36,696 bases of DNA from Clostridia bacterium (lineage in GTDB: Bacteria > Bacillota > Clostridia > Oscillospirales > Acutalibacteraceae): the NCBI GenBank assembly GCA_017631955.1, contig JAGBSJ010000032.1:1-36696 (forward strand), read 5' to 3'. The stretch's first letter is position 1, and every line of letters begins with the position of its first letter. The position numbers and the translations under genes are program-made. Below the pieces are notes generated by a model, which did not search any database, was not told the DNA's origin, and saw only the letters and a list, made by a program, of their open reading frames with translations. Positions 1 to 36,696 of this stretch are shown in pieces.

Positions 1-1
1 A

Positions 2-223
2 CTTAAATCTAGAATTGTTATTGCTCATATAAGTAATAGAAATCCAAATGTGTATTATGAGTTAGGTATTGCTCATGCCTTGGGAAAACCAACAATATTA
101 CTATGTCGTAACGGAAATCAAGTTCCGTTTGATTTGAAACAAAAGTATATTATCTTTTATTCAAATGAAGAGGAATTGTCAAAAAAATTGCAAATAGCAA
201 TATTGAAGATTCTTACAAATTAA
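2..223 (+). CDS. NDT/TIR-like nucleotide-processing protein, C-terminal end only
   Basis: This is the last 73 codons of a gene that enters from the left edge; its start is outside the window. The visible part carries the motif NPNVYYELGIAHALGKP (about residues 14-30 of the fragment), followed by a beta-strand-like TILLC and a short acidic and helical tail. That motif is the signature of the nucleoside 2-deoxyribosyltransferase-like/TIR-like fold, in which the Glu of YYELG matches the catalytic Glu that attacks the N-glycosidic bond. Such domains occur both in nucleoside salvage and, often, as NAD- or nucleotide-cleaving effectors in phage defence. Only 61 bases with no terminator separate it from the next gene, so co-transcription is likely. 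A defence role is inferred from context, and the N-terminal domain is unknown. Confidence 0.65.
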   Translation, partial: LKSRIVIAHISNRNPNVYYELGIAHALGKPTILLCRNGNQVPFDLKQKYIIFYSNEEELSKKLQIAILKILTN

Positions 224-284
224 AATTTATATTGTAACATTTGTATTTTAGATATATCTGATTGTTAAAAATGGAGGAAGAAAA

Positions 285-980
285 ATGTCGATTTATAATC
301 ATAAGAAAAATAAGATAGGTTTTTTTACAGAGTTATACTTGAGTTATCGTGGTAAAAAAGATGCAAGAACAAAATCGGTTAGAACAGGGAAAGATGGTTC
401 CTTAGAATCCCCTTTTATAAGAAAAGAAATAAGTCTTTGTTCAGCGGCGATTGAAGAACAAAAAATTGCATTGATAGAAAGATTATTGGAAGAACATATC
501 AAAAATGAAGCTTTTAAAGCATCGGTTAATAAACATTATGTTGCTTTGAGGATGATTAGAGAAAATGGATTGGATTTTGAATACGATATATCTGCACAAC
601 AGACAAATAATTCAAATGATACTGTGGACAAATTGTTGAAACATCACGAAATGATGTCAAACAAATTTGCACAAAATATACGTACTCATCTTATTGAAAT
701 AGAGGGATGTAATGTCGAAAGTGATATTGCAAAAAATGATTTAAATATAAACAAAGAATATGAAACGACTTATGTAAAATGTTTAAAATATGTTGATATA
801 TTATTTGCAAGATTATCTGCATATTGGAGTGGTGTTTTAAAATGTGATTATGATGGAGCAAAATTTCCAACATATTTTGCTTATGAAGAAATTAAAAGTG
901 AATTAATTGCAAAATTAAACGAGGTTAAAAACATTAAATTAAATGATATTAAAAGTGTTTCTCTTAACAATGAAATGTAG
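285..980 (+). CDS. Unrecognised 231-residue cytoplasmic protein, cassette gene A
   Basis: I do not recognise this protein. The start is supported by GGAGGAAG at 273-279 just upstream of the ATG. There is no signal peptide or membrane segment. The N-terminus is strongly basic (KKNK, RGKKDARTK). The middle, about residues 45-100, is predicted to be helical and Glu/Lys-rich, followed by an Asn/Ser/Thr linker near 105 and another helical region to the end. It sits between the NDT/TIR-like gene (61 bases upstream) and a small coiled-coil gene (11 bases downstream), so it belongs to the same leftmost transcription unit. The basic start could bind nucleic acid, but no motif shows this. Codon use is very A+T rich, like its neighbours in the island. 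Confidence 0.7.
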   Translation: MSIYNHKKNKIGFFTELYLSYRGKKDARTKSVRTGKDGSLESPFIRKEISLCSAAIEEQKIALIERLLEEHIKNEAFKASVNKHYVALRMIRENGLDFEYDISAQQTNNSNDTVDKLLKHHEMMSNKFAQNIRTHLIEIEGCNVESDIAKNDLNINKEYETTYVKCLKYVDILFARLSAYWSGVLKCDYDGAKFPTYFAYEEIKSELIAKLNEVKNIKLNDIKSVSLNNEM

Positions 981-991
981 GAGTGGATATT

Positions 992-1300
992 ATGAAAAAT
1001 AAGTTTTGGGTTAACAATGAAAAGGAAAAGGGTCCTTTAAAAAAATATGGTTATAAGGATTTAATACCAGTAGAGATAAATCTTAATATAAAAAAAGAAA
1101 TTGATGATTATAATCAAAATACAAGAGCAGTGGGTAAAGGTACATATTTTAATTTGTTTTATTTCAATGCCTTAATAGAAGAAAAATTTTCAAAAATTAT
1201 AAGCCGAATAGAAACTCAATATAAAGCAAATTTACAATCAATAGAGATGTATTTTACTAAAAGACAGGTTGTAAAAAAAGAGTATGAAGAAATGATTTAA
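992..1300 (+). CDS. Small Lys/Glu-rich helical protein, cut by an in-frame TAA (cassette gene B)
   Basis: The ATG at 992 is chosen over the in-frame GTG at 983 because AGGAG (978-982) lies at normal distance before it. The product is 102 residues: a charged, basic N-terminus (KNKFWVNNEKEKG), a short aromatic stretch near residues 48-56 (YFNLFYFN), then a helix rich in Lys, Glu and Gln. The frame stops at TAA 1298-1300, but the same frame stays open for another 36 codons to a TGA at 1409-1411. That extension is again charged and heptad-like and ends right at the start of the next gene. The unbroken protein would be about 139 residues. The stop may be a true end, a recent nonsense mutation, a sequencing error or a recoded codon. 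I recognise no family. Confidence 0.55.
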   Translation: MKNKFWVNNEKEKGPLKKYGYKDLIPVEINLNIKKEIDDYNQNTRAVGKGTYFNLFYFNALIEEKFSKIISRIETQYKANLQSIEMYFTKRQVVKKEYEEMI

Positions 1301-1411
1301 AATTTAGATAAGCAAATACAAGTTGTTGAAAAAGATTTTGAGTATGTGAAAGAATTGTACAATAGTTTTAACACTGTTAGTTTTGAGGAGAATAAAGAGG
1401 GAGTAGAATGA
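1301..1411 (+). pseudogene. In-frame continuation of gene B after the TAA stop
   Basis: Thirty-six sense codons follow directly, in frame, after the TAA at 1298-1300 and end with TGA at 1409-1411, one base before the next gene's ATG at 1413. The translation (NLDKQIQVVEKDFEYVKELYN, then an acidic end ENKEGVE) continues the amphipathic Lys/Glu helix of gene B. No ribosome binding site or start codon suggests separate translation. It is best read as the severed C-terminus of gene B, or as a readthrough extension if the stop is suppressed. Confidence 0.5.
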
Positions 1412-1412
1412 A

Positions 1413-2141
1413 ATGAAAAAACTTTGGAAAGTAGATGTTAATGGTTCAGTTAGCTTTTCAGTGGACAATAAACTTTTTGAATCTGTAAGAAAAATTAATA
1501 ATTGGTATACAAATAGTCGATTCACTACTCCAGTTTTGGTAATAGCTGCAACAATAGATTTGGCAGGATTTTATCAGGTTGCACAAGCAACACTTATGGA
1601 AAGTGCTATTAATAGAACAATTATAGTTGCTGCTTTTGTAATTGCTTTTGAGTTAGCTCCATTGTATGTTGGATATGCAATTTGCTTGAAGGCATATAAT
1701 TTAGGTGAAAGAATTAGGAAATATGTTTTTTGGTTTTCTTTGACTTCATTTATATTAGGTGTAGTAGGTAATGCATATTATAGATTTTCAACAATGAACT
1801 TTATAGATATTGGTAATGAGAAGGTTCAATTGCCTTTTACTGTGCTGATGGTTATTTTGCCGTTAAGTACTAGTTTTATGAACTTTGCAATTGGTTGTTT
1901 ATCCTTTGACCCATTATCAGCTGATTTAAAAAGATTGTCAAAAAAACTATATGTTTTGAGAACTAATAGACGCAATTTAGAAGGACAGTTAGAAACCTTC
2001 AAAGATGACATTAATATGAAAACTGAGATGATAGCAGCAGAAGAGTCTATGTTTGAATGTGCCAAAATTGAAGTGTTAGCATCAAAAATAAAGTATAAAG
2101 ACTATGTCAATAATAACACAACAGAAATTGATATAAAATAA
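1413..2141 (+). CDS. Four-helix membrane protein with cytoplasmic coiled-coil tail, cassette gene C
   Basis: A 242-residue integral membrane protein; GAGGGAG at 1398-1404 supports the ATG. Four hydrophobic segments are visible at about residues 38-58, 69-92, 102-122 and 141-164. After these comes a charged, Leu-spaced stretch at about 170-215 (LKRLSKKLYVLRTNRRNLE and on) that should form a coiled coil, and a polar C-terminus. It is followed after 9 bases by an OmpA-domain lipoprotein. A membrane protein with a coiled-coil tail paired with an OmpA-domain partner recalls stator-like pairs such as MotAB or ZorAB. However, I see no MotA/ExbB motif, and the partner here is a lipoprotein rather than a one-helix MotB-type protein. 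Function unknown; a membrane anchor or channel for the cassette is my inference. Confidence 0.7.
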   Translation: MKKLWKVDVNGSVSFSVDNKLFESVRKINNWYTNSRFTTPVLVIAATIDLAGFYQVAQATLMESAINRTIIVAAFVIAFELAPLYVGYAICLKAYNLGERIRKYVFWFSLTSFILGVVGNAYYRFSTMNFIDIGNEKVQLPFTVLMVILPLSTSFMNFAIGCLSFDPLSADLKRLSKKLYVLRTNRRNLEGQLETFKDDINMKTEMIAAEESMFECAKIEVLASKIKYKDYVNNNTTEIDIK

Positions 2142-2150
2142 GGAGTTAGT

Positions 2151-3380
2151 ATGAAAAAAAATATATTTTATTTTTGTTGTATTTTGGTATTTTTTAGTGT
2201 GCTATTATCAGGGTGCGAGAAAACGGAAGTTACTGAGTCTGAATCAGTTGTTGTGCTTATTGGAAACCATGCCAATGCTAAAATGGTGGATGAAAAAAAA
2301 TTTTTAGAAGAAGTTAAAGATGTTTACATGAATTTGGGGACAATATCATTTATTGTTGTTGATGGAGAACCTGAGATAATATATAAAGACGATGAAATAT
2401 TGGGTTATGTTGGCCAAGAGGAAATGGAAAAACGTGCGAAAGAAAAGGCTCTCAATGAGGATTTGTGGAGACAAGAGTTGAATCCTATTATCGAGAGAAT
2501 TGGTAAAGATGCGTATAATACACCTGCAAATAATAATGAAGTTGATATAATAAAAGCATTAAATGAAACTTCAAGTGCTTTGAATTATTCAATGATAGAG
2601 AATGTGGAGTATGATAAAAGAATTGTTATTTATGATTCAGGATTATCAACAACAGGCGTTGTAAATTTTTGCGAACATAATATTTTGCAAATGAGTGAGG
2701 CAGAAATAAATGCTTTTGTTGATGAACTTTATTATAATAAAGAAATTCCAAATTTGAGTGAAGTTGAAGTTGAATGGTACGGTATTGGTAAGGTTGCCGA
2801 ACCACAACAGGCTATTAGTAATAAATATTGCGAAAAAATCAAATATTTATGGAACCGTATAATAGAAAAGGCTGGGGGAACAATAAAATTTATCGATTAT
2901 ATTTTTAATATCACGGTAAAGGCTGATTGCGAGGTTTCCAAAGTAATAATTCCAAGTGTTTCAAGAGAAAAGTTTGTAGTTTATTTTCTTGGTGATAGTA
3001 TTGCCTATAATAACAATGAAATTATTGCTAAAAATGTGTTGGTACAGGCGGCTAATGAAATAATGTCGTTTGAGGGCGTTTGGTATATAATAGGTTGTGA
3101 GGCTACTAGAACAGAAGATGGTGTAGAAGATTTAAAAAATCACTATTCTGCATTGAGAGCAGATAAAGTGGCAAAAGAATTGAGAAAGCTTGGCGTGTCA
3201 GATAGTAAAATTATTGTCAGTGCGTTAGGCCCGTATGATCCGTGGAATATAAATGAATATGTGGATGGCTCCTGGAGGGAAGAATTAGCTCAAAAGAATC
3301 GAAAGGTTGTTATAATACATACAGAAAACCCTGAAATTGTAGATGATATAGAGTTTATAGAAGAGGGTAGAATTGGATGA
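2151..3380 (+). CDS. OmpA-domain surface lipoprotein, cassette gene D
   Basis: A 409-residue secreted lipoprotein. The N-terminus has a basic start, a hydrophobic core and the lipobox LLSGC with Cys22, so it should be lipid-anchored on the outer face of the membrane. Residues about 32-215 form an alpha/beta region (VVVLIGNHANAKM, IVIYDSGLSTTG) that resembles the N-terminal part of clostridial OmpA-family lipoproteins as I remember them. Residues about 275-390 form an OmpA C-terminal-like fold: NHYSALRADKV at 330-340 fits the N..LS..RA..V signature, and QKNRKVVI at 381-388 fits the terminal NRRV motif. The usual GHTD is replaced by GCEA (315-318), so the peptidoglycan-binding Asp is missing while the Arg of LRA is kept. 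AAGGAG precedes the start. It is the last gene of the cassette, with a terminator about 85 bases on. Confidence 0.8.
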   Translation: MKKNIFYFCCILVFFSVLLSGCEKTEVTESESVVVLIGNHANAKMVDEKKFLEEVKDVYMNLGTISFIVVDGEPEIIYKDDEILGYVGQEEMEKRAKEKALNEDLWRQELNPIIERIGKDAYNTPANNNEVDIIKALNETSSALNYSMIENVEYDKRIVIYDSGLSTTGVVNFCEHNILQMSEAEINAFVDELYYNKEIPNLSEVEVEWYGIGKVAEPQQAISNKYCEKIKYLWNRIIEKAGGTIKFIDYIFNITVKADCEVSKVIIPSVSREKFVVYFLGDSIAYNNNEIIAKNVLVQAANEIMSFEGVWYIIGCEATRTEDGVEDLKNHYSALRADKVAKELRKLGVSDSKIIVSALGPYDPWNINEYVDGSWREELAQKNRKVVIIHTENPEIVDDIEFIEEGRIG

Positions 3381-3463
3381 TAAAAGAATGTAGGACAAAT
3401 AAGATAAAGAATGTTTTCTTTTGTGTCCAATGAATCCAAAACTAAAACTTAATAATTCAAGAA

Positions 3464-3498
3464 ACAGGACGAGGTTTTCACACCCCGTCCTGTCTTTT
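3464..3498 (+). terminator. Terminator after the OmpA-lipoprotein cassette
   Basis: ACAGGACGAGGT pairs with ACCCCGTCCTGT across a six-base loop, a 12-bp stem with one mismatch, followed by TCTTTTC. It ends the leftmost cassette. Confidence 0.8.
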
Positions 3499-3595
3499 CA
3501 TAATTTTTTGTCACAAAATATCGAATTTTTACGATTTAATATAATATAGAGGTGAATAAGTATTACAACTAAACTAAAAGAAAGGACATTTATAT

Positions 3596-3676
3596 ATGAA
3601 CTTGATTATTAAAAAGATTGGATATAAATTTAAATGGAAACAATTAAATCCTAGTATTTTGTTTTTTCAAACATGA
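3596..3676 (+). CDS. Possible 26-residue peptide
   Basis: An ATG at 3596 follows AAGAAAGGAC (3587-3596 region) at a plausible distance and opens 26 codons (MNLIIKKIGYKFKWKQLNPS and six more residues). The peptide is basic and aromatic. It could be a real small protein, a leader, or the decayed 5' end of a lost gene. Nothing else supports it. Confidence 0.25.
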   Translation: MNLIIKKIGYKFKWKQLNPSILFFQT

Positions 3677-3750
3677 ATATTTTAAAGGAAATACTTGTGT
3701 ACATATTTTGAAAAATGATAAAAAACGTTAAGTTGAAGGAGTGGTAGTTT

Positions 3751-4746
3751 ATGGACTCTGCAAAGATAAATGAACAATTAATACATACAGATGAATTGAA
3801 AAATGTGTTAGATAAAATATGTCAACATGAACAATTGTATTCAATAGCATTATTTGATGTGTTAGGTTTTTCAAAGTTGGTAAGCTCACAAGGTAATCAG
3901 GTAGTTTTAGACCTATACAATAAATTGTTAGATATATTAGATAAGCAGAAAACTCACAATGATGGTGCAACCGGATTTGCTGCTAGTGTTGTTCCTGTGC
4001 CTGTAACAAAAGATTGGAAACAAAGCATAATGATGGCAGAAGCAAACGGATTTATAAATGCTTGCCATTTTAGTGACACTTTTTTAATTTATGTAAATTA
4101 CGAACTTTGTCATGATGGGTTCTATTTGTCAACACCTTTTAACGAACCATACCCGTTATTATTGGGTGAAGTTGGTACAGAATGTTTTCCTATGTTGTAT
4201 CAAAAACACAATATATATTTATCTTTTTTGCAAACTTGTATGGAGTTCTTTTGCCAAGCAATTATTTCCGGCATACCACTTCGCGGATGCATATCCACAG
4301 GTTTAGCGATTATGGACCACACGAAGTCTATTTATATAGGAGAGCCTATAGTTGAGGCTGCTCGTGGTGAGCCTGCACAAAACTCTTTAGGGATTGCTTT
4401 TGGCAAGAGTTTTAATAATTCACATCCAGTATATAATAAATACTTCATACCGTACTTAAATCATTTAAAACAAAATGATGAAAGAACTAAGTTTTTAAGT
4501 CCTATGATGTTGGATTGGGCAAGATACTGGCGAGAATCTTCCGATTTTAAAGATTACGATTTCTTTGAATGTATAAATAAAATGAACACAGATGAAAAAT
4601 GCAGTTCGTATTATGAAAATGCAATCAAGTTCTTTGAATATTCAAAGGCGCATAAAAATTGGGCTTCTAAATTAAACAGAGAAGGTATTAATGATATAAC
4701 TGACTATTATAAACGAGCAACAGAGTGGTTGGAGTCAGTGAAATAA
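3751..4746 (+). CDS. Class III nucleotide cyclase-like protein, Pycsar PycC-like
   Basis: A 331-residue protein with the hallmarks of the divergent class III nucleotide cyclases that include the Pycsar pyrimidine cyclases (PycC). ALFDVLGFSKLV (33-44) puts the first metal-binding Asp at 36. HFSDTFLIYV (106-115) gives the second at Asp109. IPLRGCISTG (175-184) then IYIGEPIVEA (194-203) match the conserved LRGxIS.G and G.A...A elements. In Pycsar these enzymes make cCMP or cUMP on phage infection to activate a TIR or membrane effector. No such effector follows: a weak terminator and 333 bases separate it from an OLD nuclease. GGAG precedes the start. Substrate cannot be read from sequence, and a role in cyclic-nucleotide defence signalling is inferred from family and island context. 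Confidence 0.65.
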   Translation: MDSAKINEQLIHTDELKNVLDKICQHEQLYSIALFDVLGFSKLVSSQGNQVVLDLYNKLLDILDKQKTHNDGATGFAASVVPVPVTKDWKQSIMMAEANGFINACHFSDTFLIYVNYELCHDGFYLSTPFNEPYPLLLGEVGTECFPMLYQKHNIYLSFLQTCMEFFCQAIISGIPLRGCISTGLAIMDHTKSIYIGEPIVEAARGEPAQNSLGIAFGKSFNNSHPVYNKYFIPYLNHLKQNDERTKFLSPMMLDWARYWRESSDFKDYDFFECINKMNTDEKCSSYYENAIKFFEYSKAHKNWASKLNREGINDITDYYKRATEWLESVK

Positions 4747-5079
4747 AGCACCTTTATTCTAAAAATATTTATAACAGCATACGAAAATAGAGAAATGAAA
4801 TATAATTAAGTTAAAATTTAAAACTAAACAAGCACTCTAGTTTATATGGCTTTAAAGTGCTTATTCGTTTTACAAGACAGAGGGCAGAGTTAATAAAGTG
4901 GTAATTCAAATTTTGTAAAAATAATTGTACATTTTTCGTATGAAATAAAAAGAACTTTTATAAACACAAACTTAAGTATTAGTATTTTGCAATAGGGTGA
5001 ACTATGTATGAATTTTATTAAATATGGATGATACCTGCGATATACTCAAAACAATCAATTTTATTGAGGTGAAAATAAT
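4747..5079. other. Intergenic stretch between cyclase and OLD genes
   Basis: This 333-base gap is strongly A+T rich. It contains the weak hairpin at 4830-4862. Around that, a 10-bp inverted repeat, CATACGAAAA at 4778-4787 and TTTTCGTATG at 4933-4942, is 145 bases apart and may be chance. The OLD gene's ribosome site GAGGTG is at the right end. No other gene is visible. Confidence 0.5.
4830..4871 (+). terminator. Weak terminator-like hairpin after the cyclase gene
   Basis: AAGCACT (4830-4836) pairs with AGTGCTT (4856-4862) across a 19-base loop, followed by a poor T-run. It suggests that the cyclase and OLD genes are not tightly co-transcribed. Confidence 0.4.
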
Positions 5080-6903
5080 ATGAAGTTAAGAAAGGTTGCA
5101 ATCAAAAATTTTAGAGCATATTTAGAGCGAGTTGAATTTTCAGTTAATGAAATTACAGCACTTATAGGCAAAAACGACATAGGTAAATCAACAATATTAG
5201 ATGCACTTGATATTTTCTTTAATAGCAATAAACTTGATGCGATTGAACGCAATATACATTGTGGAGTTGAACCCGTTGAAATAACTTGTGTGTTTAGCGA
5301 CTTTTCATCTGAAATTATACTTGATGAAACTGTTGCTACATCTCTTTCAAATGAATATCTGCTAAATGAAGATGGAATGCTTGAAATACGAAAGATTTAT
5401 TCTGTTGTGGGAAAAGAAACAGTATATATTGTTGCATTACACCCTACAAACGAACCTTATAATAATCTTCTTTTAAAAAAGAATTCTGAATTAAAGAGTC
5501 TAATTCGCAGTGAAGGGTTAGAAGAAAACGTTAATCTAACAATAAACTCTGAAATGCGACATGCTTTATGGAATTCCCTTGGTGATAATTTGACTTTATC
5601 CACACAAGCATTGTGTGTAGATAAGGAAGACGCAAAAAATATTTGGCAAAAAATAGTGCCTGAACTGCCTAAATATCATGTTTTTAGATCTGATCGCCCA
5701 AGCACAGATGAAGATGTGGTTGCACAAGATCCTATGCAAATTGCAATGAAGGCTGCTATTCAAGAAAAACAGGAGGAGTTATCTCGTATCGCAGATGAAA
5801 TAAAAGAAAAAGTTTCTCTAGTAGCGGACAAAACAATAGATAAACTTAAGGATTTTGATGAAACTTTAGCTTCTACTCTAAAACCACAATTTAAAAAGGA
5901 TCCTTCATGGGAAAAGGCATTTACATTTTCTTTGTTTGGTGATGAAAATATCCCTATAAATAAACGTGGAAGTGGCGTTAGACGACTTATACTTTTTAGT
6001 TTTTTTAGAGCAAAATGTGAAGAAAACATTGGTGAACAAACCGATGTTATATACGCAGTGGAGGAACCTGAAACATCTCAACATCCAGATTTCCAACAGA
6101 CGATTATTAATACTTTTATTCAAATGGTTAATAATCCACATTGCCAGATTATTTTTACTACTCATGTTCCAGGATTAGCTAAATTGGTTCCAGTTTCATC
6201 ACTGAGATATATAACAAACAATAATGGCTATCCTGTAATTGAAGAAAGTTCAGAAGACATTATTCAAACGATAGCTGATTCATTAGGCGTTTTACCAGAT
6301 TTGACTCCGCCATTAGCAGAATATAGAAATATCAGATTAATTGTATGTGTGGAAGGCATAAATGATATCAGTTTTCTTGATAATATTAGTTTGGCTTTAC
6401 ACAACGAAATTCCAGAGATAGAAAAGTTATCTACAATTCCAGATATTGTAATGATTCCTTTAGGTGGCAGTTCTTTGCAGGAATGGGTGAATCGAAATTA
6501 TTTACAAAAACTCAATATACCAGAATATCATATCTATGATAGTGATTGTACCAATGCTCATCAAACAGATTGCGATGGAGTAAATGGTAGGGGAAATGGG
6601 TCTAGCGCACGTATGACTTCAAAACGTGAGATGGAAAATTATCTCCACACAGAGGCTATTCGTCAAGTATATGAATGGTTTGACTCTCCAGTTACAGATG
6701 AACTTGATGTTCCCAAAACTATATCAGATTATTTAAAGGCAAATAATATTCCGGGTTCGAAAGAGAAAAATGTAAAAACGAAGTTGAACAACGAAGCTGT
6801 TAAATATATGTCTTTAGAATTGTTAAAGCAACAAGATGTAGAAAATGAAGTACTATCTTGGATTTGTGATATTTTAGGTTTAGATATACACAGATATTTG
6901 TAA
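5080..6903 (+). CDS. OLD-family ATP-dependent endonuclease (ABC ATPase plus TOPRIM)
   Basis: A 607-residue overcoming-lysogenization-defect (OLD) family protein. The ABC/SMC-like ATPase half has a Walker A GKNDIGKST (30-38), the signature region RGSGVRRLIL (296-305), Walker B AVEEPE (326-331) and the H-loop TTHVPGL (360-366). The TOPRIM half has VEGINDI (424-430), DSD (487-489) and KREMENYL (515-522), which supply the acidic metal ligands for DNA cleavage. OLD proteins cut or nick DNA and protect against phages; Gabija GajA is a class 2 relative. No UvrD-like helicase (GajB) follows, so this reads as a stand-alone class 1 OLD. The start is supported by GAGGTG. All catalytic motifs look intact. 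It is the last gene before the island boundary. Confidence 0.9.
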   Translation: MKLRKVAIKNFRAYLERVEFSVNEITALIGKNDIGKSTILDALDIFFNSNKLDAIERNIHCGVEPVEITCVFSDFSSEIILDETVATSLSNEYLLNEDGMLEIRKIYSVVGKETVYIVALHPTNEPYNNLLLKKNSELKSLIRSEGLEENVNLTINSEMRHALWNSLGDNLTLSTQALCVDKEDAKNIWQKIVPELPKYHVFRSDRPSTDEDVVAQDPMQIAMKAAIQEKQEELSRIADEIKEKVSLVADKTIDKLKDFDETLASTLKPQFKKDPSWEKAFTFSLFGDENIPINKRGSGVRRLILFSFFRAKCEENIGEQTDVIYAVEEPETSQHPDFQQTIINTFIQMVNNPHCQIIFTTHVPGLAKLVPVSSLRYITNNNGYPVIEESSEDIIQTIADSLGVLPDLTPPLAEYRNIRLIVCVEGINDISFLDNISLALHNEIPEIEKLSTIPDIVMIPLGGSSLQEWVNRNYLQKLNIPEYHIYDSDCTNAHQTDCDGVNGRGNGSSARMTSKREMENYLHTEAIRQVYEWFDSPVTDELDVPKTISDYLKANNIPGSKEKNVKTKLNNEAVKYMSLELLKQQDVENEVLSWICDILGLDIHRYL

Positions 6904-7111
6904 TTTTTATACAAAAACAAAGGAAAACCTATTTGAAATAGAGATCGTTATTTGTTTTTTAGATGTTGTATCTACACATATAGTGTAATAGTGGCAGTGA
7001 TAGGAATCCAAATATGATTTTAAACCAATGCAAAATTAATTTAAAATCACAATTACTAAGTTGTTTTTAATGACGTTTTGGTGACGGCAAGAGGTCGTTT
7101 TCAGTATTTTC

Positions 7112-7132
7112 TTGTGGCTTATTTGTGGCTTA
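7112..7132. repeat. Tandem direct repeat near the island end
   Basis: TTGTGGCTTA occurs at 7112-7121 and again at 7123-7132, an 11-base period. It lies about 120 bases inside the putative attachment site, where arm-type binding sites of tyrosine integrases or excisionases often sit. That role is inference. Confidence 0.5.
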
Positions 7133-7249
7133 TTTTCGTGAAAACTGATTGAATTTGATGAAAGGTAATAAAATATTGGAGAGTTGAAATCGTTGGTATA
7201 TAAGGGGTTGTAGCGTTTTGTAAAATCTCATAAAAGTTGATTTCTCGAT

Positions 7250-7272
7250 TTCGAATCTCCGGTGGATCACCA
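7250..7272 (+). other. tRNA 3'-end-like sequence, candidate attachment site
   Basis: The order TTCGAAT (7250-7256), CTCCG (7257-7261), seven bases GTGGATC, then ACCA (7269-7272) matches a T-loop, T-stem, acceptor strand and CCA end of a tRNA. The bases before it (TCGAT) do not pair with CTCCG, and no D-arm or anticodon arm lies upstream, so the 5' part of a tRNA is absent. Elements that integrate into tRNA 3' ends leave exactly such a copy at one end. It is followed at once by a tRNA-style terminator. I cannot name the amino acid. Confidence 0.5.
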
Positions 7273-7277
7273 AAAAG

Positions 7278-7313
7278 AGAAAAGTCGCACGATAGTGTGG
7301 CTTTTCTTTTTTT
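7278..7313 (+). terminator. Strong terminator after the tRNA-like end
   Basis: AGAAAAGTCGCAC (7278-7290) pairs, with two G-U pairs, with GTGTGGCTTTTCT (7295-7307) across a GATA loop and runs into a T-tract. It is probably the native terminator of the original tRNA gene. Confidence 0.85.
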
Positions 7314-7315
7314 GT

Positions 7316-7428
7316 ATTATTAATTATTCAATATTCAGTATTCGTTATTCATCTCTTGCGACTTTTCTCAATGAATAATGAAAAATGAAATCGTTTCGCT
7401 AATGAATAATGAATAATTGAAAAATCGC
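7316..7428. repeat. Short ATTATTCA / AATGAATAATGA repeat cluster
   Basis: ATTCAATATTCAG-type units on the left (about 7325-7351) and AATGAATAATGA units on the right (from about 7371 and again from about 7401) are near reverse complements, with minor variants. Such low-complexity palindromic units between genes are common in clostridial genomes and may form a long imperfect hairpin. No coding potential is seen. Confidence 0.5.
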
Positions 7429-7451
7429 TATAGTTATGATATTTCTAATTT

Positions 7452-7757
7452 TTATTCCACCGTAACAGCCGGCAGATTAGACAAATTATCATTTTCTTTA
7501 TCGTTAGGAATTGATTTTAAATACTCGTTATCTCCACGGTGGGCAATACCAACGCCTGCAATTTTGCCTTGCTTTGCCATTTGTACCGCTTGTGGTTTTT
7601 CCACAATTGTGTTGTCAGAAAGCTGATACCCTGTAACTCTACCATTTTCTTTCACAAGTCCAGTAATACGCTTTGCATCTGATTTTGATTGTGGAATCTG
7701 GTCAAGCGTGTTTTTTACAAGTTCATTTCCATTTATATTATTTTCATTATTATGCAT
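7452..7757 (-). CDS. DUF3892 family protein
   Basis: A 101-residue protein with the DUF3892 pattern KRITGLVKENGRVTGYQL followed by QAVQMAKQGKIAGVGIAHRG and a short charged tail. The family is small, widespread in Firmicutes and of unknown role. The fold is probably a single beta-rich domain after an Asn-rich N-terminus of about 27 residues. AAAGGAG lies just upstream of the start on the minus strand. It is divergent from the EamA gene and is the first intact gene outside the island. No signal peptide or membrane segment. Confidence 0.8.
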   Translation of the reverse strand: MHNNENNINGNELVKNTLDQIPQSKSDAKRITGLVKENGRVTGYQLSDNTIVEKPQAVQMAKQGKIAGVGIAHRGDNEYLKSIPNDKENDNLSNLPAVTVE

Positions 7758-7816
7758 GTTTTCACTCCTTTTTTATCAGTTTGTGTAGTAATAAAGTAGT
7801 TATTCGCAAAAAAATA

Positions 7817-7845
7817 TTGATTGGGAAAATAAGGAATGATATAAT
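7817..7845 (+). promoter_or_regulatory. Promoter of the EamA-sulfatase unit
   Basis: TTGATT at 7817-7822 and TATAAT at 7840-7845 are 17 bases apart, a good housekeeping-sigma promoter 38 bases before the EamA start. Confidence 0.75.
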
Positions 7846-7882
7846 TGTGCTATATTCGACAAATATTTTTGGATGTGGTTAT

Positions 7883-8296
7883 ATGTGGTTTGTTTTTGCA
7901 TTGTTATCAGCAGTTTTTGCGGCACTTACATCAATACTTGCAAAAGTGGGTATTGACGGTGTTAACTCTAACCTTGCAACTGCAATCAGAACAGTTGTAG
8001 TAGTTATAATGTCGTGGGGAATGGTGTTTCTTACCAATGCCCAAGGCGGAATAAGTGAAATAAGTCGCAAAAGTTGGTTGTTTTTGATTTTGTCAGGTCT
8101 TGCAACAGGTGCATCATGGCTTTGCTATTATAAAGCATTACAGATTGGTGATGCATCAAAAGTTGTTCCTATTGATAAATTAAGTGTAGTTATAACACTT
8201 GTTCTTGCATTTGTATTTTTACATGAGCAATTTACATTCAAATCTTTAATCGGATGTATTTTAATAGGCATAGGCACATTGATTATGGTATTATAA
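7883..8296 (+). CDS. Small EamA-family (DMT superfamily) transporter
   Basis: A 137-residue membrane protein of a single EamA unit, about five hydrophobic helices, where full DMT transporters have two such units (about 290 residues). The line starts MWFVFALLSAVFAALTSILA; later segments include SWLFLILSGLATGASWLCYY and a C-terminal GCILIGIGTLIMVL. Half-size EamA proteins usually work as dimers and move small metabolites. I chose ATG 7883 because it lies just after the promoter at 7817-7845; a longer in-frame opening to 7673 would run through that promoter. Its own ribosome site is weak (GGATG). The sulfatase gene starts 19 bases after its stop, so it may carry the substrate or product of that pathway; this is inference. 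Confidence 0.8.
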   Translation: MWFVFALLSAVFAALTSILAKVGIDGVNSNLATAIRTVVVVIMSWGMVFLTNAQGGISEISRKSWLFLILSGLATGASWLCYYKALQIGDASKVVPIDKLSVVITLVLAFVFLHEQFTFKSLIGCILIGIGTLIMVL

Positions 8297-8315
8297 TTTA
8301 AAAGGTGGGATTTTA

Positions 8316-9722
8316 ATGACTAAAAAACCGAATATTATCTTTATTGTTACTGATGACCAACGTTTCGACACAATTCACGCTTTAGGTAACAATGAAATTA
8401 TTACACCAAATCTTGATAAACTTGTAGCTCGTGGCACATCTTTTGTCCGCGCGCATATTGCGGGTGGCACTTGCGGTGCAGTTTGTATGCCAAGCCGTGC
8501 AATGATTATGTCGGGACGCAATCCATTCCACCTTGAAGAATTGGGCGGAAATATTCCCGAATCCCACAAAACCCTTGCAGAAACTTTTAAGAATAACGGT
8601 TACGAAACAATTGGTATGGGTAAATGGCATAACGGATGCACCGCTTATGCACGAAGTTTTACCCAAGGTGCTAAAATCTTTTTTGGCGGTATGTGGGACC
8701 ATTGGAATGTGCCTACTTGTCGTTATGACCCAACAGGCGAATATGATAATGTAATCAATTTTGTGGTGGATTTTTATAACGATAACCACCCACAACAGCA
8801 ACACTGTGATGAATTTATGCCTGGTATACATTCAAGCACATTACTTACCGATACCGCCATTGAAATGCTTAATAAAAATGCAAATAAAGATAAGCCATTC
8901 TTTATGTATCTTGCATTTTTAGCGCCTCACGACCCTCGTACAATGCCTGATGAATTCCGTAAGATGTATGACCCTGAAGAAATCACATTACCTGTGAATT
9001 TTCAAGAGATTATTGATACGAATTATCCATTGATGGTGCATCGTGACGAGCATCTTGCAGCATACCCAAGAAATGAAAAAGAAATAAAACGCCATATTGC
9101 CGAGTATTTTGCAATGATAACACATCTTGACTTCGAAATCGGCAGATTGCTTGATGCTTTGCACGAGTCAGGCGAAGAAGATAACACAATTATCGTATTC
9201 ACAGGGGATAACGGTCTTGCAGTTGGTCAACACGGTTGGCTCGGTAAAGAAGATATTTATGAGCATGGAGTGAGAATTCCACTTGTTATGGCAGGTCCTG
9301 GAATTGCAGAAAACAATCGTAATGATGCTTATGTGTATCTTTACGATGTTTTCCCTACACTCTGCGAAAAAGTGGGCATAGAAATTCCTGAGTCTGTTGA
9401 CGGTAAAAGTTTCGCCCATCTTCTTGATGGTGAACACGGAGAAACTTTCCGCGACGAATTATACCTTATTTTTGATAAGTTTGTCCGCGGTGTAAAAGAT
9501 GAAAACTATAAACTTATTGAATACCGTAACGGCGATAGTAAAGAAGACAAATGGACTTTCCTTTACGATATTAAAAATGACCCTTGGGAAACTCAAAACC
9601 TTGCAAATCTTGATGAGTATAAAGAAAAAGTCAGTGAAATGCGTGAGAAAATAATCAAACATCGTGATGCTTGGGAAGACCAACAACACCCTTGGGGCGT
9701 TGACTTCTGGGGCAGATTCTGA
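8316..9722 (+). CDS. Type I sulfatase (S1 family)
   Basis: A 468-residue sulfatase that should remove a sulfate ester from a sugar or aryl substrate. TDDQR (12-16) supplies metal Asp13/14. CMPSR (57-61) is the C-x-P-S-R formylglycine site with Cys57, so an anaerobic radical SAM maturase (anSME) would be needed to activate it; none lies in the window. GKWH (102-105), APHDP (203-207), TGDNG (296-300) and KEDIYEHGVRIP (311-322) complete the metal and sulfate pocket. No signal peptide is seen, so it acts in the cytoplasm on imported material. It is preceded by AAAGGTGG and followed 13 bases later by an aldo/keto reductase. Exact substrate unknown. Confidence 0.93.
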   Translation: MTKKPNIIFIVTDDQRFDTIHALGNNEIITPNLDKLVARGTSFVRAHIAGGTCGAVCMPSRAMIMSGRNPFHLEELGGNIPESHKTLAETFKNNGYETIGMGKWHNGCTAYARSFTQGAKIFFGGMWDHWNVPTCRYDPTGEYDNVINFVVDFYNDNHPQQQHCDEFMPGIHSSTLLTDTAIEMLNKNANKDKPFFMYLAFLAPHDPRTMPDEFRKMYDPEEITLPVNFQEIIDTNYPLMVHRDEHLAAYPRNEKEIKRHIAEYFAMITHLDFEIGRLLDALHESGEEDNTIIVFTGDNGLAVGQHGWLGKEDIYEHGVRIPLVMAGPGIAENNRNDAYVYLYDVFPTLCEKVGIEIPESVDGKSFAHLLDGEHGETFRDELYLIFDKFVRGVKDENYKLIEYRNGDSKEDKWTFLYDIKNDPWETQNLANLDEYKEKVSEMREKIIKHRDAWEDQQHPWGVDFWGRF

Positions 9723-9735
9723 GAGGAGAAAATTT

Positions 9736-10647
9736 ATGTATAAAATAGATTTTGGTAAAAGTGGATTACAAGTGCCTACTATTGCTGTGGGTTGTATGCG
9801 AATAAGCGACATGAATGAAAAACAGGTATCTGCATTTTTTGATACAGCACTCCAAAACGGTGCAAATTTCTTCGACCATGCCGATATTTACGGTGGTGGT
9901 AAAAGCGAAGAAGTTTTTGGCAAGGCAATTACACCGTCAATGCGAGAAAATGTTTTCATTCAGACAAAATGCGGTATTCGTAAAGGTCAGTTTGACTTTT
10001 CTTATGACCATATTGTGAACTCCGTTGAGGGTTCGCTTAAACGACTTGGTACAGATTATATTGATGTTTTGCTTCTTCACAGACCAGATGCTCTTATGGA
10101 GCCGGAAGAAGTTGCAAAAGCATTTGATTACCTTAAAACATCAGGTAAAGTCCGTCATTTTGGCGTTTCTAACCAAAATCCTTATCAGATGGAGTTGTTA
10201 CAGAGTTGTTTAGATATGCCAATCTGTGCAAATCAGTTGCAATTCTCTATTATGCATGCGCCAATGATTCAAGCGGGAATCAATGTGAATATGTATAATG
10301 AATCAGGTGTTAACCGTGATGGTAGTGTACTTGATTACTGCCGACTTAATAAGATAACAATTCAACCTTGGTCACCAATGCAATACGGATTTTTTGAAGG
10401 GTGCTTTGTTGATAATCCAAAATTCCCTGAACTCAATAATGTCCTTGAAAAAATCGGCAATAAATATGGCGTATCAAAAACTACAACGGCTTTTGCTTGG
10501 ATTCTTCGTCACCCCGCAAAAATGCAACCTGTAACAGGCACTACAAATCTTACTCGACTTGCAGATTGCTTGAAGGCGAGCGAAATCAATATTACACGTG
10601 AAGAATGGTATGAGATTTTTCGTGCCGCAGGCAACAAATTGCCATAA
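9736..10647 (+). CDS. Aldo/keto reductase, YdhF-like
   Basis: A 303-residue NADPH-dependent aldo/keto reductase. The catalytic tetrad is visible: Asp47 and Tyr52 in FFDHADIYGGG, Lys78 in QTKCG and His115 in LLLHRPD. FGVSNQNPYQMELL (about 141-154) and the C-terminal GTTNLTRL are typical cofactor-contacting segments, and the whole length fits the family. The ATG at 9736 is chosen since AGAGGAGAA precedes it at the right distance; the longer frame from 9664 overlaps the sulfatase. It lies between a sulfatase and a Gfo/Idh/MocA dehydrogenase with 12-13-base gaps, so it likely reduces or oxidises a sugar released by the unit. Confidence 0.92.
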   Translation: MYKIDFGKSGLQVPTIAVGCMRISDMNEKQVSAFFDTALQNGANFFDHADIYGGGKSEEVFGKAITPSMRENVFIQTKCGIRKGQFDFSYDHIVNSVEGSLKRLGTDYIDVLLLHRPDALMEPEEVAKAFDYLKTSGKVRHFGVSNQNPYQMELLQSCLDMPICANQLQFSIMHAPMIQAGINVNMYNESGVNRDGSVLDYCRLNKITIQPWSPMQYGFFEGCFVDNPKFPELNNVLEKIGNKYGVSKTTTAFAWILRHPAKMQPVTGTTNLTRLADCLKASEINITREEWYEIFRAAGNKLP

Positions 10648-10659
10648 AGGAGTATTGTT

Positions 10660-11634
10660 ATGAATAAGTTTAGATGGTGTTTTATAGGTGCGGGCTCCCT
10701 TGCAAAAACAGTTGCATTTCAACTAAACAGAAGTGGTAGACATGAAATTGTGTCTTGCTATACCCGAAATTATGAAAAAGGCGTTGAGTTTGCAAAAAAA
10801 TACGGCGGAAAGGCATACAAAACACCTGAAGAGGCAATCACTGCTGAAGGTGTTGACGGTGTTTATATCGTTACACCTCATAATGCCCATTATCGCTATG
10901 TAAAACAAGCGTTAGAACTTAATAAACCTGTATTCTGTGAAAAATCTTTTACAGTAACTGCAGAAGAAACCGACGAACTAATTGCCCTTGCTCGCGAAAA
11001 AGATTTATATCTTTGTGAAGCAATGTGGACTTGGTTTTCACCGTCAGCAAATCAGACGAAAAAGTGGATTGATGAAAATAAACTCGGTAAAATTCACTCT
11101 GCAGATTTCACATATCATGTGAATATTATAAATGGTGCCGAGCGTGTGCGCGACCCTAAAAGAGCAGGTGGCGCGTTGCTTGATATTACAATTTACCCTG
11201 TAACTTATGCTTATCGTCTTTGGGGCATTCCACAGAAAATTGAAAGTTGCGGTAATGTGCAGAATGGCATTGATATAAGTGAAGAAATTGTATTTACTTA
11301 CCCTGATTTTAAGGTGAATATCAGCGCTTCTATTGCCGATTTCAAGGGATTTGAGAAAATGTCAATCAAAGGTGAAAACGGCGAAATTAAAGCAACTCTT
11401 TATCACGCTATGAATGGGGTAACATTCAAAAAATCTATGTTCAAAAAAGAAACATTTAAGGGTAACGGACCTAAAATGAATTCTTATCTTGACGAGTTTG
11501 ATACAGTAGCAAAAGAAATCCGCGAAGGGCTAAAAGAAAGCAGAATGGTTCCACTTAAAGCCACATCAGATGTTATGCATCTTCTTGATGAAATCCGAGC
11601 ACAAATGGGACTTAACTACAATAATCTCGAATAA
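10660..11634 (+). CDS. Gfo/Idh/MocA family oxidoreductase
   Basis: A 324-residue NAD(P)-dependent sugar or cyclitol dehydrogenase. The N-terminal Rossmann fold has FIGAGSLAKTVA (residues 7-18). YIVTPHNAHY (70-79) and CEKSFT (92-97, in place of the usual EKP) are the family's cofactor and catalytic-Lys region. The C-terminal half is the alpha/beta domain that binds substrate (AMWTWFSP, AGGALLDITIYP). AAAGGAG supports the start. It is the last gene of the EamA-sulfatase-AKR unit; the MerR promoter begins eight bases after its stop. Close to the trans-dihydrodiol/deoxyfructose-type subgroup by its look, but the substrate cannot be assigned. Confidence 0.92.
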   Translation: MNKFRWCFIGAGSLAKTVAFQLNRSGRHEIVSCYTRNYEKGVEFAKKYGGKAYKTPEEAITAEGVDGVYIVTPHNAHYRYVKQALELNKPVFCEKSFTVTAEETDELIALAREKDLYLCEAMWTWFSPSANQTKKWIDENKLGKIHSADFTYHVNIINGAERVRDPKRAGGALLDITIYPVTYAYRLWGIPQKIESCGNVQNGIDISEEIVFTYPDFKVNISASIADFKGFEKMSIKGENGEIKATLYHAMNGVTFKKSMFKKETFKGNGPKMNSYLDEFDTVAKEIREGLKESRMVPLKATSDVMHLLDEIRAQMGLNYNNLE

Positions 11635-11641
11635 AAAATTC

Positions 11642-11672
11642 TTGACTCTTACGTTGCGTAATAGTATATACT
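11642..11672 (+). promoter_or_regulatory. MerR-type promoter and operator
   Basis: TTGACT (11642-11647) and TATACT (11667-11672) are 19 bases apart, the over-long spacer that MerR proteins untwist. Inside lies a dyad: ACTcTTACG, TTG, CGTAAtAGT (11645-11665), symmetric but for one pair. The MerR gene it precedes very likely controls itself here. Confidence 0.85.
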
Positions 11673-11692
11673 CCTTTTTGTGAGGTGATTAA

Positions 11693-12418
11693 ATGAAATT
11701 GCAAATAAACGAGTTTGCCAAACTCACGGGAGTAAGTGTGCGCACACTGCATTATTATGATGAAATAGGACTTTTAAAACCTGCCGAGATTGATAAATGG
11801 ACTGGCTATAGGTTTTATGATGAAATTTCTCTTGAAAAAATGCAACAGATTATGTTCTATCGTGAACTGGACTTTACTCTTAAAAGCATTATGAAAATTT
11901 TGTCATCTCCCGATTATGATAAAGAAAAGGCACTTGACGAGCAGAAAAAACTTTTAATTCTTAAAAAAGAACGATTAGAAAAATTGATTTCTGCCATAGA
12001 CAGTGCCAAGAAAGGAGAAAATATTATGAACGCATTTGATAACACAGATTTTGAAAATTATAAAGAAGAAGTCAAAGAAAAATGGGGAACCACTGAATCC
12101 TATAATGAATACACACAAAAGACAAAAGGTTATTCAAAAGAAAAGTTCAATTCTTTAACTGTTGGAATGGATAACATAATGCAAGAAATTGCAATTTGTA
12201 TGAATAGTGGTGCAAGTCCCGATTCAACAGATGCACAAACTCTTGTAGAAAAACTTCAAAGTTATATAACCGAGAATTTCTACACTTGCACAAATGAAAT
12301 TCTTTATGGACTCGGTCAAATGTATGTAGGCGACGAAAGATTTAAAAATAATATTGATAAACATTCTGTCGGTACAGCAGAATTTGTAAGCAAAGCAATT
12401 GAATATTATTGTAAGTAA
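11693..12418 (+). CDS. MerR-family regulator with TipAS drug-binding domain
   Basis: A 241-residue transcription regulator. The N-terminal winged helix-turn-helix (about residues 3-72, TGVSVRTLHYYDEIGLLKP) is a classic MerR DNA-binding domain. A coiled-coil dimer helix follows to about residue 107. The rest (about 114-240, EEVKEKWGTTESYNEY and FYTCTNEILYGLGQMYVGDERF) is a TipAS domain, which in TipA, Mta and relatives binds peptide antibiotics or drugs. GAGGTG precedes the start. The promoter has the 19-bp spacer and dyad of this class. No efflux or other target gene follows in the same direction, since a terminator comes right after, so in this window it has only itself as a visible target. 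Confidence 0.92.
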   Translation: MKLQINEFAKLTGVSVRTLHYYDEIGLLKPAEIDKWTGYRFYDEISLEKMQQIMFYRELDFTLKSIMKILSSPDYDKEKALDEQKKLLILKKERLEKLISAIDSAKKGENIMNAFDNTDFENYKEEVKEKWGTTESYNEYTQKTKGYSKEKFNSLTVGMDNIMQEIAICMNSGASPDSTDAQTLVEKLQSYITENFYTCTNEILYGLGQMYVGDERFKNNIDKHSVGTAEFVSKAIEYYCK

Positions 12419-12421
12419 AAT

Positions 12422-12458
12422 AAAATCCTTGAATGCGTAGTGCTTTCAAGGATTTTTC
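12422..12458. terminator. Bidirectional terminator
   Basis: AAAATCCTTGAA (12422-12433) pairs perfectly with TTCAAGGATTTT (12445-12456), with A- and T-runs on each side. It serves the converging MerR and ChbG genes. Confidence 0.9.
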
Positions 12459-12460
12459 TT

Positions 12461-13339
12461 TTACTTATTTTCAGTTTTTAGCCGTATAACATCGCGGTAA
12501 CTGATAAGCTCAATTCCGTGTGCCTTTAGTGTTTTGTGGGTTTCGGGGTCTTTCATCAATCTGTATTCCCATACTCTTTGCTCCCAAGGTGGTACAATAG
12601 ACTTAAGTTCATCGCTTTCTAATGCAGGGTGCACATAAGTTTCTGTAATACCTTCGGGAATATCACACCAGATTTCTAAAATACGCTTTTTGTAACTCTC
12701 ATAAGAGTCAGTGGGCATAACATCCCAATCAGGAAAAAGCAAAAAATCGGGCATAATTACATTGTATTTTTTACCCCACTTTTTTGAAAGGTTAGTACAC
12801 CACTTGTATGCAAAATACGGAACACCTCTCGGGCAGATGCGCTTGTCATGAGAAGTAAACATACGAAAAGCGTAACCGTATTCCCCACAAATACGAAGTG
12901 TCATTTTAAGCATAGAAAACCGACCTGTAAGGTGTCCATATAAAGTGCCCATATGATTATCAAGGTGTGAGGGCTTCATACCAAGAGAATGGGCATAATC
13001 TATCTGCGCTATTACCTCGTTTTCAATTTCCTTATATTTGCCTTTTCTTGTGGCATCGGCACCTGACTTATACATAAATCCGTCTTTGTCGTGTAAACTT
13101 TTGGCGTTTGTTAAAGATTTCCAACGATATGTATTCCATTCTGAAGTCGTTGTAAGATGAACACCAATAGCATATTGCGGATTCTCTATAGAAAAGTCAA
13201 CCGCTTCCTTTGCAGCGGGGCAAGGCATCATAATTGTTGAAGATTTAAGACACCCACTGTTAAAAAGGTCAAAAATCGCCTCGTTAGCACTGTGGCACAT
13301 TCCAAAATCATCTGCATTAACTAAAAGATATTTACCCAT
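12461..13339 (-). CDS. ChbG/YdjC-family carbohydrate deacetylase
   Basis: A 292-residue YdjC-family protein; relatives remove acetyl groups from N-acetylated oligosaccharides such as chitobiose. The metal site is visible: VNADDFG (6-12) gives the Asp pair, HLDNHMG (near residue 121) gives two His, and TYVHPA (near 255) a further His. The start at 13339 is chosen because GGAGGTG lies just upstream; a longer frame to 13396 lacks a ribosome site and overlaps the promoter. It is transcribed alone, leftward, divergent from EFR1. Length fits the family (about 250-300). Substrate not known. Confidence 0.88.
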   Translation of the reverse strand: MGKYLLVNADDFGMCHSANEAIFDLFNSGCLKSSTIMMPCPAAKEAVDFSIENPQYAIGVHLTTTSEWNTYRWKSLTNAKSLHDKDGFMYKSGADATRKGKYKEIENEVIAQIDYAHSLGMKPSHLDNHMGTLYGHLTGRFSMLKMTLRICGEYGYAFRMFTSHDKRICPRGVPYFAYKWCTNLSKKWGKKYNVIMPDFLLFPDWDVMPTDSYESYKKRILEIWCDIPEGITETYVHPALESDELKSIVPPWEQRVWEYRLMKDPETHKTLKAHGIELISYRDVIRLKTENK

Positions 13340-13367
13340 AATAACACCTCCAAAACTATATGTATTT

Positions 13368-13396
13368 ATATTACTACATAAGCGGTAAAAATTCAA
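13368..13396 (-). promoter_or_regulatory. Promoter of the ChbG gene
   Basis: On the minus strand TTGAAT (13396-13391) and TAATAT (13373-13368) stand 17 bases apart, 28 bases before the start codon. A good sigma-A match. Confidence 0.55.
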
Positions 13397-13406
13397 CCAT
13401 CAGGGA

Positions 13407-13435
13407 TTGAAGTAGATGGGTTCTAGTGGTATAAT
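13407..13435 (+). promoter_or_regulatory. Promoter of the EFR1 operon
   Basis: TTGAAG (13407-13412) and TATAAT (13430-13435), 17-base spacer, 32 bases before the EFR1 start. The -35 lies only ten bases from that of the divergent ChbG promoter. Confidence 0.7.
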
Positions 13436-13467
13436 TACAATATAAACTTTAATCAGTTGGTGAAAAT

Positions 13468-14214
13468 ATGATTTTTTATTTCAGTGGTACAGGAAACAGT
13501 AAATATGTAGCAGAACAAATAGCAAAAATAACTGGTGATGAGATTGTCAGTATTAACGATAAATTAAAACAGAGCGACACAAGTGATATAAATGCGAATG
13601 ATAAACTTGTTTTTGTTGTGCCTACTTATTCTTGGCGAATTCCACGAGTTGTCCGTGACTGGATTTTGAAAACGGATTTCGAGGGCACAAAAAATGCTTG
13701 GTTTGTAATGACTTGCGGTAGTGAAATAGGTAATGCAGAAAAATATAATAAGCAACTCTGTAAAGAAAAGGGTTTTGTTTATATGGGCTCTGCGCAAGTT
13801 GTAATGCCTGAAAATTATATTGCTATGTTCAATTCGCCCACACAAGAAAAAATTGAAGAAATTTTCAATAAAGCTGATGCAGAAATTCAAAAAGTCGCAA
13901 ATTTGGTTCTTGAAAACAATTCGTTCTCAACACCTCGCAATAATCTACAAGACAAATTTATGAGTGGTCCTGTGAATATGCTGTTTTACCCTATGTTTGT
14001 AAAAGCAAAAGATTTTTATGCAGATGATAAATGCACAAACTGTGGTAAATGTGTAAAAGTGTGTCCGCTTAATAATATTGAGATTAAAAACAATAAACCG
14101 GTGTGGAATAAAAATTGTACTCATTGTATGGCGTGTATTTCATATTGCCCCACAAGTGCAATTGAATATGGCAAGAAAACTGTAGGTAAACAAAGATATA
14201 AGTGCGAAAGATAA
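13468..14214 (+). CDS. EFR1 family flavodoxin-ferredoxin
   Basis: A 248-residue electron-transfer protein of the EFR1 family. The N-terminus is a flavodoxin domain with the FMN phosphate loop FSGTGNSKYVA (5-15), and PTYSWRIPRVV (52-62) is the second FMN loop. The C-terminal part holds two [4Fe-4S] ferredoxin motifs: Cys189, 192, 195, 199 and Cys217, 220, 223, 227. Both clusters look complete. The role of EFR1 proteins is not settled; they probably pass electrons to partner enzymes in anaerobes. It is the first gene of a four-gene operon whose later members (ICMT-like, GNAT, DUF4434) give no clear redox partner. Confidence 0.93.
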   Translation: MIFYFSGTGNSKYVAEQIAKITGDEIVSINDKLKQSDTSDINANDKLVFVVPTYSWRIPRVVRDWILKTDFEGTKNAWFVMTCGSEIGNAEKYNKQLCKEKGFVYMGSAQVVMPENYIAMFNSPTQEKIEEIFNKADAEIQKVANLVLENNSFSTPRNNLQDKFMSGPVNMLFYPMFVKAKDFYADDKCTNCGKCVKVCPLNNIEIKNNKPVWNKNCTHCMACISYCPTSAIEYGKKTVGKQRYKCER

Positions 14215-14225
14215 AGGAAAGTATT

Positions 14226-14897
14226 ATGACAGTAAAATTATTTATAAGCGCAATCCTTAAATTTTTATTAGGTGTAGTTTTAGTAGGGCTTTTAATCTTT
14301 TTACCTGCAGGTACTTTTGGCTTTTTTAATGGTTGGCTATTTATGGGGATTTTATTTGCCCCAATGTTCATAGCAGGTATTGTGATGATGGTGAAAAACC
14401 CAAAATTATTAGAATCCCGACTTGATGCAAAAGAAAAAGAAGCCGAGCAATCCCTTGTTGTAAAACTGAGTGGTCTTATGTTTCTTGCTGGATTTATAGT
14501 TGCAGGTCTCGGTGTCCGTTTTGGTTGGTACACTTTACCAAAACCTGTTGTTATTACATCTGCAGTTGTGTTTTTAATTGCATATATTCTCTACGCCGAA
14601 GTGTTAAGAGAAAATACATATCTTTCTCGTACAATCGAGGTACAAGAGGGACAAAAAGTTATTGATACAGGACTTTATGGTATTGTAAGACATCCAATGT
14701 ATAGCGTTACTTTGCTTTTGTTTTTGTCAATGCCACTTGTGTTGGGTTCAATATATTCCTTTGTGATTTTTTTAGCGTATCCGTTTATAATTGCAAAAAG
14801 AATTAAGCACGAAGAAGAATTTCTAGAAAAAGAGTTAAATGGTTATAAAGAATATAAGCAAAAAGTAAAATATCGTTTAATTCCATTTATATGGTAA
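14226..14897 (+). CDS. ICMT/PEMT-like membrane methyltransferase
   Basis: A 223-residue integral membrane protein of the isoprenylcysteine carboxyl methyltransferase-like group. It has about five hydrophobic segments (residues about 8-28, 31-50, 73-95, 105-122 and 160-185). The conserved SAM-binding C-terminal motif is GLYGIVRHPMYSV (about 152-164), followed by the acidic helix KHEEEFLEKE. Bacterial members methylate small lipids or unknown substrates; true isoprenylcysteine proteins are not expected here. I place the start at ATG 14226, after AAAGGAAAG, since the earlier in-frame ATG overlaps EFR1. It follows EFR1 by 11 bases and precedes a GNAT gene by 9, so all are co-transcribed. Confidence 0.85.
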   Translation: MTVKLFISAILKFLLGVVLVGLLIFLPAGTFGFFNGWLFMGILFAPMFIAGIVMMVKNPKLLESRLDAKEKEAEQSLVVKLSGLMFLAGFIVAGLGVRFGWYTLPKPVVITSAVVFLIAYILYAEVLRENTYLSRTIEVQEGQKVIDTGLYGIVRHPMYSVTLLLFLSMPLVLGSIYSFVIFLAYPFIIAKRIKHEEEFLEKELNGYKEYKQKVKYRLIPFIW

Positions 14898-14906
14898 AGG
14901 AAAAAT

Positions 14907-15389
14907 ATGAACATTGAATTAGTTGAAGCATATACACATAAAGACGAAGTCAAAGCGTTGTTTAATGAATACACACAAATGCTGATTGATGGCGACAATA
15001 ACTTCAAAAACTATTTAGGACTTCAAAATTATGACCACGAATTAGAAAACTTAGAAGAAAAATATGGGTTGCCTTTCGGTCGTCTTTATCTGGCCTTTTA
15101 TGACGGAGCAATAGCCGGGTGTATAGGGCTTAGAAAAATCGATAATGAAAACTGTGAATTAAAACGCCTTTATGTAAAACCGCAATTCCGTGGCAAAAAA
15201 ATAGCAAGTTTTCTTGTAAGCCATATTATTGCAGAAGCAAAAGAAATCGGCTACAAACATATCTTGTTAGACACTCTGCCATTTCTTGAAACCGCAATAA
15301 ATATGTATAAAAAATACGGTTTTTACGAGATTGAAAGTTACAACAATAGCCCCATGGCTAATCTGATTTATCTTAAATACGATTTGTAA
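14907..15389 (+). CDS. GNAT-family N-acetyltransferase
   Basis: A 160-residue acetyltransferase of the Gcn5-related fold. The acetyl-CoA pyrophosphate loop QFRGKKIASFLV (about 93-104) follows the beta-strand ELKRLYVKP, and the C-terminal LLDTLPFLETAINMYKKYGF is the typical substrate and CoA end. N-terminal residues 1-50 are a helical cap. AAAGGAAAA supports the start. Substrate unknown; its place between a methyltransferase and a DUF4434 protein does not identify it. Confidence 0.9.
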   Translation: MNIELVEAYTHKDEVKALFNEYTQMLIDGDNNFKNYLGLQNYDHELENLEEKYGLPFGRLYLAFYDGAIAGCIGLRKIDNENCELKRLYVKPQFRGKKIASFLVSHIIAEAKEIGYKHILLDTLPFLETAINMYKKYGFYEIESYNNSPMANLIYLKYDL

Positions 15390-15412
15390 ATATAAAAATG
15401 TGAGGTGAGAAA

Positions 15413-16357
15413 ATGCATAGAAAAATTGACGGTACATTCTTTGAGTTTCATCATCATAATACCCCCGAGGGTAAATATTGGAATCCTACAATTGACCAAT
15501 TCGCAGGTGAAGATTGGCGTGAAAAAGTTCGTGAAATATCAGCACTCGGTATGGAATATATAGTAGTTATGGCAACTGCACTTTATGAAAAAAGCTATTT
15601 TAAATCGTCAGTTTTTCCGTTTGCAGATATTCCCTGCACTGACCCTGTTGAAGAATTACTACAAGAAGCAGACAATTGCAATATAAAAGTATTTTTAGGT
15701 AACGGATTTTATGGTGATTGGCGAAAAGCGAACCAAAATATTACAAGCAAAGAGGTCATTGACCGCTCGTTCAGAGCAATGGAAGAAATCGCAACTCTTT
15801 ATGCTCATCATAACAGCTTTTATGGTTGGTATTTTCCTGATGAAACTTGTATAATTTTAAGATTCTCAAAAGATTTTATGAATTACGTAAATCTTTGCTC
15901 TGCTCGTTGCCGTTTGCTTACTCCTGAAAAGAAAACTCTTATTGCACCTTACGGCACAAATCTTGTATGGGCAAATAATAAGTTCATAAGACAACTGACC
16001 GAACTTGATGTGGATTTTATTGCATATCAAGACGAAGTAGGGGTCCGCAAAACAAAGGTTGATAAAACAAAAGGACTTTTTGAGAAACTGCGAAAAGCCC
16101 ACGATAAAGCAGGTCGTTCAGAACTTTGGGCAGATATTGAACTTTTTGATTTTGAGGGCATGGTTTATAATAGTGCATTAATTCCTGCACCATTTGAGCG
16201 AATTCAGAAACAAATTGAAAATGTTGCACCTTATGCCGATAAAATTCTTGGTTATCAGTATTTAGGGCTTATGAATCCGCCTGATTCCAAATGCTTCACA
16301 GGTCATAACACTTCATCACTTTTATATGAAGAATATAAAAATTTTATTAGTAAATAA
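15413..16357 (+). CDS. DUF4434 family (predicted TIM-barrel glycosidase-like) protein
   Basis: A 314-residue protein matching the DUF4434 pattern. It opens with IDGTFFEFHHHN (4-15), has VFLGNGFYGDW (about 98-108), a conserved acidic YFPDET (143-148), then IAPYGTN, and YQDEVGVRK (about 203-211). The order of strands and the acidic residues at strand ends fit a glycoside-hydrolase-like TIM barrel, with Glu147 and Glu206 as plausible catalytic acids; this is inferred. No signal peptide, so it acts in the cytoplasm. GAGGTGAG precedes the start. It closes the EFR1 operon and is followed by a terminator. Confidence 0.8.
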   Translation: MHRKIDGTFFEFHHHNTPEGKYWNPTIDQFAGEDWREKVREISALGMEYIVVMATALYEKSYFKSSVFPFADIPCTDPVEELLQEADNCNIKVFLGNGFYGDWRKANQNITSKEVIDRSFRAMEEIATLYAHHNSFYGWYFPDETCIILRFSKDFMNYVNLCSARCRLLTPEKKTLIAPYGTNLVWANNKFIRQLTELDVDFIAYQDEVGVRKTKVDKTKGLFEKLRKAHDKAGRSELWADIELFDFEGMVYNSALIPAPFERIQKQIENVAPYADKILGYQYLGLMNPPDSKCFTGHNTSSLLYEEYKNFISK

Positions 16358-16366
16358 ATTAGCAAA

Positions 16367-16403
16367 ACACCCTGTAAGAAGTGGATTCTTATAGGGCGTT
16401 TTT
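16367..16403 (+). terminator. Terminator of the EFR1 operon
   Basis: CACCCTGTAAGAA (16368-16380) pairs, with one G-U pair and one mismatch, with TTCTTATAGGGCG (16386-16398) across GTGGA and runs into TTTTT. Confidence 0.85.
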
Positions 16404-16447
16404 GCATTATTTCAGTTTTTTCTGTCCATACTATTATGGGTGATTTT

Positions 16448-17743
16448 ATGTTATCTGTATGGAATGCAAATTCGAGTTTTCAAAGTTTTCCGCAACTGAA
16501 TGACGATATTAAAACACAAGTTGCCATTGTTGGTGGCGGAATAACAGGTGTGTTGTGTGGCTATATGTTAAAACAAAAAGGTGTAGATTGCGTAATTCTT
16601 GAAGCGGACAGAATCTGTAAAGGTGTTACACAAAATACCACCGCGAAAATAACATCTCAACACGGACTGGTTTACGATAAACTCATTAATGGTTTTGGTA
16701 TTGAAAAAGCACAAATGTACCTTGAGTCCAATGAAAATGCGGTAAAAACTTATCGCAAAATGTGTGAAAGCATTGATTGTGATTTTGAAAATAAACCTAA
16801 TTTCGTGTATTCTACAAACAATTTAAGAAAAATTGAAAAAGAACTGCACGCTTTAGTCCGCCTTGGCTTTAACCCGGATTTCACAGGCGAAATTCCTGTG
16901 CCTATTGATATTGAAGGTGCGGTTAAATTCGAAAATCAAGCACAATTTAATCCTTTGAAATTTCTTTCTCACATTTCAAAAAACCTACAGATTTATGAGC
17001 ATACAAAAGTCATTGAAATTCGCGGAAAACACGCTTTTACAAATCACGGCAAAATAACTGCAGAGTATTTTATTGTAGCAACACATTTTCCGTTTATGAA
17101 TAAATTCGGCGGCTATTTTGTGAAAATGTATCAGGAGCGTTCTTACGTAATCGCCCTTGAAAGTGGTCCGCAAATTGACGGAATGTATGTTGACGAAGCG
17201 AAAAAAGGAATGTCATTCCGCAATTATAAAAACTATCTTTTTGTAGGCGGTGGAGACCACAGAACTGGTAAAGATGGTGGTAATTATCGTGAACTTCGCA
17301 CCTTTGCAAAAATCCAATACCCCGAAAATCACGAAAAATACCATTGGGCAACTCAGGACTGTATGTCCTTAGATAACGTGCCATATATCGGCAGGTATTC
17401 TACGAAAATCCCTAATGTATTAGTTGCTACTGGTTTTAATAAATGGGGTATGACATCCGCTATGGTGTCGGCAGAAATCCTTTCAGATATGGTAATAAAC
17501 AAAAAGAATGAATACGAAGAACTTTACACACCGTCAAGAAGTGTAATAACATCTCAACTTGCAGTAAATCTTTTTGAGTCAGCAGTAGGACTTTTAACAC
17601 CATCAACAAAAAGATGCCCACATTTAGGATGCGCATTAAAATGGAATTCTGCCGAGCACACATGGGATTGCCCTTGCCACGGCTCACGTTTCACAAAAGA
17701 TGGAGAGGTTATCGAAAATCCAGCAACAGCAGATTTGAAATAG
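16448..17743 (+). CDS. FAD-dependent oxidoreductase with C-terminal Rieske domain
   Basis: A 431-residue two-domain flavoprotein. The N-terminal DAO-type domain has the FAD-binding VAIVGGGITGVLCGYML and ILEADRICKGVTQNTTAKIT, and LFVGGGDHRTG in the middle. The last 50 residues form a Rieske [2Fe-2S] domain with CPHLGC and CPCHGSRF giving the two Cys-His pairs. Relatives (YhfW-like) transfer electrons between an amine or sugar substrate and the cluster; the substrate is not known. I start at ATG 16448, using GGGTGA as ribosome site; the ATG at 16436 has none. The protein ends soon after the Rieske motif at NPATADLK, slightly shorter than most relatives, but no motif is missing. Confidence 0.92.
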   Translation: MLSVWNANSSFQSFPQLNDDIKTQVAIVGGGITGVLCGYMLKQKGVDCVILEADRICKGVTQNTTAKITSQHGLVYDKLINGFGIEKAQMYLESNENAVKTYRKMCESIDCDFENKPNFVYSTNNLRKIEKELHALVRLGFNPDFTGEIPVPIDIEGAVKFENQAQFNPLKFLSHISKNLQIYEHTKVIEIRGKHAFTNHGKITAEYFIVATHFPFMNKFGGYFVKMYQERSYVIALESGPQIDGMYVDEAKKGMSFRNYKNYLFVGGGDHRTGKDGGNYRELRTFAKIQYPENHEKYHWATQDCMSLDNVPYIGRYSTKIPNVLVATGFNKWGMTSAMVSAEILSDMVINKKNEYEELYTPSRSVITSQLAVNLFESAVGLLTPSTKRCPHLGCALKWNSAEHTWDCPCHGSRFTKDGEVIENPATADLK

Positions 17744-17787
17744 TTTATTTTTGGTTACATTCTCACAATACAGAGTGGCTTGTAAAA

Positions 17788-17822
17788 AGAGCGTAAAGAT
17801 TTAACTTTACGCTCTGCTTTTT
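17788..17822. terminator. Bidirectional terminator
   Basis: AGAGCGTAAAG (17788-17798) pairs perfectly with CTTTACGCTCT (17805-17815), with a run of A before and T after. It separates the converging Rieske and GDSL genes. Confidence 0.92.
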
Positions 17823-18478
17823 TACTTCAACAACGGTATTACATTTTCTGCAATAACTTTATATGCACTAACATTCAAATGAAGTCCGTCAAAGGTGTAT
17901 TCTTTTTTCAGGTTACCTGTTTTATCTTTTAATTTGTCAGTAACATCAAGCCATACACAACCGTATTTTTCACTTAACTTAATAAACTCTTTGTTCATAA
18001 GTTCGATTTTATCATTACTACGCTTTTCAAACTTATCTCGCATACCGCGATTAATAGGGTAAACCGCTTGTAAAATAAAATTCACATCAGGGCATTTTTC
18101 TTTCGCCATTTCAATGATTTTACTTACATTTTCAACGGTGATTGAAAGGGGAAGCCCACGGCTTATATCGTTAGTGCCAATAAGCAATACAATATTTTTT
18201 GGATTTATGCTTAATACATTATCATTAAGTCGTTCCAAAAGTCGGTCAGTAGTGTCGCCACTAATACCTCTGTTATAAACCGCCTGACCTGAAGATTTAC
18301 TGAAATCATAAAACAATTCATACCAGTTAAAAAAATCAGTAATTGAATCGCCTAACAAAACAGTTTGATTATGCAAAGCATATTCTTCATTAAGAATTCT
18401 GTAATTCTCACGCTTTGTTCGTTGTTCACGATTATATTCAGTATTTTTTGAGTAATTGACATTTTTTCTGAAAATCAT
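17822..18478 (-). CDS. SGNH/GDSL-family hydrolase
   Basis: A 218-residue esterase/lipase of the SGNH fold. Block I LLGDSITD gives nucleophile Ser45; the oxyanion Gly lies in NRGISGDTT (69-77); block III IGTNDI gives Asn103; block V DGLHLN gives Asp197 and His200. All four catalytic blocks are intact. There is no signal peptide; the first 40 residues are charged and helical. It begins three bases after the stop of the alpha/beta hydrolase gene, with AAGGTGAA in that gene's last codons as ribosome site, so the two are translated from one message. The substrate, likely an acetylated or acylated carbohydrate, is inferred from the fold. Confidence 0.92.
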   Translation of the reverse strand: MIFRKNVNYSKNTEYNREQRTKRENYRILNEEYALHNQTVLLGDSITDFFNWYELFYDFSKSSGQAVYNRGISGDTTDRLLERLNDNVLSINPKNIVLLIGTNDISRGLPLSITVENVSKIIEMAKEKCPDVNFILQAVYPINRGMRDKFEKRSNDKIELMNKEFIKLSEKYGCVWLDVTDKLKDKTGNLKKEYTFDGLHLNVSAYKVIAENVIPLLK

Positions 18479-18481
18479 ATG

Positions 18482-19537
18482 TTATTCACCTTGTTCAGTC
18501 AAAAAATCTCTTTTCATAATGCATTCTTCCATAAATGAAAGAGCAGTTTCCATAACATTCAAATCTTCTTTTGTAATAAGAGCATAGTCAATATTCTGGT
18601 AAACTTCATACGCCTCAGGACTATTTTTGCCAAGGGTTTCAATCTTTGCAAAAGTATCATTAAGATATTGCTCTGCATCTTTTGCAAGATACACATTGTG
18701 GAACTTGCTTTCATAAAGAACAGTTCGTGCATTTTCATTGTCTTTAATCTTATGAGATTTGCCTACAGGACTATTCTTTACAGTAACTTGCATATCGTTG
18801 CCACCGTGCATTACAAGTGTAGGAATAGAGTTATCATTAATTGTATCGCAAGTGCGAAGAATACCTGTTTTTCCGAATCTCAAAAGATTGATTAAATCAA
18901 AAAACGGGCTGAAAATTGAAAGGTCAACCTTTGTTTTTGTCTTTGCAATATCGCGAATTAATTTGTTCATTGAGTTAAAAGGCGAAAATGCCACAATACC
19001 TTTGATTTGTGCATCAGTAATCGCAGAAACATTACAAACGCTGTAAGCACCCCAAGAATGTCCTACAAGAATAATAGGCATATCTTTCAAGTCGTCACGA
19101 GATTTTACGAATTCAAGTGCGAACTTCAAGTCGATTATGCCTTGTGCAAAACCGTTGATTTTAGCGCCCTCTGATTCGCAAGTACCTGTGTTATCATAAG
19201 ACAATACAAGATACCCTTTTTGTGCAAAATAGTTGATTTCAGTAGTATATGCAAGATGCCCCGCGCCCATACCGTGTGAAAATACAACGAGCGCCTTATA
19301 AGTGTCAACTTTTGCACTACTGTAAAGAAATCCGTTAAGAGTCTGCCCTTTGTTAGATTTAAAATCGATAGGACGAGCATTCAAATTATCAAAATTCTTT
19401 GCTTTAAGATATTTGAGATTTTCGTCGCCTTCACATCTTTTATTAATGCCTGTGGAGTCCATAATTTTAAGTGCAATAACAAAGAGCATTACACAAATAA
19501 CTATAATTGCCATAATAAAATAAATCATAAAGTTCAC
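18482..19537 (-). CDS. Membrane-anchored alpha/beta hydrolase
   Basis: A 351-residue serine hydrolase. Residues about 4-24 form a hydrophobic N-terminal anchor (FMIYFIMAIIVICVMLFVIAL). The hydrolase core has FSHGMGAGH (86-94) for the oxyanion hole, VGHSWGAY (158-165) with nucleophile Ser161, VMHGGNDMQV near residue 252 for the acid, and KFHNVY for the His. TAGGTGAA precedes the start. It is the first gene of a two-gene unit with the GDSL hydrolase. It resembles lysophospholipase/BAAT-type hydrolases, but the substrate is unknown. Confidence 0.9.
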   Translation of the reverse strand: MNFMIYFIMAIIVICVMLFVIALKIMDSTGINKRCEGDENLKYLKAKNFDNLNARPIDFKSNKGQTLNGFLYSSAKVDTYKALVVFSHGMGAGHLAYTTEINYFAQKGYLVLSYDNTGTCESEGAKINGFAQGIIDLKFALEFVKSRDDLKDMPIILVGHSWGAYSVCNVSAITDAQIKGIVAFSPFNSMNKLIRDIAKTKTKVDLSIFSPFFDLINLLRFGKTGILRTCDTINDNSIPTLVMHGGNDMQVTVKNSPVGKSHKIKDNENARTVLYESKFHNVYLAKDAEQYLNDTFAKIETLGKNSPEAYEVYQNIDYALITKEDLNVMETALSFMEECIMKRDFLTEQGE

Positions 19538-19549
19538 CTACTTGTGTCT

Positions 19550-19577
19550 ATTTTACCATATCGACAAAATTTTGCAA
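19550..19577 (-). promoter_or_regulatory. Promoter of the alpha/beta hydrolase unit
   Basis: On the minus strand TTGCAA (19577-19572) and TAAAAT (19555-19550) are 16 bases apart, 12 bases before the start codon. Position is tight but plausible. Confidence 0.5.
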
Positions 19578-19585
19578 TATTTTTA

Positions 19586-19614
19586 TTGCGTGAAGAAAAA
19601 CTTTATAGTATAAT
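19586..19614 (+). promoter_or_regulatory. Promoter of the XRE regulator
   Basis: TTGCGT (19586-19591) and TATAAT (19609-19614) with a 17-base spacer, 27 bases before the start codon. Confidence 0.7.
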
Positions 19615-19641
19615 TAAGAAAAATGAAGGGTGATATGACTT

Positions 19642-20004
19642 ATGATTGAACATCAGATTCGTGTTTTCAGAAAACAGAATAGATTGTCCCAACAACAAGT
19701 GGCAGATGTTTTAGGCGTAAGTCGTTCAACTTATTGTAATTATGAGTCAGGTGCACGAAATGCAAGTACAAAAGTCATTCAGCAATTAAGTAATTTCTAT
19801 AAGGTGTCACCTAGTGCATTTTATGCTGATATAAGTCAAGAAATCTTAAATGATGAAGAGTACTATGAAAGCCAAACTGACACTACATACCTGTCACAAC
19901 TCTCAAAAAAAGAAAGAGATTTAATAGTTAACTACCGTCGTATGAATAAAACACAGAAAAAAGAAGTAGAAGAAACTGTGGAAGAAAAGTTGAAATCAAA
20001 ATAA
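19642..20004 (+). CDS. XRE-family helix-turn-helix regulator
   Basis: A 120-residue DNA-binding protein. Residues 5-58 form a Cro/C1-type helix-turn-helix (RLSQQQVADVLGVSRSTYCNYE). A charged linker follows, then a C-terminal helix rich in Lys and Glu (about 87-120, SKKERDLIVNYRRMNKTQKK) typical of small clostridial XRE proteins. AAGGGTGA lies before the start at a slightly long distance. It is monocistronic, with its own promoter and a terminator right after. The regulated gene cannot be told; the divergent hydrolase unit shares the upstream region and is a natural candidate. Confidence 0.88.
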   Translation: MIEHQIRVFRKQNRLSQQQVADVLGVSRSTYCNYESGARNASTKVIQQLSNFYKVSPSAFYADISQEILNDEEYYESQTDTTYLSQLSKKERDLIVNYRRMNKTQKKEVEETVEEKLKSK

Positions 20005-20010
20005 TAAAGT

Positions 20011-20044
20011 AAACCCTGTTATCGTTAATGATGACAGGGTTTTT
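20011..20044 (+). terminator. Terminator of the XRE gene
   Basis: AAACCCTGT (20011-20019) pairs with ACAGGGTTT (20034-20042), extended by ATC/GAT, followed by TT. Confidence 0.85.
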
Positions 20045-20062
20045 CGTTGTACTCATTGACTA

Positions 20063-20090
20063 TTGCAGTAGTTTCGTGATAAAATATAAT
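20063..20090 (+). promoter_or_regulatory. Putative promoter of the DtxR-like gene
   Basis: TATAAT at 20085-20090 has TTGCAG (20063-20068) 16 bases before it; TTGACT at 20056 also pairs with GATAAA at 20078, spacer 16. Which is used is not clear. Confidence 0.45.
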
Positions 20091-20122
20091 GATTAGTTAT
20101 GACTATAAAAGGAAATATAATA

Positions 20123-20509
20123 ATGAAGAACGAAAATTATGTTATGACATCTTCTCTTGAAGACTATCTTGAAGCAGTTTTTGTGCTTTCAACACAAAAA
20201 AGTAATGTAAGAATAACAGATATTGCAGAGTTTCTCGGCGTGTCAAAACCAAGCGTAAACAGAGCAGTAAATACTCTTAAACAAAATGGTTTTTTAGAGC
20301 ACGAAACTTATGGCGATATCTTAATTACTCCCGCAGGCGAAAGCTATGCGGCAAATGTGTTGCGCCGTCATAAACTTATAAAACAATTCCTTATTGATAA
20401 ACTCGGTGTTACCGAAGAAGTTGCAGAGCACGACGCTTGTCAGATGGAGCATGTTATAAGCCCTACAACAATAGAAAAACTTTACGAGTATCTTGAAAGG
20501 CAGGGGTAA
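20123..20509 (+). CDS. DtxR/MntR-family metal-dependent repressor
   Basis: A 128-residue metalloregulator. The N-terminal winged helix (RITDIAEFLGVSKPSVNRAVNTL, residues 30-52 in part) binds DNA, and the dimer domain supplies metal ligands. SLEDYLEAVF gives Asp14 and Glu17, RRHKL gives His83, and ACQMEH gives Cys106, Glu109 and His110. A Cys at 106 is as in iron-type DtxR/IdeR, where Bacillus MntR has Glu, so iron or manganese sensing cannot be decided. No C-terminal SH3 domain. ATG 20123 is chosen because AAAGGAAA precedes it; an upstream ATG at 20099 has no such site. The flavoprotein gene starts three bases after its stop. Confidence 0.9.
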   Translation: MKNENYVMTSSLEDYLEAVFVLSTQKSNVRITDIAEFLGVSKPSVNRAVNTLKQNGFLEHETYGDILITPAGESYAANVLRRHKLIKQFLIDKLGVTEEVAEHDACQMEHVISPTTIEKLYEYLERQG

Positions 20510-20512
20510 GTT

Positions 20513-21751
20513 GTGGTAAAAGTTGCTGTAATTGGTGGCGGTGCATCAGGACTTGCATGTGCCATTCAGATTATGAATACTACAAAAAACAAAGAAGATG
20601 TTAAGGTTACAATTCTTGAACGTCTGCCTCGCATTGGTAAAAAAATTCTTGTAACAGGTAACGGCAGATGTAACCTTACAAATGTGAATGCAAGTCCAAA
20701 GGATTACAGAGGCGAGCCGGATTTTGCAGAATGTGCATTGAACAAGTTCTCACCACAAAGCAATATTGAATTTTTTAATTCTTTAGGACTTTACACAAGA
20801 GTTGAGGATGAGGGCAGAGTTTATCCTTTGTCAAATCAGGCATCATCAGTGCTTGATGCACTTCGCTTTGAGTGTGAAAGATTAGGCGTTGAAATTGTGT
20901 GCGATTATCGTGCGGTGCACCTTAAAACTGTTTATACAGGTGTTACAACCAAGATTATTGTGAATAATCGTGACCGTTTTGATTATGTAGTTGTGGCTTG
21001 TGGCGGTATGGCTGCAAAAGTTCACGGTACAGATGGTGACGCTTACGACTTGCTTAAAATGTTTGGCCATAAAATTATATCTCCCGCACCTGCACTTGTA
21101 TCTCTTAATTGTGACGATTTTACAAAAGCACTTAAAGGTGTTCGTTCAATCTGTAAAATGAATTTAGTTATAGATGGTGAAAAATTCCTTGAAAATTATG
21201 GTGAAGTTCAGTTTACCGATTATGGACTTTCAGGAATTCCTATTATGCAACTTTCACGTTTTGTGTCAGTTTCTCCATCAAATGATATTTACATAGAACT
21301 TGATACTACACCTGATTTTTCAGAAGATGCATTGAGAAAATACCTTTATTCAAGACGCGAAATTGATAAAGGACTTTGCGAAAATATGCTTGGTGGAATT
21401 ATGAATAAACAACTCTGCATAGTATTTATGAAAGAGTGCGGAATTGCGCCGAATGGCAGAGTAAATGAACTTTCAGATAAAGAAATTGAAAAACTTGCAA
21501 GTATAATTAAATGTTGGAAAATCAGAATTAAAAATTCCCGTAGTTTTGACTATGCTCAGGTTACCGCAGGCGGTGCTGAATGCTCACAATTTAATTCAGA
21601 AACACTGGAATCAAAAATTGTTTCTAATGTGTTCTGTTGTGGTGAAGCTCTTAATATAGATGGTGACTGTGGCGGTTACAATCTTCAGTGGGCTTGGAGC
21701 TCAGGCAGATTAGCAGGTCAAACTATAGGCGAAAGGATTAACAATGCTTAG
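20513..21751 (+). CDS. HI0933/BaiN-family FAD-binding oxidoreductase
   Basis: A 412-residue flavoprotein of the HI0933 (aminoacetone oxidase/BaiN-like) family. The N-terminal FAD motif is VAVIGGGASGLACAI (4-18), then RIGKKILVTGNGRCNLTN (41-58), a family hallmark, and the C-terminal CCGEALNIDGDCGGYN LQWAWSSG. The start codon is GTG at 20513, three bases after the repressor gene, with the repressor's AGGGGTAAG end as ribosome site. Its stop overlaps the next flavoprotein's start by eight bases, so the three genes form one operon. Relatives act on bile acid or unknown intermediates; the family's general substrate is unsettled. Confidence 0.9.
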   Translation: MVKVAVIGGGASGLACAIQIMNTTKNKEDVKVTILERLPRIGKKILVTGNGRCNLTNVNASPKDYRGEPDFAECALNKFSPQSNIEFFNSLGLYTRVEDEGRVYPLSNQASSVLDALRFECERLGVEIVCDYRAVHLKTVYTGVTTKIIVNNRDRFDYVVVACGGMAAKVHGTDGDAYDLLKMFGHKIISPAPALVSLNCDDFTKALKGVRSICKMNLVIDGEKFLENYGEVQFTDYGLSGIPIMQLSRFVSVSPSNDIYIELDTTPDFSEDALRKYLYSRREIDKGLCENMLGGIMNKQLCIVFMKECGIAPNGRVNELSDKEIEKLASIIKCWKIRIKNSRSFDYAQVTAGGAECSQFNSETLESKIVSNVFCCGEALNIDGDCGGYNLQWAWSSGRLAGQTIGERINNA

Positions 21752-23339
21752 AATCAGTGAAATAAAACTCGACTTAGAATGCAATTTCAATGATATTGAA
21801 AAAGCCGCAGCTAAAGCACTTAAAATCGAGAGTAAAAGAATACTGAAAACTGAAATATATAAACAGAGTGTGGATTGTCGTAAAGGCGAAGTGAAATTCG
21901 TTTATACTGTTGATGTTACTGTTGACGGTGATGAAGAAAAAATCGCAATGGGACTTGATAGTGCAAAGGTTAAGGTTTGCGAAAAATACAGTTATACTAT
22001 GCCACAATCTAACAGAAAAAGCACTTTGCCACTTGTAATTGCGGGCTTTGGTCCGGCAGGTATGTTTGCAGGATTAATTCTTGCGCGAAGTGGCCACTGT
22101 CCTATTATCATTGAGCGTGGTAGTGATATTGATAAGCGTACCGCTGATGTAAATAATTTTTGGACAAACAGAGATTTGAACGAAAATTCTAATATTCAGT
22201 ATGGTGAGGGTGGCGCAGGCACATTCTCTGATGGTAAACTTACAACAGGTATTAAAGATAGCCGTTGTAGATTTGTTTTTGAAGAATTTGTAAGCCACGG
22301 TGCACCTGATGATATACTCATAAATGCAAAACCCCATATTGGTACAGATAAATTAAAAGATACTGTCAAAGCAATTCGAGAAGAGATTATTTCTTTGGGC
22401 GGTACAGTGCTTTTTGATACTCAACTTACAAATATTATTGTTGCAAACGGCTTTATTCACGGAGTAACAATTCGCGATAAATTCGGTAAAGAAAAAGATA
22501 TTGAAACAGATGCACTTGTTCTTTCAATAGGTCATTCTGCAAGCGATACTATCGAAATGCTTTATAATAAAGGCATAAATATGATGCAAAAACCATTTTC
22601 AGTAGGTGCTCGAATTGAACACCCGCAAGATTTTATAAATACAGTACAGTATGGTGAATATAAAAATCATCCTAAACTTCGTGCTGCCGATTATAAACTT
22701 GCTTGCCATCCACCACATGGTAGAGGGGCATATACATTCTGTATGTGTCCGGGTGGTACAGTTGTGTGCGCATCTTCACAAAAAGGTGGAGTTGTAACAA
22801 ATGGTATGAGTGAATATGCCCGTGATAAAGAAAATGCAAACTCTGCAATTCTTGTGGGTATTGAGCCGTCAGATTTCCCGAGTGAACATGTGCTTTCTGG
22901 CTTCCAACTTCAAAGAGAAATTGAACAAAAAGCATTTCGTATTGGTGGCGGTGATTACACAGCACCCGCACAACTTGTAGGTGATTTTCTTAAAAATGAG
23001 AAATCCACAAAATTGGGTGCAGTAAAGCCATCTTTCCCAACAGGCGTTTCAATGGGCGATATAAGTGAAGTGTTACCGCAGAAAGTAGTTAACACTATGC
23101 GTGATGCATTAGTGCAGATGGACAAAAAACTTAGAGGGTTTGCAATGAATGATGCAGTGCTTACTGCACCAGAAACCAGAAGTTCGTCACCGGTAAGAAT
23201 TTTACGTGATGAATTTTTCCAAACAAACATCCGCGGTCTTTACCCTTGTGGCGAGGGTGCAGGTTATGCAGGCGGAATTGTTTCTGCGGCGGTTGATGGC
23301 GTAAAATGTGCCGAAGCGGTGCTTTCTGACGAATCGTAA
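21744..23339 (+). CDS. COG2509-type FAD-dependent dehydrogenase
   Basis: A 531-residue flavoprotein of the uncharacterised NAD(P)/FAD-dependent dehydrogenase group (COG2509). Residues 1-75 form a small N-terminal domain (ferredoxin-like, KAAAKALKIE). The FAD site is VIAGFGPAGMFAGLILA (about 97-113) and IIERGSDIDKR. YGEGGAGTFSDGKL (about 155-168) is a family hallmark, and the C-terminus has GLYPCGEGAGYAGGIVSAAVDG. Overlap with the preceding gene suggests translational coupling. The reaction is unknown. Confidence 0.9.
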   Translation: MLRISEIKLDLECNFNDIEKAAAKALKIESKRILKTEIYKQSVDCRKGEVKFVYTVDVTVDGDEEKIAMGLDSAKVKVCEKYSYTMPQSNRKSTLPLVIAGFGPAGMFAGLILARSGHCPIIIERGSDIDKRTADVNNFWTNRDLNENSNIQYGEGGAGTFSDGKLTTGIKDSRCRFVFEEFVSHGAPDDILINAKPHIGTDKLKDTVKAIREEIISLGGTVLFDTQLTNIIVANGFIHGVTIRDKFGKEKDIETDALVLSIGHSASDTIEMLYNKGINMMQKPFSVGARIEHPQDFINTVQYGEYKNHPKLRAADYKLACHPPHGRGAYTFCMCPGGTVVCASSQKGGVVTNGMSEYARDKENANSAILVGIEPSDFPSEHVLSGFQLQREIEQKAFRIGGGDYTAPAQLVGDFLKNEKSTKLGAVKPSFPTGVSMGDISEVLPQKVVNTMRDALVQMDKKLRGFAMNDAVLTAPETRSSSPVRILRDEFFQTNIRGLYPCGEGAGYAGGIVSAAVDGVKCAEAVLSDES

Positions 23340-23351
23340 TAATTTTGTTAT

Positions 23352-23381
23352 TTGACAATGATATGAAATGTTTGATATTAT
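23352..23381 (+). promoter_or_regulatory. Putative promoter of the PASTA pseudokinase gene
   Basis: TTGACA (23352-23357) and TATTAT (23376-23381), 18-base spacer; a TATAAT at 23379 would need 21. Confidence 0.55.
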
Positions 23382-23415
23382 AATATTTAGAGTAATATGA
23401 AAAGGAGATGCTTTC

Positions 23416-25086
23416 GTGAACATTGATAATCTTTGTATGAGCTGTATGAATGAGTTGTATGGCGAGAAACAGTGTCCGAAATGTGGGTATTACGTTGATT
23501 CTCCACAAATTTCACCTTATTTACCACTTAAAACACCAATAGGAAATAAATATATATTAGGTAAAGTTTTGTCCTCAAACAGTGAGGGCGCTACATATAT
23601 GGCGTATGACCTGGATAGAAATACTCCTGTTATTGTACGTGAGTTTTTACCTGAAAAATTTATTGAAAGAACTTTTGGTACATATGAAATAACAGTTAAA
23701 GAGCAGTGGCGTGATTATTACTACACATATCTTAAAAGATTCCTTGACTTGTGGCGTCAGTTAGCCAGAGTAAGAGGACTTTCGGCACTTGTTCCCGTTA
23801 TGGATATTGTTGAAGAAAATAATACTGCTTATGTAATTACAGAATATATTGAAAGCATTACTTTACGAGAATTCTTGCTTCGTAGCCAGACAGGGTATCT
23901 TAACTGGGAAAAAGCAAAAGTATTGTTTATGCCAGTTCTTTCAACGTTATCAACCCTTCATAAAATGGGGATTACTCATAATGGTATCAACCCCGATAAT
24001 CTTCTTATAGGTCGCGACGGTAAACTTCGTCTTTCGGGTTTCTCAATAGCAGAAGCGCGAATTGAGGGTAGCGAACTTTCACCTGAATTTTTTGAGTGTT
24101 ATACACCTATTGAACAATACGGTTACAACTATGAAAACGGTTGTTGGTCAGATGTTTATTCATTCTGTGCGGTTATTTACAGAGCACTTGTAGGTAGCGT
24201 TCCGCAAGATGCGGTTTCACGCTCAATGAACGACCAACTTATTATTCCTGCAAGATATGCCGAGATTATTCCTGTTTATGTAATCAACGCTCTTATGAAT
24301 GGTTTGCAGATTGACCCGCAAGACAGAACTCGTGATGTAGAAACACTTCGTGAAGAACTTTCGGCAACACCGGGTAATGTTGTTTCGTCTTTCTCAGGGG
24401 TGAATGTACCAAAAACTGAGAAAAAGCAACCTCAACCCGAAGCAGTAATTGTTGATGCAGATGAAAATTCAACAGGAAAAACTATTCTTATTGCCTTTCT
24501 TGTGTGCCTTGGTGTAGGACTTATAATTTTTGGCGGTTGGTTTTTATATGACAGAGTTTTGAAAGATTATGTTGATACATCGACTGAATCTACAACAGAA
24601 ACACCACAGAGTTATGAAGTGCCAAACTTTGTAAACAGCTCTTATGATATGGTGGCACAAAATCCAGTTCAGAATGACCGATTTACAATTAAGTCTGTAA
24701 TGGAATATAGCGCAGACGTTGAAAAGGGTTATATAATTTCTCAAAGTATTGAACCAGGTCAAATGGTAGCAGAGGGTACTGAAATTACATTCGTTGTAAG
24801 TAAAGGCCCTGAATATAAAATAATTCCATCAGTTAAAAATCTCTATGTTGATTTTGCAAAAGAGCAACTTGAAGAAGCTGGATTTGTGGTAAGTATTATC
24901 ACTAAAGATAATAATGGTGATTATGAAGAAGGAATTGTTGCTGAGGTTACACCTGAAGAGGGTGCAAGCCGTGTTAAAGGAACAACAGTTCACATTCAAG
25001 TTTACGGACCACCACCAAGTACAGAGCCACAAACAGAAGAAAGTACAACTTCAGGCGGATTATTCGGAATAGACTTTTTAGGTTAA
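23416..25086 (+). CDS. PASTA-domain membrane pseudokinase with zinc ribbon
   Basis: A 556-residue protein laid out like the PrkC/Stk1 receptor kinases. The N-terminus is a zinc ribbon (Cys7, 10, 20, 23). Residues about 44-315 form a protein-kinase fold, a membrane segment lies at about 355-377, and two PASTA repeats (about 400-464 and 466-530) sit outside and should bind muropeptides. The catalytic residues are gone. The VAIK Lys is Arg75, HRDxKPEN reads HNGINPDN (188-195), so the catalytic Asp is Gly190, and DFG reads GFS with metal Asp replaced by Gly208. The structural residues Asp246 (WSDVYSF) and Arg304 remain. Hence phosphotransfer is unlikely, and a scaffold or sensor role is inferred. 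AAAGGAGATG precedes the start. It stands alone. Confidence 0.9.
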   Translation: MNIDNLCMSCMNELYGEKQCPKCGYYVDSPQISPYLPLKTPIGNKYILGKVLSSNSEGATYMAYDLDRNTPVIVREFLPEKFIERTFGTYEITVKEQWRDYYYTYLKRFLDLWRQLARVRGLSALVPVMDIVEENNTAYVITEYIESITLREFLLRSQTGYLNWEKAKVLFMPVLSTLSTLHKMGITHNGINPDNLLIGRDGKLRLSGFSIAEARIEGSELSPEFFECYTPIEQYGYNYENGCWSDVYSFCAVIYRALVGSVPQDAVSRSMNDQLIIPARYAEIIPVYVINALMNGLQIDPQDRTRDVETLREELSATPGNVVSSFSGVNVPKTEKKQPQPEAVIVDADENSTGKTILIAFLVCLGVGLIIFGGWFLYDRVLKDYVDTSTESTTETPQSYEVPNFVNSSYDMVAQNPVQNDRFTIKSVMEYSADVEKGYIISQSIEPGQMVAEGTEITFVVSKGPEYKIIPSVKNLYVDFAKEQLEEAGFVVSIITKDNNGDYEEGIVAEVTPEEGASRVKGTTVHIQVYGPPPSTEPQTEESTTSGGLFGIDFLG

Positions 25087-25091
25087 ATAAA

Positions 25092-25121
25092 AAGGGGAGT
25101 CGATTGACTCCCCTTAATTTT
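25092..25121. terminator. Bidirectional terminator
   Basis: AAGGGGAGTC (25092-25101) pairs perfectly with GACTCCCCTT (25106-25115) over GATT. It lies between the converging pseudokinase and DUF5696 genes. Confidence 0.92.
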
Positions 25122-25131
25122 ATGCTTATAT

Positions 25132-27294
25132 TTAGATTTTCACACAGTCCATAGATGGAATTTTAATACCGTTTATTGTAATATCTTTGTCTGTGTAGTT
25201 AACATAAACTTTAATGCTATTATCGTATTCTGTGCAGTAAAGTCCGTTCTGCACTTTGTAATGAGATGTCATTCTTGACGCCTGAATATTGCCTAATGCA
25301 TCATTGATTTTTGTGTAATAATTAACCATATCGTTTATGTTGTTATCATAATAAAACTTTTTATCAGTTTCATTATCAAGTTGTGTGCAATACCAACGGG
25401 CACTTGGCAAACAACCGTATTCAACACATTTAAGGAATGCGGTTTTCATATCGTTATAAGAGTTTATGCCGTCAGAACTGTATGCAGAAATGCCGTGCAG
25501 TAACATCTGCATAAACGGAATACCAACATATGCCCCGTTTTCTTTGTTAGCAACAGGTGTTATGCTCAATTTTGTAACAATGTCCGCATTTTTTACAGAG
25601 TAAATGTTGCCTGTGTCAACCATAATCTGTTTTGATGTGGTAAGCACAGGTATCTGTGCAGAAATTTCTTTTTTGGCACTTACTCTTGAATAAAAATTAG
25701 AAGAGTAGTCAGAATAAAGTTCTGCACCAATATCATTAAAGGCATAACCGTCGAAATTCAAATCTGCTGAAGCATTAAGAATTTCTTCAACTCTATTTTC
25801 AAGTTTTGAAAGTTTAATAAATTCCTGTGCAGAAACAGGGTTAGGGAATCTGCCGTCATATTTTACCTTGTATTTTGAACCGTCAACTGATTTGGCACCT
25901 TTGCCGTTGTAGTCATAAGTGAGCAAATCTGTTTCAATAAACAATAAGAATTTCTGACTATTAAGGTAGTTGTATAATGCATTATAGTCCTTTTCTTTAC
26001 CTAATTTCTTACTAAAATCGCCTAATGCATCACTACTACCATTGTTGGCATTATCATAAAGTCCATTATATCGAAGATAAATATTGTTAACGCCTTTTGC
26101 TTTAAGAAGTGTGACAAGTGAAAGTGTCTGTTCATAACTTGAAAGAACAGAATATTTTCCCTTACTGTTTTTATAGCCACCCTGAACAGAAACTATCAAC
26201 GGAATGTTTTTTGTTTCTACTGATAATTTTTTTGTAGAAAGAACAGAGTTCCTAATCAGATTTTCACGACAAGCGGTGGCCATACCTGAATATGTTGCCG
26301 ATTTTCCGGAAAGAAAACGATAACACAAAATAATTTCATTCTGGTATTTGTAACCGTATGTCTTTTTAATTCGGTTGCCGTCTTCACTGAGAATTTCTGT
26401 AGTGTTAAAAGATGCATAAACATTGTTAAGTGAGTTTTCGCTATTTTTGTTAGCGTGAATTTCCGCAATAGAATCGCCTTGTTCAATAATGCAAAGGAAT
26501 GCGCCGTTACCGCGTTTCATACCGAAAGCACCAACAAGACAACCGTTTTCATATACAGAAAGATTAACGGGCTCAAATTCTGCATCCTTAATGCCTGTCA
26601 TAATAAGAGCACCACTGCCGTCAGGTACAAAAATATAATCTTCTGCACCGCTTTGTTCATAAGAACCGAAATCTTTCATAAGTCGAACTTCTTCAAGGTA
26701 AACGCCTTTAGGAAGTTTTAAGTTGTTCATACTTACATTCACATAGAAAGAACCGTCACGAAGAGTGTAAAGTACCGATAAATCCGCACGGATTTGCTCG
26801 TCTTTTAATGTGCTTATGTCCGCCTTGCCTGTTTCTGCATCAAGTGAAATAGAATACTTGACAAGTACACCGTCTTCACCTGCGTTGTATGAATAGTTTC
26901 CGAATGCAACAGAATTTTCTTGTGAGTTAAGAACGTAAATTGTTTCGTCACCATTTGAAAGCACAATTTCTAATGGTGAAGAGAGAATCTGTTTATTAAC
27001 TGAAATTTGTGGAAGTGTTGTCCATAAATTCCCCGAGTTAGTGTCGCGTATTGCAACTGTGCAGGTTTTCTCATCAAAAAGCATTTCTATAAGACCTGAT
27101 TTGCAAACGGATTTATATGAACTTTCAACACTTGTGTGCAAAGCGTCATCACTATATTGTGATGAAACCACGTTTAGTTCTTTGAAACGAATAGTCTTTG
27201 TAGTTATATCACCACCACAAGCTGAAAAAAGAATTGTGATAGTAGCAATAACCGCTATTAATTTAATTATAATTGAAAAGGATTTTTTCTTCAT
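25132..27294 (-). CDS. DUF5696 lipoprotein
   Basis: A 720-residue secreted lipoprotein. Basic N-terminus MKKKS, hydrophobic core, and lipobox LFSAC with Cys26. Residues after about 45 match the DUF5696 pattern (CTVAIRDTNSGNLWTTLP, then EVRLMKDFGSYEQSGAEDYIFVPDGSGALI). The C-terminal half has the look of a TIM-barrel-like glycoside hydrolase relative (NNIYLRYNGLYDNANNG, NFDGYAFNDIGAELYSD) and ends in a small beta domain. Function is unknown; members of this family are often found with carbohydrate uptake genes, which are absent here. Leftward and single, between the spoIIA operon's terminator and the shared terminator at its end. Confidence 0.82.
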   Translation of the reverse strand: MKKKSFSIIIKLIAVIATITILFSACGGDITTKTIRFKELNVVSSQYSDDALHTSVESSYKSVCKSGLIEMLFDEKTCTVAIRDTNSGNLWTTLPQISVNKQILSSPLEIVLSNGDETIYVLNSQENSVAFGNYSYNAGEDGVLVKYSISLDAETGKADISTLKDEQIRADLSVLYTLRDGSFYVNVSMNNLKLPKGVYLEEVRLMKDFGSYEQSGAEDYIFVPDGSGALIMTGIKDAEFEPVNLSVYENGCLVGAFGMKRGNGAFLCIIEQGDSIAEIHANKNSENSLNNVYASFNTTEILSEDGNRIKKTYGYKYQNEIILCYRFLSGKSATYSGMATACRENLIRNSVLSTKKLSVETKNIPLIVSVQGGYKNSKGKYSVLSSYEQTLSLVTLLKAKGVNNIYLRYNGLYDNANNGSSDALGDFSKKLGKEKDYNALYNYLNSQKFLLFIETDLLTYDYNGKGAKSVDGSKYKVKYDGRFPNPVSAQEFIKLSKLENRVEEILNASADLNFDGYAFNDIGAELYSDYSSNFYSRVSAKKEISAQIPVLTTSKQIMVDTGNIYSVKNADIVTKLSITPVANKENGAYVGIPFMQMLLHGISAYSSDGINSYNDMKTAFLKCVEYGCLPSARWYCTQLDNETDKKFYYDNNINDMVNYYTKINDALGNIQASRMTSHYKVQNGLYCTEYDNSIKVYVNYTDKDITINGIKIPSMDCVKI

Positions 27295-27313
27295 AAATAA
27301 TACTCCGAATCAC

Positions 27314-27360
27314 AAAAAATATGATAGAACATATATAACTTATACATTCTATCATATTTT
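27314..27360 (-). terminator. Terminator of the spoIIA operon
   Basis: AAAATATGATAGAA and TTCTATCATATTTT (27316-27329 and 27347-27360) are a perfect 14-bp inverted repeat, and on the minus strand the second arm runs into a T-tract. It lies 20 bases after the sigF stop. Confidence 0.85.
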
Positions 27361-27379
27361 ACAGAAAATATCAAATTTT

Positions 27380-28030
27380 TCATCCGGTAAGTTTTTTTCG
27401 CATATCTGAAAGTATTATTTTTTCTCTTCGTGATACCTGAACTTGTGATATGCCGAGTATTTCTGCCGTTTTTGATTGAGTTAGTTCATCAAAAAAACGA
27501 AGTCGGATTAAGTTTCTGTCATTTTCGGGTAGTTCATCAATAATTTTATTGATTGAAAGTCGATTATCAATAGGTGAGTATTCGTCTTCACCGGGAATAT
27601 CAATCTGTTTTTCGTTATCGTCTTCTGCCGTTAATGAGATAACTGGTTGAGAAATACAATAAAGTTGAGTTGCTTCGTGAATATCAATGTTCATTTTTTC
27701 TGCAAGTTCTGAAATTGTTGGCTCAACACCATTTTCCTTTTGAAACTGTTCTTTAAAAAGCAAAAGTATTCTCGCTTTTTCTTTAAGTGACCGGCTGACT
27801 TTTACGGTGCCACCATCACGAAAAATCCGTTTAATTTCACCTAAAATTGAGGGGACAGCATAAGTTGAAAATGCAAATCCAAGATTTTCATCATAACGGT
27901 CTGCTGCTTTGATAAGTCCAATGCAACCTGAAGAATACAAATCTTCATAGTCCACGCCCTTGCCTAAAAATCGTGAAGCACAACTGCCAACAAGACCAAG
28001 ATTGTTAAGAATTAATTCGTCACGTGTCAT
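27380..28030 (-). CDS. sigF: Sporulation sigma factor F
   Basis: A 216-residue sigma-70-family factor and third gene of spoIIA; sigma F directs the first forespore genes. Region 2 has DLYSSGCIGLIKAADRYD and FSTYAVPSILGEIKR (the core-binding and -10 helix), region 3 has SRSLKEKARI, and region 4 ends with TAEILGISQVQVSRREK, close to Bacillus SigF. I place the start at ATG 28030, which overlaps the spoIIAB stop as ATGA; an in-frame ATG at 28057 lies inside spoIIAB. Sigma B could look similar, but the spoIIAA motif and gene order point to the sporulation operon. Confidence 0.93.
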   Translation of the reverse strand: MTRDELILNNLGLVGSCASRFLGKGVDYEDLYSSGCIGLIKAADRYDENLGFAFSTYAVPSILGEIKRIFRDGGTVKVSRSLKEKARILLLFKEQFQKENGVEPTISELAEKMNIDIHEATQLYCISQPVISLTAEDDNEKQIDIPGEDEYSPIDNRLSINKIIDELPENDRNLIRLRFFDELTQSKTAEILGISQVQVSRREKIILSDMRKKLTG

Positions 28031-28458
28031 TTTGTACGTCCGTGAATTCTTTTGCAAAGTGTAACAGTAGTACCAAATCCCACTTTCGAACGGACTGTAA
28101 GCTTGTCCGTAAAACTTTCCATAACAGAAAAACCAAGTCCTGCACGGTCACCACCAAGTGTTGTAAAAAGTGGCTCACGGGCTTTTTTTATATCACTTAT
28201 ACCGCAACCCTTGTCCCGAATTGTAACAACTACTTTTGAATCATCGTGGATTTTAACTGTTATGTAGATTTTGCCCAAACAGTTTTTGTAACCATGAACA
28301 ATACAGTTTGTAACCGCTTCACTTACCGCAGTTTTAATATCGTTGATTTCTTCAAGAGTAGGGTCAAGTTGTGCCGAAAATGTGGCAACAGTAGCCCTTG
28401 CAAAACTTTCATTTACTGAACGACTGTCAACAGTCATTTTAAATTCATTTATAATCAT
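28027..28458 (-). CDS. spoIIAB: Anti-sigma F factor and kinase SpoIIAB
   Basis: A 143-residue GHKL-type serine kinase that holds sigma F inactive and phosphorylates SpoIIAA. VNESFARATVATF (residues 14-26) and AVSEAVTNCIVHGY (43-56, with the N-box Asn) are SpoIIAB hallmarks; the ATP-lid boxes are DKGCGI (81-86) and DRAGLGFSVME (about 103-113). The start shares one base with the spoIIAA stop (TAATG) and the end overlaps sigF (ATGA), so the three are translationally coupled. Confidence 0.95.
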   Translation of the reverse strand: MIINEFKMTVDSRSVNESFARATVATFSAQLDPTLEEINDIKTAVSEAVTNCIVHGYKNCLGKIYITVKIHDDSKVVVTIRDKGCGISDIKKAREPLFTTLGGDRAGLGFSVMESFTDKLTVRSKVGFGTTVTLCKRIHGRTK

Positions 28459-28775
28459 TATTTCACTCCTTTACTAATATTGGCAATACGGTCAAGTCCT
28501 GCAAGTCGCATTACTTTATATGAATTGCTTGAAAGACCTGTGACTTCAAGTTTTCCGTTGAATTCTGAAAGCAATTTGTATCTGCCCATAACAAGCCCTA
28601 TTCCTGAACTGTCCATGAATGTTACATCAGTAAAATCAAGAATAACTTTTTGAGGGCGACAGTTTTCAATTCGGTCATCAATATCTAGTCGAATAGGCAA
28701 TGTGGTGTGGTGGTCTATTTCTCCATTTAATTGGCAGTAAAGAGTTTCACCGTCAAATTGGATTTTAACGCTCAT
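28458..28775 (-). CDS. spoIIAA: Anti-anti-sigma factor SpoIIAA
   Basis: A 105-residue STAS-domain protein, first gene of spoIIA; unphosphorylated, it frees sigma F by binding SpoIIAB. The motif FMDSSGIGLVMGRYK (52-66) is almost the Bacillus one and includes the Ser that SpoIIAB phosphorylates. ATG 28775 is chosen because AAAGGAGTG lies just upstream. In Bacillus this operon is driven by sigma H and Spo0A. I looked in the 28776-28960 region for TGTCGAA-type Spo0A boxes and found no convincing one. Confidence 0.95.
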   Translation of the reverse strand: MSVKIQFDGETLYCQLNGEIDHHTTLPIRLDIDDRIENCRPQKVILDFTDVTFMDSSGIGLVMGRYKLLSEFNGKLEVTGLSSNSYKVMRLAGLDRIANISKGVK

Positions 28776-28898
28776 GTTTTTCACTCCTTTTTTAATATTG
28801 TAAACTTTGCAAAATGAATAAACTGTCACATTTAATCCGTTATAAAATAAATATTTGATAAAATTTGGTAAAAAATGGCATAAATATTGCAAAATCTG

Positions 28899-28927
28899 TT
28901 GACAAAATGAAACATTTGTATTATAAT
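28899..28927 (+). promoter_or_regulatory. Consensus promoter of the DUF6514 gene
   Basis: TTGACA (28899-28904) and TATAAT (28922-28927), both perfect, 17-base spacer. It lies in the region divergent from spoIIAA. Confidence 0.9.
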
Positions 28928-28959
28928 TGCTACAGAATTAAGGGCGAGAGGTATCTTTT

Positions 28960-29178
28960 ATGAGGTATGAAATTTTTGGACATTCCGTAAATATTGATGG
29001 GGAAGAAATCACTACATATGGAATTGTTTGTTATGTTGACAATACAGAAGCGGTCAGAGTGTATGATGTGTCAACGGATTTTAATTCTTTATCAAAACTT
29101 ATTGAGTCGGCAAATGCAAGTCACCTTGACCCTTTAAAATTGGGTCAAACACTTGAAAAATATTTTAATGAACACTAA
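28960..29178 (+). CDS. DUF6514 family protein
   Basis: A 72-residue protein of the DUF6514 family, common and unstudied in Clostridia. It shows the usual ITTYGIVCY in the N-terminal strand, DVSTDFNSLSKLIESAN in the middle and a helix LGQTLEKYF at the end. GAGAGG supports the start. It has its own consensus promoter and a perfect terminator, so it is probably strongly expressed. It faces away from the spoIIA operon, and a link to sporulation is possible but unproven. Confidence 0.8.
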   Translation: MRYEIFGHSVNIDGEEITTYGIVCYVDNTEAVRVYDVSTDFNSLSKLIESANASHLDPLKLGQTLEKYFNEH

Positions 29179-29220
29179 AAAGTAAACGGTAAGGTCGGTT
29201 GACTTTACCGTTTACTTTTT
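29177..29220 (+). terminator. Strong terminator after DUF6514
   Basis: A 20-bp stem (29177-29196 with 29201-29220), one G-U pair, GGTT loop, and T-run. It starts inside the stop codon of the gene. Confidence 0.95.
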
Positions 29221-29267
29221 ATATTGCAACATCTTGTTATTTTTTTAACAATTTTTACTCTAATTCC

Positions 29268-29296
29268 TTGACATAAACTTTTAATTTTTATATACT
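29268..29296 (+). promoter_or_regulatory. Promoter of the OYE-type reductase
   Basis: TTGACA (29268-29273) and TATACT (29291-29296), 17-base spacer, 43 bases before the start codon. Confidence 0.85.
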
Positions 29297-29339
29297 TATT
29301 GTGTATGAAAAATAAACCTTAAAGAAGGAAGTGTTTTTA

Positions 29340-31403
29340 ATGGACCAGAAGTATGAAGCATTGTTTACTCCTTGGAAAATCGGTAACGTTGAAATTAAAA
29401 ACAGAATAGTTATGTGCCCAATGGGTGGCACATCACTTTTCGGTTGGTTTGAGCTCGGCGGTTGTCATTTTGATAAGGAAGCAGCAAAACTCTTTATCGA
29501 AAGAGCAAACAACAATGTTGGTCTTATTATCCCTGGTATCGCTCCTCTTCGTGATACATTCTGGGGCAAATGGCTTTGGCAGAATCCAAAAATGTTTGAA
29601 GAACTTAAAGAATTTATGGATGAAATCCATAAAACAGGCGCAAAACTCTTTATTCAGCTTACAGCAGGTATGGGTAGAAGCTGGGCTATTACAGAACTTG
29701 TAGCACCACTTCACAGAAATAAGTTCACTCGTGCACTTGTAAAACCAATTCTTGATACATCTCATGAATTAGCTTCACCTAGCCCACAACCAGCTCGTTG
29801 GGCTCCTGATATTATTTGTCCTGAAATGACAAAAGAACAGATTCACGAAATTATTGAAGCATTCGCAAAAACTGCAAAACTCTGCCGTGATGCAGGTGTT
29901 GATGGTGTTGAAGTTCACGCTGTTCACGAAGGTTATCTTCTTGACCAGTTTGCTATTGAATTCTTTAATAAGCGTACTGATGAATACGGCGGAAGCTTTG
30001 AAAACAGATATCGTTTTGCAACAGAAGTTGTTAAAGCAATCAAAGGTGCTTGTGGCGACGATTTCCCTGTATCTCTTCGTTACTCAGTTGAGTCAAAAAT
30101 GAAGGGCTTCTGCGAAGGTGCTATGCCTGGCGAAGAATATACAGAAGTTGGTCGTGGAATGGCCGAATCAGAAAAAGCAGCAAAATACTTGCAGGATGCA
30201 GGTTACGATATGCTTAATGCTGATAATGGTACATATGACTCTTGGTATTGGGCACATCCACCAATGTATATGCCACAGAACTGTAACCTTGAAGATGTAG
30301 CACACATCAAGAAATTCGTTGATATTCCTGTTGTTTGTGCAGGTAGAATGGAACCTGATGCAGGTGCTCAGGCAGTTGCAGAGGGAAAAATCGATGGTGT
30401 TGGTGTTGCTCGTCAGTTCCTTGCAGACCCTGAATGGATTACAAAGATTATTGAAGACCGCCTTGAAGACATCAAACCATGTATTTGTTGTCATGCAGGT
30501 TGCTTCAATTTCTCATCATCAAAAGGTCATGCAAATACTCAGGACCTTTTTGATACAATGGGACTTTCTCGTTGTGCTATTAACCCTAAGACAATGCAGT
30601 CAAAGAAATATAAGATTGAACCTGCAAAGAAATCAAAGAAGATTGCCGTTATCGGTGGCGGTATCGGCGGTATGGAAGCTGCTATGGTTTGCGCACAACG
30701 CGGACATAAAGTTGACCTTTACGAAAAGAGCGACAAGCTCGGTGGTGTATTTATTGCTGCTGCAGCTCCATCATATAAAGAAAAAGACCGTGACCTTATT
30801 GCATGGTATAATCGTGAAATCACTCGTTACGATGCAATCACAGTTCATATGAATACAGAAGTTAAAGATATTGCAACACTTGATGCTGACGAAATAATCG
30901 TTGCAACAGGTGCGGTTGCTAACACAATCCCAGTTAAGGGTGCAGACAAAGCAATTGAAGCAGTTGACTTCCTTCTTGATAACTCACTTGCAGGTGATAA
31001 TGTTGTAGTTGTTGGTGGTGGTCTTACAGGTTGTGAAATCGCGTATGAGCTTTACCTTCAGGGCAAGAAACCTGTAATCGTTGAAATGCAGGATGACCTT
31101 GTTACAACTCCTGGTGTTGCACTTGCTAACACAAGTTATCTTCGTGATTTCTTCAAGACAAATAAAGTTCCTGTATATCTTGAAAGCAGAACAACAGAAA
31201 TCCGTGAAGATGGCGTTACAATCGCAACTAAAGATGGTAAAACAATCGATGTACCTGCTGATACAGTTATTCTTTCAGTTGGTTACAAACCAGCTCCAAT
31301 CGCTCAGAAGAGCAAGAAAGTACACGTTATCGGCGATGCTAACAAAGTTGGTAACCTTCGTACAGTTATCTGGGGCGCTTGGGACGTTGCAATGAAGTTA
31401 TAA
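29340..31403 (+). CDS. FAD/FMN iron-sulfur 2,4-dienoyl-CoA reductase-type oxidoreductase
   Basis: A 687-residue Old Yellow Enzyme-family reductase with three parts. Residues 1-370 form the FMN TIM barrel (WKIGNVEIKNRIVMCPM, catalytic EVHAVHEGYLLDQF at 191-204, then DEYGGSFENR). Cys381, 384, 388 and 412 bind a [4Fe-4S] cluster. From about 433 comes an FAD/NAD(P) domain (KIAVIGGGIGGMEAA, VVVVGGGLTGCEIAY). Family members reduce C=C bonds in enoates, dienoyl-CoA or bile acids (BaiCD/BaiH type). The ATG at 29340 is preferred over the GTG at 29331 for its spacing to AAGAAGGAAG. Codons are strongly biased (CTT, CGT, GCA, GTT), suggesting high expression. Monocistronic. Confidence 0.93.
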   Translation: MDQKYEALFTPWKIGNVEIKNRIVMCPMGGTSLFGWFELGGCHFDKEAAKLFIERANNNVGLIIPGIAPLRDTFWGKWLWQNPKMFEELKEFMDEIHKTGAKLFIQLTAGMGRSWAITELVAPLHRNKFTRALVKPILDTSHELASPSPQPARWAPDIICPEMTKEQIHEIIEAFAKTAKLCRDAGVDGVEVHAVHEGYLLDQFAIEFFNKRTDEYGGSFENRYRFATEVVKAIKGACGDDFPVSLRYSVESKMKGFCEGAMPGEEYTEVGRGMAESEKAAKYLQDAGYDMLNADNGTYDSWYWAHPPMYMPQNCNLEDVAHIKKFVDIPVVCAGRMEPDAGAQAVAEGKIDGVGVARQFLADPEWITKIIEDRLEDIKPCICCHAGCFNFSSSKGHANTQDLFDTMGLSRCAINPKTMQSKKYKIEPAKKSKKIAVIGGGIGGMEAAMVCAQRGHKVDLYEKSDKLGGVFIAAAAPSYKEKDRDLIAWYNREITRYDAITVHMNTEVKDIATLDADEIIVATGAVANTIPVKGADKAIEAVDFLLDNSLAGDNVVVVGGGLTGCEIAYELYLQGKKPVIVEMQDDLVTTPGVALANTSYLRDFFKTNKVPVYLESRTTEIREDGVTIATKDGKTIDVPADTVILSVGYKPAPIAQKSKKVHVIGDANKVGNLRTVIWGAWDVAMKL

Positions 31404-31423
31404 TTTAAAATGAATATGAAATT

Positions 31424-31450
31424 GAGGAGAGTGCAAGCTCTCCTCTTTTT
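31424..31450 (+). terminator. Terminator of the OYE gene
   Basis: GAGGAGAG (31424-31431) pairs with CTCTCCTC (31438-31445) over TGCAAG, followed by TTTTT. Confidence 0.9.
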
Positions 31451-31504
31451 ATTAATTCACTTTCAAACAAGATATAACATATATTGAAATTGGGGGTGAA
31501 TAAT

Positions 31505-31900
31505 ATGTGTAATTGCAGAAATAATTGCACAAGCATTGCAATTGTAGCAAGTATAATCATAGGTATTATAACTGCATTTCTTCGTATAACTGGAGTTATA
31601 ACAGTAACACCTGCATTCTTGTGGGTAGTTTTCGGTATAGCTGTAGTTTATCTTGCAGTAGTTCTTGCAACAACTGCAATAGTAGAAAGTGAAGATACAG
31701 GTAAATGCGTTTGTCCTACACTGTCGGTTTTGTTGATAGGTATTCTTGGTACAATACTTTTATCGGTAGTTCTTTTAGCAATAACTTTTGTTACAACAAG
31801 TATTGTGGGTGCAATAGTAACTGGCTTGTTACTTCTTTTCTTCTCTCTTACTATTGGAGCAACCGCATGTCTTGCTAAATGCTTAGCAAAGTGTAACTAA
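31505..31900 (+). CDS. Small Cys-rich membrane protein
   Basis: A 131-residue membrane protein. It starts MCNCRNNCTS with three Cys in eight residues, then has four hydrophobic segments: about 10-28, 35-56, 72-95 and 96-118. Further Cys pairs appear between helices 2 and 3 (CVCP) and at the C-terminus (CLAKCLAKC). GGGGGTGAA before ATG 31505 decides the start over an upstream in-frame ATG. I have seen similar sequences in gut Clostridia without a known function. The Cys groups could bind metal or form disulfides; this is inference. It has its own terminator. Confidence 0.65.
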   Translation: MCNCRNNCTSIAIVASIIIGIITAFLRITGVITVTPAFLWVVFGIAVVYLAVVLATTAIVESEDTGKCVCPTLSVLLIGILGTILLSVVLLAITFVTTSIVGAIVTGLLLLFFSLTIGATACLAKCLAKCN

Positions 31901-31909
31901 ACAATAACG

Positions 31910-31945
31910 AAAACGGCTTAGATTTAATTCTAAGCCGTTTTTGTT
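31910..31945 (+). terminator. Strong terminator
   Basis: AAAACGGCTTAGA (31910-31922) pairs perfectly with TCTAAGCCGTTTT (31929-31941), then TTG. Confidence 0.92.
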
Positions 31946-31972
31946 GTATAAATGTAAAAAGTATTGTATAAT
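31944..31972 (+). promoter_or_regulatory. Promoter of the radical SAM gene
   Basis: TTGTAT (31944-31949) and TATAAT (31967-31972), spacer 17, right after the terminator. Confidence 0.7.
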
Positions 31973-31998
31973 AAATGAAAATCATTTGGAGGTGCTGT

Positions 31999-33654
31999 AT
32001 GAAAGTCGTAATCAGTTGCTTAAATTCAAAATATATTCACGCTTCATTAGCACCTTGGTGTCTTTTGTCGGGCGTAAAAGAATTTGCAAAGAATAATTAT
32101 GACATAAAAGTACTTGAAAGTACTATCAATGGCAACCTTCACGATTTTGCTGGGCTGATTATAAACGAAAATCCGCAGGTAGTTTCTTTTTGTTGTTATA
32201 TCTGGAATATTACTCACACCCTTGAAATTTGTAAAGAAATCAAAGAAAATCTTGATTGCAAAATTATTCTCGGTGGTCCTGAGGTTGCATACAGACCAAA
32301 AGATGTTTTAGAAAAATATGATTATATTGATTTTGTTTTATCAGGGGAGGGTGAGTGGAATTTTCCTCTTTTGCTTGATAACATAAACGACGATTTGAGC
32401 ATTGTTGATGGGCTTACATATCGCAAAAACAATGAAATAATAACAAATTCAGAAATAGAACACACAGAAACTCCACCATCACCATATAGTGAAGAATTTT
32501 ATAATAACTTAAAGGGTAGAATTGCCTACATTGAAACAAGTCGAGGTTGCCCTTACCGTTGCGCATTCTGTCTTTCAGGCAGATGCTCAAAATTACTCTT
32601 TTTTGATTTAGACCAAGTGAAAAAAGATATAATAAATCTTGCAAATAGCGGTACTCAAACTCTAAAATTTGTTGACCGCACATTCAATGCAAATTCAAAA
32701 AGAGCAAACGAAATCTTGCTTTTTATTAAAGAAAATTATGGTAAAGAAATCCCCGAAAATGTCTGTTTTCACTTTGAAATAGCAGGCGATATTCTCACAG
32801 AAGATACACTTGAAATCCTTTCGCAAATGCCAAAAGGTGCCGTGCAACTTGAAATAGGTATGCAGTCTTTTAATGAAGAAACCCTCAAAAAAATCAACCG
32901 AAAAACCAATACACAAAAACTAATTGAAAATATAAAAAAACTACTCCAAATGGGTAATATGCATATTCATATTGACTTAATCGCAGGGCTCACAGGCGAA
33001 GACCTTGATAGCTTTAAGCATAGTTTTAATATTGGCTATTCACTTAAAGCACATATGCTTCAAATGGGCTTTCTTAAACTCCTTTACGGTGCAGATATGC
33101 GAGAAAAACCTGAAGATTTCCCTTGCGAGTATAATGAAAATCCGCCTTATGAGGTAATTTCAACGCCGTGGCTTTCTGCCGATGAAATGAGAATGCTCAA
33201 AAAATGTGAAGACGCAGTTGACCGTCTTTATAATAGTGGCAGATTTCTTTTTACCCTTGATTATTTAATCGACGAAATAGGTATTTCTCCAATTGATTTA
33301 TTTAATGATTTTGGCAATTCTGTTGATGGTACAAATATGCGACTTTCTGACTATGCAGTTAAAGTCTATGGGTATTTCAAAGATAAGTGTAATGAGCAGA
33401 TTTTACGCGAAAAAATCCTTTGTGATTTGCTTTCATGCTCATCGTCTGTGCAAATTCCTGAAATTTTCAAAATCCGTGACCCCATATATAAAAAAGTGAA
33501 AAAATATTTTATCGAAAATGTTGATAAAAATATGAAAATTGCAATTCTTTATAGTAAGAATGAAATCTTTGCGGTAAAACAAAGCGGAGAAAAGGATTTT
33601 TACGGTAGATATAAGGGTGAAATTTATAAAAATTCCTTTATTTTAGAAGAATAA
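31999..33654 (+). CDS. Cobalamin-binding-domain radical SAM protein (DUF4080)
   Basis: A 551-residue radical SAM protein. Residues 1-130 are a B12-binding-type Rossmann domain (VVISCLNSKYIHASL, IILGGPEVAYRP). The radical SAM core has ETSRGCPYRCAFCLSG with Cys184, 188 and 191 for the [4Fe-4S] cluster. LEIGMQSFNEETLKKINR and HIDLIAGLTGED are the usual radical SAM barrel segments. The C-terminal 200 residues fit DUF4080. GGAGGTG before ATG 31999 marks the start; an upstream in-frame ATG has no such site. Reaction unknown, possibly methylation or ring chemistry. Confidence 0.9.
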   Translation: MKVVISCLNSKYIHASLAPWCLLSGVKEFAKNNYDIKVLESTINGNLHDFAGLIINENPQVVSFCCYIWNITHTLEICKEIKENLDCKIILGGPEVAYRPKDVLEKYDYIDFVLSGEGEWNFPLLLDNINDDLSIVDGLTYRKNNEIITNSEIEHTETPPSPYSEEFYNNLKGRIAYIETSRGCPYRCAFCLSGRCSKLLFFDLDQVKKDIINLANSGTQTLKFVDRTFNANSKRANEILLFIKENYGKEIPENVCFHFEIAGDILTEDTLEILSQMPKGAVQLEIGMQSFNEETLKKINRKTNTQKLIENIKKLLQMGNMHIHIDLIAGLTGEDLDSFKHSFNIGYSLKAHMLQMGFLKLLYGADMREKPEDFPCEYNENPPYEVISTPWLSADEMRMLKKCEDAVDRLYNSGRFLFTLDYLIDEIGISPIDLFNDFGNSVDGTNMRLSDYAVKVYGYFKDKCNEQILREKILCDLLSCSSSVQIPEIFKIRDPIYKKVKKYFIENVDKNMKIAILYSKNEIFAVKQSGEKDFYGRYKGEIYKNSFILEE

Positions 33655-33694
33655 TATGATATAATATTTTCATTATTTTTTAGGAGATGTAAAT

Positions 33695-35017
33695 ATGAGT
33701 GATAATCGTGCAATGCAGTATGCAGAGAAACTCTCAAAAATGATTCAGGTAGAAACAATTTCAGTTCGTGGTCAGACAGATATTTCTAAATTCTTAAAAC
33801 TTCACGAACTTATGAAAGAAGAATTTTCTGCTCTTTTTAGCGTTGTTGAATGTGAAGTAATTAATGGTTCACTTTTACTAAAATGGAAAGGTACAGATTC
33901 TTCTCTTGAACCAGTGCTTTTAATGAATCACCACGACGTTGTTGAAGCAAGTGGCGAATGGAAATACCCTGCATTTTCAGGTGCAATTGCAGAAGACAGA
34001 GTATGGGGTAGAGGCACACTTGATACAAAGGGCGGACTTTGCACAATGCTTACAGCGGCAGACGAATTAGCTCGTGAGGGCTTTACTCCTCGCCGTGATA
34101 CATATTTCGTTTCAACTTGTACAGAAGAAACAGGTGGCGAAGGCGGTAATGCTATTTCAAATCTCCTTAAAGAACGCGGAATTCACTTTTATATGGTGCT
34201 TGATGAAGGCGGTATGATTCTTTACGACCCAATCGGTGGTGCAGATGGTACATTTGCTATGATTGGTGTTGGCGAAAAAGGTTATATGGACCTTAAGTTT
34301 GTTGCCAAATCAAACGGCGGTCACGCTTCAGCACCGGGTAAAAATACTCCTATTGCTCGTCTTGCACAGTTTATCTGTGAAGCAGAAAAAGCACAGATTT
34401 TTGATATTCAGATGTCAGACACAGTTAAAGAAATGCTTTCACGCTTTGCACCAACAATGAAAGGTGTAATGAAAACGGCTTGCGGTAATGTTAAAGCATT
34501 CAAACCGGTACTCGAAAAAGTTATGCCAATGATTTCACCATCTGCAGCAGCACTTCTTCGTACAACTCTTGCATTCACACAGAGCAAGGGTTCAGACGGC
34601 TCAAATGTTATTCCACAAGAAGCTTGGGTTGTTGGTAATATGCGTTATTCTCACCATCAGGGCAGAGATGCAAGTGTAAATGCAGTTACTCAACTTGCAA
34701 AGAAATATGATATTGAAACAATTGTCCTTGATGACGGTGGCGAGTCAAAGATTACTGACTTTAATGGCGAGCAGTTCAAGTTTATTGAAAAAGCGGTTAA
34801 TACTGTATTCCCACAGTATAAGCCGGTACCATATATTATGAATGGTGCAAGTGACTCAAGATATTTTAACCGTGTTTGTGAAAATTGTCTTCGCTTTGTT
34901 CCATTTAATATTGATAATCAACAGTATGGCAGTGTTCACGGTATTGATGAAAATGTTTTCATTAAGTGCTTACCTGAAGCAGTTGATTTTTATAGATACG
35001 TAATTAAAGAGGTATAA
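33695..35017 (+). CDS. M20-family metallopeptidase
   Basis: A 440-residue zinc aminoacylase/carboxypeptidase-type enzyme. Metal and catalytic residues: NHHDVVE (78-84, His79 and Asp81), GRGTLDTKGG (105-114, Asp110), TEETGGEGG (143-151, Glu144/145), LDEGG (169-173) and a C-terminal GSVHGIDE His. No signal peptide, so it acts in the cytoplasm on imported peptides or amidated amino acids. TAGGAGATG precedes the start. The permease gene begins one base after the stop, so the pair probably takes up and cleaves one substrate. Confidence 0.92.
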   Translation: MSDNRAMQYAEKLSKMIQVETISVRGQTDISKFLKLHELMKEEFSALFSVVECEVINGSLLLKWKGTDSSLEPVLLMNHHDVVEASGEWKYPAFSGAIAEDRVWGRGTLDTKGGLCTMLTAADELAREGFTPRRDTYFVSTCTEETGGEGGNAISNLLKERGIHFYMVLDEGGMILYDPIGGADGTFAMIGVGEKGYMDLKFVAKSNGGHASAPGKNTPIARLAQFICEAEKAQIFDIQMSDTVKEMLSRFAPTMKGVMKTACGNVKAFKPVLEKVMPMISPSAAALLRTTLAFTQSKGSDGSNVIPQEAWVVGNMRYSHHQGRDASVNAVTQLAKKYDIETIVLDDGGESKITDFNGEQFKFIEKAVNTVFPQYKPVPYIMNGASDSRYFNRVCENCLRFVPFNIDNQQYGSVHGIDENVFIKCLPEAVDFYRYVIKEV

Positions 35018-35018
35018 T

Positions 35019-36425
35019 ATGACAGAAACAACCGAAAGTAAAGGGCTTGGTATAAGTGCCAAATCCTTCATAGGTGCAATAGTTATTATATTTATATTAA
35101 TGTGCCTTACTTTTGCACTCACTTTTGTAATCCCAAGTGGCGAGTATACAAGAGTAGTGAACGAAGATGGTGTTGAATCCATTCTGACTGATAGTTTTCA
35201 GTATGTGGAAGGCGGTCTGCCTTTATGGAAATGGCTTTTATCTCCGTTTCTCGTACTTGGTGCAGACGGTGGCGGAGCCATTATTGCAGTTATTGCATTT
35301 TTGCTTGTAATAGGTGGTGTGTTTACTGCTCTTGATAAAAGCGGACTTATGCACTATATGCTCAAAAAGATTGTTCATAAATTCGGCAATAAAAGATACA
35401 CATTATTATCACTTATTGTTCTTTTCTTTATGAGTATGGGCTCTTTCATAGGCTCTTTTGAAGAGTGTGTACCATTAGTTCCAATTGTAGTAGGGCTTTC
35501 AGTAGCACTTGGCTGGGACGAACTTACAGGACTTGGAATTTCAGTTCTTGCAGCAGGTTGCGGTTTTGCGGCTGGTGTGTGCAATCCTTTTACAGTAGGT
35601 GTTGCGCAAGAATTGGCATCACTTCCAATGTTTTCGGGTATATGGTTGCGACTTGTAAGTTTTGTGATAATTTATGCGGTGCTTTTGTTCTTTATTAAGC
35701 GTCATGCTAAAAAGATTGAGAAACCTATGAATAATCTCAATGCACATTCCGACTTTATTGAAGACCCCAAAATGAATAAAGCACTCATTGTTTTCGTAAG
35801 CATTTTAGGTGTAGGTATTTTACTTGTATTATGTTCAGTGTTCCTGACTTTCTTACAGGACTACACAATGATTATAGTAGCGCTTATGTTCCTTGTTGCA
35901 GGCATTTCGTCAATTATAGTGGCGGGTATGAGTGCAAAAGATTTAGGTAAAAATTTCGCAAACGGAATACTTACAATCATTCCTGCAGTGTTTATGATTT
36001 TAATGGCAAGTTCAATTAAATATACATTGACTGAAGGAAAAATTCTTGATACTATTCTTTATTCTGCAGTAAAGATTGCCAATGAATTACCACAAGAAGC
36101 AGTTATTTTATTTGTGTATTTAATCGTTCTTATAATGAATTTCTTTATAAGTTCAGGTTCGGCAAAGGCCTTTTTACTTATGCCACTTATAGTGCCACTC
36201 TGTCAGGTGTTTAATATTTCATCACAGTTGTCAGTTATGGCATTTGCATTTGGTGACGGATTTTCAAACGTTCTTTACCCTACAAATCCTGTGCTTTTAA
36301 TAAGTTTAGGCGTGGCAGGGGTAAGCTACACAAAATGGTTTAAGTGGTCAAGCAAAATTCAATTTGCAATTCTTGTAGTTACAAGTTGCTTACTGCTTTT
36401 TGGCTTAAGTATTGGTTATAATTAA
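35019..36425 (+). CDS. YfcC-family membrane permease
   Basis: A 468-residue integral membrane protein with about 12 hydrophobic helices. The N-terminal FALTFVIPSGEYTRV and SFIGSFEECVPLVPI are characteristic of the YfcC (C4-dicarboxylate/arginine-ornithine-like) family, and the C-terminal FISSGSAKAFLLMPLIVPL and FGDGFSNVLYPTNPVLL are the second conserved half. Substrates for the family are amino or dicarboxylic acids, with the exact one unknown. It is co-transcribed with the M20 peptidase (one-base gap; ribosome site GAGGT inside the peptidase's last codons), so a dipeptide or N-acyl-amino acid is a fair guess. A terminator follows. Confidence 0.9.
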   Translation: MTETTESKGLGISAKSFIGAIVIIFILMCLTFALTFVIPSGEYTRVVNEDGVESILTDSFQYVEGGLPLWKWLLSPFLVLGADGGGAIIAVIAFLLVIGGVFTALDKSGLMHYMLKKIVHKFGNKRYTLLSLIVLFFMSMGSFIGSFEECVPLVPIVVGLSVALGWDELTGLGISVLAAGCGFAAGVCNPFTVGVAQELASLPMFSGIWLRLVSFVIIYAVLLFFIKRHAKKIEKPMNNLNAHSDFIEDPKMNKALIVFVSILGVGILLVLCSVFLTFLQDYTMIIVALMFLVAGISSIIVAGMSAKDLGKNFANGILTIIPAVFMILMASSIKYTLTEGKILDTILYSAVKIANELPQEAVILFVYLIVLIMNFFISSGSAKAFLLMPLIVPLCQVFNISSQLSVMAFAFGDGFSNVLYPTNPVLLISLGVAGVSYTKWFKWSSKIQFAILVVTSCLLLFGLSIGYN

Positions 36426-36432
36426 ACAATAT

Positions 36433-36463
36433 AAGGGTGGTTTAAAACCGCCCTTAATTTTTT
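36433..36463 (+). terminator. Terminator of the M20-YfcC operon
   Basis: AAGGGTGGTTT (36433-36443) pairs with AAACCGCCCTT (36445-36455) with one G-U pair, followed by AATTTTTTG. Confidence 0.88.
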
Positions 36464-36464
36464 G

Positions 36465-36493
36465 TTGTATTTGTTGTTAAGAAATGGTATTCT
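36465..36493 (+). promoter_or_regulatory. Putative promoter of the GH35 gene
   Basis: TTGTAT (36465-36470) and TATTCT (36488-36493), 17-base spacer, 28 bases before the start. Confidence 0.5.
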
Positions 36494-36521
36494 ATATTCA
36501 TAAACGAAAAGGGGACTCGCT

Positions 36522-36696
36522 ATGACGTTTGAAGTAAAAGGAAATCAATTTATAAAAGATGGTAAAGAAATAAAAATTATTTCAGGTGCAGTGCATTATT
36601 TCAGAAATATGCCTGATACTTGGCGTGATATTTTCAAGAAACTCCGCGCAATTGGTTGCAACTGTGTTGAAACTTATTGTGCTTGGAATATGCATG
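36522..36696 (+). CDS. GH35 beta-galactosidase, N-terminal part only
   Basis: The first 58 codons of a gene that leaves the window on the right. AAAAGGGGAC precedes the ATG. The translation shows the GH35 start pattern: KIISGAVHYFRNMPDTW (about 18-34), then the helix and strand ending in CVETYCAWNMH, which match the SGaiHYfR and NtVEtYv.WN.HE motifs of family 35 beta-galactosidases. No signal peptide, so likely cytoplasmic. The catalytic Glu pair lies beyond the window. Confidence 0.88.
   Translation, partial: MTFEVKGNQFIKDGKEIKIISGAVHYFRNMPDTWRDIFKKLRAIGCNCVETYCAWNMH

Follow-up and report, generated by a model that had tools for sequence, protein, structure and literature searches.

The second to fifth genes of the window, an entire contig of 36,696 nt, constitute a real four-gene cassette, here called A to D, whose homologues lie together in other genomes. 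All four are on the forward strand. The reading frames place gene A (231 aa) at 285–980 and the 5′ part of gene B (105 aa) at 983–1300, where it ends at an in-frame TAA; the 3′ remnant of B continues in frame at 1301–1411, as aligned with the C-terminus of B from G059, the closest relative. Gene C (242 aa) occupies 1413–2141 and gene D, encoding a lipoprotein of 409 aa, occupies 2151–3380. An initial annotation had described five co-directional frames with short gaps and a single terminator, and the ORF coordinates bear this out. The gap from gene 1 to A is 61 bases, from A to B it is 2 (GTG start at 983) or 11 (ATG start at 992), from B to C it is 112 (counted from the TAA at 1298–1300) or 1 (from the stop at 1409–1411), and from C to D it is 9. 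The hairpin 3′ of gene D (3464–3493, forward strand; −17.6 kcal/mol, z −4.48) with its T-rich tail, TCTTTTC, fits a terminator, although a terminator consensus scan listed none, with 0.9 expected.

The initial annotation had counted the gene 5′ of A as a fifth member. Since the window is a whole contig, only the end of this gene 1 is present: the contig end cuts it, leaving 73 residues from the C-terminus of an NDT/TIR-like protein (2–223, forward strand, open at the window start). With only these residues left to score, the match to Pfam PF05014 reaches 20.2 bits against a cut-off of 28.8, and the fragment matches the PADLOC model PDLC00733 ("Effector, TIR") at E 3.7e-9. A homologue of gene 1 was absent from the cassette loci of the 18–19 other genomes or loci searched (best tblastn E 0.83). 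Judged by sequence comparison, gene 1 is not a fixed member, and the proposed five-gene unit is reduced to A-B-C-D. In G059 a different TIR gene, a relative of SpbK (PADLOC E 1.1e-86), opens the same co-directional run, with two genes separating it from the cassette.

Searches with C and D recovered 20 genomes with true relatives. D follows C in 18 of the 19 testable genomes, and the usual order is A-B-C-D; the G257 locus has no D and D of G394 is shortened. The initial annotation had named homologues that never co-occur as evidence against its proposal, and the genes were instead found together in the same order. Adjacent cassette genes are separated by −110 to 71 bases in the 15 loci tabulated, except for the 112 bases past the broken B. 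The protein distances of A to D correlate across 15 complete loci (Mantel r 0.56–0.72, P 2e-4, the lowest value that 5000 permutations allow) and still do so once three loci are dropped (r 0.51–0.69); these correlations may in part reflect shared species history. True members occur in 6 of 391 genomes of the class and 7 of 300 of the family (the window's own genome counted), scattered over families, and this sparse distribution fits an accessory module. Our literature searches found neither a description of the cassette nor a published relative.

The product of gene A looks helical by eye and has no match in Pfam, PADLOC or NCBIfam. A-related genes occupy the same place in other loci: with a profile built from sequences that included these loci, the upstream A position was filled in all 12 testable loci of the first 13. 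By BLASTP, A of eight of those 12 loci clusters with A of G1158 and G1265, and a second cluster joins A of G761 with those of G1197 and G1489. The A profile recovers A in three of six later loci and the B profile recovers B in three of six; G1510 has no recognisable A. B is without a match in Pfam or PADLOC. In the window genome it is interrupted by the single TAA, beyond which 36 codons (1301–1411) still correspond to the C-terminal end of B in G059, where the gene is intact (alignment score 69, against 55 for the best of 2000 shuffles); BLASTP also matches the window B to that of G059. Because of this interruption, the cassette copy in the window may be non-working. Elsewhere the place of B is taken by frames of 116–162 aa, and the probable homology of B across loci is supported mainly by position, size and alignments. 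A natural B-C fusion is present in G1197.

Gene C encodes a membrane protein. Its model shows four membrane helices followed by a C-terminal helical hairpin (mean pLDDT 62, a weak model), and the four helices are supported by the hydropathy of 18 homologues. The loop between helices 2 and 3 is short in the weak model. Residues D49, P83 and T153 are invariant in 13 sequences. C has no family match in Pfam, PADLOC or NCBIfam, and we found no C matches in plasmids or phages. None of 13 C proteins matched the ZorA models at E 0.1, and a profile search of the PDB returned 21 sequence matches up to E 5, none of them MotA, ExbB or ZorA, for a protein whose fold model is weak.

Gene D joins two domains. 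Residues 28–254 adopt a vWA fold in the model, and residues from about 269 to 392 form an OmpA/Pal domain that is recognised by fold and by sequence profile (E 4e-13 with the family profile); the best PDB profile match is YiaD. The statement that no gene has a named match holds for A to C, which belong to no catalogued family, but not for the C-terminus of D. Outside its OmpA part D also has no catalogued family in Pfam, PADLOC or NCBIfam. A convincing lipobox-like motif, read by eye, is present in 16 of 18 D proteins, consistent with the annotated lipoprotein. The MIDAS metal-site motif of vWA domains is DxSxS; past the first vWA strand it was found in none of 12 D members, most of which read G-N/K/G-H/T-x-N. 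Conservation of Arg336, which belongs to an SxxRA stretch, reaches at least 90% among 12 sequences, and this residue presumably has a role in the predicted peptidoglycan binding. In the window's own genome (78% complete) D is the sole match to PF00691.

About half of the copies lie near defence-type genes, as the initial annotation had noted for the window, where the neighbours include an AriA/OLD/GajA-like match. In 7 of 20 genomes a TIR_2 gene lies no more than 20 kb away, against 0.44 expected. All seven come from the first 13 genomes, the other six of which (G000, the window's own genome, with G020, G081, G394, G402 and G580) had no nearby TIR_2 over the cut-off, G402 having one sub-threshold match. 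TIR_2 neighbours were found in none of seven later genomes, where 0.06 would be expected by chance and four have no TIR_2 match at all. Further defence matches are PDC-S46 immediately 3′ of D in G020 (E 1e-230), AbiEi/AbiEii near the G402 copy and a type III Cas10 near the G1489 copy. Counting either a TIR_2 gene at up to 20 kb or another defence match of this kind, 11 of 20 genomes qualify, a tally that stands without a control because PADLOC was applied only to hand-chosen neighbours. TIR genes are generally found in clusters with other defence genes, so proximity is no proof of a functional link. The neighbours are mixed and comprise kinases, PP2C proteins, T4SS coupling ATPases and core genes. 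Proximity of PP2C was not significant (2 of 13 against 0.46 expected, P 0.07).

We tentatively propose, at somewhat less than even confidence, that A to D form an envelope-spanning sensor, encoded in mobile or defence-rich regions of one bacterial class, which signals to exchangeable cytosolic effectors. Lipoprotein D would sit on the membrane's outer face, where its OmpA/Pal domain would hold peptidoglycan and its vWA domain a protein partner. C would span the membrane with its four helices and place its hairpin in the cytoplasm, and A and B would join its cytoplasmic side and relay the state of the complex. Wall damage or displacement, as in phage entry, lysis or competitor attack, would alter the grip of D, and a signal through C, B and A would free or activate a cytosolic effector from a neighbouring gene, often of TIR type and sometimes a protein kinase; a role of the cassette in defence, with an anti-phage outcome, is what we infer from this scheme. 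A broader version, which we regard as doubtful, is a motor-less general alarm platform distinct from Zorya, in which a wall breach would pass from D to C, then to the two small proteins and on to whichever effector the island encodes (a TIR NADase, a kinase-nuclease fusion or a kinase/PP2C pair).

Several other explanations were weighed. The same genes recur in the same order in other genomes, so the arrangement is more than chance. That A to D are merely unrelated neighbours could draw on gene 1, which is not common to other loci, but the recurrence of A-B-C-D, the small gaps, the correlated divergence and the B-C fusion all oppose chance adjacency, which we rejected as extremely improbable. 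An unlikely alternative to immunity is that integrative or conjugative elements carry the cassette as an accessory of their own, for surface or entry exclusion or for anchoring a transfer channel. The patchy distribution would suit it, as would the coupling-protein-like ATPases (T4SS-DNA_transf, TrwB) that flank the G339, G761 and G1265 copies; similar genes found by tblastn in G020 and G123 bring these to 5 of the 19 genomes with flanks read. Against it, tblastn with two coupling ATPases found none in the remaining 14 of 19 (flanks of unequal length), and some copies stand, by eye, amid core-looking genes (ileS in G580; rpoC and addAB-like genes in G1158). Furthermore, C lacks plasmid and phage matches, and no D matches were found in viral contigs. 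A, C and D have no credible Pfam or NCBIfam match to transfer proteins, and the matches of D, including IcmN/DotK at E 0.0074, fall in the OmpA domain or the signal peptide. We give a similarly low probability to a scaffold, tethered to peptidoglycan, that would serve growth, division or the response to envelope stress and have no part in conflict. The OmpA/Pal domain of D would be expected of such a scaffold, and kinase, PP2C or FHA proteins adjoin the G083 and G1504 copies, with a kinase in G123 and G1197 and PP2C in G257. The few, scattered genomes with members, the excess of TIR neighbours, and SpbK, AbiE, PDC-S46 and Cas10 adjoining copies in four genomes weigh against such a scaffold.

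The likeness to ZorAB suggested by the initial annotation stands only in plan: as in Zorya, an OmpA-type peptidoglycan-binding domain would lie outside, a membrane protein would carry a helical cytoplasmic extension, and effectors would be cytoplasmic. Peptidoglycan binding by ZorB is required for Zorya defence (PMC11890865). Membership of Zorya is unsupported. No ZorA/MotA match is detectable for C; in D, a vWA-OmpA lipoprotein, a lipobox and then the vWA domain stand where ZorB has a membrane helix that bears a conserved Asp; and the cassette has two small usual members, A and B. ZorC, ZorD and ZorE were not among the PADLOC matches listed for the neighbours scanned. A divergent Zorya-like motor, with C as an ion-driven stator of the MotA/ExbB type and D as its OmpA partner, would share the plan and could account for the invariant Asp, Pro and Thr of C and for the PADLOC ZorB3 model being touched by 3 of 12 D proteins (best E 0.0032). 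We consider it very unlikely, given that C matched no ZorA model and no MotA, ExbB or ZorA among the PDB matches, the lipobox and vWA domain of D, and the short helix 2–3 loop of the weak C model.

The proposed A-D sensor has partial counterparts in other systems. In vWA-based conflict systems such as the iSTAND ternary systems (PMC7159879), vWA domains occur with OmpA, PASTA or Sel1 peptidoglycan-associating domains and in kinase-PP2C-vWA neighbourhoods. The cassette likewise has vWA and OmpA domains, and kinase or PP2C genes near some copies; it differs in that no MoxR, STAND or GTPase component was seen in A to D and in carrying vWA and OmpA in one lipoprotein. D resembles OmpA lipoproteins of the Pal/YiaD type but has an additional vWA domain at its N-terminus and is accompanied by a fixed set of partner genes. 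The SpbK and DUF4062/Swarozyc TIR-type NADases are TIR-fold effectors like those near some copies (the SpbK relative of G059 among them), as neighbours that are not homologous to A to D; the excerpted accounts of these NADases (PMC12847820, PMC13174449) mention no membrane partner.

Given the apparent wall-to-cytoplasm complex and the position of about half of the copies near anti-virus-type genes, the cassette may act as a hitherto undescribed alarm that responds to attack on the cell surface. If so, it would extend wall-based infection sensing, demonstrated for Zorya in proteobacterial-type systems (PMC11890865), to a different bacterial group and an apparently motor-less architecture, and it would offer a route to test how surface events can be coupled to TIR-type effectors. 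Regardless of a role in defence, A to D make up a previously undescribed operon of four genes, one of them for a vWA-OmpA lipoprotein, and provide clear entry points for biochemistry.

The window is the entire contig C35 of a draft genome of 1.40 Mb (78% complete), and a series of five frames on the + strand begins at its first base. Re-reading of the sequence bore out the gaps and stops that the initial annotation had assigned to these frames. Gene 1, an NDT/TIR-like fragment, is truncated at the contig end, and genes 2 to 5, designated A, B, C and D, constitute the cassette, with a hairpin 3' of D. C is a predicted four-helix membrane protein and D a lipoprotein with a vWA fold and an OmpA/Pal domain; A and B belong to no named family. 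B (gene 3) carries an in-frame TAA at 1298-1300. The 36 codons that follow it still align with the C-terminal region of an intact relative, at a score of 69 versus a maximum of 55 in 2000 shuffles. B is therefore considered broken in the window, either naturally or through an assembly artefact.

The initial annotation had proposed asking whether the same gene order recurs in other genomes. When C was used as the query against 147 related genomes, four matches were obtained besides the window's own, and all four of these relatives did carry the same neighbours. Profile searches covered overlapping draws of 391 class, 300 family and 398 phylum genomes, 200 from the family of G257 and 245 from the order of G123, and a collection scan with D added one locus (L039, in G1510). 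Together these searches gave 20 genomes with true relatives, the window's included, 19 of them from the window's class and the remaining one being G1510. Weak matches at loci without partner genes were excluded. Of the 19 genomes that could be tested, 18 have D next after C, the exception being G257, which has no D; the locus of G1240 was untestable as it is cut by a contig end. In BLASTP comparisons, C proteins were linked across 19 genomes and D proteins across 18, and the short D of G394 is missing its OmpA part.

On sequence comparison, A and B are less conserved than C and D. Among the first batch of 13 loci, a frame was found upstream at A's position in all 12 that could be tested (G394 is cut and was left out). 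BLASTP placed A of G000 (the window's genome), G020, G059, G081, G123, G402, G580, G698, G1158 and G1265 in one cluster and A of G761, G1197 and G1489 in a second, while A of G083, G257 and G339 was assigned from place and alignment. At six later loci, the A profile recovered A in three (G1265, G1158 and G1197) and the B profile recovered B in three (G1510, G1265 and G1197). G1504 has a frame with the size and place of A, and G1510 has a regulator-like gene at that place.

Spacing between the cassette genes ranged from -110 to 71 bases at the 15 loci tabulated, except for the 112 bases after the broken B. In G1197, B and C form a single frame, cut by the contig end, and this natural fusion argues for contact between the two proteins. 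Protein distances across 15 complete loci were correlated for all six protein pairs (r 0.56-0.72), and remained so when three close relatives were removed (r 0.51-0.69, all P <= 0.001). These correlations fit an operon inherited as a unit and a shared species history alike.

Seven of the first 13 genomes have TIR_2 matches over cut-off that lie no more than 20 kb away from the cassette. These are all the matches that the genome has in G059 (1) and in G257, G339 and G698 (3 each), 4 of 5 in G123 and 7 of 14 in G761; G083 has one such gene. Tested against random placement, with TIR genes no more than 20 kb apart merged, proximity was observed in 7 of 20 genomes where 0.44 were expected (P ~2e-8). 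None of the seven later genomes had TIR_2 within 20 kb, the chance expectation there being 0.06. The TIR gene of G059 is a relative of the TIR-type NADase SpbK (E 1.1e-86) and opens a seven-gene co-directional run in which D is last; a family-less protein and a ParA/MinD-like ATPase lie between it and the cassette.

Other neighbours were diverse. The window encodes at 5080-6903 a 607-aa AAA_15 ATPase (Pfam E 2.6e-73) whose best PADLOC match is AriA, with other matches to Old and GajA, and whose C-terminal part is Toprim-like by eye; it is therefore likely to be a defence nuclease, either of the OLD family or of a fused PARIS-like type. Between this gene and the cassette sits a 331-aa protein (3751-4746) with a weak NsnC match (PADLOC E 1.7e-4). 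PDC-S46 directly follows D in G020, G402 has AbiEi/AbiEii together with a protein that gave both REase-II-type and TIR-like matches, and G1489 has Cas10 with Cas5/Cas7 of type III-D. Large proteins near the cassette in G123 and G257 combine kinase-like (E 2e-17 and 5e-5, respectively) and CARF-PDDEXK-like parts (E 8e-13 and 1e-10), their Pfam Card1 matches falling under cut-off. At L010:14515-18753 (1412 aa) and L031:6653-11176 (1507 aa), very large proteins begin with a kinase-like N-terminus and have a CARF-PDDEXK/Card1-like nuclease region towards the C-terminus. Kinase, PP2C, FHA, LRR and Sel1 proteins surround the cassette in G083 and G1504. Eleven of the 20 genomes, namely the seven with TIR_2 plus G000, G020, G402 and G1489, have either TIR_2 no more than 20 kb away or an adjacent gene with a clear PADLOC defence match, a count made with no control and on hand-chosen neighbours.

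Several further genes were observed at relatives' loci. Two mutually related proteins, L029:4661-7843 (1060 aa) and L035:3854-6883 (1009 aa), lie beside the cassette in two genomes and gave no Pfam match. L034:75-2294 encodes a 739-aa TPR protein (Pfam TPR families and a weak DUF2225 match) whose N-terminus resembles, by eye, that of DUF4062 TIR-like NADases. At the same locus (G698), a second, shorter OmpA-type lipoprotein-like gene (7554-8045; D profile E 3.4e-22) follows D. Downstream of D in G761, a 243-aa frame (L035:12780-13511), HNH/GH-E type nuclease-like by eye, adjoins a stretch with a TrwB-like ATPase match. A ClpP-like protease adjoins a T4SS coupling-protein-like ATPase near the cassette in two genomes (L056:3474-4067 with 2191-3483; L035:16519-17097 with 17094-18371).

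We propose that D would grip the cell wall from outside, C would span the membrane, and A and B would act inside the cell, with wall damage signalled through them to an effector. This wall-sensing logic is borrowed by analogy from the one proposed for Zorya, in which defence requires ZorB binding to peptidoglycan (PMC11890865). Unlike Zorya, the proposed mechanism would have no motor, as sequence searches with C gave no hit to ZorA or MotA, and D joins a lipid anchor to a vWA domain. Coupling-protein-like ATPases are present in 5 of 19 genomes, and some copies are set among core-type genes. The cassette might instead serve a mobile element or have a role in wall maintenance, which we regard as less likely readings.

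No description of such a cassette was found in the literature searched; the nearest published theme is that of vWA-based conflict systems carrying domains that associate with peptidoglycan (PMC7159879). Its mixed neighbourhoods show the cassette to be an accessory module carried by plastic regions in which defence genes are abundant but not exclusive. It is placed among envelope-linked accessory modules that are probably related to conflict.
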